Source of the DNA: Nanobdellota archaeon
GTDB lineage: Archaea > Nanobdellota > Nanobdellia > Pacearchaeales > GW2011-AR1
DNA: 64,000 nt
Assembly (NCBI GenBank): GCA_027858295.1
Contig: JAQICZ010000004.1
Span: 1-64,000, forward strand
Direction: 5' to 3'
Numbering within the stretch: the stretch's first letter is position 1; every line of letters begins with the position of its first letter. The notes below the pieces were generated by a model. It was not told the DNA's origin and did no database searches. It worked only from the letters and a program-made list of their open reading frames with translations. Both the position numbers and the translations under genes were made by a program. Of this stretch, positions 1 through 64,000 are shown in pieces.

Positions 1-99
1 AATCATCCATTCGCCATAGTATTATTAGAAGATTGGGCTCACCAAAGGAATAAAGTCAAAAAATTATTTCTTTTCTTCTAATTTTTTAATTTTATTTGT
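1..99. repeat. Direct repeat copy 1 of the 3' end of the 145-aa ORF (second copy 158-256)
   Basis: Bases 1-99 read identically to 158-256 (offset 157); both contain the sequence encoding the C-terminal residues LTNKIKKLEEKK and stop. Confidence 0.95.
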
Positions 100-220
100 C
101 AAATTTTTGCTGAAATTTAGGCTCCCTTGGAAAATCGCAGAAATTTCTTAACGGAAAAATCATCCATTCGCCATAGTATTATTAGAAGATTGGGCTCACC
201 AAAGGAATAAAGTCAAAAAA

Positions 221-658
221 TTATTTCTTTTCTTCTAATTTTTTAATTTTATTTGTTAAAATTTCTTTTTCCATTTGCATGATTCTTGCAAGTTCGTCGT
301 ATTTGTGGAGTCTTCTAGTGATTTCTGTTAAAAGCTCACCATAATCGTTATTTCCTAGCGTGAAGTTTTCAGGCTCGATTACTTCAACATGAGCTGGCAT
401 GTATTTGAACATTAGAAGTGCTAAGATTAGTGGCTCTTCTACACTTACTTCGATTTCTGCGAAGGTTGTAAATAAATCTTTTTTATCTTTAACTGCTTTT
501 GGTTCATTAACTTTTCTTTCAGTTAGCTCCACACCTTTTTCTTTTGAAATATTGTCACATATTTCATTAAGCACATCTACTAGGTGGTCTGCTGGACGAC
601 CCATTGCTTCAATAATCATAATCGAATTGATTTTTTGTTTTGGTAATTCCGAACTCAT
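221..658 (-). CDS. conserved hypothetical protein, 145 aa
   Basis: Intact ORF with charged C-terminal helix; overlaps the next upstream gene. Confidence 0.75.
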   Translation of the reverse strand: MSSELPKQKINSIMIIEAMGRPADHLVDVLNEICDNISKEKGVELTERKVNEPKAVKDKKDLFTTFAEIEVSVEEPLILALLMFKYMPAHVEVIEPENFTLGNNDYGELLTEITRRLHKYDELARIMQMEKEILTNKIKKLEEKK

Positions 659-1316
659 TTTGTTTCTTATTTGGTTTTATTTTATACATTACGAGAAGAA
701 GAAGACAAAATCCAAAAATTGAATACTTTGCGTAACCCTTCTGTACTTTTTCTGTGTTTTCCTTCGTTTTTATAGTTTTTGGGTTTAAATGAATAGGATT
801 CGCAACAGAAGGTGAAAACTCTTTTTTTGTAAAATTTGTTTGTTTGGGAAGCGAAGTTTGATTGGTCGATTCTTCGACTGGTCGATTCTTCGATGAGTGA
901 GAGGAAGAGGTTGCAGAGATTGAGGGAAGAGGGGATTCTTGAGTTATTATTTTTTGTAGTTCGATTGAATAGTTTTCGAAGATGAATATTTCTTTTTTGG
1001 AGTTTCTTATTTTTACTACTATGTCTGCCAGACCTCTTGTGTCAGATACTGTTAGGAGAAATGTTGAGGTATTAGATTCAAAATGAACATCATTTATGTA
1101 ATACATTGAAGATTTCCATTTTTCATCCCAAATTTTCGAGATTCTTTTATTGTTTTGTGTTATATCTATTTTAACATCATATAGGGCAGCAGGGAAGTCT
1201 TTTAATTCTAGGTTGAAGGTTATGTTTTCCTGGGAAGATTTTGAAGGATAATCTAAATGTATTGTTTGAGCAGAGATTATGGGAATTAGGAGAATAATTA
1301 ATAATAACTGCTTCAT
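609..1316 (-). CDS. secreted/membrane protein, signal peptide plus C-terminal TM
   Basis: N-terminal hydrophobic signal MKQLLLIILLIPIISA; C-terminal TM helix YSIFGFCLLLLVMYKI followed by basic residues. Confidence 0.75.
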   Translation of the reverse strand: MKQLLLIILLIPIISAQTIHLDYPSKSSQENITFNLELKDFPAALYDVKIDITQNNKRISKIWDEKWKSSMYYINDVHFESNTSTFLLTVSDTRGLADIVVKIRNSKKEIFIFENYSIELQKIITQESPLPSISATSSSHSSKNRPVEESTNQTSLPKQTNFTKKEFSPSVANPIHLNPKTIKTKENTEKVQKGYAKYSIFGFCLLLLVMYKIKPNKKQNEFGITKTKNQFDYDY

Positions 1317-1518
1317 GGCTATTCGTTATAATGGATATACTTATTATTTATCTTTGAAAATTATCCCTAGTAGGAGGTGGGCGATTGTTTGATTGTTTGA
1401 TTTGGCGATGAGGGTATGGGGCAATTTTAGCTCGCGGATGAAACGGATTTTCCGGATTAGGCAAGGGTGTAGGTATCATGTACTCGGTATAAAGTATTAG
1501 GTCTTTTTTGTGAAGGCA

Positions 1519-1610
1519 TAGGGCAAATTAATCTGTTGAATTAGTCGTTCGCGTACCTAAGGGGCACGAGAACCTGAGCGAGACTTCTCAGACTGCGTGC
1601 ATGTAAATTG
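1519..1610. repeat. modular intergenic repeat (core interrupted by an insert)
   Basis: GGCAAATTAATCTGTTGAATTAGTCGTTCGCG...CTGCGTGCATG; matches the family core at 32301 and 25519 with extra sequence in the GC-rich core. Confidence 0.65.
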
Positions 1611-1773
1611 TTGTATTTTTTGGTGGCTAAAAATTATGAGTTGCTCAATTGATGTTGCGTTGAACCTGACTTGCCTCCTATAATCTGGGGAAGTTAGAGA
1701 CCTAAATATCTAATTAGGCATATATAATCTTGATGAACAAAAAAACAAATCAGACTAGAAACCTGCGGAGAAA

Positions 1774-2310
1774 TTATTGTTCTTTTTTCTTGGATATTTT
1801 CTTTTTGACTGCTTTCTTTTTTGCAGTTACTTTATTTTCATTGAAGTCTTTGACATCTAACTTACCTTTGTCTAGGTATTTTTCTTTGAAATCTTCGTAC
1901 TCAATATTCACCCTAGCACCCTCTTTCTTTTTCCTTGCAATTAATATTCTTGGAAATACTTTTTTTGTTAGATACCATAGGCATTGGCCTTTTTCCATTT
2001 GGTCTAGAAGTCCTGTCGATTTTACTTCTACTCCTATAACATCGTACCTTTCACCGTTTTTCTTGAAACATAGCAAGTCTGGGAAACCGGTTCCAATAGA
2101 AAGAGCCTTTGTGAATGGATTATATTTTCTTCTAGCGGGGGCGACTTTGTCTCGATCGAAGTCAACAGTATTCATCCATTTTGTGACAATCCAGCCTTTT
2201 GATTCTAGGTCTTCTCTAACTTTGGTTTCAAACAGAAGTCCTCTTCTTTTGTTTGCAGTTCCTTGTTTTGAATAATTGATTGGCTCTTTTTCAGAAATTT
2301 CCTCTTTCAT
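1774..2310 (-). CDS. VRR-NUC / PD-(D/E)XK nuclease-like protein
   Basis: GTGFPDLLCFKKNGERYDVIGVEVKSTG...QMEKGQCLWYL resembles the D-ExK-Q nuclease core; Lys-rich tail. Confidence 0.65.
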   Translation of the reverse strand: MKEEISEKEPINYSKQGTANKRRGLLFETKVREDLESKGWIVTKWMNTVDFDRDKVAPARRKYNPFTKALSIGTGFPDLLCFKKNGERYDVIGVEVKSTGLLDQMEKGQCLWYLTKKVFPRILIARKKKEGARVNIEYEDFKEKYLDKGKLDVKDFNENKVTAKKKAVKKKISKKKEQ

Positions 2311-2442
2311 TATAAAAAATAGGTGTTTTGCTTTATATATTTGGCTAACTAATGAATGGTTGAGCCGGAGATATAAAACAATCAGGCAATTTAGCTCACG
2401 GATTAAGACAGGGATTGGTGCAGGGATTGAATATATAAAAAA

Positions 2443-2660
2443 GAGAATAACAATGCTTAAAATGAAATCTCCGAAAAATTGTTTACCAATCTATTTTTCC
2501 TGCCTGAGATTTTGTTTTCCCATAAACATAAAAAATGGAGAATAACAATGCTTAAAATGAAATCTCCGACAAATTGTTTACCAATCTATTTTTCCTGCCT
2601 GAGATTTTGTTTTCTCATAAACAGAAAAGAATGGAGAATAACAATGCTTAAAAAACAAGG
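2443..2660. repeat. 95/96-bp tandem repeat (two full units plus a partial third) upstream of PCNA
   Basis: GAGAATAACAATGCTTAAAATGAAATCTCCG... recurs at 2443, 2538 and 2634. Confidence 0.95.
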
Positions 2661-2675
2661 AAATTTACTTATTTT

Positions 2676-3404
2676 ATGAAACTTAAATTAAATGATGCAA
2701 CATTATTCGCGAAGTCCATTGATTTAATCTCAGAACTGGTTATGGAAGTTAAAATTAAGGTTAATGAGTTTGGGTTATCTATTGTAGCAATTGACCCTGC
2801 AAATGTTTCTATGGTTTCATTAAAGGTTCCTAAAAGCTCGTTTCAAGAGTTTGAAGTGGAAGATGAGAATTTGGGAATAAGCTTAGAGAGTTTAAAGAAA
2901 GTTCTTAGAAGATGTGGAAAATCCAGTGCGTTAACTCTGGAAAGAAATGAGAATATGCTAGAAATTAAAATTGAAGATAAAATTAAGAGATCGTTTTCTT
3001 TAAGCCTTATTGAGATTGATGCGGAAGATAAGGAGTTCCCAGCTCATTTAGAATTTTCCTCAAAGATTGATATTGACTCCCAAGAATTAACAGATGCTAT
3101 TGATGATTGCGCTGTTGTTTCGGATGCTTGTTCCTTTGTTGTGGAAAATGGCAAATTTGTTGTAGAGACAAAGAATATTAACAAGGCAAGAACTGAATTT
3201 TCCTCAGAAGATGTTAAGGTTAATGCAGAAGATTGTAGGTCTAGATATTCAATTGATTATTTACAGAAGTTTATGAAAGCTGGAAAAGCATTTGACAGAA
3301 CTCATCTTAACTTTGCAAATGACCATCCTATTAGAGTTGACTTCAAGTCAGAAGTTGTTTCTCTGAGTTTTCTTTTGGCGCCTAGAATTGAGACGGATGA
3401 CTAG
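2676..3404 (+). CDS. pcn: DNA polymerase sliding clamp (PCNA)
   Basis: Full-length archaeal PCNA pattern (LISELVMEVKIKVNEFGLSIVAIDPANVSMVSLKVP ... FLLAPRIE). Confidence 0.95.
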   Translation: MKLKLNDATLFAKSIDLISELVMEVKIKVNEFGLSIVAIDPANVSMVSLKVPKSSFQEFEVEDENLGISLESLKKVLRRCGKSSALTLERNENMLEIKIEDKIKRSFSLSLIEIDAEDKEFPAHLEFSSKIDIDSQELTDAIDDCAVVSDACSFVVENGKFVVETKNINKARTEFSSEDVKVNAEDCRSRYSIDYLQKFMKAGKAFDRTHLNFANDHPIRVDFKSEVVSLSFLLAPRIETDD

Positions 3405-3427
3405 GACTTGTTGTTAGTTGTTAGTTT

Positions 3428-3545
3428 ATTACACACCCGCTGCACTTTATTCGCCTTTCGACAGGATAAGCTTGCTCTGCTGGGACAGAAGAAATTGCTG
3501 GAGATTCACAGGGGTTGAGCAACCTGAGAGTGAGGGCTAAAGGTT
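3428..3545. repeat. modular intergenic repeat, CTTGCTCTGCTGGG type
   Basis: CACCCGCTGCACTTTATTCGCCTTTCGACAGG..GCTTGCTCTGCTGGGACAG...TTGCTGGAGATT; related to 7028, 27590 and 28555. Confidence 0.7.
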
Positions 3546-3603
3546 TACAATATTTCAGTTTAGAAATTTGAGTATATTGATATTTTTCTTGCGGTTTGCG
3601 TAC

Positions 3604-4872
3604 TTATTTATTTAGTAAATCTACTCGGCCTGGACTTGCTTTCATGTATTTTTGCTTAATGAACCATACTAAGAAAAGAACTATTACTATTATGATTATC
3701 CAACCAATTAGCTTTCCTGTTGAAGTTTTCTTTATTGTCTCGCATGTTCCTAAGCAACAGAGGTTGGCTCTTGCTTGAACGACGTCACCGATACAAATTT
3801 CCTTGTTGGGAGTACACACATTGCCATTTTGCTCTTTACAGGTTTGCGTGTCTGATCCAATTACTTGATTTGAAGAAATGTTAATAAAGGTTCCATTTTC
3901 TGTTACAATTATTTCTGTATTGTTTTCGGATGTTTTGTTTCTATCAATAACATAAGTTACGTTGTCTACTGCTATTGTCCCTTCGGCCGCATCATTTGTG
4001 AAATTCTCACTTGGCTCAGTAGTATTCACTGAATCATTTTTTTCATCGTCCTGGATAACAATTGTTTTTACTTCTGGATTATAAACCAGAACTCCGTATG
4101 GAATATTTTCGTAGTATAAGTCTAATTTTTCAAAACCCTTTTCTGCAGGAGCATTGAATTCTAAAGTTATTGTTTCCCCATCTTTCAAAGTGATTGAATT
4201 GGTTACGACAACGGCTCCTGTAATCGGAACACCTGTTTCTCCTTCAGTTATATTTTCTTCTTGTGTTGCGTTTTTGTCAGAAGAGAAAGCGGCAAATAAT
4301 GTTGCAAAGAAGCCTTGTTTTTCTGTTTCGTTTTCGATATCTGAAATACTTAAATTATCTAGAAGGCCCTGAGACACATTACCTACTGGCATAGTTATTT
4401 TCTCTAAATCAATTACTATTTTTTTAGGCATTAAGTTCTCAACGTCTACTGAATATTGCCCGCTTGTTACTATTAATGGTGGACTTATTGAGAAGGGTAC
4501 TGTCTCATTTATGATTGTAAAAGGTGCTGTTAAGTCTGATGTAACAATCTTTCCTGCGGAACGATAGGATACATCTTTTATTGTCATGGTATAATCACCC
4601 AATGTTCGTTCTTCAGTTCTTGGAATCTGCAGATAAAAATAATAATCTCCCTCAATATTTATCAAATTAATTTTACCAAAGTTTACAGAGCTGCTTCCTC
4701 GATTAAATTCAACTTGACTTGCAATAATTGGCTTTGTAAAGGTCCCTGAAATTTTCACTATGAAATTTTCACCCTTTTTAACAGAATCTTTAACTTCAAT
4801 ATCTACTGCTGCAACAAAGGAAAAGAGCATAAGTGCTAATAAAAAAACGAAAAATAACTTTGCGAACTTCAT
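3604..4872 (-). CDS. secreted, membrane-anchored surface protein
   Basis: Signal peptide, many NxS/T sequons, Cys-rich segment near the C-terminus, C-terminal TM (LIGWIIIIVIVLFLVWFI). Confidence 0.8.
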   Translation of the reverse strand: MKFAKLFFVFLLALMLFSFVAAVDIEVKDSVKKGENFIVKISGTFTKPIIASQVEFNRGSSSVNFGKINLINIEGDYYFYLQIPRTEERTLGDYTMTIKDVSYRSAGKIVTSDLTAPFTIINETVPFSISPPLIVTSGQYSVDVENLMPKKIVIDLEKITMPVGNVSQGLLDNLSISDIENETEKQGFFATLFAAFSSDKNATQEENITEGETGVPITGAVVVTNSITLKDGETITLEFNAPAEKGFEKLDLYYENIPYGVLVYNPEVKTIVIQDDEKNDSVNTTEPSENFTNDAAEGTIAVDNVTYVIDRNKTSENNTEIIVTENGTFINISSNQVIGSDTQTCKEQNGNVCTPNKEICIGDVVQARANLCCLGTCETIKKTSTGKLIGWIIIIVIVLFLVWFIKQKYMKASPGRVDLLNK

Positions 4873-4873
4873 A

Positions 4874-6856
4874 TTACTTACTCATCTCTTTTAATTTATT
4901 CAGAACACTATCTAGTTCCTGTGGAGATTTTGACTGAGGTCTTTGCGAAGGATTTCCTTGAGGCACCATTGGACGACCTTTAGGTGGCATTGGTCTTGAT
5001 TGTTTTGTTGCGCCTGAAGGCCCCGTCGGTCTTGAAGGCATTGGACGAACTTGAGGAGGCATTCCTGGTCTATGATGTGGCGCTCCTGGTCTTCTCATTC
5101 CCGGAGGGCCTGGATAACCTGGTCTATTTGGTCTTACAAAATCAGTAGGTTCGGATTTATCATCCTTATCTTTATCTTGCATATCTTCAATGAATTCTCT
5201 GATCTTTTCTCTGTAAATTATTCCGATTGTTATCAAGATAATTAATATGAACAAAACCCAAATCCACCATTTGGATTTTGGTGTTGAACTACTGCCGTCA
5301 ACTATACAACATGTATCACTACCAGAAGCACAACTGTACATTGTTGTTTCTTTATAGCCGTCACCACAATCAAAAGCTTCACATGTTCCATCATTTACTG
5401 AACAACTTGCTTCGTCTGGACTTGGACCTGGCTCTGGAGTTGTTGTCTCTTCACAAGTCCCGCCGACACAACAAAGATTACCAGCAATACTATCATCTGT
5501 ATATTTTTCTACACCACCAGAGCAGTATTCACCACCAGAACATAATATTCCGCTTACGTCTGCACACTTTTCTACAGCTGGAGCCGTATTACAACATTTT
5601 TTAAAACCACAACCTTGATATCCAGACAACAGGTCTCCTTCACATTCAATTCCTGACATACAAAAAAAGTTGGAGGCTTCACAATCATTGTCGGAAGTTG
5701 ACGCTCCACTCTCATTATCCTCACCATCAACAATATCAACTGGGCCAAAGTAAGATCCTCTTGGCCATAAAGAATAAAGAATAAATCCATTATTTACAAT
5801 ATTCCCTCCATCCCAACAACCCTCTTCTTGTTGCATCTCAAATAACCATTCGATAGCGTTAGCTCCTTCTGTTAACTCTCGACCCCTAAATGGAATCATT
5901 GCTAGTGCAGTATCGTAATATTTTCCATTCGAAACTTTCCAATATTGCTCATTAATTTGTCTTGAAAGGATATTTGTTTTGTATTCTTCATACCCGGTTA
6001 AAATATACAATAACGATTGAGGGAACACTCCTCTATTGCTTGGTTCACCTGTAACTAAATAAGGAACATAGGAAGAAAGCTCGTGGTCTAATTTGTCCAA
6101 AACAGCAGTTGCCCAGAGAGTTCCTTCATAATCACAAGTACCTGCTAGGTCTGCGAAACAAAAAGATTCTATTGTTTCTATTGTAGTCCCTTGTTCTGGA
6201 GCAGAATGAATTTCATCTAAAACGTGAATTGTTGTGGAATCTTGTTCTTTGAATAATAGAGTCGTTAAGAAGGATTTTCCACATTTAACTTCGAAATCTA
6301 GTTCATAACATTCTGGTTTTATTTTCAACCAGTACCCCGTTTCGGATATCGAGAAACATCTTCCAGGAGCTGCTGTTATTTTTTTATTTTCTAAAATATC
6401 TGTTGTGTATTCGTTATTATCATATGTTATAGTACAAGATGTCGCGTTTTGAGCTTCAATTTCTAGGTACCAGATTAAATCTGTTGGAACCGCTTTTTGA
6501 TCTAGTAACCACGCTTCTGCTTTTACTGTATCTTCTCCAACCTTATCTAAAGCAAGAATTGCCTGTGCGGTTGTTTTTATATCACATCTTGACTTAGGCC
6601 AGCATTCATCTGATTTTGCGTCACCTTTCAATTCGGCCTTACACTCGCCTACTGACAAAACGGAAAAAATCTTTTCAAATGTTGTTAATTTGTCACAAGT
6701 TTTGTTCCCAACGACTTGGGCTAAACAATCATAAGCGATGTCTACCCTTTCAGATTCTGTCATATTTTCAAAATTATAAGCGGCTACTTTACCTATAGAG
6801 AAAGTTGCTACTAGAAAGAATACTATTAGAATTCCAAATATCACCTTCTTATTCAT
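4874..6856 (-). CDS. surface protein with Cys-rich domains, TM helix and Pro-rich C-terminal tail
   Basis: Signal peptide; Cys-rich CCVGGTC/SCSVNDGTC segments; TM WWIWVLFILIILITIGIIY; tail rich in PGPPGMRRPG. Confidence 0.8.
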   Translation of the reverse strand: MNKKVIFGILIVFFLVATFSIGKVAAYNFENMTESERVDIAYDCLAQVVGNKTCDKLTTFEKIFSVLSVGECKAELKGDAKSDECWPKSRCDIKTTAQAILALDKVGEDTVKAEAWLLDQKAVPTDLIWYLEIEAQNATSCTITYDNNEYTTDILENKKITAAPGRCFSISETGYWLKIKPECYELDFEVKCGKSFLTTLLFKEQDSTTIHVLDEIHSAPEQGTTIETIESFCFADLAGTCDYEGTLWATAVLDKLDHELSSYVPYLVTGEPSNRGVFPQSLLYILTGYEEYKTNILSRQINEQYWKVSNGKYYDTALAMIPFRGRELTEGANAIEWLFEMQQEEGCWDGGNIVNNGFILYSLWPRGSYFGPVDIVDGEDNESGASTSDNDCEASNFFCMSGIECEGDLLSGYQGCGFKKCCNTAPAVEKCADVSGILCSGGEYCSGGVEKYTDDSIAGNLCCVGGTCEETTTPEPGPSPDEASCSVNDGTCEAFDCGDGYKETTMYSCASGSDTCCIVDGSSSTPKSKWWIWVLFILIILITIGIIYREKIREFIEDMQDKDKDDKSEPTDFVRPNRPGYPGPPGMRRPGAPHHRPGMPPQVRPMPSRPTGPSGATKQSRPMPPKGRPMVPQGNPSQRPQSKSPQELDSVLNKLKEMSK

Positions 6857-6921
6857 AATTAAATTAATGAGAACTTACTTTTAAATATTTAGTTTTTCTT
6901 GCGCGGAGAGGGTTGAAGTCG

Positions 6922-7019
6922 GTTTACTGTTGATGGTCTATGGTTGACGGTTATCAGTTGACGGTGGACGGTTATCAGTTGACAGTTGACAGTTGACGGT
7001 GAACGGTCTACGGTTGACG
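6922..7019. repeat. 14 consecutive degenerate heptamers (GTTGACG/GTTATCA/GTCTATG type)
   Basis: Read in register: gtttact gttgatg gtctatg gttgacg gttatca gttgacg gtggacg gttatca gttgaca gttgaca gttgacg gtgaacg gtctacg gttgacg. Confidence 0.95.
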
Positions 7020-7027
7020 GATTATAT

Positions 7028-7170
7028 TTATGCAGACGATGTACTTCGTCCGTCTTTGACAGCCCGAGCTTGCTCTGCTGGGGCAGTTGAATTAGAATTC
7101 CATCGCTTCGCGATTTGAGTGAATCTCGTGATGGCAGGGCCCAGATTTGTGATTTGGGTTGGGATTATTA
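7028..7170. repeat. modular intergenic repeat, CTTGCTCTGCTGGG type
   Basis: CGTCCGTCTTTGACAGCCCGAGCTTGCTCTGCTGGGGCAGTTGAATTAG. Confidence 0.7.
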
Positions 7171-7226
7171 TTACAGATTTATAGAATTTATTTTTTATAG
7201 AGGACTTGCTATGAGCCTTCTGGGCT

Positions 7227-8246
7227 TTATTTTTTAACCTTAATTGCTCTTTTCTTATCAACAACCTTCTTTTTACGAATAACCTTAGAAACTTTCTTTT
7301 TACCTTTACCTCTAACCTTAATAATCTTATTCTTAGCAGCAATCTTTCTTTCAACCTTAGGAACAACCCTATTTTTATGAACAGCCTTGGAACGAATAAT
7401 TTTCTTCTCCTCATCCCCACTCAAACGAGCTAAATCCTCATTCAAAATAGCAATTTTACGATCGATATCTAGAATCATCTTTGAATAATTGTCACTTCTT
7501 ATTAAATAATCTCTTTGGGATATTTCACCACCATCAAAATACTTTTTTTGCACACTCTTGAAATATTCTTCAAGTGAATACTTTCGAAGATTCAAAGTAG
7601 ATATCTTTCTTCTCAAAGAAACTTTCTTTATAGTTTTCTTGAAAATTAAGAATAAAATAAAAGCTCCCCAAACAATAATCAGCAAAAGCTTCCAATTATT
7701 TTCAAAAAAAGAAACAAATCCAAATGCTGTATTTTTGTGAAATCTGTTCAAAGTAGAATAATCTTTAACCATTGATGAAACCTCAACATAACCCGACTCT
7801 ACTAAATCAGAAACCTTTTCATATCTTTCATTATTAATTTCCTTTTCAATTTCTCCTACAATAAATAGACTATTTTGGTTTTCCATCCCTTCTTCATAAC
7901 TCAGGTCGTAAAAAGTTTTCAATACATATAAATCATCACTCGCTCTGATTGCTGCTTCGTAGACTTCTTTAACTTCGACACAATACTCTTCAACTAATGA
8001 GAAATCCAATTCAGTCAAAGAATTCTTTTGCTTTTCAACCTGTCCTAAATAAATCAAATCTGCCTTCTCTAATAAATCATTCACCCTTAAAACATTAAAA
8101 CCATTATCAACCAAGTCCTGAGAATAACCTCTTGAAACATTTAGACACTCTTCAACAGAAGCCTGAGAAACAAAGTCAATAGCTATCGCATTTCCAATTA
8201 ATAATATTAATAAAACACTTAAAATTATTTTAAACGATGATTTCAT
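7227..8246 (-). CDS. membrane protein with basic C-terminal tail
   Basis: Signal peptide, central TM (WKLLLIIVWGAFILFLIF), Lys/Arg-rich tail; stop/start overlap with the downstream-listed giant gene. Confidence 0.8.
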   Translation of the reverse strand: MKSSFKIILSVLLILLIGNAIAIDFVSQASVEECLNVSRGYSQDLVDNGFNVLRVNDLLEKADLIYLGQVEKQKNSLTELDFSLVEEYCVEVKEVYEAAIRASDDLYVLKTFYDLSYEEGMENQNSLFIVGEIEKEINNERYEKVSDLVESGYVEVSSMVKDYSTLNRFHKNTAFGFVSFFENNWKLLLIIVWGAFILFLIFKKTIKKVSLRRKISTLNLRKYSLEEYFKSVQKKYFDGGEISQRDYLIRSDNYSKMILDIDRKIAILNEDLARLSGDEEKKIIRSKAVHKNRVVPKVERKIAAKNKIIKVRGKGKKKVSKVIRKKKVVDKKRAIKVKK

Positions 8247-11200
8247 TTATTTTTTCTCCTTGCATTTTTATTTAGAAATTTTTTAACTTCAAGGAAAGAT
8301 AATTCTTCTTCAATTTCGCCAAGGTGTTTTGAATATGTCTTCATCAAGTTTTCATAAACTCTAGCATCCACTTCGCCCTTCTTCATATATTTAGTTTGCA
8401 ATTCCGAAATCAATTCTAAGAACCTTTCTTTCTCACTCAACAATTTTTTAAACTTTCCTTTAAATTTAAAGAAGTGCTGTAATTTATTCTTAAATTTAAT
8501 TTCATTTTTTATTGACTCTGCCAGTTGAGTTTGGTATTCTTCCATTGAATGAGAGTATTCCGTCATTGACATCTTTGCTTCATTAAAGCATTTTTTTTGT
8601 ATTTCTTCCATTAATCCGAGAAGTAAGACTCCTTCATTTTCCAAAGACTTGATTTTTCTCTTTAGATAAAATCTTCTAGAAAAGTAATAAACAAGAACTA
8701 CTAAAATTAAAAAACCAGTGAAAATCCCTGCTGACTCTAACGGATGATTCTTAATTAAATAAAACAATTTAATTTCCCCTTTAGTTTCATATGCATACAT
8801 TGAAAGTGCTTCATCAATCTTTTGTCTTGCAAGCAAATAATCTCCTCTTTCGAATACAGCTTCAGCAAGCAAAATTAATTTTCTTGTTTCAACAACATTC
8901 ATCCCATACTTCTCAGCCCAATCCATTTTTGTTTTTAATTCCGTCATTAAAGATTTTCCTTCAACAGCTGAATTTCTAATTTCCTGAAATTCATTAAACG
9001 ATTCTTCAACTTTCAAAAAGTCAACTTCTGTATAACTTTCATTCATCTTTTCAATGATACCTTTAGCAGAACGAACAACGAAACTAGAATTTTCCATTTC
9101 TACCAACAACTCATTCGCCTTTTCTAAATATTCATCAGCTACATCCCTTGTTCGCTCAGTAATATATAATGTAACAAACTTCTCCTCAGAATAACTTCCT
9201 TGCCTTGTTCCATCTTCCCTTATTAGCTCCCCTCTAAACTTAAACTTCAATAAATACTTTCCTTTGTTGAAATAAGTTGGCGCTGCAATTTTTACAGACA
9301 ATTCATAATCAGATTTTGGTTTAATTTCTTTAATAAAATCAGGAACGGGAATTACATATTCAGCATTCTCTCCACTAACTGTAACTTCCAAATTCTCCTT
9401 ACTATACGAATATTTATTTTCAATCGTTAAAACAAATTCTTTAATCTCACCATTTAGCAATTCAAAAGAAGCTTCTGACTTATCAAATAAATTTCCAGAA
9501 GAAGCCCCACCTCCACCACCACTACCGCCTCTGGGCGAACCAGGTAAAGTAATAACAGGTGCCTCATAGTCTGCATCAGCAGCACCACAGGCAGTAACAT
9601 AAATTCTATCAGTTATATTTGAACAAACAAAATTAACTTCAACTGAATCTTCAAAGACAACAGCACCATCAGAACCTGCAATGGCAGCTCCACTAACATT
9701 CACTCCACTTGCACGTAATTTGATTTTCTGAACCCCAGGAGAGAAATCTTTAACAGAAGAAAACTCAATAGAAGAAATATAATTATGTAATTGATTATCA
9801 GAAATATTTTCAAAGAATAAAGAAGTATTCTCAGATATCTCTAAACCAGTGGGTAGAATCCATTCCAACGTAACATTATATGCTGTATTGTTTTCATTCA
9901 CAATAGAATCGCCCATCAAATTCCTCAAATAACCACCCAGATTAAATGTATTCTCTAACAAATCGACAGAAGAGGGAGCAGAAGTAATTGAAGAATAAAA
10001 ATAAGGACCCTCCTGATTACTAACAATACTAATATCTACAGATTCATTTTCCTGAGAAGAAATAGAAGTGAATTCTTCAATTAAGAAAGTTGTATCTTCC
10101 TGTAAAACTTGACCCAAAAAAGAAATATTCACAGGAACTACCAAACTCGTTTCTGCAGAGACAACCGAAGAATCATAATAAACCAACCATTGATTCAGGG
10201 CAGAATCGTCAAAATATACTCTCCCCGCAGTTAATTCATGACTTAATTTAAACATTAGCCCACAATTACCATCCGCAAATTCAGAGTCACCAGTATTATT
10301 AATCGTTATATTTCCAACAAACTTATTTTTATTCCAACCTGCAACAGCACCTAAGTCAGTAGTAGAGGACCAAGTACAATCCCAATAAACAGAAATATTT
10401 TCTTCATCCGACACGTCTTCTCCACCTAAAATGTCACGAGCAACAACACGAATATTATAAATCCCTTCGCTAACTCCGTCAAAAGTATAACTAGAATTCC
10501 ATTTGTAAACAAATCCCGTCTGAGAATAATTTTCAAAACTAACATCCATTGCCTGATTCCATAAATCTGTATCATTTTTTATTTGCAAAACAACAGTCTC
10601 TAAATTATAATCAAAATCACTAACAGTCATATTAAATAGAATAATAGAATCTGGGTCAACATCGTCATCTGAATTTGGAGAATAAATTACAGGATTCAAA
10701 ACAGGAGCAGAATTCCCACGAACAACACGAGTCTCAGTATAATTTGAATTAAGAGCAAAATCAGTAACAGTAATATTATATTCATAAAGAACTCCGGAAA
10801 CAATTCCTGTCTGGTTAATTAAAACATTACAATTTACTGCACTTGAACAGATAATATCTACATTTGCCGTCCCAGAAAGAATCGAAGAACTTCCAGAAAT
10901 AAAAGGAACATTTTCAATATCTCCATCAAAATAATAAACAAATTCCTCTAAGTCATAATTATCATTAAAGGTCAAATTAATTAAAAATGATTCAATAATT
11001 CCACTTCTGTTATCTGGTGTGGGAGATTCCCAGATAAAAGTTGGAGTCACAAAATCAAGAGTTATTTTCCGTGTTAATTCGTAAGCAGAATTATTAGCAG
11101 CATCAAAAGCCGTTACATTATAATAATAAGTTCCTTCAACGAGCCCGGTCCAATTAATTTCACTCGAAGATCCAGAGGTTGTAGAATTTATTAGATTCAT

Positions 11201-13756
11201 TGATGAATTAAATAAATTAAATGTCACATTTGTATCACTTTCATCCCCCACACTCACATTAACAAAAATCCAACTCTCCTTAGATGCAGAATCATTAGAA
11301 TAAGTTGGGCTAATATAAAGAACAACGGGGGCAGAAAAATCAACAGAAAAATTAGCGGTATAAGAATCAATACTACTAGTATTTTTAACATAAATCGTAT
11401 AATTTGACACCCCTTCATCAATCTCATAAAAATTCGCACGATAAGCTGACCCATTATACAACCCTAAAACTTCCTCGTCAGAAAGAGCTCTGTCTAGAAT
11501 AATTAATTCATCAATAACAGACTCAGCACCAGAAGTTATTGAATCAACTCCCCCTAAATATTCAGAATTTAGAAACCGATGAAGCTTTTCGCCATTTAGA
11601 TAAAAATCTCCACCAATCTTCCCACGCCTAACATAAGCTATATTATTAATGCCCGATGGTAAATTGATATCATAAAAACTAGAACCAAAATTCATAACAG
11701 AAAATTCTCCAGAATATCCTTTATTCAAATAAAAGCTATTTGACCCTAAAGACAATATCTTTTCACCCAATAATTCAATAGGAACTAAACTTTCACTAAA
11801 AATATACCCTCCCCCTAATTGCCCCGCAGAATAACTTCCACAACATACTAAAGAATCACCTGATAAAAGACCACAAGAGTGAGAGCCACCTAAAGATATG
11901 GAGGTGAAATTGTAGTCTCCGGGAACTAAAACAGGGGAAGTCTGCCGAGTAGTTGAACCAATACCTAAGTTACCATTGCTATTACTACCCCAGCACATCA
12001 AGGAGCCGTTTTGTAAAAAACCACAAGAGTGAGAGTAACCTAAAGAGGTGGAGGTGAAATTGTAAGCTCCGGGAACTAAAACAGGAGAAGTTTGCTCAGT
12101 AGTTGAACCAATGCCTAATTGACCAAAGCCATTATATCCCCAGCACATCAAGGAGCCGTTTTGTAAAAGACCACAAGAATGGTACTGACCTAAAGAGGTG
12201 AAGGTGAAATTGTAAGCTCCAGGAACTAAAACAGGAGAAGTTTGCTCAGTAGTTGAACCAATGCCTAATTGACCATTACCATTATTCCCCCAGCACATCA
12301 GGGAGCCGTTTTGTAAAAGGCCACAGGAGTGAGAGTAACCTAAAGAGGTGAAGGTGAAATTGTAGTCTCCAGAAACACGATTAAATTTATTTATTAATTC
12401 ATTAAACCAAAAACCTAATTGACCATAGTTATTACTACCCCAGCACATCAAGGAGCCCTTTTGTAAAAGACCACAAGAGTGATACTCACCTAAAGAGGTG
12501 GAGGTGAAATTGTAACCGCCAGAAACTAAAACAGGGGAAGTCTGCTGAGTAGTTGAACCAATGCCTAATTGACCCTGGTAATTACGACCCCAGCACATCA
12601 AGGAGCCGTTTTGTAAAAGGCCACAAGAATGATAAGATCCTAATGATATGGAGGTGAAATTGTAAGCGCCAGAAACTAAAACAGGAGAAGTCTCCCGATA
12701 ACTAGTAAAACCAATACCTAATTGACCGTAATTATTATATCCCCAGCACATCAGGGAGCCGTTTTGTAAAAGGCCACAAGAATGATACCGACCTAAAGAG
12801 GTGGAGGTGAAATTGTAAGCTCCGGGAACTAAAACAGGAGATGTCTGCTGAGTAGTTGAACCAATACCTAATTGACCATAGTAATTACGACCCCAGCACA
12901 TCAGGGAGCCGTTTTGTAAAAGGCCACAAGAGTGATAGTAACCTAAAGAGGTGAAGGTGAAATTGTAAGCTCCGGGAACTAAAACAGGAGAAGTCTGCTG
13001 AGTAGTTGAACCAATGCCTAATTGACCATAGTAATTACGACCCCAGCACATCAGGGAGCCGTTTTGTAAAAGACCACAGGAGTGATAACCACCTAAAGAG
13101 GTGGAGGTGAAATTGTAAGCGCCAGGAACTAAAACAGGAGAAGTTTGCTGAGAAGTTGAACCAATACCTAATTGACCATAGCTATTACGACCCCAGCACA
13201 TCAGGGAGCCGTTTTGTAAAAGACCACAAGAGTGATAAAAACCTAAAGAGATGGAGGTGAAATTGTAAGCTCCGGGAACTAAAACAGGAGAAGTCTGCTC
13301 AGTAGTTGAACCAATACCTAATTGACCATAGTTATTACGACCCCAGCACATTAGGGAGCCGTTTTGTAAAAGACCACAGGAGTGATAGGCACCACTACTA
13401 ACCTGCTTAAATTTCTCACTCTCATTACTAACATTCAACCAAAAAGATAAAGTATATTCTCCCTTGGCCGCATCCAAAGAAATCGGCTCATTTATTGGAG
13501 TGACTGAAGTATTCCTCGCTTCAGAAAATTTCCCAACAGCGCTTTCCCCATCAAAAGTCAACCATTTCAAAATATTATCATTCAAAATAGTAAAAGAATA
13601 GTAATCCCCAGACACTGAGAAATTAACATCTACATAGAAATTATCTTGGTTCAATACCCCTGCACCTGGAATAGACGACGACGCAAAGATTGTAGCAAAC
13701 CCCAATCCTAATACGCCAATAAAAATTAAAATACCTAATAAAAATTTAGATCGCAT
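8243..13756 (-). CDS. giant surface protein: 11 RCC1-like repeats, LamG-like region, Ig-like/COG1361-like region, C-terminal TM and coiled coil
   Basis: Repeats of YHSCGLLQNGSLMCWGRNNYGQLGIGSTTEQTSPVLVPGAYNFTSISLG; long extracellular region; TM SAGIFTGFLILVVLVYYF. Confidence 0.9.
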   Translation of the reverse strand: MRSKFLLGILIFIGVLGLGFATIFASSSIPGAGVLNQDNFYVDVNFSVSGDYYSFTILNDNILKWLTFDGESAVGKFSEARNTSVTPINEPISLDAAKGEYTLSFWLNVSNESEKFKQVSSGAYHSCGLLQNGSLMCWGRNNYGQLGIGSTTEQTSPVLVPGAYNFTSISLGFYHSCGLLQNGSLMCWGRNSYGQLGIGSTSQQTSPVLVPGAYNFTSTSLGGYHSCGLLQNGSLMCWGRNYYGQLGIGSTTQQTSPVLVPGAYNFTFTSLGYYHSCGLLQNGSLMCWGRNYYGQLGIGSTTQQTSPVLVPGAYNFTSTSLGRYHSCGLLQNGSLMCWGYNNYGQLGIGFTSYRETSPVLVSGAYNFTSISLGSYHSCGLLQNGSLMCWGRNYQGQLGIGSTTQQTSPVLVSGGYNFTSTSLGEYHSCGLLQKGSLMCWGSNNYGQLGFWFNELINKFNRVSGDYNFTFTSLGYSHSCGLLQNGSLMCWGNNGNGQLGIGSTTEQTSPVLVPGAYNFTFTSLGQYHSCGLLQNGSLMCWGYNGFGQLGIGSTTEQTSPVLVPGAYNFTSTSLGYSHSCGFLQNGSLMCWGSNSNGNLGIGSTTRQTSPVLVPGDYNFTSISLGGSHSCGLLSGDSLVCCGSYSAGQLGGGYIFSESLVPIELLGEKILSLGSNSFYLNKGYSGEFSVMNFGSSFYDINLPSGINNIAYVRRGKIGGDFYLNGEKLHRFLNSEYLGGVDSITSGAESVIDELIILDRALSDEEVLGLYNGSAYRANFYEIDEGVSNYTIYVKNTSSIDSYTANFSVDFSAPVVLYISPTYSNDSASKESWIFVNVSVGDESDTNVTFNLFNSSMNLINSTTSGSSSEINWTGLVEGTYYYNVTAFDAANNSAYELTRKITLDFVTPTFIWESPTPDNRSGIIESFLINLTFNDNYDLEEFVYYFDGDIENVPFISGSSSILSGTANVDIICSSAVNCNVLINQTGIVSGVLYEYNITVTDFALNSNYTETRVVRGNSAPVLNPVIYSPNSDDDVDPDSIILFNMTVSDFDYNLETVVLQIKNDTDLWNQAMDVSFENYSQTGFVYKWNSSYTFDGVSEGIYNIRVVARDILGGEDVSDEENISVYWDCTWSSTTDLGAVAGWNKNKFVGNITINNTGDSEFADGNCGLMFKLSHELTAGRVYFDDSALNQWLVYYDSSVVSAETSLVVPVNISFLGQVLQEDTTFLIEEFTSISSQENESVDISIVSNQEGPYFYSSITSAPSSVDLLENTFNLGGYLRNLMGDSIVNENNTAYNVTLEWILPTGLEISENTSLFFENISDNQLHNYISSIEFSSVKDFSPGVQKIKLRASGVNVSGAAIAGSDGAVVFEDSVEVNFVCSNITDRIYVTACGAADADYEAPVITLPGSPRGGSGGGGGASSGNLFDKSEASFELLNGEIKEFVLTIENKYSYSKENLEVTVSGENAEYVIPVPDFIKEIKPKSDYELSVKIAAPTYFNKGKYLLKFKFRGELIREDGTRQGSYSEEKFVTLYITERTRDVADEYLEKANELLVEMENSSFVVRSAKGIIEKMNESYTEVDFLKVEESFNEFQEIRNSAVEGKSLMTELKTKMDWAEKYGMNVVETRKLILLAEAVFERGDYLLARQKIDEALSMYAYETKGEIKLFYLIKNHPLESAGIFTGFLILVVLVYYFSRRFYLKRKIKSLENEGVLLLGLMEEIQKKCFNEAKMSMTEYSHSMEEYQTQLAESIKNEIKFKNKLQHFFKFKGKFKKLLSEKERFLELISELQTKYMKKGEVDARVYENLMKTYSKHLGEIEEELSFLEVKKFLNKNARRKNK
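11880..13395 (-). repeat. 150-bp tandem coding repeats (RCC1 array)
   Basis: About ten near-identical units of about 150 bp plus one divergent terminal unit. Confidence 0.95.
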
Positions 13757-13757
13757 T

Positions 13758-14672
13758 TTATGTTAAAATGAAATCACCCTTCAAAACACGATTAGGATAA
13801 CAAATTGCTCCCTTGCCCTTCTTTATATCGAATTCAACAATTCTTCTGTCAATCCCAGACCCACGCATTTTTATAACTTCAATCGCTCTCTTTCTCTTAC
13901 CACCTTTGTAAAACACATTATAAATTGAAATAATACCGTCAGACAGGAAGCTCACAGCTTCACCTTTCTCAACAAAAGTATTACCAGTATGAGTCGGATT
14001 CGAAACTTCTCTAATTAAGAACGAAGTCATATTGTGTTTTTCCAAATATCTAAACAACTGTTCCATATAAATTCTAAAACGACTGTCCTCCCCACTAAAA
14101 GAACTAGCAATACTAGACAACGAATCAATTATAACAATGTCCGGATCAAATCCTTCAGGAATCAAAACAGGTTGAACATCAATTAACAATTCCTTCTTTG
14201 CTTCAGACAACAAGGCCTCAACACTTCTAGCAATATCAAGCGCATTAAACCTTTTAATTTTCAAGAAGCCTTGTTTTTCAAAGTTCTCAGCATTAGATCC
14301 AAAAGCCTCCATATGCGCACGTAACCTATCCTCTGGCTCTTCAAAACTCATAAATAAAACCTTCTTACCCTTCATACACGCTCTCTTTACAACCTCTAAC
14401 CCAAAAACAGTTTTCCCACTTCCCGGTCCACCCTCAATCAGAATAGCATTTCCAGCAGGTATCCCATCATCAATCAATTCATCAAATCCTGGAACATACG
14501 TTTTAATGTAATTAAACTTACGATGATTAACATTCAAAAAATTAGAAGGGGTATTTGCGACTTGTTTCACAGACTTCTTGCCAGCCGTCGATAATTTAAC
14601 TTTAGAAACGATTTTCTTACTAGAAATTTTATTAGTTGACTTACTGGTCTTTCGACTCTCCCCTTTTTTCAT
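13758..14672 (-). CDS. KaiC/RecA-superfamily ATPase
   Basis: Walker A GGPGSGKT, Walker B PDIVIIDSLSS, KaiC-like PGFDELIDDGIPAGNAILIEG. Confidence 0.9.
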   Translation of the reverse strand: MKKGESRKTSKSTNKISSKKIVSKVKLSTAGKKSVKQVANTPSNFLNVNHRKFNYIKTYVPGFDELIDDGIPAGNAILIEGGPGSGKTVFGLEVVKRACMKGKKVLFMSFEEPEDRLRAHMEAFGSNAENFEKQGFLKIKRFNALDIARSVEALLSEAKKELLIDVQPVLIPEGFDPDIVIIDSLSSIASSFSGEDSRFRIYMEQLFRYLEKHNMTSFLIREVSNPTHTGNTFVEKGEAVSFLSDGIISIYNVFYKGGKRKRAIEVIKMRGSGIDRRIVEFDIKKGKGAICYPNRVLKGDFILT

Positions 14673-15205
14673 AGAATAACTAATAGAATTCCTATTATAA
14701 AAGTTATGATAAGAAGAAACAAACTCAAGTCCTTAGATTTCCCCAGAAACCTTGCTGACCACACTATTACTGAGTAGAGTTCGGTTATTAGGGCCGTTTA
14801 ATTGTCGACTTGTCGGGGGAAAGTTTTGACGAAATTTTGTTGAAAACTTTGCTGATTACACCCTAGTGGTTTTCCATTCGCTTTGGCGTATGGGAAAGCA
14901 AAAATTCTTGGGAATTTTTACTTAAAGGGATGTGGTTTCAATTTGAAGACATATCAATTTTAAAAAAATAATTTACATTACTTGCTTCTGTCAGCGGCGA
15001 TAATTCAAAATTTATATGAGCGGAGCTAACAATTTTTTCAGGTTATGTAAGTTATGCTGAGATTTAGAAATAATTGTGTTTTTGGTCAAAATTGGGAGAA
15101 GAAGCAAAGATAAAAATAATTGCTTTGCTCAGTAATTGAAGCCATTATATTATCCGCTGCGCTGCGGACCTAAATTGATTGAGACTACACATAGACTTAA
15201 AGCAG

Positions 15206-16978
15206 TTAGTTTTTATAAGAAGTTTTTACCTGAGATTTTGATTGAGACTTTGGCTTCGGAGTCGCATTTTTCTTTACTTTGGGCTTCGCTTTATATTTAG
15301 ACTTCGAAGGGGCTGAATCTTTGTGAGGACTTACGTATTTATTATTTGAATCCAAATTATTTCTTACGAAATTTTTTCTCAAAGTGTAGTTTATTGGATT
15401 TTTTATTTTCTGACAAGTTGCATCTGGCGAGCATACCCCTAAATCGTTATAGAAATCTCTACAGTTTGGCGGCATCAGGGGTTTTCTTCGATAAGTCCAA
15501 GTTAATTGTGAATGGATGTAAGATTTTTGAAGTGGTTCTTCATTTTTTTCATTCCATTCGCCTAATTTTTTTTCCAATTCTTCTTGTGAGAGACCAATCG
15601 ATCTGAAAAAATTTATCAACACGAACAGGGCTCTCTTTTTCCCATCAAGCATTCCACCTTCTAATATTTTTTTAACACATGGCGGGAACTGCCCTTCTTC
15701 TAGGTTTTCTAATTTAACTGCTTTGAATTCTGCATATTTTCCAGATGCTCTTTTTTCTTCTTCTTTCCCATAACCGGCTTCGCTGGCCCAATCATAAGCT
15801 TGCATTACTAATTCTGCTGCTTCGTTTTCTTCTGGGTTTGGCATGAAGTTTTTGATTATTACTCTTAGTGGATCTGCTATTCTTTCTTTACAGTTTGGAT
15901 CTTCAATAAATTTATCCAAATCTTCTTCTTCTAGAACCACACTCGCTAGAGATGATTTCTCGTGTAATGAGTATGGCATTCTGAATAAGTGTCGCGGAGA
16001 AACTAATCCCATGTCCAACCCCATTAAAGCATACATATCAACCTCTTCTTTTTCAAATTTTTTTGATAATTTTGATGGACTTATTTCACCTCTGATTTCA
16101 CATCTATTACAGATTAATAATTTTACTATTGGTTTGAATTTCATATTTTCTTTACATTTGTAACATTTTGGAAGAGTCCCCTTTCCACCTTTGAAAGTCC
16201 GTTCTTCTGTTATATTACATCTTTCACAACTAAATTCTACTTTCAAATATTCTTCTACAAATTCTCCACATTGTTTGCATCTGTACCTTTCTTTTATTTT
16301 GTCTTTAAATCTTTCATAAAAGTCTGCTGGAAGCATTGGGTTTAGAAGTTTTCTTGAATAGTCTCGGAGGAAAGCCATTAACATTCTTGGAAGTTGTGGA
16401 AACATCGCTGAAGTGTCTGTTCCATTTATGTTTTTTGGGAAAGCTCCCCAAGGAACTATCACATGAAAACCTTTTGAGCCTGAGAATTTTAGCCCGATGT
16501 TTTTTATCCCATTTTCTCTTAAGGCTTGAATTGTTGCTTTTGCTACTCTTGCTGAATAGTCCATTCCTTCTTCACAGTCGATATCGATTAGGAGATCCCA
16601 GCCTGTTCTTATTTTGTTTGCGGCTTCTTTGCTCATCCCTGTTTCTATTTCCATGGGATCTGACCAAATTTCTTCTGAGCAATGGAAAGATGTTGCGCCC
16701 TTTTTTACCATTCCATAAACGTCACCTGGGAATTGAAAGGTGTCTGGTCTTTTTCCGAAACCTTCGAAGAATCTTGGTGAAATTTCTCTATTTTTTGAGA
16801 AGTCGAACATTGCTTTTTGGATGTCTTGTCTAGAATAATATAATTGAGTCAAGGATCTTACTTTTTTTTCTGCTTCGGACTGAACTCTTGGTGGATAATT
16901 ATTTGGAGTAAAGGTTTTCTTTCCCACAAATGGAGCTGGCCTGGATGGAGTTGAAGGCTTATTTTCTGAATCTTCCAT
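15206..16978 (-). CDS. fused PriS/PriL-like DNA primase
   Basis: LLIDIDCEE (DxD) and SGSKGFHVIVPW primase motifs, two Cys4 zinc-ribbon pairs, and a C-terminal PriL-like Fe-S region PPCVKKIL...PPNCRDFYNDLGVCSPDATC..NPINY. Confidence 0.85.
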   Translation of the reverse strand: MEDSENKPSTPSRPAPFVGKKTFTPNNYPPRVQSEAEKKVRSLTQLYYSRQDIQKAMFDFSKNREISPRFFEGFGKRPDTFQFPGDVYGMVKKGATSFHCSEEIWSDPMEIETGMSKEAANKIRTGWDLLIDIDCEEGMDYSARVAKATIQALRENGIKNIGLKFSGSKGFHVIVPWGAFPKNINGTDTSAMFPQLPRMLMAFLRDYSRKLLNPMLPADFYERFKDKIKERYRCKQCGEFVEEYLKVEFSCERCNITEERTFKGGKGTLPKCYKCKENMKFKPIVKLLICNRCEIRGEISPSKLSKKFEKEEVDMYALMGLDMGLVSPRHLFRMPYSLHEKSSLASVVLEEEDLDKFIEDPNCKERIADPLRVIIKNFMPNPEENEAAELVMQAYDWASEAGYGKEEEKRASGKYAEFKAVKLENLEEGQFPPCVKKILEGGMLDGKKRALFVLINFFRSIGLSQEELEKKLGEWNEKNEEPLQKSYIHSQLTWTYRRKPLMPPNCRDFYNDLGVCSPDATCQKIKNPINYTLRKNFVRNNLDSNNKYVSPHKDSAPSKSKYKAKPKVKKNATPKPKSQSKSQVKTSYKN

Positions 16979-17150
16979 GTTTTTTTGAGGAATTTTTGAG
17001 TTAAAAAGATATAGTCTTTGTCATGAAACTTTCTCAACGACAGTTTTGAGTCATGAGTTTTGAGTTCTGGGTTAGGGCAGAAAAAGGGGAGGGAAATAGG
17101 ATTAAAACCAGCTGAGAACTGAATACCCTAGACTCACTACTCTTCATGAA

Positions 17151-17540
17151 CTAATGCTCCATTACCCAAGTTTGGAAAATTATGAAAATTATTGAGATAA
17201 ATGATATCATGGCCTTTATTGTGTCCAATGAGGTATGGCTTACATTTATCTGTGGCAATGTTAGAACTGCTGCAGTTATAGCCAGAGCACCTATAATTGA
17301 GGTTGTTAATCCTGAGAATGAAGCATCGGATATTTGCTTTTTTGCACCCTCATAAAGATTTTTTGGTTTTGAAACTACTATAAAACCGATTCCTATTACG
17401 AATAACCAAATTGAATCAAAATAAAGAGATATTGAGAAATTTGCCATGGACTCAGATATTATGTTTGCAAACCCGATTATTGATATTATTGCTAAAACTC
17501 CTACAAACTTTGTTGAGACTCTTCGCTTCTCTTTTTCCAT
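17151..17540 (-). CDS. small membrane protein, 129 aa
   Basis: Four predicted hydrophobic helices. Confidence 0.6.
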   Translation of the reverse strand: MEKEKRRVSTKFVGVLAIISIIGFANIISESMANFSISLYFDSIWLFVIGIGFIVVSKPKNLYEGAKKQISDASFSGLTTSIIGALAITAAVLTLPQINVSHTSLDTIKAMISFISIIFIIFQTWVMEH

Positions 17541-17858
17541 TAAGGATAGAAGAATATGTTATTAAAATAGGGAGAGGCGAATGGGTGCAATAATGATATT
17601 GATGTCTAATATCGGAAGTAATGGCTCACGGATAACAGGAATTACAGGATTGAGAGGCAGAGGCAAAAGGCAGATTGATATAAGGTCCGTTGAATTAATG
17701 TTAGCAGCTGCAGTCTCTCCGATGACTTTTTGTCATCTTATAATTATTTTAAATTATTGCAATAATTCTCTAAAAACTTTTGTTATTCTCACTCAAAAAT
17801 TCATCTCAGCTTTTCCTTTGTGGATTGACGCTAACATTAAATACCGTCCTAAAGACCT

Positions 17859-17914
17859 AGTTTAATTATCCGTCGCGCGGCGTGCATGGAGGGTGTGTTT
17901 TAATCAGAGTAGTT
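17859..17914 (+). repeat. modular intergenic repeat (core form)
   Basis: GTTTAATTATCCGTCGCGCGGCGTGCATGG...TTTTAATCAGAGTAGTT. Confidence 0.8.
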
Positions 17915-18190
17915 TTTGTTGAATTACTTACTTTTCTATAAATATCGGAGATACTTCGTTGGGTGAAGGAATTGTTGGATGTTGTCGTTCACTTGATATT
18001 AGTTTGAAACGAGTAGTGTCACAGTTGATAGGGGCTTATCAACCTGGATATCTAATTGAATTAAACTGAATCGAAAATAGACCGACTTAAATTAATCTTA
18101 GATTGAACAACATTCCATCAAAATCATAGGCCATCCAGCCCATGAAAAGAATCGGTATTATTTTTAAGAATTTTAGGAATTTCATTTTAG

Positions 18191-18379
18191 TTACAAATCA
18201 CGAGCGTGTAGGGTTCTTCTTTTATTTGCTTTAGCTCTTTCGAGTGCCTTTTCTAAAAGTTCTTCAACTTTCATTTCTAGAGCTTGACCAACTTCTTCTG
18301 CAACGGAAGTTATTTCTTCATTGTCTTTTTGAAGTTCTTTTATTGCTTTCTTGATATTTGACTTTACTATTAGTGACAT
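18191..18379 (-). CDS. archaeal histone-fold protein
   Basis: 62 aa; VKSNIKKAIKEL...ITSVAEEVGQALEMKVEELLEKALERAKANKRRTLHARDL matches the histone fold with the terminal R(K/R)T-x-x-A-x-D motif. Confidence 0.85.
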   Translation of the reverse strand: MSLIVKSNIKKAIKELQKDNEEITSVAEEVGQALEMKVEELLEKALERAKANKRRTLHARDL

Positions 18380-18429
18380 GATTGAATTAGGAACGTTGGG
18401 TTTTTAAAATTTGTTTATGTCATTCCTAT

Positions 18430-19149
18430 ATGAAAATTGATAATGAAAGGAAACTTATGACAGAACTAAAAAAAGATATTGATAATACAAGCAAAAAAAA
18501 CATTATTATTTTGGCTGGGCATTTTCCTTTAATATACACAACGAAGGGAGCCATTGAAGCTATTCACAGATGGGGAGAATTTTCTCCTTATACATTAGAG
18601 CTTGGATGTAAAATTGGCAAGTATGCCAAACAGGAGGGGAAGGATATAAAATTTGTATTCTTTGTTGATGATCATATTTATGAAGAATTGTGCGAAGTAA
18701 AGGACAATACAAGAAGTACATTTAGAAGAAATCTATACAGGAAAAAATCAAAGAAAGATGCAAAACCCCAAGAAAATTTCGAAAAAATCATGAAGAAATA
18801 TGAATTTTCCGAAAAAGACATAATAAGACAGAACCAGAATAAAAAAGGAAGGGAGAGCTCAATATACTTCTCAGAAAAAATACTCCGAGCAAAAAATGTC
18901 GATATTTTGAATGCATGCGCAAGAGAGTATACTACATTCATTGAAGATAAAAAATATTTTAACAAACAGGAAGACTATATAATTGCTTTCATCCCTAATA
19001 GGTGCAAAGAAAACATATGCGAAGTTGCACTTGATATTGAGATTAAAGATCTATCATCAACACATATCTTCATGGATTCATCTGCAACACTCTCAACGAG
19101 AGAAGAACTTTATTCTTTTGGCCGTGGGGTTAATTTGAGAAGAGACTGA
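18430..19149 (+). CDS. hypothetical protein, 239 aa
   Basis: Intact ORF; no family recognised. Confidence 0.65.
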   Translation: MKIDNERKLMTELKKDIDNTSKKNIIILAGHFPLIYTTKGAIEAIHRWGEFSPYTLELGCKIGKYAKQEGKDIKFVFFVDDHIYEELCEVKDNTRSTFRRNLYRKKSKKDAKPQENFEKIMKKYEFSEKDIIRQNQNKKGRESSIYFSEKILRAKNVDILNACAREYTTFIEDKKYFNKQEDYIIAFIPNRCKENICEVALDIEIKDLSSTHIFMDSSATLSTREELYSFGRGVNLRRD

Positions 19150-19290
19150 AGACGAATATTGCCTACAGACCTCTAACGACCAATCGCAAAATAAAAGACA
19201 TGCATAAGATATTTGAATCATAAATTGGTTCTAATATTACTAAATTCCTTCGGGATACCCCTTTGTTCTTTTGGGCAGGGGAGTAACAAT

Positions 19291-19686
19291 TTATATTTTA
19301 AGTAACTCCCTTAGTTTTTCTTTGATTTTTATAAAATCATCTTTACTGCTGAAGCCTATTTTGTTTTTCAATCTTGAACTATCCATAACCCTAACTTGAC
19401 TAAACAAAACAACACTTGTTTTACCCGTATTACTATTAAACGGATAATAGAATTTTCTCCTCCTACTTGTTGTTGAAAGAGGAATAATACAACATAATTT
19501 TCTATTAAAAACTTTTAATATCAATACAGGCCTTGCATACTTTTTACCCTTTCCATCTTCTTCGAAACCTATATTTTCTCCAATGCTCGCATACCATATC
19601 TCTCTCCTTATATCCAAGAGGATAATAATTATTGTTATTTATATTTCTTTTGACAGGCATCCAAATTCTGTAATCTTTTTTCATGA
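19291..19686 (-). pseudogene. MazF/PemK-like toxin with apparent N-terminal frameshift
   Basis: Main frame 19291-19617 (REIWYASIGENIGFEEDGKGKKYARPVLILKVFN). The preceding segment MKKDYRIWMPVKRNINNNNYYPLGYKER reads in another frame and joins at a (GA)4 run. Confidence 0.6.
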
Positions 19687-19820
19687 TTGCAAATTAAATT
19701 ATGAGTATAAAAGTTTGGTCGGATCTTTGGATAAATAGCTCTTATCCAAATTTTGACTGGCTCGAAAGTTTAATTCATTAAGAGATTGAAGAGTTAACTA
19801 TACAAAAAAACAAAGAATAA

Positions 19821-20010
19821 TTTCACTGCCGTTCAGGATTAATAAAAGGCAGTTAAATTATCACCTCTGGCATGAGTAAATATTGTATCATGAACAGGGG
19901 TAAGATAAATAATCATTGCCAGCTACAATAATCTCTTCATCAAAAACACACTCCAAATATGTATTTAGAATAACTCAACTGCCTTTTATCCATTACGAAC
20001 GGCAGTGAAT
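19821..20010. repeat. inverted pair of about 40-bp repeats (19821-19861 / 19971-20010)
   Basis: TTTCACTGCCGTTCAGGATTAATAAAAGGCAGTTAAATTA versus reverse complement ATTCACTGCCGTTCGTAATGGATAAAAGGCAGTTGAGTTA. Confidence 0.9.
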
Positions 20011-20097
20011 CTCTTTTTTCTAAACTATTTTTATCAATAATCTAAAAAATTATAATTGCACTTTTTGTTTAAAAAAAGGGAAAAGAAGCAATTAGAA

Positions 20098-20682
20098 TTA
20101 TTCCAAACCAACTTCTTCCTTGATTTCTGAAATTGCCTTGATTGCTATTGTAAAAAAGCCTGGTAGTTCTATTCCACAGTTTTCAATTTCTTTTATGATT
20201 TCTCTCGAGCAGTTTTCTGCGAATTTTTTGTCTTTGAATTTTTTATTTAGACCTTTTACTTCCATATCTGAAACTCTTTTTCCTCGCATTAGGGCGTAAG
20301 AGTGAATTAATCCGGTCAATGTTTCTGAGGCTGCTAGGGCGTGCTCGATTGGGTTTGCTCTTAGGTCGTTTGTGTGTGAAGGAATTTCTTTATAGCCAAA
20401 AACGTGAGAGACTATTGTGTCGATGAACTCTTGGTCGAAGCCTTGGTCTTTTAGAATTTGTGGAGCTAGAGAAATATGCTCTGATGGATTGTTTTTTGTT
20501 TGTGTCCAGTCGACATCGTGAAGAAGGCCGAGCATTGCATAATATTCTTCGTCTTGGTTTAGATGTTTTCCTACTGCTTTCATTATTGCTTCTGATTCTA
20601 GATAGTGATTCATTTCTGAGGGTTCTGGGTTAAATGATTTTAGAAGTTCTATTGCTTGTTGTCTTGTTATTGGGAGGGGCAT
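20098..20682 (-). CDS. HD-domain phosphohydrolase
   Basis: LLHDVDW HD signature and surrounding helices. Confidence 0.85.
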   Translation of the reverse strand: MPLPITRQQAIELLKSFNPEPSEMNHYLESEAIMKAVGKHLNQDEEYYAMLGLLHDVDWTQTKNNPSEHISLAPQILKDQGFDQEFIDTIVSHVFGYKEIPSHTNDLRANPIEHALAASETLTGLIHSYALMRGKRVSDMEVKGLNKKFKDKKFAENCSREIIKEIENCGIELPGFFTIAIKAISEIKEEVGLE

Positions 20683-20725
20683 GAGTAGATTAAGGGATTG
20701 GGGTTTTTAAATTTCCGGTTTTGGA

Positions 20726-20806
20726 AAATTGCTTCGCGTTGCGAAGTTATTAAGGCAATTGAATTAATCTAAAATCATACTTGATTGGAGTTTAACAGAG
20801 AAGGCT
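20726..20806 (+). repeat. modular intergenic repeat with 5' hairpin
   Basis: TTGCTTCGCGTTGCGAAGTTATTAAGGCAATTGAATTA...TTTAACAGAGAAGG. Confidence 0.75.
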
Positions 20807-20819
20807 TAAATCCTTTAAA

Positions 20820-21551
20820 TTATTTTGATACTTTCCACATACACTCAAAATATTCCTTAAAAGATTTTGCCATTTCTTTATTTTCTATTAATATTATAAA
20901 TGGCACATTTTCTTCTGTTGATGAATAAAGTGCTATCTTATTTGCATAGAGATTCATAACTGAAGGTGTCTTGAATTCTTTTGGCAAAAACCTTAATTCC
21001 GTTAATTTTAACCTTGACAAATCTTCCTTTCTTTTTTCTGAATTCCTTGAAATTATCATTAGGCCTCTTACTTTAGTTCCATTTTTTATTCTTGCTTTAT
21101 GGAAGTGTTCTAAGAAATAAGGCAATAATTTTGAGGTTTCTCCTGATGAGCCAATTGAAAGCCATTCTTTAGGGGATTCTTTCAATATGTCTTCAAAGAC
21201 ATTCTTTATACCTTCTTTGCCCTTGTAAGTTTTAACATCTAATTTACTTCCAAAATTAGCCATATCTAAAAGATTTGGTAAAATTAAATCTAACTTATTC
21301 TCTTTTTCTTTTAACATCTCTTTTAGTCTACTTGGATTTGCAGCTTCAAAGAATTTCTTTTTTTCTGAAACTATTTGGCTTACTAACCCTTTTTCTACTA
21401 ACCTTTCTAGAATATCATATACGACTGCTCTATGAAGTCCTGATTTCTGTAATATTGCTGTCACTGGAGAAGAACCCAGCTCGATTAATGAGAGATATAC
21501 TTTTGACTCGTTTCTTGTTAGTCCTATTTCTTCTAATATCTTTGCATCCAT
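20820..21551 (-). CDS. TrmB-family transcriptional regulator
   Basis: GLTRNESKVYLSLIELGSSPVTAILQKSGLHRAVVYDILERLVEKGLV winged HTH. Confidence 0.9.
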   Translation of the reverse strand: MDAKILEEIGLTRNESKVYLSLIELGSSPVTAILQKSGLHRAVVYDILERLVEKGLVSQIVSEKKKFFEAANPSRLKEMLKEKENKLDLILPNLLDMANFGSKLDVKTYKGKEGIKNVFEDILKESPKEWLSIGSSGETSKLLPYFLEHFHKARIKNGTKVRGLMIISRNSEKRKEDLSRLKLTELRFLPKEFKTPSVMNLYANKIALYSSTEENVPFIILIENKEMAKSFKEYFECMWKVSK

Positions 21552-21639
21552 AGTTTAAACATTAGAGTTTTGTTTTTATATATTTGTCGTAATGGTTATT
21601 ATTACAAGTATTTAATAGGAATAAGTATATTTTGATTTT

Positions 21640-22095
21640 ATGAATAAAAAATTAAAAACTATTGATAAAATATTTAAAGATAACAAAAGCTTTGTTGCCG
21701 AGGGAGAAACAAATGTTGATCCGCAAGTATTGTCCCCATTCTCTCCAGAATATCCAGGAAATTTCGAGATAAAATCAGAATATGATATTCACCCTAAAAA
21801 TAAAGATATGAACATTTCTGAGCTGAATAAATTATTTGAAAATACTTGTGAGCAACTCTGGAAAAATGGATTTACTGAAAACATAGTAAGAGATTATTTC
21901 AAATATTCCTATGAAACAGGTATGGAAGATGCATATTGTTCCTTTTCTAGAAAAATTGGAGAAATTGAATTAGCTCTAAATACGGCTGGGATTACTAGCT
22001 ATATAGATATTCCTCTAAAGCAGAAAAGTTCAAAAAGCAAACCAAAAAAATATGATATAATAGAAGATCTGCAATTAAAGATGCTTCACTGGTAA
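21640..22095 (+). CDS. hypothetical protein, 151 aa
   Basis: Intact ORF divergent from a TrmB-type regulator. Confidence 0.65.
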   Translation: MNKKLKTIDKIFKDNKSFVAEGETNVDPQVLSPFSPEYPGNFEIKSEYDIHPKNKDMNISELNKLFENTCEQLWKNGFTENIVRDYFKYSYETGMEDAYCSFSRKIGEIELALNTAGITSYIDIPLKQKSSKSKPKKYDIIEDLQLKMLHW

Positions 22096-22248
22096 AAAAA
22101 ATTTCTTATTATAATTCAAGTAATTGGTCTGATTTTATTTTATCTCTTAATTATTTAGATGCCTAGAGATAAACAGAAGATATTAAAGAGTGAAATGTTA
22201 TCCTGAATCCGAAATAACATATAATAATATTTAATAAAACATAATCGA

Positions 22249-22560
22249 ATGACTTATGCTGTTTATATCACTGAAAGTTTTGAGAAGAAAACAGCTATGC
22301 TTTCTGAAAAAGAGAGAAGGAAGATTAAAAATGTATTTTTGAAATTGAAAAATAATCCATATATTGGGGATGCTATCAGATATAAATTTTTTAGAGAGAA
22401 GAGAATTAAGGAAAAAAGAATTTACTATTTAATTTATGAGGATTTGCAAATTGTTTTGGTTGTTGCTTTTGGCGGGAAAAAAACCCAACAGAGAACCATT
22501 AATGAGATTATTAGATATTTCCCAGAGTACAGGAAATATGTTGGGAGAATAAATAACTAA
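22249..22560 (+). CDS. RelE/ParE-like toxin
   Basis: VYITESFEKKTAMLSEKERRKIKNVFLKLKNNPYIGDAIRYKFFREKRIKEKRIYYLIYEDLQIVLVVAFGGKKTQQ. Confidence 0.8.
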   Translation: MTYAVYITESFEKKTAMLSEKERRKIKNVFLKLKNNPYIGDAIRYKFFREKRIKEKRIYYLIYEDLQIVLVVAFGGKKTQQRTINEIIRYFPEYRKYVGRINN

Positions 22561-22763
22561 GCTACTCTCTTTATCTTTCCTTGCTTTAAGTCTGATAAAC
22601 TTTTTTCAAATTGGTCAACTAGGTCTGTATCAATTTTTTTTATAACAAGAACATCATTTACTTCTTGCATTCCAATAACTGAACCCTCTGAGAGACCTAA
22701 GGAATTTCTTAATTTTAGGGGTATTACTATCTGGCCTTTTGAACTTAGTTTTGCTATTTCCAT
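22557..22763 (-). CDS. AbrB/MazE-type swapped-hairpin DNA-binding antitoxin
   Basis: MEIAKLSSKGQIVIPLKLRNSLGLSEGSVIGMQEVNDVLVIKK. Confidence 0.9.
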   Translation of the reverse strand: MEIAKLSSKGQIVIPLKLRNSLGLSEGSVIGMQEVNDVLVIKKIDTDLVDQFEKSLSDLKQGKIKRVA

Positions 22764-22853
22764 GTAAGAAAGTAAGAAAGTAGGATTTTTAAGGGTTTCG
22801 GAGAAAAGATTATTCGATTTAATAAATTCATGGAAATGCTCTGGATGAGAAAA

Positions 22854-22915
22854 AGGCAGATTGATATAAAGGCAGTTAAGATAGTCACTCCGCTGGGGAC
22901 GTTGGTTTTTTATCA
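22854..22915 (+). repeat. modular intergenic repeat
   Basis: AAGGCAGATTGATATAAAGGCAGTTAAGATAGTCACTCCGCTGGGGACG. Confidence 0.75.
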
Positions 22916-22980
22916 GGTTTTAATGAAGCATAAGATATTTTACTCCCAAAAGTGGACCATAAGAATAGAATTCACCATCT

Positions 22981-24510
22981 TTATTTTTTCTTTTTGTCAG
23001 CTTTCTTTTCAACCATTCCTTCTGGTTTCATTGTTGGAAATAAAATTATATCTCTTATTGATTCTGCGCCTGTCATTAAAATAACCATTCTGTCGATTCC
23101 CCAACCGATTCCACCTGTTGGAGGCATTCCTTGTCTTAGGGCATCTAAAAAATCTTCGTCTTTTTCGTGGGCTTCGTCGTCGCCTGCTGCTTTTTGTTCG
23201 TTTTGTTCATCAAAGGCTTCTTCTTGTTTGATTGGGTCATTGAGTTCTGAATATATGTTACCTAGTTCCATTCCTGCTCCTATTGGTTCACATTGTTCGT
23301 TTAGTCTTTCGTCGCCTCTCTTTCTTTTACAGAGCGGAGTTCCTTCTTTTGGTCTATCGTAAACATGAACTGGAGAAATTACTTGATGTTCTACAACTTC
23401 TCCTAAAATTTCTTCTACACACTTACCCCATCCTGGGTTTGCTGGAAGCTCTACTTTATTTTCTTTACAGAATACAATTAATTCTTCTACTGATGATTCA
23501 TTTACATTTATTTTTGTATACTCTTCAATTATTTCGGCTGTTGTTTTTCTAGGCCATGGTGCTTTCACATCCATTTCTACTTCTTTTCCGCCAACCATTC
23601 TTTTGATTTTTGTTGTTCCTAAGATTTTCAATGCTACAAATTCCCAACATTCTTCTATTAATTTCATCATATCATTATAATCTGCGTAAGCTTGATAGGC
23701 TTCAATCATTGTGAATTCTGGATTATGTGAATGATCTACTCCTTCGTTTCTGAAGTTCTTACAGATTGTGTAAACTTTTTCGAATCCACCAACAATTAAT
23801 CTTTTTAGGTATAGTTCTGGTGCAATTGATAAGTACATTGGCATATCCCAAGCATTAATGTGTGTTAGAAATGGTCTTGCTGAGGCTCCCCCGTGTTGGG
23901 CTTGAAGTATTGGTGTTTCAACTTCCATAAACCCTCTTTCATCCATAAATTCTCGCACTGCTTTGATAATTGCACTTCTTGTTTTGAAAATATTCTTTAC
24001 CTCTTGGTTCATAATTAAATCTAGATGTCTTTTTCTGTATCTTTCTTCTTTGTCTTTTAATCCGTAATGTTCATCTGGCATTGGGTAAACTGCTTTTGTT
24101 AAAACTTCTACTGCTTTAATAAGAATAGATAATTCTCCTCTCTTTGAACGCATAACTAAACCGGTTATTCCAACAAAATCTCCTGCCGATACATATTTTT
24201 TAAATAAGGCTCTTACTTCATCATCTGTTTCTCCATCTTGAGATACAATTTGAATGTAAGCATCTTGGTCTTGTAATTTTGCGAATGAAATTTTACCTAA
24301 ATCTCTCTTTGATATTAATCTTCCTGCAATCTTTACTTCATCTTGTGTTATTGTTTCTGCTGGCAAGTCTTTGTATTTTTCTTGTAATTCTGAACAGTTT
24401 GTTGATCTTTTGAAGGAATAAGGGAATGGTTCAACTCCGCTTTCTCTAAGCTCATTAATCTTCTTGATTCTTTCTTCAACTATTTGCTTTTCTCTGCCTT
24501 TTAGTTCCAT
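22981..24510 (-). CDS. lysS: lysyl-tRNA synthetase, class II
   Basis: Class II motifs FRNEGVDHSHNPEFTMIEAYQAYADY and GIGWGIDRMVILMTGAESIRDIILFPTMK. Confidence 0.95.
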   Translation of the reverse strand: MELKGREKQIVEERIKKINELRESGVEPFPYSFKRSTNCSELQEKYKDLPAETITQDEVKIAGRLISKRDLGKISFAKLQDQDAYIQIVSQDGETDDEVRALFKKYVSAGDFVGITGLVMRSKRGELSILIKAVEVLTKAVYPMPDEHYGLKDKEERYRKRHLDLIMNQEVKNIFKTRSAIIKAVREFMDERGFMEVETPILQAQHGGASARPFLTHINAWDMPMYLSIAPELYLKRLIVGGFEKVYTICKNFRNEGVDHSHNPEFTMIEAYQAYADYNDMMKLIEECWEFVALKILGTTKIKRMVGGKEVEMDVKAPWPRKTTAEIIEEYTKINVNESSVEELIVFCKENKVELPANPGWGKCVEEILGEVVEHQVISPVHVYDRPKEGTPLCKRKRGDERLNEQCEPIGAGMELGNIYSELNDPIKQEEAFDEQNEQKAAGDDEAHEKDEDFLDALRQGMPPTGGIGWGIDRMVILMTGAESIRDIILFPTMKPEGMVEKKADKKKK

Positions 24511-24637
24511 GTAATTTGATATGAAAGTCTATTTATAAGAATTTTGATGTTAAAATTTAGCCATCACCTGTTAGCCTGGAATTATTTTTACATTTAGTTG
24601 TTAATAAATTTAAATAAGCTAATTTACTATATCTAAT

Positions 24638-24859
24638 ATGAAAAAGAAAGTAACAAAGAGGAATCTTTTCAAAAGAGGCAACAATGAGAATAGCTGTAAT
24701 TCCCCGGGACACATGGGTGGGTTTTATTTTCTAGGATTTATCGGTTCGACAATTTATTATATTCAGCAATCTACGGAATTTTGGCCAGGAATTCTTGGGG
24801 CTTTGAAAGCTCTTGTTTGGCCTGCTTTTTTAGTTTACAAATTACTGGGATTAAATTAA
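24638..24859 (+). CDS. small membrane protein, 73 aa
   Basis: GGFYFLGFIGSTIYYIQQSTEFWPGILGALKALVWPAFLVYKLL hydrophobic pattern. Confidence 0.7.
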   Translation: MKKKVTKRNLFKRGNNENSCNSPGHMGGFYFLGFIGSTIYYIQQSTEFWPGILGALKALVWPAFLVYKLLGLN

Positions 24860-24888
24860 AATCTAATTATTATTTTAAGCCTAATTTA

Positions 24889-25416
24889 TTATCTAAAACC
24901 TAAAAATATTTCTTCAAATGTCTTTCTTTCACGAGCTGGTGGCTCTTTATCATAAAACCCGAGCGTAATTACATAAGGTATTACATATTCTTCTGGCAAG
25001 TTGAACATTTTTTTTATTTTTACTTCGTCTCTCCAGCCAACATAACATGTTCCAAGACCTAATTCTGTTGCTCTTAGGGTTAGATAGGATGAAGCAATAG
25101 ATACATCTCTTAGAGCTCTTATTTTGTTTGCGTCATCTACTCCTGAGATATTTTTTGTATATGCATTTGTATCTGAACAGCATATAATTAAAACTGGGGC
25201 ATCACAAACAAATTTTTGAACAAATACATCATTATCACTTAATTCTTTTTTGGCTTCTTTGCTTTTTATTACTAAATATTTTGAAGGTTGAGAATTATTT
25301 CCTGATGGTGCAAGTCTTGCTGCTTCTAGAACTTCTTTGATTAGATTATCTGAGACTTCCTTTTCTGAATAAGACCGTATACTTTTTCTTTTTTCTATTG
25401 CTTCCTTTAAATCCAT
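24889..25416 (-). CDS. nitroreductase family protein
   Basis: RKSIRSYSEKEVSDNLIKEVLEAARLAPSGNNSQPSKYLVI; C-terminal YVITLGFYDKEPPARERK. Confidence 0.9.
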   Translation of the reverse strand: MDLKEAIEKRKSIRSYSEKEVSDNLIKEVLEAARLAPSGNNSQPSKYLVIKSKEAKKELSDNDVFVQKFVCDAPVLIICCSDTNAYTKNISGVDDANKIRALRDVSIASSYLTLRATELGLGTCYVGWRDEVKIKKMFNLPEEYVIPYVITLGFYDKEPPARERKTFEEIFLGFR

Positions 25417-25518
25417 AATATTGTGATTTCTTTAGCTCTTATATACTTACTCGTTATGGTTTGATCTGTAATAGTGCACTATATTAATATATTGGAATTG
25501 CTTCTTTTCACTCAGAAT

Positions 25519-25580
25519 TGATAAGTTAAATTGTCAGTCGCGCTGCGTGCAGTAGGGGGTTTAATTAACAGAGAAGTTTG
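25519..25580 (+). repeat. modular intergenic repeat (core form)
   Basis: AAGTTAAATTGTCAGTCGCGCTGCGTGCA...TTTAATTAACAGAGAAGTTT. Confidence 0.85.
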
Positions 25581-25586
25581 GGGAAA

Positions 25587-26486
25587 TTATTTATAGAATC
25601 TTTTATTTATGTATAAACCTAAAATTCCAATTAGGAATAAGCCTGCCCAAGAAAAACTGAAATTGGCTGAATTTGTTCCTATGACATTTCCGGTTATTGA
25701 GTTTAGGGAAAAAGCTAATCCTGTTAAAATTGACAGAGTGAAGAAACCTGAAACAAGTCTTTTTTCTAGGGAAGATTGATTACTCTGAAGTTCTGGATGA
25801 ATTTCATGGACATATTGTTTAATGTCTTTTGATAGTTGTGTTCGTTCATTGATAAAGTTTTTATAAATAATTTTTGATGGAACTCTTTTCACTGAGGGTA
25901 GAAAAGGATTTAGGAGTTCATTTGATTTATTTTTATAAGAATCCCTTATTCCACTATCTCTTGAGTTGGATTTAACATTTCGTTCGGCTTTTTCTGTGAA
26001 AAAGTATTTTGAATTATCGAAGGATTCTTTTTTAGTAAATTCTGGGTCTACTCCCAAAGAAGCGACATAAATATTTTCTCTTAAATTGGAGTCCAAAGCA
26101 TTTTTTAAAATTTCTTCAACCTCATTAATAGTTTTCCCGGATTGAATATAATCATCCAGGATAAGCACTTTATCATACTTTTTAGAACCTTCAGCCTTAA
26201 TTCTTTTACTAACTTCTTCAGACAGTTCTGCCACATTTTTTTTATAATTTTTTTCCCCATAGATGTCGGAATTTGGATAAATTTCATAATTAACAAACTT
26301 TATATCTGGGGATTTTTTCCCAAATTTTTTAGATAACTTCCTTAATGTATAAAACAACGGCCTAACTGACTTATCTAATCCTATTATTAACGTGTCTTTA
26401 TCCCAAAGTCCTTTATCTTCCATTTTTTCTAGAAGCTTATAAGAATTATTTATAAATTCTTTATTTGTCTTGTATCCGTAAACCAT
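25587..26486 (-). CDS. phosphoribosyltransferase-like domain with C-terminal TM helices
   Basis: PRTase loop KVLILDDYIQSGKTINEV; C-terminal hydrophobic helices. Confidence 0.7.
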   Translation of the reverse strand: MVYGYKTNKEFINNSYKLLEKMEDKGLWDKDTLIIGLDKSVRPLFYTLRKLSKKFGKKSPDIKFVNYEIYPNSDIYGEKNYKKNVAELSEEVSKRIKAEGSKKYDKVLILDDYIQSGKTINEVEEILKNALDSNLRENIYVASLGVDPEFTKKESFDNSKYFFTEKAERNVKSNSRDSGIRDSYKNKSNELLNPFLPSVKRVPSKIIYKNFINERTQLSKDIKQYVHEIHPELQSNQSSLEKRLVSGFFTLSILTGLAFSLNSITGNVIGTNSANFSFSWAGLFLIGILGLYINKRFYK

Positions 26487-26539
26487 AAGATAAAAGGTGA
26501 AAAAATCTTTTTATAATTATTGTCAATGGATTGGATTAT

Positions 26540-26950
26540 TTAATTCTTTCCCAATTTCTCATCCAATGCCTTATTAACCATATAATCTGCCATTTTTTGG
26601 TATTTTTGGTTTCGCTTTACGTGAACGTAATGTATTTTGTCGAATCGATTTTGGAGCTTTTGAACTTCTAGGAATAATTCTTTCATTCTTGGGTTTTTTA
26701 CTCTGTATTCGCCTAAGAGTTGTTTGATTATTAGTTCAGAATCCATTATACAAGTTATTTCTCCTTGAGTGTATTTTGAGACTAGTTCTAGGGCCTTGAT
26801 TATTCCTTTGTATTCTGCAACATTGTTTGTGGCTGTTCCGATAAATGCTCCGTATTCTTCTAGGATTTTATCTCCGTCTCTTATTATTAATCCTATACCT
26901 GCGGGACCAGGGTTACCCCTTGCTCCTCCGTCTGAGTTTGTTGTTATCAT
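26540..26950 (-). CDS. RNase HI-family protein
   Basis: TTNSDGGARGNPGPAGIGLII...NNVAEYKGIIKALEL...IMDSELIIKQL. Confidence 0.9.
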   Translation of the reverse strand: MITTNSDGGARGNPGPAGIGLIIRDGDKILEEYGAFIGTATNNVAEYKGIIKALELVSKYTQGEITCIMDSELIIKQLLGEYRVKNPRMKELFLEVQKLQNRFDKIHYVHVKRNQKYQKMADYMVNKALDEKLGKN

Positions 26951-27228
26951 GAGAGAAAAAGATTGTTTTGATTAATAAATTTTATTGGTTAAGGTAGGGG
27001 AAGGAAATATGGAAGGCAGATTGATATGTTGAGTTAGTTCAGAATGAAACTCCACGAATCTACTTTATTCGTTCCGGTCCTCGGATTTCTTTTTTGAAAA
27101 TCCTGCGAGAACATTTCTTTCAGAAATATTTAAGAGGCTTAAAAAATTGAGCGTTTGTTTTTGGTGATCCAATAAAAATAATCATTATTTACTTCTGACA
27201 ACTAAAGACTAAGAACTAAGAACTTTCT

Positions 27229-27504
27229 TTAGATATGCAGAACTTTGAAGGCTTTGAAGTCTTGGAATTTTTCTACTCTTGCTTCTACGCCTCTTATAGT
27301 AGAATGCTTAGGTCCTTTTTTGCAGAGTTCTAACATTTTTCGGACTTCTTCTGGGTTTCCTTCAGCAAAAACTTCGACCCTTCCATCTTCTAGGTTTCTA
27401 ACGAAACCTTTTAGCCCTAGCTTCTCTGCGTTCTCTTTAATGAATGATCTAAAGAAAACTCCTTGAACCGTTCCAGAAATATATAATCTAACTGATTTTT
27501 TCAT
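27229..27504 (-). CDS. acyP: acylphosphatase
   Basis: VRLYISGTVQGVFFRSFIKENAEKLGLKGFVRNLEDGRVEVFAEG. Confidence 0.95.
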   Translation of the reverse strand: MKKSVRLYISGTVQGVFFRSFIKENAEKLGLKGFVRNLEDGRVEVFAEGNPEEVRKMLELCKKGPKHSTIRGVEARVEKFQDFKAFKVLHI

Positions 27505-27577
27505 TTTGCCTCTAGTCTTGTTAAGTTGAGCTATTATTAAAGGTTTTTGTGGTGGAGGACATGGATTAAGGAGAGGG

Positions 27578-27720
27578 TAAATTGCTTCGCTACACTAAGT
27601 TATTAGGACAACGCACCCGCGGCGCTTTACCCGCCTTTCGGCAGGGTGCGATTGCTCTGCTAAGGCCCGTTAAATTAGTATTGCAGGGACCGAGGTCGTT
27701 TGTTGGAAATTAACAAAGCT
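27578..27720 (+). repeat. modular intergenic repeat, GC-rich hairpin type
   Basis: CACCCGCGGCGCTTTACCCGCCTTTCGGCAGGGTGCGATTGCTCTGCTAAGGCCCGTTAAATTAG...GTTTGTTGGAAATTAACAAAG. Confidence 0.75.
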
Positions 27721-27801
27721 TGAGGGCATTGTTGGAAGAGTGGTAGAGATGTATTCATTCAGCGACATTAATCATTTAAAGTTACTTTTCCAATTATTAT
27801 T

Positions 27802-28494
27802 ATGGATATTATTGAGTCGTTAAAGGAAGAGGCTAAGTATTTGCTTGAGGAAGGAGAAGGGGTTCATGATTGGGATCATACTCTTCGTGTTTATAATTTA
27901 GCTATGCATATTGGGCAGATTGAGTGTGCTGATTTGGAGGTTCTTGGGATTGCTGCTATTTTGCATGACATTGGCCGTCCGACCGAATCAAAGCTTCGGA
28001 GCTGTGAATCGTTAATCGTCGACCGTAAACCGTTGAACGTGGACCGTAAACCGAAAGACCCTTGTCATGCTGAGATTGGGGCTTTAATGGCGGAAGGGAT
28101 TCTAACAGGATATGGACTTGGAAAGGAGACAATCGAAAAGATTAAAGGTTGCATTTTAAAACATCGATTTAGCAGGGGTCATACTCCGGAGACTAAAGAG
28201 GAAAAGATTCTTTATGATGCGGATAAGATTGATAATATTGGAGCAATTGGAATTCTACGGGCGGCTAATTATTCTGGAACTTACAATGGAAGAACTCATA
28301 ATCCTGAAGTTCATCATGAAGATGTTCGGGCTTATTCTAGGGAAGACACAGCATATCAGCATTATCATATCAAGTTAAAGAAGATTAAGGATAAGTTGTT
28401 TACAGCTGAGGCAAAGAGGATTGCTGAAGGGCGGCATGATTTTATGAAGGATTTTTTTGATCGGGTTAATGCTGAGTGTCGTGGGGAAATTTAG
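27802..28494 (+). CDS. HD-domain phosphohydrolase
   Basis: HDWDHTLRVYNLAMHI...AILHDIGRP...LYDADKIDNIGAIGI. Confidence 0.9.
   Translation: MDIIESLKEEAKYLLEEGEGVHDWDHTLRVYNLAMHIGQIECADLEVLGIAAILHDIGRPTESKLRSCESLIVDRKPLNVDRKPKDPCHAEIGALMAEGILTGYGLGKETIEKIKGCILKHRFSRGHTPETKEEKILYDADKIDNIGAIGILRAANYSGTYNGRTHNPEVHHEDVRAYSREDTAYQHYHIKLKKIKDKLFTAEAKRIAEGRHDFMKDFFDRVNAECRGEI
28002..28053. repeat. degenerate heptamer array inside the HD-domain CDS
   Basis: ctgtgaa tcgttaa tcgtcga ccgtaaa ccgttga acgtgga ccgtaaa ccg; reverse complement of the 6922-7019 heptamer type. Confidence 0.9.
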
Positions 28495-28549
28495 ATTTGG
28501 TAAATTTCTATATTAAATAGGTAAAAGTTGACTTAATTATTATTACACT

Positions 28550-28655
28550 CACGAAGATTTTTGCCCGTCTTCGACAGGGCTAAAATCATCTCCGTTGGGA
28601 ATATTTAATTAGTGTCACAGGGGACCAAAGTCGCTTGCTGGAGATTATTACCAGC
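28550..28655 (+). repeat. modular intergenic repeat
   Basis: TGCCCGTCTTCGACAGGGCTAAAATCATCTCCGTTGGG...ATTTAATTAGTGTCACAGGGGACCAAAGTCGCTTGCTGGAGATTA. Confidence 0.65.
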
Positions 28656-28813
28656 TTACTTTAATATTCCTAGTTAACTATTATATTTTGCACACTCAAA
28701 ACATCTTCTCAATTTTGAATTATTTTTTGTCAAGATGCTGCTAAATCATTTCGCCGTGTACTTACTGTACACAAGAAATTATTTAGTAGTATATTGGTAA
28801 AAAAGAAACAAAA

Positions 28814-29398
28814 TTATATGCCACGGACATCGAGTTCGTTATTAACAACCGCTACAACTTGAGATGCAAAGTATATATGGGGGCCGACAGTTACTGGTGT
28901 TAGAATTTTTCTTAGGTATTTTTCTTCTTTTTTTGGAAAGCCTTCATGGTCTCCTAAAAGGAAGGCACATTCATCAGGGATTTCTATGTCCCTTAGGGAT
29001 TCTCCTTTTTTATCTAACATGAATATTTCTACATCTTTTGCCATTAGTTCGTCAATCACTCTCATTACTGATTTTTTTTCTACAAAGCATCCTGGGAAAA
29101 CTTCTTTTTTTTCTCCGGGTTTGTATTTGTAAAGTAATTTTTTCATGATAGTTGCTACGTCTTTTTTTGAAATGGGGGTGTCGTCGTTTACTAGAATTTC
29201 TATGTGCTTTGGGGGATCGGGCATTCCGTTTAGGATCAGGTGAAATGTTACGTCTTTTCTGAAGTCGTGTGATAGAAACAATCCTTGTATTAAGGAGTGA
29301 ATTGCGATGTCGATTCGTCCTGCTTTCATTAGATTCCCATCTGAGATTGCTTTTCCTGAAGTTGTTCCTGATGCTGAATAATAGATGAAGTGTTTCAT
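28814..29398 (-). CDS. trmY: tRNA (pseudouridine-54 N1)-methyltransferase TrmY
   Basis: SPOUT-type FLLGDHEGFPKKEEKYL...VTVGPHIYFASQVVAVVNNELD; N-terminal IAIHSLIQGLFLSHDFRKDVTFHLILNG. Confidence 0.85.
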   Translation of the reverse strand: MKHFIYYSASGTTSGKAISDGNLMKAGRIDIAIHSLIQGLFLSHDFRKDVTFHLILNGMPDPPKHIEILVNDDTPISKKDVATIMKKLLYKYKPGEKKEVFPGCFVEKKSVMRVIDELMAKDVEIFMLDKKGESLRDIEIPDECAFLLGDHEGFPKKEEKYLRKILTPVTVGPHIYFASQVVAVVNNELDVRGI

Positions 29399-29562
29399 AA
29401 AAGGGGAAAGAGTTATTGAGTTTTAAGGGTTTTGATTGAGCTGGAAGTTGGAGGTTGGAAGCTTAAAGTTAAAGGTTTAAATCTTTTGTAGTATCTCCGA
29501 TAACTTTTTTAAAATTTACAATTAACTGTGTAGTTTAAAATAAAAAATCACTGGCAACCAGA

Positions 29563-29655
29563 ATTGACAAATTAAATTATCCGTTCGCGTAATGCCATTC
29601 GCTTGGGTTTGTGGCTTGCCAAAAAAACTGCGGTATTTTTGTATCTGCGTGCAAT
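29563..29655 (+). repeat. modular intergenic repeat with inserted CCATTCGC hairpin module
   Basis: AAATTAAATTATCCGTTCGCG-TAATGCCATTCGCTTGGGTTTGTGGCTTGCCAAAAAAACTGCGGTATTTTTGTAT-CTGCGTGCA. Confidence 0.85.
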
Positions 29656-29818
29656 AGTTTTTTAGACAATATACTAGTTTTAAGAAATGAATTTTATCGC
29701 TAGATAAATTATGTTAGTGTTTATATTGAAGACTTCTTTTATAGGTATTAGAGATACTGCTTTTGGGTTGGAGAATGGAGGATACGAAAATTGCTGGGCG
29801 AGTTAGAAATATTGCTAA

Positions 29819-30064
29819 TTATCTTTTTGGGTATTTGTTATCTGGTTCAGAACCAACAACCCAATGACCTGGAACATAATTTCTTATCATTTCTGCCTTT
29901 TCTTTCCAATAATATTCTTCAGAGTTGAAGTGATTTTGTACTTCTTCAAACGCCTTATTAAGAGACTCTGCAATTTTTGATTCTTCTGGTGTCATTGGCT
30001 TTTCCCTAAACTTCTTAGCAGATTCATAAATACTATCTTTTCCAACTAAATTCTCAACTGACAT
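29819..30064 (-). CDS. hypothetical protein, 81 aa
   Basis: Intact ORF. Confidence 0.5.
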   Translation of the reverse strand: MSVENLVGKDSIYESAKKFREKPMTPEESKIAESLNKAFEEVQNHFNSEEYYWKEKAEMIRNYVPGHWVVGSEPDNKYPKR

Positions 30065-30175
30065 AATAAACTCAAATATTAGAAGTTTCTATCCTTTTTC
30101 ATTATTAACAACTGCCAATTATAGTCTTAATTGTTTTATTATTGTACTAACGAATCAAAGTCAAATTTTGTAATC

Positions 30176-31201
30176 TTATGAAAAGACTAAAATACTAACT
30201 AAGAAAATCAAATACAATAATAATAGTAAAATTCCTTCTCTTCTTGATATTTCATAGTTTGTTTTAATAAAAATTAAGACTGTTATTGTTGCGACGGCAA
30301 GGAAGGGAAATAGCATTAAGATGTTTTCTTTTATTGCTATTAGCGGATGTATTACAGCTGAAATTCCTAAGATTAAAAGCGTATTTGTTATGCAAGAACC
30401 TATAGAATTTCCTATGGCAACACTACCTATCTTTTTTGAAGAAGCGGAAATGGCAACTGAAAGTTCTGGCATAGTTGTTCCAATTGATATTATTACTCCT
30501 AAGATTAGGGGTGCGACATTAAAATAATTTGCAATAAATAATGCCTTGTTTAAAACCAATACTGCAGAGAAATAGACCATAGTTATACCAACTATCATAA
30601 AGAAATAATGCCTAAAGGAATTACCTCGTTTCTTTTTTGTATGATTATTATTCTTTGACAATCTCAGAAAGACACCTCTCTTTAGATAAGACAAATATCC
30701 AAATTTTACGAAATACTCAGCAAAGTCGGCAAAATTATACTGCTTCTTTATATCCTTTTTTGATTCTATGATAAAAACAGTATATGCTACATATAACAAT
30801 AAAAATATAACTCCTTCAAGAAGTGATAATTTACCGTCTGACAATAATAATAAAAGTAACGACATTACAAATAACAAGAAATAGCCATCCCGCCTCAAGA
30901 CATCTTTTTCAAGTTTAACTTTTGAGAAGATTGCAGTTATTCCTATTATTAGTGTTAAGTTTGCTATGTTTGCACCTATTATTGTTCCGAGGATTAACCC
31001 GCTTTGGCCCTTTAGGGAAGCTACTACTGATGATGTCAGTTCTGGTAAAGAAGTCCCAAGAGCCACAAGAGTTAGCCCTATGATGAACTCAGAAACTCCG
31101 AATCTCCTTGCAAGTTGAGACGAAGACCCTACAAAGATACCAGAACCTTTTATTAGAAATACTAGGCCTAAGATTAAAAGTATAATTGAAATAAGCAGCA
31201 T
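30176..31201 (-). CDS. Na+/Ca2+ exchanger (CaCA family)
   Basis: Duplicated alpha repeats: IGLTLVALGTSLPELTSSV and LGVIISIGTTMPELSVAI, ~11 TM. Confidence 0.95.
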   Translation of the reverse strand: MLLISIILLILGLVFLIKGSGIFVGSSSQLARRFGVSEFIIGLTLVALGTSLPELTSSVVASLKGQSGLILGTIIGANIANLTLIIGITAIFSKVKLEKDVLRRDGYFLLFVMSLLLLLLSDGKLSLLEGVIFLLLYVAYTVFIIESKKDIKKQYNFADFAEYFVKFGYLSYLKRGVFLRLSKNNNHTKKKRGNSFRHYFFMIVGITMVYFSAVLVLNKALFIANYFNVAPLILGVIISIGTTMPELSVAISASSKKIGSVAIGNSIGSCITNTLLILGISAVIHPLIAIKENILMLFPFLAVATITVLIFIKTNYEISRREGILLLLLYLIFLVSILVFS

Positions 31202-31249
31202 CTAAAGAAAAGGGATTTCTTAATTAAAAATCTAGTGGCTAATCCTGGC

Positions 31250-32143
31250 TTAATGAATTGGCTGCAAAGTAAATTCGCTACGAGCGAACATGTTTCCTTC
31301 ATTGATTACCTTGAATACTCCGATGAATTTGTTTTTTGAGAAGGCTACTACTTTATCGTCTTTTTTGTAGTCTAGGTATTTTCTTTCGGTTACTTCGTCT
31401 TTGTGGATTGGGGATCCGTGAAAAACTGCTCTTACGGCTTTTTCTTTTATTTCGATTACTGGGAATATTTTTGAGATTACTTCACCAGGGATTAACATTC
31501 TTCGCAGTGCTGTTGAGTTTCCGGTGTTGTGGTCTTCTACTGCTTTGTCGAATTCGTAGAGTGTATTTGAGGGATAGTAGGCATCATCTTCAAAGAATAT
31601 TCCTGCATCTGTTCTTCTTAGTTCTAACATGTGGGCTTCACTCCCTAGTTTTTTCCCGAGATCTACGCAGAGTGTTCTGATGTATGTTCCACCTTGGCAA
31701 GCTACTTTGAATAGAACATCTTTGCCTTTCTTTTCCAGAATGTCAAATGAATAAATTGTTCTTGGTCTTAGTTGTCTTTTTACGGCTGATTTTACTGGAG
31801 GCATTTGGATAATTTCTCCGATGAAGTTTTCTTTGATTGCTTCTCTGATTTTTTCCATAGGGACTTCATCGTGCATTCTCATTATTCCAACATATGTTTT
31901 ATCTTCTCCTAAAAAATATCCAGCGAGTTTACAAGCTCTGTTAATTCCAACGGGAATCACGCCTGTTACTGCGGGATCGAGTGTTCCAAAGTGTGAAGTT
32001 TTACTTGCCCTTAATCTTTTTTTTATGAATTCTGAATTTTGGAAGGAGGTTGGACCTCTGGACTTGTTAATGTTTATTATTGAAAATTCTAGAAGTTCCT
32101 TCATTGACTTCTTTGCTTTGATTTTTTCTAGGTCGATTTGCAT
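31250..32143 (-). CDS. tRNA/rRNA pseudouridine synthase Cbf5/TruB
   Basis: SHFGTLDPAVTGVIPVGINRACKL; GGTYIRTLCVDLGKKLGSEAHMLELRRTDAG; PUA-like C-terminus. Confidence 0.92.
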   Translation of the reverse strand: MQIDLEKIKAKKSMKELLEFSIININKSRGPTSFQNSEFIKKRLRASKTSHFGTLDPAVTGVIPVGINRACKLAGYFLGEDKTYVGIMRMHDEVPMEKIREAIKENFIGEIIQMPPVKSAVKRQLRPRTIYSFDILEKKGKDVLFKVACQGGTYIRTLCVDLGKKLGSEAHMLELRRTDAGIFFEDDAYYPSNTLYEFDKAVEDHNTGNSTALRRMLIPGEVISKIFPVIEIKEKAVRAVFHGSPIHKDEVTERKYLDYKKDDKVVAFSKNKFIGVFKVINEGNMFARSEFTLQPIH

Positions 32144-32300
32144 AAATATAGTGGGAATGGGAGGTTTTTAAGAGTTTAGAGGGGAAGGTCTGTGAATTTT
32201 CATGTGGGAAATTGGGTAAAGGTGAGGACGGACTGATATATTTAGATAGTCGTTCGCGATGAGGTCTTATGTCCGGTGTAGAATTAAAAACTAATAGAAT

Positions 32301-32344
32301 AAGGCAGATTGATATGTTGAATTATTCGTTCGCGCTGCGTGCAA
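32301..32344 (+). repeat. modular intergenic repeat (core form)
   Basis: AAGGCAGATTGATATGTTGAATTATTCGTTCGCGCTGCGTGCA. Confidence 0.85.
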
Positions 32345-32377
32345 AAAAAAAAGAGGGGGTCTTTAATTCTAAATAAG

Positions 32378-32959
32378 TCATTTTAATTTTTGCCTCTGAT
32401 TTAACTCACTCCTCCAGAAATCTTTTGCTATAGCATCAATTGAGATTGGTCCAAAATAAAGGGAGTTATTTGCAATGTATTTTGACTGTTTTATATTTTT
32501 TAATTTCTCCAAGTTCTCTTGTAGCCTAGAATCATAAAAGCCTGAGATGTGCTCTTTTTTACCAAATTCAATCGTTCCTTTTGATAAATAATTTAACTTT
32601 AATAAATCAACTTTTGCTAAATATTCTTGAGCCGATGGAAAGCGAACATGCATATAAGGAATTCTCCTAACAACTGATTTAATTTGATTTTCACTAGTAC
32701 AAGAATCTAGCTTTTCCTGATAGATGTGTTTTCCAAAATGATAGACCATTCCATCTTCCCCATCTATATAATCCAATTCTTTTATGAATGAAGGAATTTC
32801 TAAATTTCCTGTTAGTCCATACTTCATTCCTGAATCTGACAATCTCCGTTCTAAACTTTCTCCATGCAAGATGGTGTTTATTTTTGCCATTCCGTATGCC
32901 TCTGGAAGATCAATTATCATTTCTGAAATCAATTGAGGTACTAATATTTTATTTTTCAT
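32378..32959 (-). CDS. hypothetical protein, 193 aa
   Basis: Intact ORF; start overlaps stop of the upstream gene (ATGA). Confidence 0.7.
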   Translation of the reverse strand: MKNKILVPQLISEMIIDLPEAYGMAKINTILHGESLERRLSDSGMKYGLTGNLEIPSFIKELDYIDGEDGMVYHFGKHIYQEKLDSCTSENQIKSVVRRIPYMHVRFPSAQEYLAKVDLLKLNYLSKGTIEFGKKEHISGFYDSRLQENLEKLKNIKQSKYIANNSLYFGPISIDAIAKDFWRSELNQRQKLK

Positions 32960-33747
32960 TTTAATTTTTGCCTCCCAAAAGCTATTAATTTTTTTGCATC
33001 ACGAACAAATTCAGTTGAATTTCTTCCATAACGATTGATGATGGAAGTTTTCTCATCTTCTTCTAAAAAAGAAGGCAACTCATCTGGATTCATTTCTTTT
33101 TTTAATCCTAATTTAATTGAATAATCTAGAAAACTCCAAAAAGGATTTCCATAATTAACTTCTAGATTTGCAGCTTTTCCAATACTTTCTTTTGGCAATA
33201 CATAAACGCCCCTATTTCTAGGACTATCTTCCTCTACCATTAAATTATCTCCAAGGGAGAGTCTTTTTTCCAAATTACTTAAAATTTCAGCTAAGTGAAT
33301 TTTTGAATATTCTTTTCCATAAATTCCGATACATTTTGCACCATCTTTGGATAGATGTAAATTATCTTTTAGATTAAATTTATTTTTTAATGAATAGAAC
33401 ATTTTTCCTCCATTTTCAAATTTATACGAAAAACCACTATTGGATGTTAGCAATTGTTGACCACAATCTTTGCTTTTTCCCGCTATGTTTCTAAGTTGAA
33501 AAATATCCGCATAGAGCAGCAAAGGAAAATCATCTTTATTCATTGCTCTCATTCTTAAATTTGGCTGAAGATAATTCTTTTCTCCAACTAAATAGAAACC
33601 GTGAAAGTTTTTTTGTTCTGCGTTCATTTGCTCACAAAATTCGTTCTTTTCGTTATCTGTTTCAAGCTCCACTATCTTATCAATTAATTCGGCATTATGC
33701 CTAAATTTCTTATATATCTGTCCTGGTGTGAATTTTAATTCTTTCAT
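32956..33747 (-). CDS. hypothetical protein, 263 aa
   Basis: Intact ORF; its 3' end TCATTTTAATTTTTGCCTC is repeated at the 3' end of the following gene. Confidence 0.7.
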   Translation of the reverse strand: MKELKFTPGQIYKKFRHNAELIDKIVELETDNEKNEFCEQMNAEQKNFHGFYLVGEKNYLQPNLRMRAMNKDDFPLLLYADIFQLRNIAGKSKDCGQQLLTSNSGFSYKFENGGKMFYSLKNKFNLKDNLHLSKDGAKCIGIYGKEYSKIHLAEILSNLEKRLSLGDNLMVEEDSPRNRGVYVLPKESIGKAANLEVNYGNPFWSFLDYSIKLGLKKEMNPDELPSFLEEDEKTSIINRYGRNSTEFVRDAKKLIAFGRQKLK

Positions 33748-33823
33748 GATAATCCTTAATTTTAGATAATTATATAGCTTTGTCGTAGTATAATTCCGAC
33801 AGTTTTAAGTAGTTTTATTTACT

Positions 33824-34561
33824 ATGTTTTTTATGGAAATAATAAATGGTCTTGAGAAATATGGGTTGAGTTATCGGGAGGCTATTGTGTATAAGGAACT
33901 TTTGGTATTGGGTTTAGCTACAGCTAGTGAGGTTTCAAAGAGGACAAAAATTCTTCGGCAAACGACTTATGAAATTATTGATAAACTTCTGGAAAAGGGC
34001 CTTATCTCTTTTGTTATTAAGAATCATGTTAAACATTTTGAGGCTACTGATCCTAAAAGGTTTAATGAGCTGCTCACGGAAAAGAAAGAGGCTATTGACA
34101 ATGTGCTTTTTGAGATGGAGCAACTTCGGGCGGGACAGACAAAAAAACCTCTTGTTGAAACTTATGAGGGGATTGAGGGACTTAAGACTATTTATGGAAA
34201 AATGATTCGTGACAACCCTCGTGAACTTTTTGAAATTGGAAATACTGCGAGTTTTTCTGAAATTTTGAAATTATATTTTATTGAAAATTATATGCAAAAA
34301 AGGATACAAAATAAAACTAAGCTAAAATTAATTACTGACATTAGTGGTAAGGATTTATTTTCTACTAATAAAAAACAGTTTAGGGAAACTCGGTTTAGTA
34401 AGAAGCTGGATGGAGTTAAAACTGCCACATATCTTTATGAAGATGTTGTTATAATAATTACTTTTGATAATCAACCAATGGGTGTTTTAATTCAGAATCA
34501 ATTAATTGCTGATACGCAAAAAATTCAGTTTGAAAGTTTATGGAACGAGAGTCGGAATTAA
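33824..34561 (+). CDS. TrmB-family transcriptional regulator
   Basis: GLSYREAIVYKELLVLGLATASEVSKRTKILRQTTYEIIDKLLEKGLI; paralogous to 20820-21551. Confidence 0.88.
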   Translation: MFFMEIINGLEKYGLSYREAIVYKELLVLGLATASEVSKRTKILRQTTYEIIDKLLEKGLISFVIKNHVKHFEATDPKRFNELLTEKKEAIDNVLFEMEQLRAGQTKKPLVETYEGIEGLKTIYGKMIRDNPRELFEIGNTASFSEILKLYFIENYMQKRIQNKTKLKLITDISGKDLFSTNKKQFRETRFSKKLDGVKTATYLYEDVVIIITFDNQPMGVLIQNQLIADTQKIQFESLWNESRN

Positions 34562-34570
34562 GTTTTAATA

Positions 34571-34720
34571 TTGCTGAGCAGAGCTCAGTTATTAGGGCAG
34601 ATTGGTATACTGAATTAGTCGTTCGCGTAATGCCATTCGCTTTGGGTATATGGCTTGCCAAAAAAGCTGCGGCATTTTTGTATCTGCGTGCATATAGGGT
34701 TAGAGATTAACAGAGTAGTT
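34571..34720 (+). repeat. modular intergenic repeat, near-complete form with inserted hairpin module
   Basis: GCTGAGCAGAGCTCAGTTATTAGGGCAGATTGGTATACTGAATTAGTCGTTCGCG-[TAATGCCATTCGCTTTGGGTATATGGC..TTTTTGTAT]-CTGCGTGCA...GATTAACAGAGTAGTT. Confidence 0.9.
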
Positions 34721-34866
34721 ATAATAAATTTGAACAATTGAGAGTAATTAGAATAAGATATTGCCCCATATAATCTGGGGACTGAGAAGATTCACTCAGG
34801 TTCTCGCGCCCTCCTTGTGGTGGAGTTAGAGACCTGAATATCTAATGGTATTTACTTTGTGATAGT

Positions 34867-35892
34867 TTATTCTAGAAATTCGTTTTCGGCCTCTTCACGT
34901 TCGGAGGTTGGATATTCTTCAACTTTTTCGATTTTGATTTGTCCTATCATTTTTCTTACTAGGCTTGGGGCTAAGATTACTTTATTTTTATCTTCGTCTA
35001 TGTAATATTTGTTTAAGGGAAGTGTGTCTGTAATATCTTTTATGTTTTCGCATCTAAAGTATACGTTTAGACCGTCTTCATTTCTTTTTGCGTATTTCAT
35101 TTGTTTGTAATTCTTTAATCTGTTTTTGTATTGATGATTGTTCTTTAGGTCTGCTGTACACATATGAATTCTTAATTTGGGAAAGCTATTTTCTAATCTT
35201 TTTGCGAGGTCTCGGCCTGCTTCTATTGAGTCTGAGATTGTGTAACCATCTTCTGTTAGATCATAGTTTTTTCCCATGTGCTTTTCTGAATATTCTCCTG
35301 ATTCTAATTCATTTAGGTTTAGGAATGATATTGTGTCTTGAACTGATTTTATTATTTGCCATATTTCTTCTTTTTTGTCTGGGAACATTGGGAGTTCAAC
35401 ACCTATTTGTTTTTTATTCCAGAATTTACTTGCTAGTTTTATTTTTGCAGCTTCTTCTTCTAGGTCTTTATCGAAGTCGGGGTGAAATCTTATTTCGTCA
35501 ATGTAGTGAGAGAGCTTTTCTAGGGTTTCTTCTGTTACTAATTTTGTTGAGACGTAGATGTGAATATGAAATTTCCTTCCAAAGGTTTCTTTTAGTTTTT
35601 TTGCAAGAGCTAATGTTCTGTCTAATTTTAGTAAGGGATCTCCGCCTGTTAGGGAACATCCTTTTGCTCCTTGAGCTTTTATTTCTTCTGCGATTCCTGA
35701 GAAGTTTTTCACTTTTCTTTCGTTTGAATATGTCGAGTCTATGTCTTTTCTCATTTTTGAGAGTGGGCAGAACTTACAGCCTCTTGAACATAAGCCTGTT
35801 ACGAATAAGACCATTTTTTGTCCTTTTACACAAAGTTTACAGCCTTGTGGCAGGGAATTTGTTTTGTATGAATTGTATTTTGTTTGTTTCAT
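34867..35892 (-). CDS. radical SAM protein
   Basis: CSRGCKFCPLS (CxxxCxxC) and GGDPLLKLDRTL. Confidence 0.9.
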   Translation of the reverse strand: MKQTKYNSYKTNSLPQGCKLCVKGQKMVLFVTGLCSRGCKFCPLSKMRKDIDSTYSNERKVKNFSGIAEEIKAQGAKGCSLTGGDPLLKLDRTLALAKKLKETFGRKFHIHIYVSTKLVTEETLEKLSHYIDEIRFHPDFDKDLEEEAAKIKLASKFWNKKQIGVELPMFPDKKEEIWQIIKSVQDTISFLNLNELESGEYSEKHMGKNYDLTEDGYTISDSIEAGRDLAKRLENSFPKLRIHMCTADLKNNHQYKNRLKNYKQMKYAKRNEDGLNVYFRCENIKDITDTLPLNKYYIDEDKNKVILAPSLVRKMIGQIKIEKVEEYPTSEREEAENEFLE

Positions 35893-35979
35893 AAGAATGG
35901 AAGAAATTGGGGGTTTTTATGGGTTTTGGGGAAGAAAGGTAGCAAGTATTAGGCGAAGGCAAGGGCAAAATAATTACTG

Positions 35980-36050
35980 AGCTAAAGCTCAATTATTAAG
36001 GCTGTTGAGATAGTCACTCCGCTGAGGGCAAATATTGTTGTGGAGTAGAG
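35980..36050 (+). repeat. modular intergenic repeat
   Basis: TGAGCTAAAGCTCAATTATTAAGGCTGTTGAGATAGTCACTCCGCTGAGGGCAAATATT. Confidence 0.75.
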
Positions 36051-36239
36051 ACGTTTTATAGTACCAATGGCATGACCCGATAGGGGAAGCTGGGCCTCAG
36101 TTGAGATTTAATGGAGTAAATTATGCCCGCAGCGCAGCGGAGCATATTATGCCTTCTGTGGGTGGGAGTTTCATATCAGTGATAAGTACTAAAGCAACAA
36201 AAAGCTGAGATGAATTGTTTGGGAGGGGATAAAATGGTT

Positions 36240-36360
36240 TACCATTCACTTGTTTGTATGGGTGTCAAAAATTCAGACAGGCCAAATTGATTGAAAAACA
36301 ATTTGACGAATTTTTGTATGGGAGTTATCAATCTGAATATCTAATTTGGTTAAGTCAAAT
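36240..36360 (+). repeat. bulged hairpin module plus GGAGTTATCAATCTGAATATCTAATT tail
   Basis: ACCATTCACTTGTTTGTATGGGTGTCAAAAATTCAGACAGGCCAAATTGATTGAAAAACAATTTGACGAATTTTTGTATGGGAGTTATC. Confidence 0.85.
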
Positions 36361-36370
36361 TGAAAAATTG

Positions 36371-36448
36371 CGAGCTAAAGCTCGTTACTAAGACATTCAA
36401 TTAGTCGCTCCGCTGGGGTCATAAATTGAAACTTAACTAACAAAGAAA
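36371..36448 (+). repeat. modular intergenic repeat with 5' hairpin
   Basis: TTGCGAGCTAAAGCTCGTTACTAAGACATTCAATTAGTCGCTCCGCTGGGGTCATAAATTG...AACTAACAAAGAAATTTT. Confidence 0.75.
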
Positions 36449-36450
36449 TT

Positions 36451-36801
36451 TTATATTAATTTAAAGTGAATGGCAAGAGTTCCATATTTTAATTCCTCTT
36501 TTTTTGAGTAATATTTATAGAATTCACTTACGAATTCATCTTTTGTTCCATACCAATCCCAATCTTTCAAATTTGTATTACCATACATTTCTGCGAATGT
36601 TTTTTGATTCTCAATGTTATCAACAACTACTTGAAGTTTTTCTTCTGAACCCCTTAAGACAAATTCTATTTCATCTCCAACTTTTAAGAGCTGTCTTTTT
36701 TCATCAAGAAGTCTTCCCTCTACTGTTTTTTTTCCAGATTTTATTTTTTTAAAAGGTAAATTGTTAAGATGCATAATATGCCTCATTTTAGAACTTCCCA
36801 T
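36451..36801 (-). CDS. ASCH-domain protein
   Basis: MHLNNLPFKKIKSGKKTVEGRLLDEKRQLLKVGDEIEFVLRG. Confidence 0.85.
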   Translation of the reverse strand: MGSSKMRHIMHLNNLPFKKIKSGKKTVEGRLLDEKRQLLKVGDEIEFVLRGSEEKLQVVVDNIENQKTFAEMYGNTNLKDWDWYGTKDEFVSEFYKYYSKKEELKYGTLAIHFKLI

Positions 36802-37483
36802 CTAGCATTTCTTTTCTCTTTTCTTCTGGAAATTTCTCTATTGCATATCTTAATGTTGTTCTTGGTATTTTATCGTAATTTGTTTTTAGAAAATCTAACA
36901 AGACTTCTTTTCTTCTTTTACCTACTTCTCGTAACATCCAGCCTGTAGCTTTGTGTGTTAAATCGTGTTTGTCGGAGAGGAGGATTTCTGCAATTTTTAA
37001 AGTGTCTCCGAATTCGTTGTGTCTGATAAACTCGAAAGTTGAGATTATTGCTATTCTTTTTTCCCAGAGATTTGATGACTTTGCAAAGTCGTATAATAAT
37101 TTTCTTTGCTTTTTCTTGTCGAGTAAAAATCTTCCTAAAATTTTATCGCATGTCGCGTCGACTAAATCCCAGTTGTTAAATCGTCTTATATTTTTTATGT
37201 AGAATTGTACTAGTTCTTCTGAAGGGGCTTCTCTGAATTTGTTTACTAGCATTACTCCTGCCAACATTCTGTATTCGTGAATGTCTGACTTCAGAAGTTT
37301 TTGAACATCTTGCATTGTTACTTCTGGATGTCTTTTTGCTATTTGCCTTAGGTCTGGCATTGATACTCCAATAAATCTATCTTCTTTAGCCGTGTATTCT
37401 TGTTTGAAGAATCTAATGTAGCCTTTTGCTTTTTCTTTTGTGGAGGCTCTTTGAATATCCTTTGTTAAGTGGTGAAGTGACAT
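36788..37483 (-). CDS. AlkD-like DNA alkylation repair protein
   Basis: FKQEYTAKEDRFIGVSMPDLRQIAKRHP...NNWDLVDATCDKILGRFLL HEAT-like repeats. Confidence 0.9.
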   Translation of the reverse strand: MSLHHLTKDIQRASTKEKAKGYIRFFKQEYTAKEDRFIGVSMPDLRQIAKRHPEVTMQDVQKLLKSDIHEYRMLAGVMLVNKFREAPSEELVQFYIKNIRRFNNWDLVDATCDKILGRFLLDKKKQRKLLYDFAKSSNLWEKRIAIISTFEFIRHNEFGDTLKIAEILLSDKHDLTHKATGWMLREVGKRRKEVLLDFLKTNYDKIPRTTLRYAIEKFPEEKRKEMLDGKF

Positions 37484-37523
37484 GTTAACAGAAACCTATT
37501 TGTGGTTTTAAGGTTTCTGTTTA

Positions 37524-37558
37524 AGTTCACAGTTGACAGTTGTCAGTTATCAGTTTTA
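37524..37558. repeat. degenerate heptamer array
   Basis: gttcaca gttgaca gttgtca gttatca gttttaa. Confidence 0.9.
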
Positions 37559-37628
37559 AGGCAATGAGAAGGGGAGGGAGTAATGTTTGCTTAGAAAATA
37601 TTATATAGTAATTGACTTTCTCTTCTTT

Positions 37629-38180
37629 ATGATTGAATTTTTATCAACCCCATCTATTTTAATATTATTTGCATTTCTTACTGGAATATTTACAAAGTTG
37701 GCAGATTTAGCCATTGATGGAAAGAAAAAACATTTCTTTAGAGGAGCAGAATATATTTTTGGGCTATTATGGGGGTTGTTTGCTGTGCTCGTTGTTTTAG
37801 GTAATCTTTTGATTGCAGCTTTTTATTTAGGAATTTTACTTAGTTGGATTGCCAGATATAAACTAGATCATTATGGACATACTATAGCTGGAACTATTTT
37901 GTTTTTTGCTATTTACTGGGTGCACCCCTCAGAGACAATTCATTATATCATCATTGTGGGGACTTTTGTTCTATTTACCTTATTTGGATATATGGCAAGA
38001 CACAAAATAATCAAAAATACTTGCTTTACTAAATACAATATACATTCTTTCATTTTTTTAGGAATATTAACTATTTTATATAAGGAAACTTGGATTATTA
38101 TAATCGCTTCATTAGCAAATGTTTTAGGGTACCACGCCATTAAAAAATGGGGCAAAAAAAGGAAGATAGAAGAGAATTAA
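37629..38180 (+). CDS. polytopic membrane protein
   Basis: Multiple TM segments, with WIARYKLDHYGH; start chosen at the ATG at 37629. Confidence 0.65.
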   Translation: MIEFLSTPSILILFAFLTGIFTKLADLAIDGKKKHFFRGAEYIFGLLWGLFAVLVVLGNLLIAAFYLGILLSWIARYKLDHYGHTIAGTILFFAIYWVHPSETIHYIIIVGTFVLFTLFGYMARHKIIKNTCFTKYNIHSFIFLGILTILYKETWIIIIASLANVLGYHAIKKWGKKRKIEEN

Positions 38181-38184
38181 TTAG

Positions 38185-39138
38185 TTATTCAAAAACTATA
38201 TCTGGGAGAATGTTTTCTTTGATTGCCTCTGGTACTAAGAATATCTCATTTATTTCTATAGACTCTCCAAACCTTTCTCGGATATCAGTTAAAAATTCTC
38301 TGAGTTCTTTTGTGCCTCTTACTAAAAGCCCTAAATCTAAATCCCAATTGGGATTCCCTATATGTTTATAGAAATATTTGACACTCTTATGCTCTCTTAG
38401 AAATTTTTTCAATTTTGCGAAATCATATTCTGAAAATCTTATTTGTAGATTGTAAAATTCTACATTGATTTTTCTGTAATCTAGAGCAATTGTATATAGT
38501 TCTATTACTCCTGAATTTTCTAAGTTCTTTATCCTATACTTTATAGCATTTCCAGTTAATTTTAGTTTTCTTGACAACTCACTATATTCAATTCTTGAGT
38601 TAACTCTTAAAAGTTTTAATATTTCTAAATCTATTTTTGCAACATTTATTTCTTTTGATATTTTATCTTTTTCTTCAAATATTGAACCAAATACTTTTGC
38701 TGGGAAAAAGCCCCGCTCTGTTGGCATTGAATTAATCACATATTGCTTTACTTTATCCTTATACTGAAAAAATAATAAAGATAATACTTCTTCTAGATTC
38801 TTTCTTGATTTTACAATTATGTCAAATGCAAAATTCCATTTTCCAATTATTGGTCCGAGATAAGTTACATATTTGCTCTTTGCAACATGATTAATTAATT
38901 TCTTTTCTTCTGTATCTGAGATTCCTTTTAATTGAACACAGCATCCAAATCTTTCAAACCCTAATTTGGATTCATCTATTTCAGTGTAAAACTCTTTTAT
39001 TATTCCTTGTTTTTGCAATTGTGAAATTCTGTAGGTTGCAACTTCTCTTGACACGCCGACTCTCTTTGCTAACTGATTTATTGGGATTCTTGAATTTTTT
39101 ATTAATTCAACCAATACCTTCTCGTCTTTTTTGTCCAT
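38185..39138 (-). CDS. Lrp/AsnC-family transcriptional regulator (two HTH segments)
   Basis: LVELIKNSRIPINQLAKRVGVSREVATYRISQLQKQGII and LKLLRVNSRIEYSELSRKLKLTGNAIKYRIKNLENSGVI. Confidence 0.9.
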   Translation of the reverse strand: MDKKDEKVLVELIKNSRIPINQLAKRVGVSREVATYRISQLQKQGIIKEFYTEIDESKLGFERFGCCVQLKGISDTEEKKLINHVAKSKYVTYLGPIIGKWNFAFDIIVKSRKNLEEVLSLLFFQYKDKVKQYVINSMPTERGFFPAKVFGSIFEEKDKISKEINVAKIDLEILKLLRVNSRIEYSELSRKLKLTGNAIKYRIKNLENSGVIELYTIALDYRKINVEFYNLQIRFSEYDFAKLKKFLREHKSVKYFYKHIGNPNWDLDLGLLVRGTKELREFLTDIRERFGESIEINEIFLVPEAIKENILPDIVFE

Positions 39139-39141
39139 ATC

Positions 39142-39183
39142 TACTATATTGATATATTGTTTTATATATTTTTCGATATAGTA
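39142..39183. promoter_or_regulatory. candidate operator: inverted repeat between divergent genes
   Basis: TACTATATTGAT...TTTCGATATAGTA, nearly palindromic, immediately upstream of the Lrp-family gene. Confidence 0.5.
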
Positions 39184-39233
39184 AAAATAATAGTGATATG
39201 TTTTATAATTATTAAGTTTGTAGTTATGTTACA

Positions 39234-39695
39234 ATGAAAACATTAAAGGAAAAGAAAAAATTAGAAATATTGTCCTATGTGCCATATTCATTTCTGAATA
39301 AAAATATTTATTCAAAATTGAAAAAAGAAATTCCAAATCATAATCACAGATCTAAATATGAGATGAGAAATTTTGTGTCTACTACCTTGACTACTGCCGC
39401 ATTAGGTTTATATGGAATCGCGTCTATTGTAATGGGGACGCCTAACCTGACAAAGTGGGATGAAATAAGCGCAACAAGAGAACAAAAAATATATGTAGAA
39501 AGAAAAAACCTTGAAAAAGATATTTTGAATAAATCATATAATTATTTTGATTCTAATTTGGATGGGCAAATATCTAAAGCTGAATTCAAAGAAGGTGCCG
39601 ATAAAATTGTTTTTGACAACTATAACAAAGATGATTTTTATGATATGTTAAACTCTGGATTAAAACTTAATCAAAAAGAGGGGAGGAAAAAATAA
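39234..39695 (+). CDS. membrane protein with EF-hand-like loop
   Basis: DSNLDGQISKAEF matches the EF-hand loop; one TM-like segment. Confidence 0.6.
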   Translation: MKTLKEKKKLEILSYVPYSFLNKNIYSKLKKEIPNHNHRSKYEMRNFVSTTLTTAALGLYGIASIVMGTPNLTKWDEISATREQKIYVERKNLEKDILNKSYNYFDSNLDGQISKAEFKEGADKIVFDNYNKDDFYDMLNSGLKLNQKEGRKK

Positions 39696-39701
39696 ATTAA
39701 G

Positions 39702-40106
39702 ATGGCAATATGCGGATTCAATGAAAAAATGCTGGAAGGACTCAGAAATCTTTTCGATGGAGCAATAGAGCATGGGATAATAGACCGAGCTAAGAAGAAA
39801 GGGATTTATATAGAGGAACAATTTCAAAATGAATTTCAGGAAATTTCTCAATGGCTTTTTTACTGTAAGAATATATCTGATGGACCCACACAGAAAATAA
39901 TTGAAGGAATCGGATTACTTATAGTTGGAGTATTTGAAAAAGATTTACTTAAAGGAGCTTCCAAATACAAAGAGAATCATATTACTGGAACTAATCTACT
40001 TCGTGATTTAGATGATTACTTTTATGGGAACCTTAAAGGGGATAAAGAAAATATGCCCCAGCTATTTAATTGGGTAAATAAAAACTTAAAGAGGTATGAA
40101 AAATAA
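39702..40106 (+). CDS. hypothetical protein, paralog 1 of a tandem family
   Basis: N-terminus MAICGFNEKMLEGLRNLFDGAIEHG matches the next ORF. Confidence 0.7.
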   Translation: MAICGFNEKMLEGLRNLFDGAIEHGIIDRAKKKGIYIEEQFQNEFQEISQWLFYCKNISDGPTQKIIEGIGLLIVGVFEKDLLKGASKYKENHITGTNLLRDLDDYFYGNLKGDKENMPQLFNWVNKNLKRYEK

Positions 40107-40500
40107 AATGCCACTGTGCGGATTTAATGAAAAAATGATTGAAGGACTTCGTGCTTTCACGGAAGGCCTGCTTGAGCATGGACTTAAATTTAGATGTGAA
40201 AAAAACGGAGAAACTATTGAACAGGGAATAAAAAGAGAAATTTCTGATATGACTCGCTTAACTTTGGAATTGGGTGGGATTGAGAACTCTTCTAAAAGAT
40301 TGTTAACTGAAGGGATTGTTAAATATGCCCAAGGGTTTTATTTGACTGTTAGGAAGAAAGGGATTTTTAAGTATAAGGAAGATATTGACAAGATTATGGA
40401 TTATTTTTTTAATATGGATTCTAAATATTATGGTGAACTTGAGGGTAAACCTGAAGATATGAAGGAGTTAGTTGAATTTTTGAATAAGGAAAAAATTTAA
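40096..40500 (+). CDS. hypothetical protein, paralog 2 of a tandem family
   Basis: MPLCGFNEKMIEGLRAFTEGLLEHG; overlaps paralog 1. Confidence 0.7.
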   Translation: MKNKMPLCGFNEKMIEGLRAFTEGLLEHGLKFRCEKNGETIEQGIKREISDMTRLTLELGGIENSSKRLLTEGIVKYAQGFYLTVRKKGIFKYKEDIDKIMDYFFNMDSKYYGELEGKPEDMKELVEFLNKEKI

Positions 40501-40501
40501 A

Positions 40502-40690
40502 ATGCCACCTAGCGGATTTAGCTAGAAAGCAATCAATGGACTTTTAGTTTTTATCAGAGAATGCTATAGTGACTTACTTGATGAAATTGCAGCAGGACAA
40601 GATAAACATGGAAGAGAAGTGATTGAAGGAGAGGCTATTGAGAAAGAGTTGAAACAGATTGGAGAATATTTAGAGAAGTTTACTATCTAG
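40502..40690 (+). pseudogene. third, truncated paralog with in-frame TAG
   Basis: ATGCCACCTAGCGGATTTAGCTAGAAAGCAATC... = MPPSGFS*KAINGLLVFIRECYSDLLDEIAAGQ..., aligned to MPLCGFNEKMIEGLRAFTEGLLEHG. Confidence 0.75.
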
Positions 40691-40697
40691 AGCTGAG

Positions 40698-40783
40698 AAT
40701 TGCTCGCTATCGCTCGAGATTAACAGGTTGAATTATTCGTCGCGCGGCGTGCAGGAATTGTGTTTAACATACAGAGTAGGTTG
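40698..40783 (+). repeat. modular intergenic repeat
   Basis: ATTGCTCGCTATCGCTCGAGATTAACAGGTTGAATTATTCGTCGCGCGGCGTGCAGG...TTTAACATACAGAGTAGGTT. Confidence 0.85.
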
Positions 40784-40886
40784 GATATAATCATTACTTA
40801 AGCTTTCCTTGTTAATTCTAAATGCCTCGAAATCGATGCATTTAAAATTACATTACTTTTTTATATGAAAAAACTTTCATTTATTT

Positions 40887-41501
40887 ATGAACAAAAAAAC
40901 GGCATTAAAACAATTGAAATTTCTAAAGTCAAAAGGGCGTGAGATGCGACTTGCTGCTGATGGTTGGGAAAATGAATGGCAGAGACTTGTAGCTATTTTA
41001 TTGTCTGCTAGGACTCGGGACGAGGTTACTATTCTTGTTTGTGAGAAGATGTTTGATGAATATCCTACGGCTGAGAAATTTGTTAAATTGTCAATTGATG
41101 AGATTCGGGAACTTATTGGTTCTATTAATTTTTATAATAATAAATCTAAGATGTTGTTTGAGATGACAAAAGATATTGTTGATAAATTTGATGGGAAGGC
41201 TCCTCATAAAGTTGAGGACTTGATTATGCTTTCTGGGGTTGGTAGAAAAACTGCGAATGTTTTTTTGGCTGAGGATGGTGAGGCACATATTGGTGTTGAT
41301 ACTCATGTGAATTATATTTCTAATTATTTGGGGTGGGTGAAAAGCGATGATCCTGTGAAAGTTGAGAAACAATTAATGGAGTTGTTTCCTAAATCTAAAT
41401 GGACTGAAGTGAATAATATTCTTGTGACTTTTGGGAAAACTTATACTTCTCGGAAGCAGAAAAATATGTGGTTGGATTGGGTTTTGGAGAATGTTAGGTA
41501 G
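40887..41501 (+). CDS. nth: endonuclease III
   Basis: LSARTRDEV...HKVEDLIMLSGVGRKTANVFL...GVDTHVNYISNYLGW (HhH-GPD, Lys and Asp catalytic positions); C-terminal Fe-S cysteines not seen. Confidence 0.9.
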   Translation: MNKKTALKQLKFLKSKGREMRLAADGWENEWQRLVAILLSARTRDEVTILVCEKMFDEYPTAEKFVKLSIDEIRELIGSINFYNNKSKMLFEMTKDIVDKFDGKAPHKVEDLIMLSGVGRKTANVFLAEDGEAHIGVDTHVNYISNYLGWVKSDDPVKVEKQLMELFPKSKWTEVNNILVTFGKTYTSRKQKNMWLDWVLENVR

Positions 41502-41505
41502 GGCA

Positions 41506-41547
41506 CTGTGAATCGTTGACTGTAAACAGCAGACTGTGAACCGCCGA
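41506..41547. repeat. degenerate heptamer array
   Basis: ctgtgaa tcgttga ctgtaaa cagcaga ctgtgaa ccgccga. Confidence 0.9.
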
Positions 41548-41551
41548 GTCA

Positions 41552-41620
41552 GGAGACAAATTGATATTAGGGCAGTTAAATTATTCCTCGCAGTGCGTGC
41601 ATCGTTTGTTGGAGGTTATT
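41552..41620 (+). repeat. modular intergenic repeat
   Basis: GACAAATTGATATTAGGGCAGTTAAATTATTCCTCGCAGTGCGTGCATCGTTTGTTGGAGGTTATT. Confidence 0.8.
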
Positions 41621-41766
41621 TCTCAATTGATATTCATTAGAACCAGGTATTGATCCTAACAATCTGGCTAAACCAAGCACCATTCACTTTGGTATAAGTG
41701 GAATTACCATTCGCATCCTGAATATGGGAAAATAAAATGTCTTGATTTCTACATTTTATTTAGGGT

Positions 41767-41990
41767 GCCAAAATTTCAGCCTGGTAAAATCAATTGGTAA
41801 ACGATTTTACGAAATTTTGTATTAGCCATTCACTTTTGGAATATGGCGTGCCAAAATTTCAGGCAGGTAAAATCAATTGGTAAACGATTTTACGAAATTT
41901 TGTATTAGCCATTCACTTTTGGAATATGGCGTGCCAAAATTTCAGGCTAGTAAAATCGATTGGTAAACGATTTTACGAAATTTTGTATGA
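41767..41990 (+). repeat. three tandem 83-bp bulged-hairpin modules
   Basis: GCCAAAATTTCAGGCAGGTAAAATCAATTGGTAAACGATTTTACGAAATTTTGTATTAGCCATTCACTTTTGGAATATGGCGT starting at 41767, 41850 and 41933. Confidence 0.95.
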
Positions 41991-42032
41991 GGAGTTATTG
42001 ATTAAATCACTAATTGATTTTATTCAGGATAG

Positions 42033-42123
42033 GAGGCAAATTGATATGTTAAATTATCCGCTTCGCTGGGGGTATCGTTTGCTGGAGATTATTTCATAAT
42101 CGAACTTGACAAACAGAGAAGTT
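42033..42123 (+). repeat. modular intergenic repeat
   Basis: AGGCAAATTGATATGTTAAATTATCCGCTTCGCTGGGGGTATCGTTTGCTGGAGATTATT...GACAAACAGAGAAGTT. Confidence 0.85.
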
Positions 42124-42150
42124 AATAAATTGAAAAATTGTTGGAAGAAA

Positions 42151-42780
42151 ATGAGAAAGCTTGTTAATAGAGTAAATAAACTGAAAGGGACTGAGCTGAA
42201 AAATGTTATTGATAAACGAATGGAAGAGTTTGCTTATTTTCGGGAGAAGGGAAGCGATGAAGAGGTTTTTTTGGAGTTGTGCTTTTGTTTTATGACTGCA
42301 AATTTTCAGGCGGCTAAGAGTTGGGAGATACAAAGAGAGCTGGGGGCTAAGTGCTGGACGCTAGGGAAAAATGAACTTCAGCTGGAGCTGAAGAGAATGG
42401 GGCATCGGTTTTGGCCGCAGCGAGGGAGTCGGATTTTTGAAGCTCGATGGTTAAAAGATTCTATTAATTCTGAGCTGGGTAAATTTAGTAATGAGTTAGA
42501 AATGCGTGAGTGGATTGTTGCTAATTTGAAGGGGCTCGGGATGAAGGAGGCTTCGCATTTTTTGAGGAATGTTGGGTATAATGATGTTGCGATTATTGAC
42601 AAACATATAATTAATATTTTAGTTGATGAGGGATTAATTGAAAGGCCTAAGACTTTGAGTCCTAAAAAATATATTGAGATTGAGAGAGTATTGAGAAAGT
42701 TGGGCTCTAAAGTTGGATTATCACTTGGAGAATTAGATCTTTATTTGTGGAGTGAACAGACTGGGAAAGTTTTGAAGTAG
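42151..42780 (+). CDS. OGG2-like N-glycosylase/DNA lyase
   Basis: FLELCFCFMTANFQAAKSWEIQ...NLKGLGMKEASHFLRNVGYNDVAIIDKHII (HhH, Lys, Asp). ORF track extends to a TTG at 42106, which lies in the repeat; ATG at 42151 preferred. Confidence 0.85.
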   Translation: MRKLVNRVNKLKGTELKNVIDKRMEEFAYFREKGSDEEVFLELCFCFMTANFQAAKSWEIQRELGAKCWTLGKNELQLELKRMGHRFWPQRGSRIFEARWLKDSINSELGKFSNELEMREWIVANLKGLGMKEASHFLRNVGYNDVAIIDKHIINILVDEGLIERPKTLSPKKYIEIERVLRKLGSKVGLSLGELDLYLWSEQTGKVLK

Positions 42781-42840
42781 AGGCAAAGGCAGATTGATAT
42801 TAAGGCAGTTGAGTTATCGACTCCGTCGGGGCCATAAAGG
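42780..42840 (+). repeat. modular intergenic repeat
   Basis: AGGCAAAGGCAGATTGATATTAAGGCAGTTGAGTTATCGACTCCGTCGGGGCCA. Confidence 0.85.
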
Positions 42841-42949
42841 ATTCTATTATGATTGCTCAATTGAGACTTAGTTGAACCAAGTATTGTCTACTATAATCTG
42901 GAGGAGTTATCGATCTAAATACTAAATTGAGTTAAGGAAAACCATTCGT

Positions 42950-43003
42950 GAATTAATCGCTGCGCTGCGGACATAAATTGTGCGTTTCTAACAGAGTAGC
43001 TTG
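42950..43003 (+). repeat. modular intergenic repeat (core plus 3' end)
   Basis: GAATTAATCGCTGCGCTGCGGACATAAATTGTGCGTTTCTAACAGAGTAGCTT. Confidence 0.75.
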
Positions 43004-43048
43004 ATATATATTTGTAACATGTATTATATTTATGTAACACCTCAATAA

Positions 43049-43996
43049 TTACTCTTCTGGCATGTAAGTTATCTTATAATTTTCTATTACTCTGAAATAT
43101 CTAACTTCTCTTATTTCTGGGAATTTGCTTTTCAACTTGTCTATTGCTTGATAATATTGTTGAGTGTTTTCTATTTCTAGGTCAAATTCTAGGTCGTAGC
43201 CACCGATTGAGATTGCCCAGGAGATTGATTCTTGTAGCGACCTTATTGTTTCTGCGATTTCTTCATATTTTGAGTAGTCATTTAATTCCATTTCAACTGT
43301 GTAAAAATCTCTTCCTAACTTTGAAACGTCTAAATCTACTTTATATCCTAAAATAACTTTTTCATCTTCTAATTTTTTTAATTTTGACTTTATTGTTTTA
43401 ATATCTAGAACTAATTTTTCACTTAATTCCACCAGGGACATTTTTCCGTGCTTTGAAATTAATCTTAATAGTTCTAATTCTTTTTTAGTTGCATAATATA
43501 TGTCTTCTGAAAGATTGATTTGACGAGTTTCTTTTGAATTTGTTAGATATTTTCTTGAAAATTCTCTATAATAAATAATTGGGACTATCATTTTTTCTTT
43601 TATGTTTTTTCTGAATTTAATTGAAAATTCCGAATAAAAGTCGTGGAATTCTTTATTTGATTTTGCGAAGAATGCGAATGCAAAATCCCAATTACCATCT
43701 AATTTTGCAATCCACCAGGCTCGTTTTTCTTTTTTTAGATAATCTATCATTTCTTTTATTCCCGGATTTGAGAAGTCTGAGAATTTAAAATAAACTCTGA
43801 ATAAATTATAGCCTAACCTATTCACATCTACGATTGCACGATAGCCCCTTATTAATTCCTTTTCTTCTAACTGTTTTATTCTGTAACCTACCGCGTCTTT
43901 ACTAAGGCCTACTTTTTTTGCTATCTGAGAATTTGTTATTCTTGCATCCTTTTCTAGCTCGTGGAGTATTTTCTTATCTTTAATGTTTATGTTCAT
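43049..43996 (-). CDS. Lrp/AsnC-family transcriptional regulator
   Basis: LHELEKDARITNSQIAKKVGLSKDAVGYRIKQLEEKELI plus a second HTH; paralogous to 38185-39138. Confidence 0.9.
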   Translation of the reverse strand: MNINIKDKKILHELEKDARITNSQIAKKVGLSKDAVGYRIKQLEEKELIRGYRAIVDVNRLGYNLFRVYFKFSDFSNPGIKEMIDYLKKEKRAWWIAKLDGNWDFAFAFFAKSNKEFHDFYSEFSIKFRKNIKEKMIVPIIYYREFSRKYLTNSKETRQINLSEDIYYATKKELELLRLISKHGKMSLVELSEKLVLDIKTIKSKLKKLEDEKVILGYKVDLDVSKLGRDFYTVEMELNDYSKYEEIAETIRSLQESISWAISIGGYDLEFDLEIENTQQYYQAIDKLKSKFPEIREVRYFRVIENYKITYMPEE

Positions 43997-44089
43997 ATTA
44001 AGACTATGTGGGAGTTATTATTTAAATCTTGTTACTTTGTGGTATTTATTATTGAAATGTTTAATATAATATTTTTTTGTTGCTACTAT

Positions 44090-45229
44090 ATGAAAGTTAA
44101 TATAAATAAGAAGGCCAATGAAAGAGAAAATTACTTTAAAATTGCACACAAAATATCTACTCCTATACACAATTATATTATATCCAAAATAAAAAGCAAA
44201 AAGTTACCGAAAGAATTAGGAGAATTTCTTTTAGAACTACCAAAAAAGAGAAAGAATGGAATAATAATGAGAGCTACATTAACATATCTAATTTACAAAA
44301 ACCTTGGAGGTGAAGGTAGTATTAAGTCTATTCTTCCAATACTTTCAATCTCAGAATTATCTAATTATTATGCTTACTTAGATAACTGGATTTTTGACAA
44401 TAAAAACGAGTGCAACAAAGATATTGAATCAATAAAGAAAATAATCATTGCTTCTGAAATATTTAGAGAAATCTGCCAAGAATGTATTGAAGAGTCCGAT
44501 ATACCTATTCAGAAGAAGAGAGAGATTTCAATAAAACTTGCTCATAGTAGTCTCCAATCCTATACTGGGCAATTTAAAGATTTAAAACTAACAATTGATA
44601 AAATACAATTATTTAATTCTGATTCTGATTTTTTCAAGCACTACAAGAAAAAGTCAGAAGATTTAAGTGGATTCTTTTATGGACTAAGTTCTGAAATAGG
44701 CTCAATAATTATACCACAACCCAGAGAAGAATTCAAAAACAAATCAAGAAAATTGGGAAACATATTTGGAACAACCTTGCACATGAGTAATGATTTGGGA
44801 GATTTTAGCATTTTTACAGATAATAAAGAGTCTCTCAAATCATACAAAGATCAGTTAGCAGACTTATCAAATGAAAGACTCACACTACCAATATATCTAA
44901 CAATTAAAAATGGCAATATAGATGAAAGTATGTCATTCCGAGAACTTATTAAAAATCCAGATTTATTATATCTAAAAATAAATGCCACAAAATCACTTAT
45001 TTCATCTGGAAGCTTTCATAAAATAATGGATTTTTTAAATAAGGAAGAAAGAGATATTAAAAAATATCTTAATCAAAATTTTCCGGAGAATACATATCGG
45101 AAAATGCTAGAGGCATTAACAAGCATAATAACATCAAATAAATATTTAAAAAATTTAAAAGATATGGAGAAGGACTCTCAAATTAAATTAAGTAAAGGTG
45201 GGAAGAACCCAGTTAAGAAAAATTACTGA
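44090..45229 (+). CDS. divergent polyprenyl synthetase-like protein
   Basis: YYAYLDNWIFDNK in place of the first Asp-rich motif; FGTTLHMSNDLGDF...DLSNERLTLPIYLTIKNG resembles the second; ATG at 44090 preferred over the upstream extension. Confidence 0.6.
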   Translation: MKVNINKKANERENYFKIAHKISTPIHNYIISKIKSKKLPKELGEFLLELPKKRKNGIIMRATLTYLIYKNLGGEGSIKSILPILSISELSNYYAYLDNWIFDNKNECNKDIESIKKIIIASEIFREICQECIEESDIPIQKKREISIKLAHSSLQSYTGQFKDLKLTIDKIQLFNSDSDFFKHYKKKSEDLSGFFYGLSSEIGSIIIPQPREEFKNKSRKLGNIFGTTLHMSNDLGDFSIFTDNKESLKSYKDQLADLSNERLTLPIYLTIKNGNIDESMSFRELIKNPDLLYLKINATKSLISSGSFHKIMDFLNKEERDIKKYLNQNFPENTYRKMLEALTSIITSNKYLKNLKDMEKDSQIKLSKGGKNPVKKNY

Positions 45230-45849
45230 CCTCTAGATGTTTTATCGTATGTCTTTTCTAGATTCTTAGTTTCTTCTGCAGTTTTTGGGGTAGTAGTTTT
45301 CTTTACAGTTTTAGCTTCAGTCTTTGCTTCTTTTTGAGCAACTTCTTTTACAGCTTCAGCCTTTTCTTTTTCTTCAACAACATCAGCTACACCGTCTTTA
45401 TCTTTGTCAGCTTCTTTTGGAGCTTCTGCTTCTTTTGGAGCTTCTGCTTCTTCTTTATCTTTCTTTTTAGCGTCAAGATCTTCAGCTGCTGCTTTTCCAA
45501 TCTTTGATTGTTTAGCTGAATTCTTTTGTTCTCTCGCTTGCTTGTAATGCAAGTTTGAAGGAAGGTCAACTGCGTAAACTCTTACGATGTCTCCCTCTTT
45601 TACTACCTTAACCTTAATCTTATTGATTGGATGCTTAATTCCTCTGTACCAAATAGCTTCATTAACGTATTTGTCTAATCTTACGTTATTTAAATCTCTG
45701 TCCGCAACTTTCATATGCCTTGCAACAAATTCTTTAATAACTTTAATTGCTTTTGGTGCCTTCTTGTATCTTACAACTGATCGACATTTTTCTCTTAATG
45801 GAATAACGTATTCTCTTTCATTTGCTGATGCTTTTGTTTTTTCTGCCAT
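45223..45849 (-). CDS. rpl31e: ribosomal protein eL31 with long acidic/Lys-rich C-terminal extension
   Basis: EYVIPLREKCRSVVRYKKAPKAIKVIKEFVARHMKV...LNNVRLDKYVNEAIWYRGIKHP. Confidence 0.92.
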   Translation of the reverse strand: MAEKTKASANEREYVIPLREKCRSVVRYKKAPKAIKVIKEFVARHMKVADRDLNNVRLDKYVNEAIWYRGIKHPINKIKVKVVKEGDIVRVYAVDLPSNLHYKQAREQKNSAKQSKIGKAAAEDLDAKKKDKEEAEAPKEAEAPKEADKDKDGVADVVEEKEKAEAVKEVAQKEAKTEAKTVKKTTTPKTAEETKNLEKTYDKTSRGQ

Positions 45850-45861
45850 TTTATTTTAAAA

Positions 45862-46065
45862 TTATCCGAAATGAGACTTTCTTCTCTTTCCTGGTTTAAT
45901 ATGTAATTTAGTTCTTCTCCAAGATCTTCTCTGATGAGTTGTTGCTGAAGGATGAATTCTTTTTCCGGGTCCAAACTTTTTTAGAACTACCCAAATAGGT
46001 GCCCACTTGGTTTGTCTTCCTTTCACAGTCAACTTTTCTTTTTTTCCTTTGTATTTTATTCCCAT
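45862..46065 (-). CDS. rpl39e: ribosomal protein eL39
   Basis: KWAPIWVVLKKFG...RRSWRRTKLHI. Confidence 0.8.
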   Translation of the reverse strand: MGIKYKGKKEKLTVKGRQTKWAPIWVVLKKFGPGKRIHPSATTHQRRSWRRTKLHIKPGKRRKSHFG

Positions 46066-46066
46066 T

Positions 46067-46492
46067 TTAGTTAATTGATTCTAAGAATTCCTTTCCTTTT
46101 TTTGTTAATTGTCTTCCTGGCTTCTTATCTCTTACTCCTCTAATATCTTGAGCGAGTTCAGTAAGACCAGCTTTATCAGCTTGTTGCAGAATAGTTCTGA
46201 TAATTTTTCCTGAAGCTTTAATGAATTTCTCTGGTTTCATTCCTCTATCTTTCTTTGAACCATATTTTGTTCGGAGTCTTTCAACACCAACTATTTTCAT
46301 CTTGTAAATTTGCCTAAGAACTGAAGCTGATCTTTTGTACCAGAAGTCTGCGTCTTCAATTGGTCTTTCTTTTGAGGCACCTGACTTAACTAATAATGAC
46401 CAAACTGGAGTCTCAAATTCTGGAATAGATTTTAGAGCTTCTGCTAATTTAAGGTTATATTCTTGTGCTTCAATTTCAAATATACTTGTCAT
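46067..46492 (-). CDS. rps19e: ribosomal protein eS19
   Basis: DADFWYKRSASVLRQIYKMKIVGVERLRTKYGSKKDRGMKPEKFIKASGKIIRTILQQADKAGL. Confidence 0.95.
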   Translation of the reverse strand: MTSIFEIEAQEYNLKLAEALKSIPEFETPVWSLLVKSGASKERPIEDADFWYKRSASVLRQIYKMKIVGVERLRTKYGSKKDRGMKPEKFIKASGKIIRTILQQADKAGLTELAQDIRGVRDKKPGRQLTKKGKEFLESIN

Positions 46493-46644
46493 TTTTATTT
46501 TAAGTTTAGCTCACTTTTTCAGTGATAGATTGGCTCAAGGCCATCAACTTGATATTAGAGGACAAATTGGGTTTATAAAGATTTCGCCGCGACAAAATCT
46601 TAGTTGTTAGGCATCAGTCGCTAGTTATTAGAAAATAATAAATT

Positions 46645-46665
46645 ATTCTCTAGCTTTACGCCATT
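46645..46665. repeat. downstream copy of the 3' end of the YhbY-like gene
   Basis: ATTCTCTAGCTTTACGCCATT, identical to 46947-46967 at the end of the CDS (WRKARE-stop). Confidence 0.85.
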
Positions 46666-46944
46666 CCTTTCCTGGAGAAACGGCGTTTCTCCTTTGGCAA
46701 ACCTCTTCCTTCTACATTGAAGCGTATTTCTCAAAAGATTTATTTTTTATTCCCTTTTGGGTGTAATACCCCGCAGCTTGCTGCGAAAACTTTAAGTTAA
46801 ATTATCACCTCTTTTTTTAATTTAGACACCCCGCAGCTTGCTGCGATTGGGAGTTTCATTTGCACATAAAGCTTTATTTGAATTTAATGCTGTAAAAAAT
46901 AAAGAGAAATAATTTACCTCAAGGGTGATTAATCACAGAAATGC

Positions 46945-47187
46945 CTATTCTCTAGCTTTACGCCATTTTTTAAGAGTTATTGTAAAACCTATACACCTTG
47001 CTGTGTAGTAGACTCCCATTTTTTCTAATAATTCGTTTGCATATTTCTTCACATCATCTTTTGACTCTCTTGCTGATGGTAGAACGGAGACTTTTACTGT
47101 TCTAACATCTGTAAAATATGTCTTTAATGTTTGAATAAATGTTGGTGTTATTCCGTTTTTTCCTAATTGTAATTCTTTGATTGCCAT
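46945..47187 (-). CDS. YhbY/CRM-like RNA-binding protein
   Basis: LGKNGITPTFIQTLKTYFTDVRTVKVSVLPSARESKDDVKKYANELLEKMGVYYTARCIGFTITLKKWR. Confidence 0.8.
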   Translation of the reverse strand: MAIKELQLGKNGITPTFIQTLKTYFTDVRTVKVSVLPSARESKDDVKKYANELLEKMGVYYTARCIGFTITLKKWRKARE

Positions 47188-47277
47188 GATGAATAAAATG
47201 GGTTTTAGTTTATAATTGTGATGATTTGGGAGAAATAGCTGAATTTTGGGGCTCCAAATTAATATGTTAAGACAAAG

Positions 47278-47370
47278 GCAGTTCGCTATAACTCACTAAA
47301 ATTAGTCGCGTCCCGCTGGGCCTGAATTGCTGGAGATTAGCAGAGTTTCAGGGCATTAAACACAGAAGGT
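47278..47370 (+). repeat. modular intergenic repeat
   Basis: AAATTAGTCGCGTCCCGCTGGGCCTGAATTGCTGGAGATTAGCAGAGTTTCAGGGCATT. Confidence 0.7.
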
Positions 47371-47383
47371 TTGCTACAATGAA

Positions 47384-47797
47384 TTAGATTATATCTTGCT
47401 TCTCGAATTCCATTAATTGACCTTTCTTTGCGGGGGTTGCCTCAAAGTTTATGATGTCGATTTTGCTTACCTTGATTATTTTTGCAGCTCTCACACCGAA
47501 GGTTCCGGTTTTCATTGATTTGGATTTATGAATATCTTTCCCTAAAAATCTATGTATCATTATGTCTTCTTGACCTTGCTTCCAATCTCTTGAATACCTT
47601 GCACACATTATTGCTGCTTCTTTTATGTCGCCATGTTTTGGAATGCCTTTAATGTTTAGGAAAGGTGAACCTGGAGCTTTTGTGTGAAAGACTTCTTCTT
47701 TTGGTTTAACTTGTGCTATTAACTCTTCGTTATTGGCGTCTGACCTTCCAGCTAAGAATAATGTACCTTGTTTTGAAATGTGAGTTCGCAAATTCAT
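47384..47797 (-). CDS. NFACT-R (DUF814)-like RNA-binding protein
   Basis: SKQGTLFLAGRSDANNEELIAQVKPKEEVFHTKAPGSPFLNIKG...DIKEAAIMCARYSRDWKQG. Confidence 0.85.
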   Translation of the reverse strand: MNLRTHISKQGTLFLAGRSDANNEELIAQVKPKEEVFHTKAPGSPFLNIKGIPKHGDIKEAAIMCARYSRDWKQGQEDIMIHRFLGKDIHKSKSMKTGTFGVRAAKIIKVSKIDIINFEATPAKKGQLMEFEKQDII

Positions 47798-47958
47798 AGG
47801 ATAGTTAGTAGTTTTTAGTATTTAGTTGTTAGGATTAAACTTAGTTATTCTAATAACCACTTCCAGACTGGTCTAATTATTATTTTTTCCCATCTATTAT
47901 CAACTCATCTTCTTGATTATGTGTTAGACATAAGAGTTTTCACCGACAATGAACACTT

Positions 47959-48493
47959 TTATTCATTGGCAATGAAAACCTTTTGCCAAATAGAACTCTG
48001 TAAAAGTATATGGTCTTGCAATGATTTCTTTAGATTATAATTATTTGACCAGCCAGAATAAGCAGACCAACCTTGCCGAATATTACTAAACTTTCCTTCT
48101 GATATTTTTTCTTTATTGAAACGTTCTATTTTTTTCACAAATACTTCTAATATTTCTTTTTCTAAGTAATTTATAATAATAAAAATTTCTAAATCCACCA
48201 AAATCGACTCCTCTTGAAAGATTAATTATTTTAGATTTATCTGGATGGAGTTCTAATTTTAATTTATCTTCTAGAAAGTCGACTATTTCATTCAACCACT
48301 CTTTTAATTTATATTTTGAAGGATTAATCAAAATAAAATCGTCTACATATTTAATATAATATTTACATTCCAATTTGTGCTTTACAAAATAATCTAATTC
48401 ATTTAGATAAATATTTGCGAAAAATTGAGATGTTAAATTTCCTAATGGCATTCCTTTTTCAAATGAAAAATTATATAATATTATTGATGTCAA
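47959..48493 (-). pseudogene. DGR-type reverse transcriptase, 5'-truncated and frameshifted
   Basis: KGMPLGNLTSQFFANIYLNELDYFVKHKLECKYYIKYVDDFILINP (YxDD) in ORF 48113-48493; C-terminal part FNKEKISEGKFSNIRQGWSAYSGWSNNYNL continues in another frame (47959-48201). Confidence 0.85.
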
Positions 48494-48655
48494 ATTTTGC
48501 TAAAAGTCTCGCTAACCACACGCTAGTGGAACAAAATCTCAGGCAGTAAAAAACCCTTGTGGACAACTTTACAGACAGTTAAAAACCCTTGGTAAAGTTT
48601 TCAATGCAAAGCCGTCGAGGGAAAGTTTTCAATGGAAAATTGTCTGGAGAAGGGC
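48494..48655. repeat. modular hairpin material between RT fragment and template repeat
   Basis: ACAAAATCTCAGGCAGTAAAAAACCC... shares AAAATCTCAGGCAG with the bulged-hairpin module; GCTAACCACACGCTAGTGG resembles sequence at 14750-14870. Confidence 0.6.
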
Positions 48656-48755
48656 TATTCCGAAAGCCTGGTTATTATTATCATTCCAGTTGTTGCCATT
48701 GAGATTCAATTCGCCATTATTATTATCACCCAAGACAGACACGCCTTTAATAGCC
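48655..48755 (-). repeat. DGR template repeat (TR)
   Basis: Minus strand GGCGTGTCTGTCTTGGGTGATAATAATAATGGCGAATTGAATCTCAATGGCAACAACTGGAATGATAATAATAACCAGGCTTTCGG (48745-48660), AAT/AAC-rich; partner of 48998-49077. Confidence 0.92.
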
Positions 48756-48984
48756 AATTAATTGAAAGTAAATCACCATCTCTTCAATATTCATAATATT
48801 TCAACTACTAATTGTTAAGATTGTATTTTATGGACTCGTTTGAGCCTCTATTAATTGACTTGTAGTCCTATTCTATATTTCTTGGTCATGGAAATATAAA
48901 AATTCTCCAGGACAAAATACAAATGATAAACTCACTTATCAAAATTTCGAAAAAAAACCTATACTTCAAATGCCAGTGAGCAAT

Positions 48985-49725
48985 CTAAACCTTTACCCCG
49001 AAAACCAGGCCATCAACCCAGGTATAGCCAATGAGGTTCAATTCGCCATAATTAATATCACCCAAGACAGATACACCTAATTCTGGCTCTGAAACAGAAT
49101 CAAAATTCCATAGGTCAACGAATGGGTATAGTTTTGATATTTCTTCAAGTTTTGGTGAACTCTTATTATCTGAGAATTCTAAGGCTCTTGCCAAACCATT
49201 TGTTTTTGGATTAACTGCAAATTCTTTGGGAGATTGTTCCCCTTGCTTAAATGATTCATAGGGGGCATATACAAAATCCTTCACACCTTCCATTGTGTTG
49301 TTTGGAACTCTCCATATGCCCTTAATCTTTTTAGCTTTATTTAGATAGCCTTTAAGGATTTTTTCATCTACTATTGGTTTACCATCTTTATCTTTTGGAG
49401 GGTTCAAAAAAACTCCTTCTGAAGTTCTAACATTTCTTCCTAATTGTTGATATGAAGGTTTTAGAATATCATCTTTTACTACCGAATATGCTTCTCTTGT
49501 GACAGAGATTGATTCTGCTGTTGTTGGTTCTCTAAAAGTCATTCTCTCTCTTGTTTCTGGATGAGTATAATTCTTATTCATTTCTTGTACATTATTATTA
49601 AAAGTGTTTTGGCCAAAAGCAGGAGAGCTAACAATAAGCCTTTTTCCCTGATGTGGAATTGTTAACAAACCTCTGAATGGTAATTCTGATCGAGATTCTT
49701 TTATTATGTTATAATTTCCTTTCAT
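48985..49725 (-). CDS. DGR target protein carrying the C-terminal variable region
   Basis: C-terminus GVSVLGDINYGELNLIGYTWVDGLVFGVKV is encoded by the VR. Confidence 0.88.
   Translation of the reverse strand: MKGNYNIIKESRSELPFRGLLTIPHQGKRLIVSSPAFGQNTFNNNVQEMNKNYTHPETRERMTFREPTTAESISVTREAYSVVKDDILKPSYQQLGRNVRTSEGVFLNPPKDKDGKPIVDEKILKGYLNKAKKIKGIWRVPNNTMEGVKDFVYAPYESFKQGEQSPKEFAVNPKTNGLARALEFSDNKSSPKLEEISKLYPFVDLWNFDSVSEPELGVSVLGDINYGELNLIGYTWVDGLVFGVKV
48998..49077 (-). repeat. DGR variable repeat (VR)
   Basis: Minus strand GGTGTATCTGTCTTGGGTGATATTAATTATGGCGAATTGAACCTCATTGGCTATACCTGGGTTGATGGCCTGGTTTTCGG. Confidence 0.92.
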
Positions 49726-49781
49726 ATTATATCCTAGAATTTAAAGTTTATAAAAGTTTTCGGCTTGTTACTATTGTATAA

Positions 49782-50795
49782 TTATAAAAATAGAATAAAT
49801 CCACCTACAATAAAAGCTAATTGAAATAAGTTAACTACCAATGGAACTTCCCATTCGTATGCTTTCTTTGAGGGTTTTATTTTTCTAAGCAAAACTATTG
49901 CTAAATGTTCCAGGCCATAGATCCCTTTTTGTCTTAAAGTTAAGGACCCGTCTTTTTCTAATTTGCCGAAACTTTGGATTTTTAATTTTCCTCTTGCCTT
50001 CAGTATCATTTCAATTATGTATGGGATGAAAAAGAAAACTGCAATTTTCTCTATATTGCCGAGAATAACGACTGCTGCGATTAAGGCTCCAGTTGAATAG
50101 GTCATCACATCTCCAGGGAATGTTTTTGCTGGGTATTTATTGAAGAACCAGAATCCCAGAAGAGCTGCAACAAATGACATGCCTATTAATGCTAACCATA
50201 AATTACCTTGAGTAACATTTACTATTGAGAGTGCAGTTAGGAGAAGCATTCCTTGACTTGCTTCTAATCCATTGAAACCTGCTAAAAAATTAAAAGTTGT
50301 TGTTACGCCGACTACTGCAAATGGTATTAAAAGAAGGGGGTATAGTAATCCAAAGTCGACTCCCATAACAACTGACTCACCTGCATTAATAACCATTAAT
50401 GGGATTGCAATAAAAATCATCATTAAAATTCTTGTTTTCTTCTCTAGTCCACCACTTTTCCATCCAAATAAATCATCTACTAATCCAACTGCTGCAGCTA
50501 AAACAACTGTAGTTAACAAGGCAAAGATTTCAACTAGATTCGTTTCTGCTTTAAATAAAAATGTCTTTACCCCTATATATAAAAAAACTGCAGTAATAAA
50601 TCCGACTAGTACAGCGACTCCTCCGGAGCCAGCAACATTCTTTGGTGTCCTGATCTTATGCATGTCTTCCCAAACCCATCTCATTTTCTTCGCTTTTCTA
50701 ATCCATTTGGGAAGAACCCATAAAGTTAAAATAAAAGAGATTAAGACAATTGGAACAAACAAGGCTCCCAAAAACATTAGATTACTTAATATCAT
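49782..50795 (-). CDS. UDP-GlcNAc-1-phosphate transferase family (GPT/MraY/AglH-like)
   Basis: TPKNVAGSGGVAVLVGF, NFLAGFNGLEASQGM, TFPGDVMTYSTGALIAAV. Confidence 0.9.
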   Translation of the reverse strand: MILSNLMFLGALFVPIVLISFILTLWVLPKWIRKAKKMRWVWEDMHKIRTPKNVAGSGGVAVLVGFITAVFLYIGVKTFLFKAETNLVEIFALLTTVVLAAAVGLVDDLFGWKSGGLEKKTRILMMIFIAIPLMVINAGESVVMGVDFGLLYPLLLIPFAVVGVTTTFNFLAGFNGLEASQGMLLLTALSIVNVTQGNLWLALIGMSFVAALLGFWFFNKYPAKTFPGDVMTYSTGALIAAVVILGNIEKIAVFFFIPYIIEMILKARGKLKIQSFGKLEKDGSLTLRQKGIYGLEHLAIVLLRKIKPSKKAYEWEVPLVVNLFQLAFIVGGFILFL

Positions 50796-50845
50796 AATAA
50801 ATAGAGGGAATTTCTGCTTTTAAATTTTGATATAATGGAATGCTA

Positions 50846-50873
50846 ACCACAGACTACAGACTGCAGACTGCCA
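50846..50873. repeat. degenerate heptamer array
   Basis: accacag actacag actgcag actgcca. Confidence 0.85.
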
Positions 50874-50896
50874 ATAATAAGAATATCAAAAAAAAC

Positions 50897-51754
50897 TTAA
50901 TGCAACAGTGGAGTTAGATACACTTCCATTACTGCAGCTACTACAAGAATTATTAGCGATAGGAATAATAATAGAATTGTATTTTCTAGGACGTGGTAGA
51001 ATTTTTTATCTTTAACTCCGTTTCTTAAGAAGCCTGCCCCAAGGATTCCTCCTGCTAAAGCTGCGACAAAGTAAGCTGCAATTTCAGGAATACCGTGAAT
51101 CATATACCTCACAAGCCCAAGAGGGATGCCCGACAACTTATAATTTGTAAATATCCCAATAGCAGATGCAATAACTGTTGCATTCCATGCCAGAACGAAG
51201 ATAGCTCCCGCGCCAAATATCAAAGAAAAGATTATGGTGAATATCATTACGTAAATATTATTTTCTAAGATTGAAATGAATCGCCCCGCGTTTGTTGCTC
51301 CGCCTGTTGGAGAAAGTGCAGAGCCTATTGAATATTGATCGACACAACCTGCAATATTTCTGGGACTATTAATCAGACAGTAAGTTTCTATTTGAGCATT
51401 AAGCATTGTTGAATCAGCCAGGACAATATACCAGAATGAAAAGGCGATTACGAATCCAAGGAACAACCAAACAAAAGACCAGATGGCATCTTTGTGGACT
51501 CTCCAGACATCTCTAATTCCTTCGATTCTTTCATCTTCTACTTCATCTTGTTTAATCATAAAATAAATGAAAGGCAATGTAAACATTACACAAAATGTTA
51601 CGACTAGAATTCCTGAATATTTACTAAGGACTGGATCTGAACCAAAAAACAGCTTAACTAACAACAATGATAACGATGCATACAAAAGACCAATAAAAAA
51701 CATTTTCCATGGACCTTTCGCCAACCTCTTTGGATTTACTAATGACTCTAACAT
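50897..51754 (-). CDS. SpoIIM-like (DUF95) membrane protein
   Basis: Topology plus IFTNYKLSGIPLGLVRYMIHGIPEIAAYFVAALAGGILG. Confidence 0.85.
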   Translation of the reverse strand: MLESLVNPKRLAKGPWKMFFIGLLYASLSLLLVKLFFGSDPVLSKYSGILVVTFCVMFTLPFIYFMIKQDEVEDERIEGIRDVWRVHKDAIWSFVWLFLGFVIAFSFWYIVLADSTMLNAQIETYCLINSPRNIAGCVDQYSIGSALSPTGGATNAGRFISILENNIYVMIFTIIFSLIFGAGAIFVLAWNATVIASAIGIFTNYKLSGIPLGLVRYMIHGIPEIAAYFVAALAGGILGAGFLRNGVKDKKFYHVLENTILLLFLSLIILVVAAVMEVYLTPLLH

Positions 51755-51834
51755 ACAACCAAAAGAACGTTATATCTTTTAAATGTTCTTTTGAACGGGC
51801 TGGAGGCTGGAGCTGGAAGAACTAATATAACATA

Positions 51835-51912
51835 AAGGCAGAATACAGATTAATATATTGAATTATCCATCGCGTTGCGTGCATAAAGTGTTTGTAATAG
51901 ACAGAGTAGTTG
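51835..51912 (+). repeat. modular intergenic repeat (core form)
   Basis: AAGGCAGAATACAGATTAATATATTGAATTATCCATCGCGTTGCGTGCATAAAGTGTTTGTAATAGACAGAGTAGTTG. Confidence 0.85.
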
Positions 51913-51989
51913 TAAATGGTAGTTAAGATCTCTCAGAAGAGATGGTGAATAAAGACTAAATATTTAAACGAGAAATTATTGATAAAAAT

Positions 51990-52820
51990 ATGAAGAGTGT
52001 GGATAAAAGAAGTGAGTTTAATCAGATTTGTAAGGATATTAAAGATATTAAAATTCAGGGAGCAAGGAATATTGCAAAGCAAGCTCTTTATGCATATGAA
52101 TTATTTCCTACGATTGCTTCTATGAGAAAATTGAAGAGTTTACGGCCTACTGAGCCAATGCTAATGAATGTTTTGCATAGAGCTGAAGAGGGTGAAGGCT
52201 ATAAGGAATTATTAACACATTTTGATTCTGCTCAAAAAAAAATGAATGAGGCTGTTTATGAAAAAATTGAAACTGGCGACGTTGTTATGACTATTTGTCA
52301 TTCTACAAATGTTGTTAATGCTTTAATTTATGCCCACAAGAAAGGAAAAAGATTTCAGGTCTATAATTTAGAAACAAGACCATTGTTTCAGGGGCGTAAA
52401 ACAGCAAAAGAATTATCTAATGCCGGACTTGATGTTACAACGTTTGTTGATTCTGCAATGGGTGTTGCGATATCTAAGGAACAGGGGACAAAGCATGTTG
52501 CTACAGTTATGGTTGGCGCTGATGCTTTAATGAAAGAGGGTGTTGCTAATAAGATTGGAAGTGAAGTCCTTGCTCAAATTGCTAAGAATGAAAAGGTTCC
52601 GTTTTATGTTATCGCTGATTCCTGGAAATATTCCCCTTCTAAAGTAAAATTGGAGATGAGAGACTTTCATGAAGTTTGGGCAAATATGCCGCAGAATCAT
52701 CATATTAAAGTTGGCAATCCTGCATTTGAATTGATCAAGAAGAAATGGATTTCTGGAATTTTTACTGAGCTTGGATTTATGAGATATAAGACTTTTTTGA
52801 AAGCTGTTAGTAAGAGGTAG
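51990..52820 (+). CDS. eIF2B/ribose-1,5-bisphosphate isomerase-like protein
   Basis: GDVVMTICHSTNVVNALIYAHKKGKRFQVYNLETRPLFQGRKTAKELSNAGLDVT...VMVGADALMKEGVANKIGS. Confidence 0.88.
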   Translation: MKSVDKRSEFNQICKDIKDIKIQGARNIAKQALYAYELFPTIASMRKLKSLRPTEPMLMNVLHRAEEGEGYKELLTHFDSAQKKMNEAVYEKIETGDVVMTICHSTNVVNALIYAHKKGKRFQVYNLETRPLFQGRKTAKELSNAGLDVTTFVDSAMGVAISKEQGTKHVATVMVGADALMKEGVANKIGSEVLAQIAKNEKVPFYVIADSWKYSPSKVKLEMRDFHEVWANMPQNHHIKVGNPAFELIKKKWISGIFTELGFMRYKTFLKAVSKR

Positions 52821-52851
52821 GGAGTTGTTGACCGTAGACTGTAAATTGGTT

Positions 52852-52960
52852 AAGGCAGATTGCGAGCTAAAGCTCGTTATTAGGGCAAGTTAAATTATCG
52901 ACTCACGGGTAGACCCTTGTGTTAGAACCTAATACTTAGGCCGTCGGGGGCATTGGTTGT
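52852..52960 (+). repeat. modular intergenic repeat with insert in the core
   Basis: TTGCGAGCTAAAGCTCGTTATTAGGGCAAGTTAAATTATCGACTC-[acgggtagacccttgtgttagaacctaatacttaggc]-CGTCGGGGGCA. Confidence 0.85.
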
Positions 52961-53052
52961 GCGCTATATTAAGAGTTTCTAAAAGATTTTATTAAGCCAA
53001 TAAATAAATTTTTGAAAAATATTACAATATAATCTTTAGAAGTACAAATGGA

Positions 53053-54225
53053 TTAAGTTAATGCTACTTCTCTGAGCTCTTCGATTTTATTTAATCTTTC
53101 CCAGGTAAAGAAATGACCTTCTGGTTTTTGACCGAAGTGGCCGCCGAAGGATGTTTTTTTGTAGATTGGGTTTTTTAGATTAAGTGCTTCATTAATTCTC
53201 TTTGGTGTTAGGTTGAATACTTTTTTTACGGCTTGTTCTATTTTTTCTTCTGGAACTTTGTTTGTGTTGAATGTTTCGATGTGGATACTTGTTGGTTCTG
53301 GATATCCGATTGCATATGATAGTTGAATTTCACATTTATCTGCAAGGCCAGCTGCTACGATGTTTTTTGCTACCCAACGTGCTGCGTATGCTGCTGAACG
53401 ATCTACTTTTGAGGAATCTTTTCCTGAAAATGCTCCGCCTCCGTGTCGACCATAACCGCCGTAGGTATCAACGATTATTTTCCTTCCTGTTAGTCCGGTA
53501 TCTCCATTTGGCCCTCCGACAACGAATCGGCCTGTTGGGTTAATTAGAATTTTTGTTCTTTCTGTTAACAGGTTTCCACAAACTGGTTTGATTATTTTTT
53601 CTAAGGTTTCTTTTCTAACTTGCTCTAAAGAAACATTTTCTGCGTGATGAGTTGAAAAGACAATCGTGTCTAACTCTTTTGCCTTATTGTTTTCGCCATA
53701 AAGAACTGTTACTTGACTTTTGCAATCTGGCTTTAGGTAGCTTAAAACTTTTTGTTCTCTTAGCTCCCTTGCCTTTTCTACAATTTTGTGGGACAAGCTA
53801 ATTGCTAACGGCATATAGGAGGCTGTTTCGTTTGTTGCGTACCCGAACATTATACCTTGATCACCAGCACCTTGCTCTTTATACAAGCCAGCTCCCTCTG
53901 AGACTCCTTGAGAGATATCTGGTGATTGTGAGTGGATTAAAACTTCAATGTCGGCATTTACATAATCGAAACCTGGAACTGCCTTATCATAGCCGATTTC
54001 TTTTATTGTTTCTCTTACGATTGCTTCATAATTTACATCTGCTTTTGTTGTTACTTCCCCTGAGACCACAACTTTTTGTGTTGTGACCAAGGTTTCTACT
54101 GCGACACGGGAATCTTTGTCATATGACAAACAGGCATCTAAAATTGCATCACTAATTCTGTCACAAACTTTATCGGGATGTCCAATTCCTACTGACTCTG
54201 ATGTAAAGTAATATTCTTTTGCCAT
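53053..54225 (-). CDS. metK: S-adenosylmethionine synthetase, bacterial/eukaryotic type
   Basis: [55 protein letters not shown]. Confidence 0.95.
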
Positions 54226-54266
54226 ACCTTGTTTAGAGGAAGTTTATTTATAATAATTATTGACAA

Positions 54267-54288
54267 AAATATTCCTATAAGAATATTT
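54267..54288. promoter_or_regulatory. candidate operator palindrome between metK and the HTH-CBS gene
   Basis: AAATATTC-CTATAA-GAATATTT. Confidence 0.55.
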
Positions 54289-54314
54289 ATATAACTGAAT
54301 GCGTTTTCTTATCT

Positions 54315-54863
54315 ATGTTTCCGGAACTTTCACTTATACGAAAAAAAAGAATTATTGCTGGAATTACTCAAAAGCAACTAGCTGGACTTTCGGGGGTTTC
54401 TCAATCGATGATTGCGAAGACTGAATCGAAAAAAATTGAACCGTCATATTCTGTTGTTCGGAAGCTATTTGGATCACTCGAAGGATTAAAACAAAAAGAA
54501 GATGTGCGAAAATGTGAAGATGTTATGTCTGACAAGATTTTACTTATTGATTCTCAGAAGAAGGTTAGGGAAGCGTCAAAGATTATGCATAAGCATGGAA
54601 TTTCTCAAATTCCTGTTGTGACGGTAAAGGAAATCGTTGGAGTAATTGGAGAGAATACTATTCTTTCAATGTTGGCAAAAGATATTGATTATGATTTATT
54701 GTGCAAGATGAAAATCTCAGATATTATGGACGTGCCACTTCCTATGATAAACAAGGAGTTTTCTGTAAAAAATATCATTCCCATCATCAAAGAATCTGAA
54801 GCGATTATTGTGATGAACAAGGGAAAGCCCGTGGGAATTATTACGAAGAGTGACCTCATATAG
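54315..54863 (+). CDS. HTH (Xre-type) plus CBS-pair regulator
   Basis: RKKRIIAGITQKQLAGLSGVSQSMIAKTESKKIEPSYSVVRKLF HTH; MSDKILLIDSQKKVREASKIMHKHGISQIPVV CBS. Confidence 0.92.
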   Translation: MFPELSLIRKKRIIAGITQKQLAGLSGVSQSMIAKTESKKIEPSYSVVRKLFGSLEGLKQKEDVRKCEDVMSDKILLIDSQKKVREASKIMHKHGISQIPVVTVKEIVGVIGENTILSMLAKDIDYDLLCKMKISDIMDVPLPMINKEFSVKNIIPIIKESEAIIVMNKGKPVGIITKSDLI

Positions 54864-54896
54864 TTATTAGTTGTTAGTCTTTAGTTATTAGTGAAG
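54862..54896. repeat. degenerate heptamer array
   Basis: agttatt agttgtt agtcttt agttatt agtgaag. Confidence 0.85.
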
Positions 54897-54960
54897 GCGG
54901 ATTGCTTCGCGGCGCGAAGTTATTAGGGCAGTTGAATTATCGACTCCGTCGGGGGCAAAT
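54891..54960 (+). repeat. modular intergenic repeat with 5' hairpin
   Basis: TTGCTTCGCGGCGCGAAGTTATTAGGGCAGTTGAATTATCGACTCCGTCGGGGGCAAATATT. Confidence 0.9.
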
Positions 54961-54986
54961 ATTAATTGAGATGATAGAGGTTAAAA

Positions 54987-55703
54987 TCAAACTACTTCAT
55001 CCAACCTATAAATTTGGACAAATGTTCCAATAGAACGATCAAATGTTTTATCTGTTGGCCAAATCTTTAATTCTTCAAGTAAAGTGAATCCAGATTCTAA
55101 CAATTGATTATCAGCAAATTCTTTTGAAACTTTAAATTCAAAATCTGAACTTGTAGAGGTTTGCCTTAAAAAAAGTTCTAAATCTTTAGACATAACATCT
55201 TTTGGGATTTCGTCTATTAATTTAGTATAATATTCTAATTCTAACTCTTTAGAGGAGAAAAATATTTCTGTAAAAATCAAAATTCCCCTATTTGCTAAAG
55301 ATTCCTTAATCTTTTTCAAAAATAATACCTTTTGGTTATCTGGTAAATGATGATATGCAAAAATTGAAAAAACTATCTTTGATTCCTTCGACGGACAGTA
55401 ATCCAATATGTTTTTATTAAAGATATTAACTTTATCAGAATTTATTTGTGAATCCCTCGCAACTTCTAAAAATTTAGAATTTATATCAATCAAATTGACT
55501 TTTTTTATTTTGGAATCACTAGCATACTTATTAGAATTCATACCAGTCCCACAACAAAAATCACTAACAACCACGTTGCCTTTTGGAGGGATATATTTTC
55601 TGGCTAACTCAATTGATTTAATAATTGCAGAATTGTAATCTGGTCTTAAAACTTGAAATTTCTCATAATCATTAGCAGACTCATAAATCTCAATATCGAC
55701 CAT
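54987..55703 (-). CDS. SAM-dependent methyltransferase (class I)
   Basis: VVVSDFCCGTGMNSNKYA...VNLIDINSKFLEVARD...IVFSIFAYHHLPDNQK. Confidence 0.9.
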   Translation of the reverse strand: MVDIEIYESANDYEKFQVLRPDYNSAIIKSIELARKYIPPKGNVVVSDFCCGTGMNSNKYASDSKIKKVNLIDINSKFLEVARDSQINSDKVNIFNKNILDYCPSKESKIVFSIFAYHHLPDNQKVLFLKKIKESLANRGILIFTEIFFSSKELELEYYTKLIDEIPKDVMSKDLELFLRQTSTSSDFEFKVSKEFADNQLLESGFTLLEELKIWPTDKTFDRSIGTFVQIYRLDEVV

Positions 55704-55748
55704 ATATAATAGAGATTAAAACTAATTAAATATCTTTTTATTTTACCA

Positions 55749-56150
55749 CTAAGCTGCTTTAGATTGCATGTATTCTTGATATTCTCGCATTGTTTCAGTA
55801 ATTTCTTGGTTGATTTTTTCTAATTCGTCTTCGATTTGGGTTTGAGCGCCTTTCATTTTTTCTGATTGGGTTGCGATTAATTTTTTTGTATCTGGGATTG
55901 ATTTTTCTATAAAAGTACCTTCTCCTATTTCAACTACTAACTGTTCTGATAATAATTTTGCTTTTACTAGAATTCCTCTACCGATTGGGGCTAAAATTTC
56001 TTCTCCTTCTTTCCCTATTAAATCATCTAGGCCACTTGAAATCGTTACCATATCGATAGTTGCTTGTTCAACTGCTTTTAGTTGCTCTTGAAGCTGTCTA
56101 ATTTGACCTTCATATGCTTGAAATTTTTGGTTTAAATCTTGCTCGTTCAT
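55749..56150 (-). CDS. pfdA: prefoldin alpha subunit
   Basis: N- and C-terminal coiled coils around ILAPIGRGILVKAKLLSEQLVVEIGEGTFIEKS. Confidence 0.9.
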   Translation of the reverse strand: MNEQDLNQKFQAYEGQIRQLQEQLKAVEQATIDMVTISSGLDDLIGKEGEEILAPIGRGILVKAKLLSEQLVVEIGEGTFIEKSIPDTKKLIATQSEKMKGAQTQIEDELEKINQEITETMREYQEYMQSKAA

Positions 56151-56284
56151 ACAAAGATTAAAGAAAATTGCTTTTTAAGAGTTTCTTTAATTTTTGAGTT
56201 ATTAGTTATCAGTTATCAGCTGTTAGACAAGACAAAAAGAATATAAGGAAAAAGATAAAACACTAAAATTGTGGAGGATAAATC

Positions 56285-56842
56285 TTACACTACATCGAAT
56301 CTTTTCTTTATAATTGTTGAGAATATCATGAAGAATATCATATAGAACCAGAACCATCCTAGAAATCCGAAGAATTTAGGGCTGCCCATTGCTGTGAAGA
56401 AGTCTTGGAACCATCTAAAAAATAAGATAAACGGGATACCTGTATAAACGATTGTTCTCATTCCCAACTTCATTTGTTTTGGCATTAGACCCATCATTTC
56501 TTTTTGGATTTCCATTGCTTTTTTTGGATTATCTTTATGCTCTTTTGATTTCGCCTGAAGGTCTTTCTGTAAAGCTTTGATTTTCTTTAATTCAGCCTGA
56601 TCTGTTGTATACTTTTGAACAAATGTCATAATTATTGATAATATAAATAGAATAATCAACATTCCAATTTCCATATGCCAATCTAAAAGAGCTCCGAGAG
56701 TTGGACTAAAAACCGCGTCAACTCCTCCGCTTAACCAAGTCCATTTGTCCCAGTTATATGCGATAATCATTGTAACCACCATAAAAACTGCTACAAGTCT
56801 AAAATTACCCTCTTTATTTTTTGTCATATTATTATTGCCCAC
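56285..56842 (-). CDS. EMC3/TMCO1/YidC-like (DUF106) membrane protein
   Basis: QKYTTDQAELKKIKALQKDLQAKSKEHKDNPKKAMEIQKEMMGLMPKQMKLGMR between TM helices. Confidence 0.88.
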   Translation of the reverse strand: MGNNNMTKNKEGNFRLVAVFMVVTMIIAYNWDKWTWLSGGVDAVFSPTLGALLDWHMEIGMLIILFILSIIMTFVQKYTTDQAELKKIKALQKDLQAKSKEHKDNPKKAMEIQKEMMGLMPKQMKLGMRTIVYTGIPFILFFRWFQDFFTAMGSPKFFGFLGWFWFYMIFFMIFSTIIKKRFDVV

Positions 56843-58223
56843 CCATGAATTTTTTCATTGCTGGATTCATATCGGTCATGTGTTGCTGGGCAATAGATTG
56901 GTAGAATTGGAACATGATCATAATTACTAATAGGATTGCTGTACCTGAAACTAATGCACCCAATAGATTTGTAAACGCTGCTAGGAAACCAATTGCAAGT
57001 CCACCCATTACTGTTAATGGCATAATGTATCTATCTAAGATTGACTCTAAGATTCTAATATCTTGTCTGAATCCTGCTACTTGTAATCCTGAATCAGCAA
57101 TCTTCTTTGCTTGAGCTCTTGCATCCATACCTGAGGACTTAACCCAGAAGATACTAAAAACCATACACAATGCTCCGTAAAGAATTAAGTGGATTACTGC
57201 TTGAATAGCGTGAATTGGTAATAATCCACCTTTAATTGCAAGGTCTAAAATATTTGTTGATTGCAACCATAAGGATAAACCCGAAACAGCTTGACCATCT
57301 ACGAAGTGCCCTAAGAATGTTGAATGCCCTAACCAGTTTTCGATCAAACCTCCGAATAATTGAATATTTGCTATTAATGCAGCCGCCAAAATTACTGGAA
57401 TAACTGAAGCATAGAAAAATGCTAATGGCCACTTCACACCATAACCTCTAATTTTTCCATAAGATAATGGAATTTCAACCTTTAATGATTGAGCCCAAAC
57501 AACTGCTAGGAAAACCAATACTGTCACTATAAGTACGGATAATGCTGTTACTAAAGTTGTAGCGTCTCTTGTAACGATTGATTGAATAATTGACAAAACT
57601 TTACCTGCACAAGGTGTTCCTGAGAAGTCAGCTAAGCAGTTTACTCCTTGCTGATCCATGAATTGGAAGGCACTTGTGAATAATCTCCAGGATACACCTG
57701 CAGCAATAAATAGACTTACACCTGAACCAAAGCCCCACTTCTCGGATAACTCATTCATGAAGTATATTGCTAGACCACCTAATATTAATTGAATAATTAA
57801 AATTCCTGCGAAACCTTCCATTGGTTGAAGTCCATTCATGAAGACGTAAACCATTGCTTCGAAGACGATAAAGAATAATACTAATAATTTCTGTAATCCT
57901 TGGAAGAATTTTTTACCTTCAACAGTTGATGTATCAATTTTAATAATCTCTGCACCGGCTAAAAGTTGTAGGATAATTGATGCCATTACGATTGGACCAA
58001 TACCTAATGAGATAATTGAACCAAAATCTGTACCCATAATAATAGCTAAATATTCGAATCTTTCTAAGGCGTTTCTTGTTAGGCCGTATAATGGGATGTT
58101 TGCCATAACAAAAAATGAAGTTAGAACAATTAGAGTCCACTTAAGTTTTGCATTAAAATTAAGTTTTTTGTCATCTGGACGAGTTACTTCCGGAATCCAT
58201 GCGAAAATTTGTTTTAATCCCAT
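56832..58223 (-). CDS. secY: protein translocase subunit SecY
   Basis: N-terminal region IPLYGLTRNALERFEYLAIIMGTDFGSIISLGIGPIVMASIILQLLAG; ~10 TM. Confidence 0.95.
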   Translation of the reverse strand: MGLKQIFAWIPEVTRPDDKKLNFNAKLKWTLIVLTSFFVMANIPLYGLTRNALERFEYLAIIMGTDFGSIISLGIGPIVMASIILQLLAGAEIIKIDTSTVEGKKFFQGLQKLLVLFFIVFEAMVYVFMNGLQPMEGFAGILIIQLILGGLAIYFMNELSEKWGFGSGVSLFIAAGVSWRLFTSAFQFMDQQGVNCLADFSGTPCAGKVLSIIQSIVTRDATTLVTALSVLIVTVLVFLAVVWAQSLKVEIPLSYGKIRGYGVKWPLAFFYASVIPVILAAALIANIQLFGGLIENWLGHSTFLGHFVDGQAVSGLSLWLQSTNILDLAIKGGLLPIHAIQAVIHLILYGALCMVFSIFWVKSSGMDARAQAKKIADSGLQVAGFRQDIRILESILDRYIMPLTVMGGLAIGFLAAFTNLLGALVSGTAILLVIMIMFQFYQSIAQQHMTDMNPAMKKFMGGQ

Positions 58224-58279
58224 ATGGAATAAAGAGAAAATTAGTTTTTAAAGATGTCTATTAATGAATGGTCTTTTGC

Positions 58280-58312
58280 AGTTGTTAGTCGTTAGTTGTT
58301 AGTCGTTAGCAG
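58280..58312. repeat. degenerate heptamer array
   Basis: gttgtta gtcgtta gttgtta gtcgtta gcag. Confidence 0.9.
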
Positions 58313-58644
58313 AAAAAAAAAGCTGTAGTGCTGAACAATGAGAGCCGTAGGAATGGGAGGAAAATTATTATGTGATGGAAGAAAATCTTGCACACGGATT
58401 TTAGGGATTTATGAGATTAAGTAAGGAGATATCTATTTATAATAATGAAATAAAAGTTTACGCATCCATGGTGTTTCGGACACACCAGTATAGTACAAAC
58501 TTGTCATATTAAGGCAATTTAATTAGATAATATTGGCTTCGCCATTTTGGGGTTGGTTCATGAGAACAAAGAAGTTAATATCCGCGATTAAGGTAATTGT
58601 TGCAAAAATGTGGGCGAAAAACATATAATCCATTGAATATTTAT

Positions 58645-59208
58645 ATGACAATGAAAAAGAATATTAAAAGATTGAACATCAATCTAGATACTTCAATTAA
58701 AATATCGAAACAACTAGGGAAAATAATTCTAAAAAAATACAAAGCGGATATTGTAGTAACAATTCCAGAAGGTGGAATATTACCTGCAAATGAAATCTCG
58801 AAGATATTAAAAATACCATTTTTTAAAATTGATGTAAAAAGAAAAATAAATTTTAAACATATTTATCAGATGATCCCTAAAAAACTCCATTTCATAGTTA
58901 GACCTATTCACAGAATTGCTTTCAGAATTCGAACACCAGAGCTTATGAATACACTTAACTTTAATTGTAGAAATAAAAAAATACTAATTATAGACGATGC
59001 GACTGAGACTGGAAAGACACTAAAAGTTACAAAAAATATTCTGAAAAAAATGGGCTCAAAGGAAATAAAAGTAGCCACTCTAAGTTATCTAAACGGAGAG
59101 AAGCCTGACTTTTTTATTAATAGAAATCTCCTGAAATTTCCTTGGTCCAAAGATTCTTTAGATTATAAAAAGTTTTTAACATATTGCAACAATATAAATA
59201 AATTGTAA
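58645..59208 (+). CDS. phosphoribosyltransferase-like protein
   Basis: KILIIDDATETGKTLKVTKNIL PRTase loop; start placed at ATG 58645. Confidence 0.8.
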   Translation: MTMKKNIKRLNINLDTSIKISKQLGKIILKKYKADIVVTIPEGGILPANEISKILKIPFFKIDVKRKINFKHIYQMIPKKLHFIVRPIHRIAFRIRTPELMNTLNFNCRNKKILIIDDATETGKTLKVTKNILKKMGSKEIKVATLSYLNGEKPDFFINRNLLKFPWSKDSLDYKKFLTYCNNINKL

Positions 59209-59233
59209 TAAAATTAAACTAAATATTAAGAAA

Positions 59234-59788
59234 TTACTTCTTTTTCTTTGAAGCTTTTTTCTTTGAGCCTGCTTTTTCTGCTGCTTTTGCTGCGTGTTTT
59301 GGATTAACAACTACTGGTGTAACAATAGCTTTCCTTTCTTTAACAATCACAGAACCACCTGCAGTTTCTACTTTTTCGATAGCTGTTTTTGAAGCTTCAT
59401 AACAAGTTATTACTAACTTTTCTGTAACGTCTCCGCTTCCTAGAATCTTATATTTTGGAAGGACGATTGCATATCCGTCTTTTGTTTTCTTTGCAAACTT
59501 TGGAAGATTTGATGAAAGTTCGCCAACGTTAATTCTTTGCCCAATATCTCGAACTGTCTTCTTTGATGTTATACCTTGCTTACCGAAGTATCCATGCCCA
59601 TACATTTTTTGCACTAAAGTTTTTTTACTGTCACAACGTTTACCAGTTCCTGCCATTCCAACGCCACCTTTGTGACCAGAACCTCGCTTATTTTTTCTAG
59701 CTCCAGTACCAGTTGTACCCATGTTTTTTCCATGGTTTCTTGATGATTTTCTTCTCTTAATTGCTTTCATTTTATAGCATCCTCTCAA
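59234..59788 (-). CDS. rpl15: ribosomal protein uL15
   Basis: SSRNHGKNMGTTGTGARKNKRGSGHKGGVGMAGTGKR...MYGHGYFGKQG. Confidence 0.95.
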   Translation of the reverse strand: MRGCYKMKAIKRRKSSRNHGKNMGTTGTGARKNKRGSGHKGGVGMAGTGKRCDSKKTLVQKMYGHGYFGKQGITSKKTVRDIGQRINVGELSSNLPKFAKKTKDGYAIVLPKYKILGSGDVTEKLVITCYEASKTAIEKVETAGGSVIVKERKAIVTPVVVNPKHAAKAAEKAGSKKKASKKKK

Positions 59789-60125
59789 TCAAATTTTCAA
59801 TTTCTTTGTTTTCACCAAGAACACCTTGTGGATAATGGAATTTTGTTTTAACTCCGCCCCTTGGGGGGTGTAATCTAAAGAATGGTTTTAAGTTTCCTTC
59901 AACATCCTTTTGCCCTCTAGCATCAACTAATTTTTTGTAAATATCTTTTGATATTTCACCAAAGGAGATAAAATCCCTCATCTTTTTGATCATTCCCATT
60001 TGGGCATCATTTGGATTATCAATAACTACACAAATATATTTTCTTCTAAGTCTTAATCTTGATAGAGTTTCCTTCACATCTTGATTTAATCCTACCTGTC
60101 CTTTAATCCTTATTGCTGCAATCAT
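59772..60125 (-). CDS. rpl30: ribosomal protein uL30
   Basis: AIRIKGQVGLNQDVKETLSRLRLRRKYICVVID. Confidence 0.95.
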   Translation of the reverse strand: MIAAIRIKGQVGLNQDVKETLSRLRLRRKYICVVIDNPNDAQMGMIKKMRDFISFGEISKDIYKKLVDARGQKDVEGNLKPFFRLHPPRGGVKTKFHYPQGVLGENKEIENLIERML

Positions 60126-61012
60126 TTTCTGTTTGTCTCCCTTAATGCTTCAATACAAGCCTTTACTGTGTTGAATGTTGTTCTTGTTTTACCTGAAACC
60201 CTTGAATAAACATCTTTAACTCCGGCCATTCTTAATACCTTCTTTAATTCATTTGCGCAAACTAAGCCTGTACCTTGAGGTGCAGGAGTTAATCTCACTC
60301 CGACACTTCCTGATTTACCGTTAACTTCAAACGGAACTGTATGATTTTCAGGACAGTTACAATCGAATGCTGCACATCCTCTTGTTACTTTCATTATATT
60401 TAATTTTGATTTTCTAGTTGCTTTATCTCTTGCTGGAAGTGTTTCTCTAGCTCTACCCTTACCAATTCCAATATGTCCATCTTCGTCACCACACACAGCC
60501 ATTGCTGAAAAAGTTAAGACCCCACCTTCTTTAGTAATTCTTTGAGTTTGTCTCCATGCTCTTCTCTTTCCACCACCGAATTTACCTTTAGCTTGGCCCT
60601 GAGCAATTAAATCGATTTTTAATGTAAGTAATTTATCTACAATTTGTGGTTCCAAAATACATTTGTTACCATCAAGAATTTCATCAATATTCTTGATTTT
60701 CCCAGACTTAACATCTAAACCTAATTTTGTTTTTGGTGTCCAAGCTGCCATTATTTCTTCTGTTGTAGGTTCTCCTCTACGAGCATATTTCTTTGGCTTC
60801 CCTGATTCTTTTGCGGCTGTTTCTTTTTCGACTATTTCTTTAACAGCTTCTTCCTTTGCTTCAGCCTCAACTGCTACTTCTTTTTCAGTTTCTTCTTTAA
60901 TCATTTCTGTTGAAACTTCTTCTGGACTTTGAGCTTTCTCTTGTGCTACTTCTTCTGAAAGAGTACCATGAGCTTCTGCTGTTTTTTTAATTTCTTTGTT
61001 TTTTTCTGTCAT
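60122..61012 (-). CDS. rps5: ribosomal protein uS5 with long Glu/Lys N-terminal extension
   Basis: KFGGGKRRAWRQTQRITKEGGVLTFSAMAVCGDEDGHIGIGKGRA. Confidence 0.95.
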   Translation of the reverse strand: MTEKNKEIKKTAEAHGTLSEEVAQEKAQSPEEVSTEMIKEETEKEVAVEAEAKEEAVKEIVEKETAAKESGKPKKYARRGEPTTEEIMAAWTPKTKLGLDVKSGKIKNIDEILDGNKCILEPQIVDKLLTLKIDLIAQGQAKGKFGGGKRRAWRQTQRITKEGGVLTFSAMAVCGDEDGHIGIGKGRARETLPARDKATRKSKLNIMKVTRGCAAFDCNCPENHTVPFEVNGKSGSVGVRLTPAPQGTGLVCANELKKVLRMAGVKDVYSRVSGKTRTTFNTVKACIEALRETNRK

Positions 61013-61013
61013 T

Positions 61014-61517
61014 TTATAATTTGTCTATTTTTGTTTTGATTTCACTAAATTTACTCGAAAAATCGTTTTTTAAACTCTTCCCTTCGATTCTTTCTTGTTC
61101 TGGGAAAGCTTCTTCTGAACATGAAATTTCAAGACCACCGTCGATTGCACCTTTCAAGAAAGCAAAAAGCTTTGTTTTGTGTAAAGTTCTTTGCATACCG
61201 AAGTCAACAATTGGTTGTTCCAAATTTTCTTTCAAAATTTTCTTTGCTGTTAAATATCCTGTTAGGTAAGAAGCAGTGATTGATTTTAGACTACCCTTGA
61301 ATTCTTCAGGCCAACCATATTTCAATAGAGCTTTTGAAGTTAATCCAAATATCATTGAATCTTGAGCTTCAAAACTGTTTACATATTGTACGATAACATA
61401 AGAGTTTGTCTTTCTAAAAACTAATCTTGGTCTATCGCTCTTCAATAATTTTACTCTTGAAGTATAATTAGTCTTCTTTTCCATTCTTCTTCTTCTTTGC
61501 ATTTTTTTCATTTTCAT
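61014..61517 (-). CDS. rpl18: ribosomal protein uL18
   Basis: RRMEKKTNYTSRVKLLKSDRPRLVFRKTNSYVIVQYV. Confidence 0.93.
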   Translation of the reverse strand: MKMKKMQRRRRMEKKTNYTSRVKLLKSDRPRLVFRKTNSYVIVQYVNSFEAQDSMIFGLTSKALLKYGWPEEFKGSLKSITASYLTGYLTAKKILKENLEQPIVDFGMQRTLHKTKLFAFLKGAIDGGLEISCSEEAFPEQERIEGKSLKNDFSSKFSEIKTKIDKL

Positions 61518-61921
61518 TTTCTTAATCCTTCGATATATAACCTTAAATTTGCTTTACTTTTATATACTCTATTTCTAATTTTTTTTCTGATTTCAGTTGA
61601 TTCTTCAGTAGTTAATTTTCCTTGTTTCTTTAATTCTGAAACGTAGAATCTTAGCTTCCTTGTCATAATAACATATTCCTGTTTTCTTTTATTAACCTTT
61701 ACTTTAACTTTTCCGACTCCTCGTCTATTTTTTCTTGAAACATTAGTTTTTCTTCCTTTAACTTGTTTTACTTGAATTGCTCCAGACTTAACTAAGTCTC
61801 TAACATCTTGCTTTGTGATTGCTTCTCTAACTTCTGCTAGTCTTTCAACTACAAATGTTATCCTTCCTTTACCAACACCTAAAGTGTTTGCAGCTAATTG
61901 TTTTTTTATTACTAAGTTCAT
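61514..61921 (-). CDS. rpl19e: ribosomal protein eL19
   Basis: LAANTLGVGKGRITFV...AITKQDVRDLVKSGAIQVKQVKGRKTNVSRKNRRGVGKVK. Confidence 0.95.
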   Translation of the reverse strand: MNLVIKKQLAANTLGVGKGRITFVVERLAEVREAITKQDVRDLVKSGAIQVKQVKGRKTNVSRKNRRGVGKVKVKVNKRKQEYVIMTRKLRFYVSELKKQGKLTTEESTEIRKKIRNRVYKSKANLRLYIEGLRK

Positions 61922-62277
61922 TTTTTAATTTCTTCCTTCTTTGATTTCTTTAAAAAAGATTCAACATTCAAGTTCTTAAAAGTTAAACCTAAGTCTTTTG
62001 CTTTTTTTACAACTTCTAGTTGTTTCCTTTTTCCTATTTTTCCTAAAATAAGAACATTATCTTTTGTTGCTTTTTCCAATTCAACAATATTATAAATTGA
62101 TATTGGAGCCACTTTAGTCTTTGTACCGAATCCGATTGAAACAACTGCTTGATAGCCCTTCCGCTTCTCTCGCATTTTATTATCTCTACCAGTTGGTTTT
62201 CTCCATTTGGCTTTCTTTCCTCGTCCGTTTCCGAACTTTGAATATCTTGCGCAATCTCTTCGTAAAAATGTTACCAT
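61918..62277 (-). CDS. rpl32e: ribosomal protein eL32
   Basis: FLRRDCARYSKFGNGRGKKAKWRKPTGRDNKMREKRKGYQAVVSIGFGT. Confidence 0.92.
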   Translation of the reverse strand: MVTFLRRDCARYSKFGNGRGKKAKWRKPTGRDNKMREKRKGYQAVVSIGFGTKTKVAPISIYNIVELEKATKDNVLILGKIGKRKQLEVVKKAKDLGLTFKNLNVESFLKKSKKEEIKK

Positions 62278-62279
62278 GT

Positions 62280-62822
62280 TTAAATCTCCTTTCCTGCTTT
62301 TTTAATTATGTAAATTCCGTCTTGAAATATTCTTTTATCTCTTCCTCTAATCTTTGTTGCAAATTCAAAGTTAGCGGCTGTTTGACCTGCAAGTTCCTTA
62401 CTTACTGATGTTACTGTAATCATCTCTTTATCAATTTTAATTTCTGAACCTTCAACAACTTGGCAAGTTCTATTAATTTTTTCTCCTAAAAAGTTTTTAA
62501 CAGTGATAGTCGAACCTTCTTGCTTAACAGTCATTGGAAAATGCCCTGAACAAATCTTTAGTTCATATACGAATTTCTCTTGAACACCTTTAATCATATT
62601 GTTAATATGCGCAGTAATTGTATTCATCATTTTCTTCTCAGTCTTTGTTGCAGTATCGCTTCCAATTTTTAGAGTCTTTCCTACTAATGAAACTTCTAAT
62701 CTTCCAAGGTTAAATGTTCTAACATTTTCTCCTTCATTGCCTTTTACGGAAATAGTATCTGCTTCTAAAGCTAAAGTTACATCTGCAGGCACTTCAATTG
62801 TACTCCAAATTGATTTTCTCAT
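62280..62822 (-). CDS. rpl6: ribosomal protein uL6
   Basis: VPADVTLALEADTISVKGNEG...TITAHINNMIKGVQEKFVYELKICSGHFPM. Confidence 0.95.
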   Translation of the reverse strand: MRKSIWSTIEVPADVTLALEADTISVKGNEGENVRTFNLGRLEVSLVGKTLKIGSDTATKTEKKMMNTITAHINNMIKGVQEKFVYELKICSGHFPMTVKQEGSTITVKNFLGEKINRTCQVVEGSEIKIDKEMITVTSVSKELAGQTAANFEFATKIRGRDKRIFQDGIYIIKKAGKEI

Positions 62823-62823
62823 T

Positions 62824-63204
62824 TTAATAGAAGTACGCTAGTACGCAACCTCCAATTTTTTCTTCAGCAGCTTCTTCGTGAGTTAATAATCCCTTATTTG
62901 TTGAAAGTATCATAGTTCCTAAATTTCTTGCTGGCAAGTATCTTCTTCTATACTTTTCAATCTGATCTTTATTACAAGTATACCTTGGCTTAACGGATTT
63001 ACAATCTACTAAGTCTCCCAATGTAATTTCTAAAGATTTTTCTTTACTGTCAATCTTGTATTTCTTAACAGCTCCCTTTTGCTTCATAATCTTTAATACT
63101 TCGATTAGCAAGTTTGAAATAATCTTTACTTTGATTACATCTCTCTTCGCCTTTTTGGCGTTTCTCATCATGTTTAGTGCATCTGCAACTATATCGTGTG
63201 ACAT
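62824..63204 (-). CDS. rps8: ribosomal protein uS8
   Basis: DIVADALNMMRNAKKAKRDVIKVKIISNLLIEVLKIM...ARNLGTMILSTNKGLLTHEEA. Confidence 0.95.
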   Translation of the reverse strand: MSHDIVADALNMMRNAKKAKRDVIKVKIISNLLIEVLKIMKQKGAVKKYKIDSKEKSLEITLGDLVDCKSVKPRYTCNKDQIEKYRRRYLPARNLGTMILSTNKGLLTHEEAAEEKIGGCVLAYFY

Positions 63205-63221
63205 TTTATTTTTTCTCCTAT

Positions 63222-63452
63222 TTATGAATATTTTTGAAAACCAATTTCTGTAGCCATTTCTCTAAAGCAGTGTCTACAGAGTCCAATTCCGTATGATGAA
63301 ATGTGAGCTCCAAATCGCCCACACTTTTCACATTTCTTAGCCGCGACACCCATTGTCCGCTCTTTTGGCTTACAATGCTTTATGAACTTCGCTTTTACAG
63401 CTGGTTTTGCATTTAATTGATTAAAGTAATTTTTCCAATCGCTAGCTGTCAT
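63222..63452 (-). CDS. rps14: ribosomal protein uS14
   Basis: CEKCGRFGAHISSYGIGLCRHCFREMATEIGFQKYS. Confidence 0.92.
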   Translation of the reverse strand: MTASDWKNYFNQLNAKPAVKAKFIKHCKPKERTMGVAAKKCEKCGRFGAHISSYGIGLCRHCFREMATEIGFQKYS

Positions 63453-63453
63453 T

Positions 63454-63963
63454 TTATATGAATCGGGTTTGGAACTTTTCTTCCATGAATTTAATTATTT
63501 CTTCTCGAGTGATTACTTGTCTTTTTGGAATTTTACCTTGTTTAATCTTTTTTAGTCTAACTCTTCTTCCTGCTCTCTTAAATACAACAGTTACATCTAA
63601 CCCCATAATACCAATCTCTCTTTGATAATCCATCCCTGGGATTTCAATATATTCTTTTATTCCAAATGAAAAGTTGTTTTCACTCATTTGTTTCCTTTTC
63701 AGTTGATTGTCTATTGCCAAAAGCATTCGTCTAATTGTTTCTTCTGGTTTTTTTCTGATTGTGATTACTGTTCCTGTTTCTAATCCAGGTCTTACACCCA
63801 ATCCCGGAATTCTCCTTGTTGACTTTGTCTTACAAGGCTTTCCTTCAGTTAGTAGCGCTAACAACTTATGGCCTTTTACTAAATACTCTCCAACCCCGCC
63901 GACACTAAGAACAACCTTCTCTATCTTAACTTCTCTCATTGGGTTTTGTTTTGTTTCTGTCAT
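63454..63963 (-). CDS. rpl5: ribosomal protein uL5
   Basis: NPMREVKIEKVVLSVGGVGE...RIPGLGVRPGLETGTVITIRKK. Confidence 0.95.
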   Translation of the reverse strand: MTETKQNPMREVKIEKVVLSVGGVGEYLVKGHKLLALLTEGKPCKTKSTRRIPGLGVRPGLETGTVITIRKKPEETIRRMLLAIDNQLKRKQMSENNFSFGIKEYIEIPGMDYQREIGIMGLDVTVVFKRAGRRVRLKKIKQGKIPKRQVITREEIIKFMEEKFQTRFI

Positions 63964-64000
63964 TTTATGCTAAAATCATTAAGTGTTTAATTAATACGTT

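Follow-up and report, generated by a model that had tools for sequence, protein, structure and literature searches.

The nearest known kinds of element to the hairpins described here are the bacterial REP sequences and the mitochondrial double-hairpin or repetitive hairpin-forming elements (PMC3733652, PMC2800124). With the REP/REPIN elements of bacteria and their TnpA-REP (RAYT) proteins, our family shares high-copy short palindromes, an irregularity in the stem, a presumed recognition as folded single strands via the loop or bulge, an arrangement in mosaics and tandem clusters, and restriction to a lineage. TnpA-REP and the IS200/IS605 transposases make contact with loops and with irregularities of the stem (PMC8266576), and the non-autonomous derivatives of IS200/IS605, whose hairpin ends are read as single-stranded DNA, resemble our family, which would be read in this way. 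The mitochondrial elements resemble it as small, dispersed, intergenic two-hairpin units, AT-rich types of which are known and which are presumed to be mobile with no known enzyme. The attC sites of integrons are a further likeness, being folded single-strand sites whose stems vary but stay complementary.

The window, by which we mean the whole stretch of 64,000 nucleotides analyzed, is contig C20 of the MAG G000 (64 contigs, 1,351,709 bases, estimated to be 87.9% complete). Its gene content is archaeal, with PCNA, a primase with small- and large-subunit domains, and L32e, and the small size of the genome, together with the sizes of its relatives, suggests a DPANN-type archaeal lineage. G000 is about twice the size of ten genomes of the same genus, and repeats seen at least 10 times make up 4.6% of it.

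Three bulged hairpins were found in tandem on the forward strand at 41769 to 41819, 41852 to 41902, and 41935 to 41985, with a period of 83 bp and a 96% match across 41767 to 41990, just as originally predicted. The first copy reads CAAAATTTC-AGCCTG-GTAAAATC-aattggtaaac-GATTTTAC-GAAATTTTG, the second and third have the bulges AGGCAG and AGGCTA, and the three score 70.4, 75.2, and 73.5 bits, respectively, with a covariance model. The original prediction gave each copy its own GCCATTCACTTTTGGAATATGGC hairpin (the upstream hairpin, hp1), but only two are present, both on the forward strand between the copies (41825 to 41847 and 41908 to 41930). Copy 1 is preceded on the same strand by a variant module (41706 to 41763) reading ACCATTCGCATCCTGAATATGGGAAAATAAAATGT...ACATTTTATTT, in which the hp1 ACCATTCGCATCCTGAATATGGG is followed by the simple palindrome AAATAAAATGT..ACATTTTATTT. 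The stems, bulge variants, and other copies were also as predicted: a single forward-strand copy at 36241 to 36322, consisting of the hp1 ACCATTCACTTGTTTGTATGGG and a bulged hairpin (hp2) at 36266 to 36316 (64.1 bits), and two reverse-strand copies with the different stems AAATCTC and GAAAAAT, repeated in tandem with a 95-bp period (2464 to 2514, 58.6 bits; 2559 to 2609, 51.9 bits). A further variant at 34634 to 34682 (forward) joins the hp1 CATTCGCTTTGGGTATATGG to the short palindrome GCCAAAAAAGCTGCGGCATTTTTGTAT. Three points go beyond the prediction: a nested form at 48532 to 48640 (forward), in which the loop of a host hairpin holds another bulged hairpin (TGGACAA..CCGTCGAGG); the conservation of the upstream hairpin, CATTCGC..TATGG, which many copies have in common; and the approximately 130 to 150 copies in the genome.

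This family size comprises 134 copies by the covariance model, or 148 rows in 112 clusters. The clusters are mostly extragenic, as are the short, high-copy palindromic repeats of the REP kind, with only 8 of the 112 overlapping an open reading frame of at least 110 aa; 29 adjoin contig ends, a placement expected of repeats. A scan for the architecture only (outer stem, 5′ bulge of 4 to 9, inner stem, and loop) gave 143 matches on two strands versus 27 on one strand of a Markov control, and the excess falls in bulge lengths of 5 to 6 with AGRCA(G) bulges and TTGGNAAA loops. The bulged-hairpin family exceeds chance. Across it, the one-sided AGRCAG bulge (5 to 6 nt) and the loop (A/C)TTGGNAAA are conserved. 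Both stems, by contrast, occur as many unrelated, still complementary sequences. In the common order of the unit, the small hairpin CATTCGC..TATGG comes first, a short linker (GAAAAC or GTGCC) next, and the bulged hairpin last, its place being taken in some units by a simple palindrome. The hp1 consensus has 178 pattern matches in the genome, 131 of which are followed by a recognized linker, so that two adjacent hairpins are dispersed as one unit, as in the double-hairpin elements. A three-way junction closed by an outer stem was considered and set aside, being convincing in only about 8 copies (11 of 59 with at least 7 bp, compared with a shuffled mean of 4.2 and maximum of 11).

The pairing of the stems was assessed by a noncircular test in which the arms were ignored, the genome was searched for sites matching [AG]G[AG]CA..(A/C)TTGGNAAA, and the partners were shuffled among the sites. 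Of 68 distinct sites, 52 had an inner stem of 6 bp or more, whereas partner shuffling gave a mean of 11.7 and a maximum of 21. Among 21 distinct sequences, both sides had changed at 17 of 18 pairs, and all five covariation measures were above 500 of 500 shuffles and every slid register. With 114 distinct copies, 13 of 17 pairs were significant under a tree-keeping null, which is our own approximation of R-scape with substitutions shuffled among columns and an alignment fitted to the structure; the other four consist of one invariant pair, one nearly invariant pair, and two marginal ones. The compensatory changes in both arms that had been predicted are therefore borne out, and the prediction survives the test that it had set for itself, covariation beyond phylogeny, as judged by this approximation.

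The cause of these changes is a separate matter. The prediction had attributed them to selection on structure, and selection does not stand as the sole cause, since template switching at hairpins during replication can generate perfect stems, keep them perfect, and produce compensatory changes without it (PMC8794818). It is conceivable on this basis that the family consists of old repeats, spread by homologous recombination with no dedicated transposase, in which template-switch (quasipalindrome) correction during replication keeps the two arms complementary. Single-pair transversional switches are common among near copies, and there are chimeric hairpins whose two halves are of different types, both in keeping with such upkeep. 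A template switch is, however, expected to alter blocks of pairs, and the both-side changes of close copies are mostly of a single pair (344 of 362 runs, counts that are not independent). Upkeep by itself also does not explain the conserved letters of the bulge and loop, the dispersal to more than 100 loci, or the constant single loop position of the nested modules, and we regard it as unlikely to be the whole account.

Strong covariation is likewise not proof of RNA. The prediction left RNA and cruciform DNA side by side, and the evidence favors DNA over RNA. Selected RNA is expected to tolerate G-U far more than A-C, on one strand. Among the 2,024 stem cells of 120 distinct copies, 1,829 were Watson-Crick pairs, 52 G-T, 61 A-C, and 82 other mispairs, so that G-T did not exceed A-C, even though the priors of an RNA model favor G-U. 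Among the 90 both-side changes assigned to branches of the tree, 36 were transitions able to pass through G-U (TA/CG, AT/GC), and about as many, roughly 40% of the paired switches, were transversions with no G-U route; many were A-T/T-A or C-G/A-T. The sense orientation of the clusters showed no strand preference, with 34 of 64 matching the upstream gene and 37 of 64 the downstream gene, and a bias toward the downstream gene seen in an early, smaller set (33 of 47) was gone with the full set and longer open reading frames. No Rfam match at the gathering score was found at the hairpins, the only Rfam match of the window being RT-16 at 48745 to 48901 (reverse), and the family is nearly restricted to one species at a high copy number. 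A structured RNA kept by selection on its fold, such as an untranslated-region element, a small RNA, or a ribozyme-like motif, would account for the strong covariation and for the conserved unpaired bulge and loop, as in known RNA motifs; the sequences at 41765 to 41906 fold better than shuffles, and a few masters could be under RNA selection while dead copies gather mispairs. On balance, we consider such an RNA quite improbable. The simplest reading is that DNA copies decay neutrally and that the stems stay complementary in whichever lineage gets copied. The mispair spectrum also shows a way to separate a DNA hairpin from an RNA hairpin by sequence alone.

The nested form involves another version of the module, TGGACAA-stem-AGRCA-stem-CCTTGGNAAA-stem-stem-CCGTCGGG, which occurs 37 to 38 times. 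With essentially no exceptions, this version occupies the loop of a host hairpin, where it is flanked by TTG and GGNAAA (TTG^G) and has one orientation. About 12 types of inner arm are represented among the hosts, and ten of these types are also found without an insert; tandem double inserts occur on contigs C29, C38, and C52. Some hosts, for example on C18 and C44, have arms from two types, which indicates that recombination does occur. Either insertion has recurred at a single place in the loop, or recombination has reshuffled a long form; the latter could have been a single ancestral form, given the several chimeric arms observed. Recombination between copies could also explain part of the spread.

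Taking these patterns together, the module is probably a miniature noncoding dispersed DNA element of the REP or double-hairpin-element kind, lineage-restricted and recently expanded, which would be read as folded single-stranded DNA via its bulge and loop. In this scheme, one strand would be exposed and fold, and the element would then be copied. A protein may read the unpaired bulge and loop, in which case only the complementarity of the stems, and not their sequence, would matter. The conservation of bulge and loop on free, matched stems fits the trace of enzymes acting on single-strand hairpins. The nested modules would be precise, orientation-specific joins made after TTG in the exposed loop without target duplication, and hairpin-templated correction may help to keep the arms matched. 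The mobilizing enzyme could be IS200/IS605-like (Y1 HUH) or another single-strand recombinase, missing from the MAG or unassembled in it. A more specific version, speculative and put forward tentatively, is that the family forms a single-strand DNA element system of a DPANN lineage. In it, an unnamed enzyme would recognize the folded hairpin by its bulge and loop and would place new hairpin copies in the loops of existing ones (TTG^G), so that nested arrays would build up and the stems could drift freely as long as they pair. The copies amount to a natural selection experiment, in which the stems are swapped and the letters of the bulge and loop stay conserved, showing the bases that a recognizing protein would read, and the single loop insertion site (TTG^G) is available to test.

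The family works like REP or double-hairpin elements, yet we do not count it among them. In REP sequences, an unpaired GTAG or CGTC tag is found at one end, whereas the copies of Fam1 end in GTGC/GTAT and the others in GAAAAC/GTTTA; the loop-nested type does have CCGTC after the stem, but facing GGAC within the host loop. No associated RAYT or Y1 transposase gene (PF01797) was matched in G000. For lack of the terminal tag and the transposase, the family is not filed as REP, although CGTC REPs have been reported without a dedicated transposase (PMC3733652). It further differs from REP/REPIN elements in its archaeal host, longer unit with the upstream hairpin, one-sided 6-nt bulge, and loop-nested modules, and from the mitochondrial elements in its place on an archaeal chromosome, the combination of swapped stems with conserved letters in the bulge and loop, and the specific site of loop nesting. 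An element class resembling the REP or double-hairpin kind may be added to an archaeal group of small genomes.

With respect to the IS200/IS605 derivatives, orientation-specific joining without target duplication is also the look of the nested modules, and one orientation with a fixed short target (after TTG) and no target duplication is a pattern observed at the level of these modules. Unlike those derivatives, the family has no cognate TnpA in G000 and no defined pair of left and right ends, and a target tetranucleotide is not established. Y1_Tnp (PF01797) had no match in G000 even at E = 10, an absence that is not final at 87.9% completeness; multicopy genes are often missing from MAGs. The domain is present in 80 of 207 genomes of the order, and the relative G004 has only a Y1_Tnp fragment, at a contig end and not beside its hairpins.

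The tyrosine recombinases bear on whether the hairpins could be recombination sites of an integron-like or Xer-type system, that is, attC-like folded sites. Archaeal integrons include those of Nanoarchaeota-group MAGs, with up to 107 attC sites in one archaeal MAG (PMC9668308), and attC also keeps its structure with variable stems. PF00589 matches in G000 were limited to an intact XerA (C3:70605-71441, reverse), a second XerA-like tyrosine recombinase in two degenerate copies (C12:9030-9740, reverse; C54:19875-20393, forward), and one remote match, none representing IntI, and the two tyrosine recombinases tested with the integron integrase model TIGR02249 scored below its cutoff. Moreover, there are no gene cassettes between the tandem copies, and inspection of the stem bases revealed no GTTRRRY/RYYYAAC core or core triplets. 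Such a system is very improbable here.

The preferred reading, a dispersed DNA element, includes a recent expansion, to which the distribution among relatives speaks. An 83-bp query had no match in the 10 same-genus genomes, and the covariance model, with about 130 copies in G000, found clear copies among relatives only in G004, a genome of the same genus, which has two, with different stems, the same loop, and a near-identical bulge. On these grounds, the comparison points to a recent lineage-specific expansion of the family. Weak model matches in other relatives (E values of 5e-4 to 0.05) are probably due to chance, several lying in apparent coding sequence, and the hp1 pattern gave 4 scattered matches across 85,462 species genomes, about our own estimate for chance. 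Spread by viruses or plasmids was also considered, and no viral, phage, or plasmid match was found. No consistent repeat abuts the units as a target-site duplication would, no empty-site pair was seen for the whole unit, and an excess of direct repeats derives in part from the tandem arrays. Targeting of tRNA 3′ ends was similarly rejected, with 4 of 131 units near such ends versus 2.6 expected. Two hairpin copies are flanked by repeated pieces of a tRNA 3′ end, that at C51:7310 (L013) by pieces of tRNA-Val and that on contig C11 of G004 (L133) by pieces of a tRNA-Leu-like gene.

The nested copy at 48532 to 48640 replaces the 5′ part of a reverse transcriptase gene and thereby interrupts a diversity-generating retroelement at 47959 to 48901 (reverse), which retains the RT-16 RNA (48745 to 48901) and the 3′ part of the reverse transcriptase; an intact paralogous reverse transcriptase is encoded at C51:14009-15091 (reverse). 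A hairpin copy also lies in the TR-RT spacer there (C51:15085-15135), but a link of the family to such retroelements was rejected, and the copy is taken as an insertion because 20 relative RT-16 loci lack such a hairpin.

The window contains several other repeats. Palindromes whose stems vary between conserved flanks (TTRAATTAT[stem]GGGGGCAT) occur at 17860 to 17880, 27650, 32320, 41595, 42059, 42820, and 54945 and recur within the same intergenic mosaics as the bulged hairpins. A further repeat, ACCAATGGCATGACCCGATAGGGGAAGCTGGGCCTCAG, is found at 36060 to 36100, and dispersed short tandem repeats of the GTTGACGG type at 6919 to 7020 and 28010 to 28053. Ten coding tandem repeats of 150 bp at 11864 to 13388 (reverse) lie within a protein of 1,837 aa and have an RCC1-like look by inspection.
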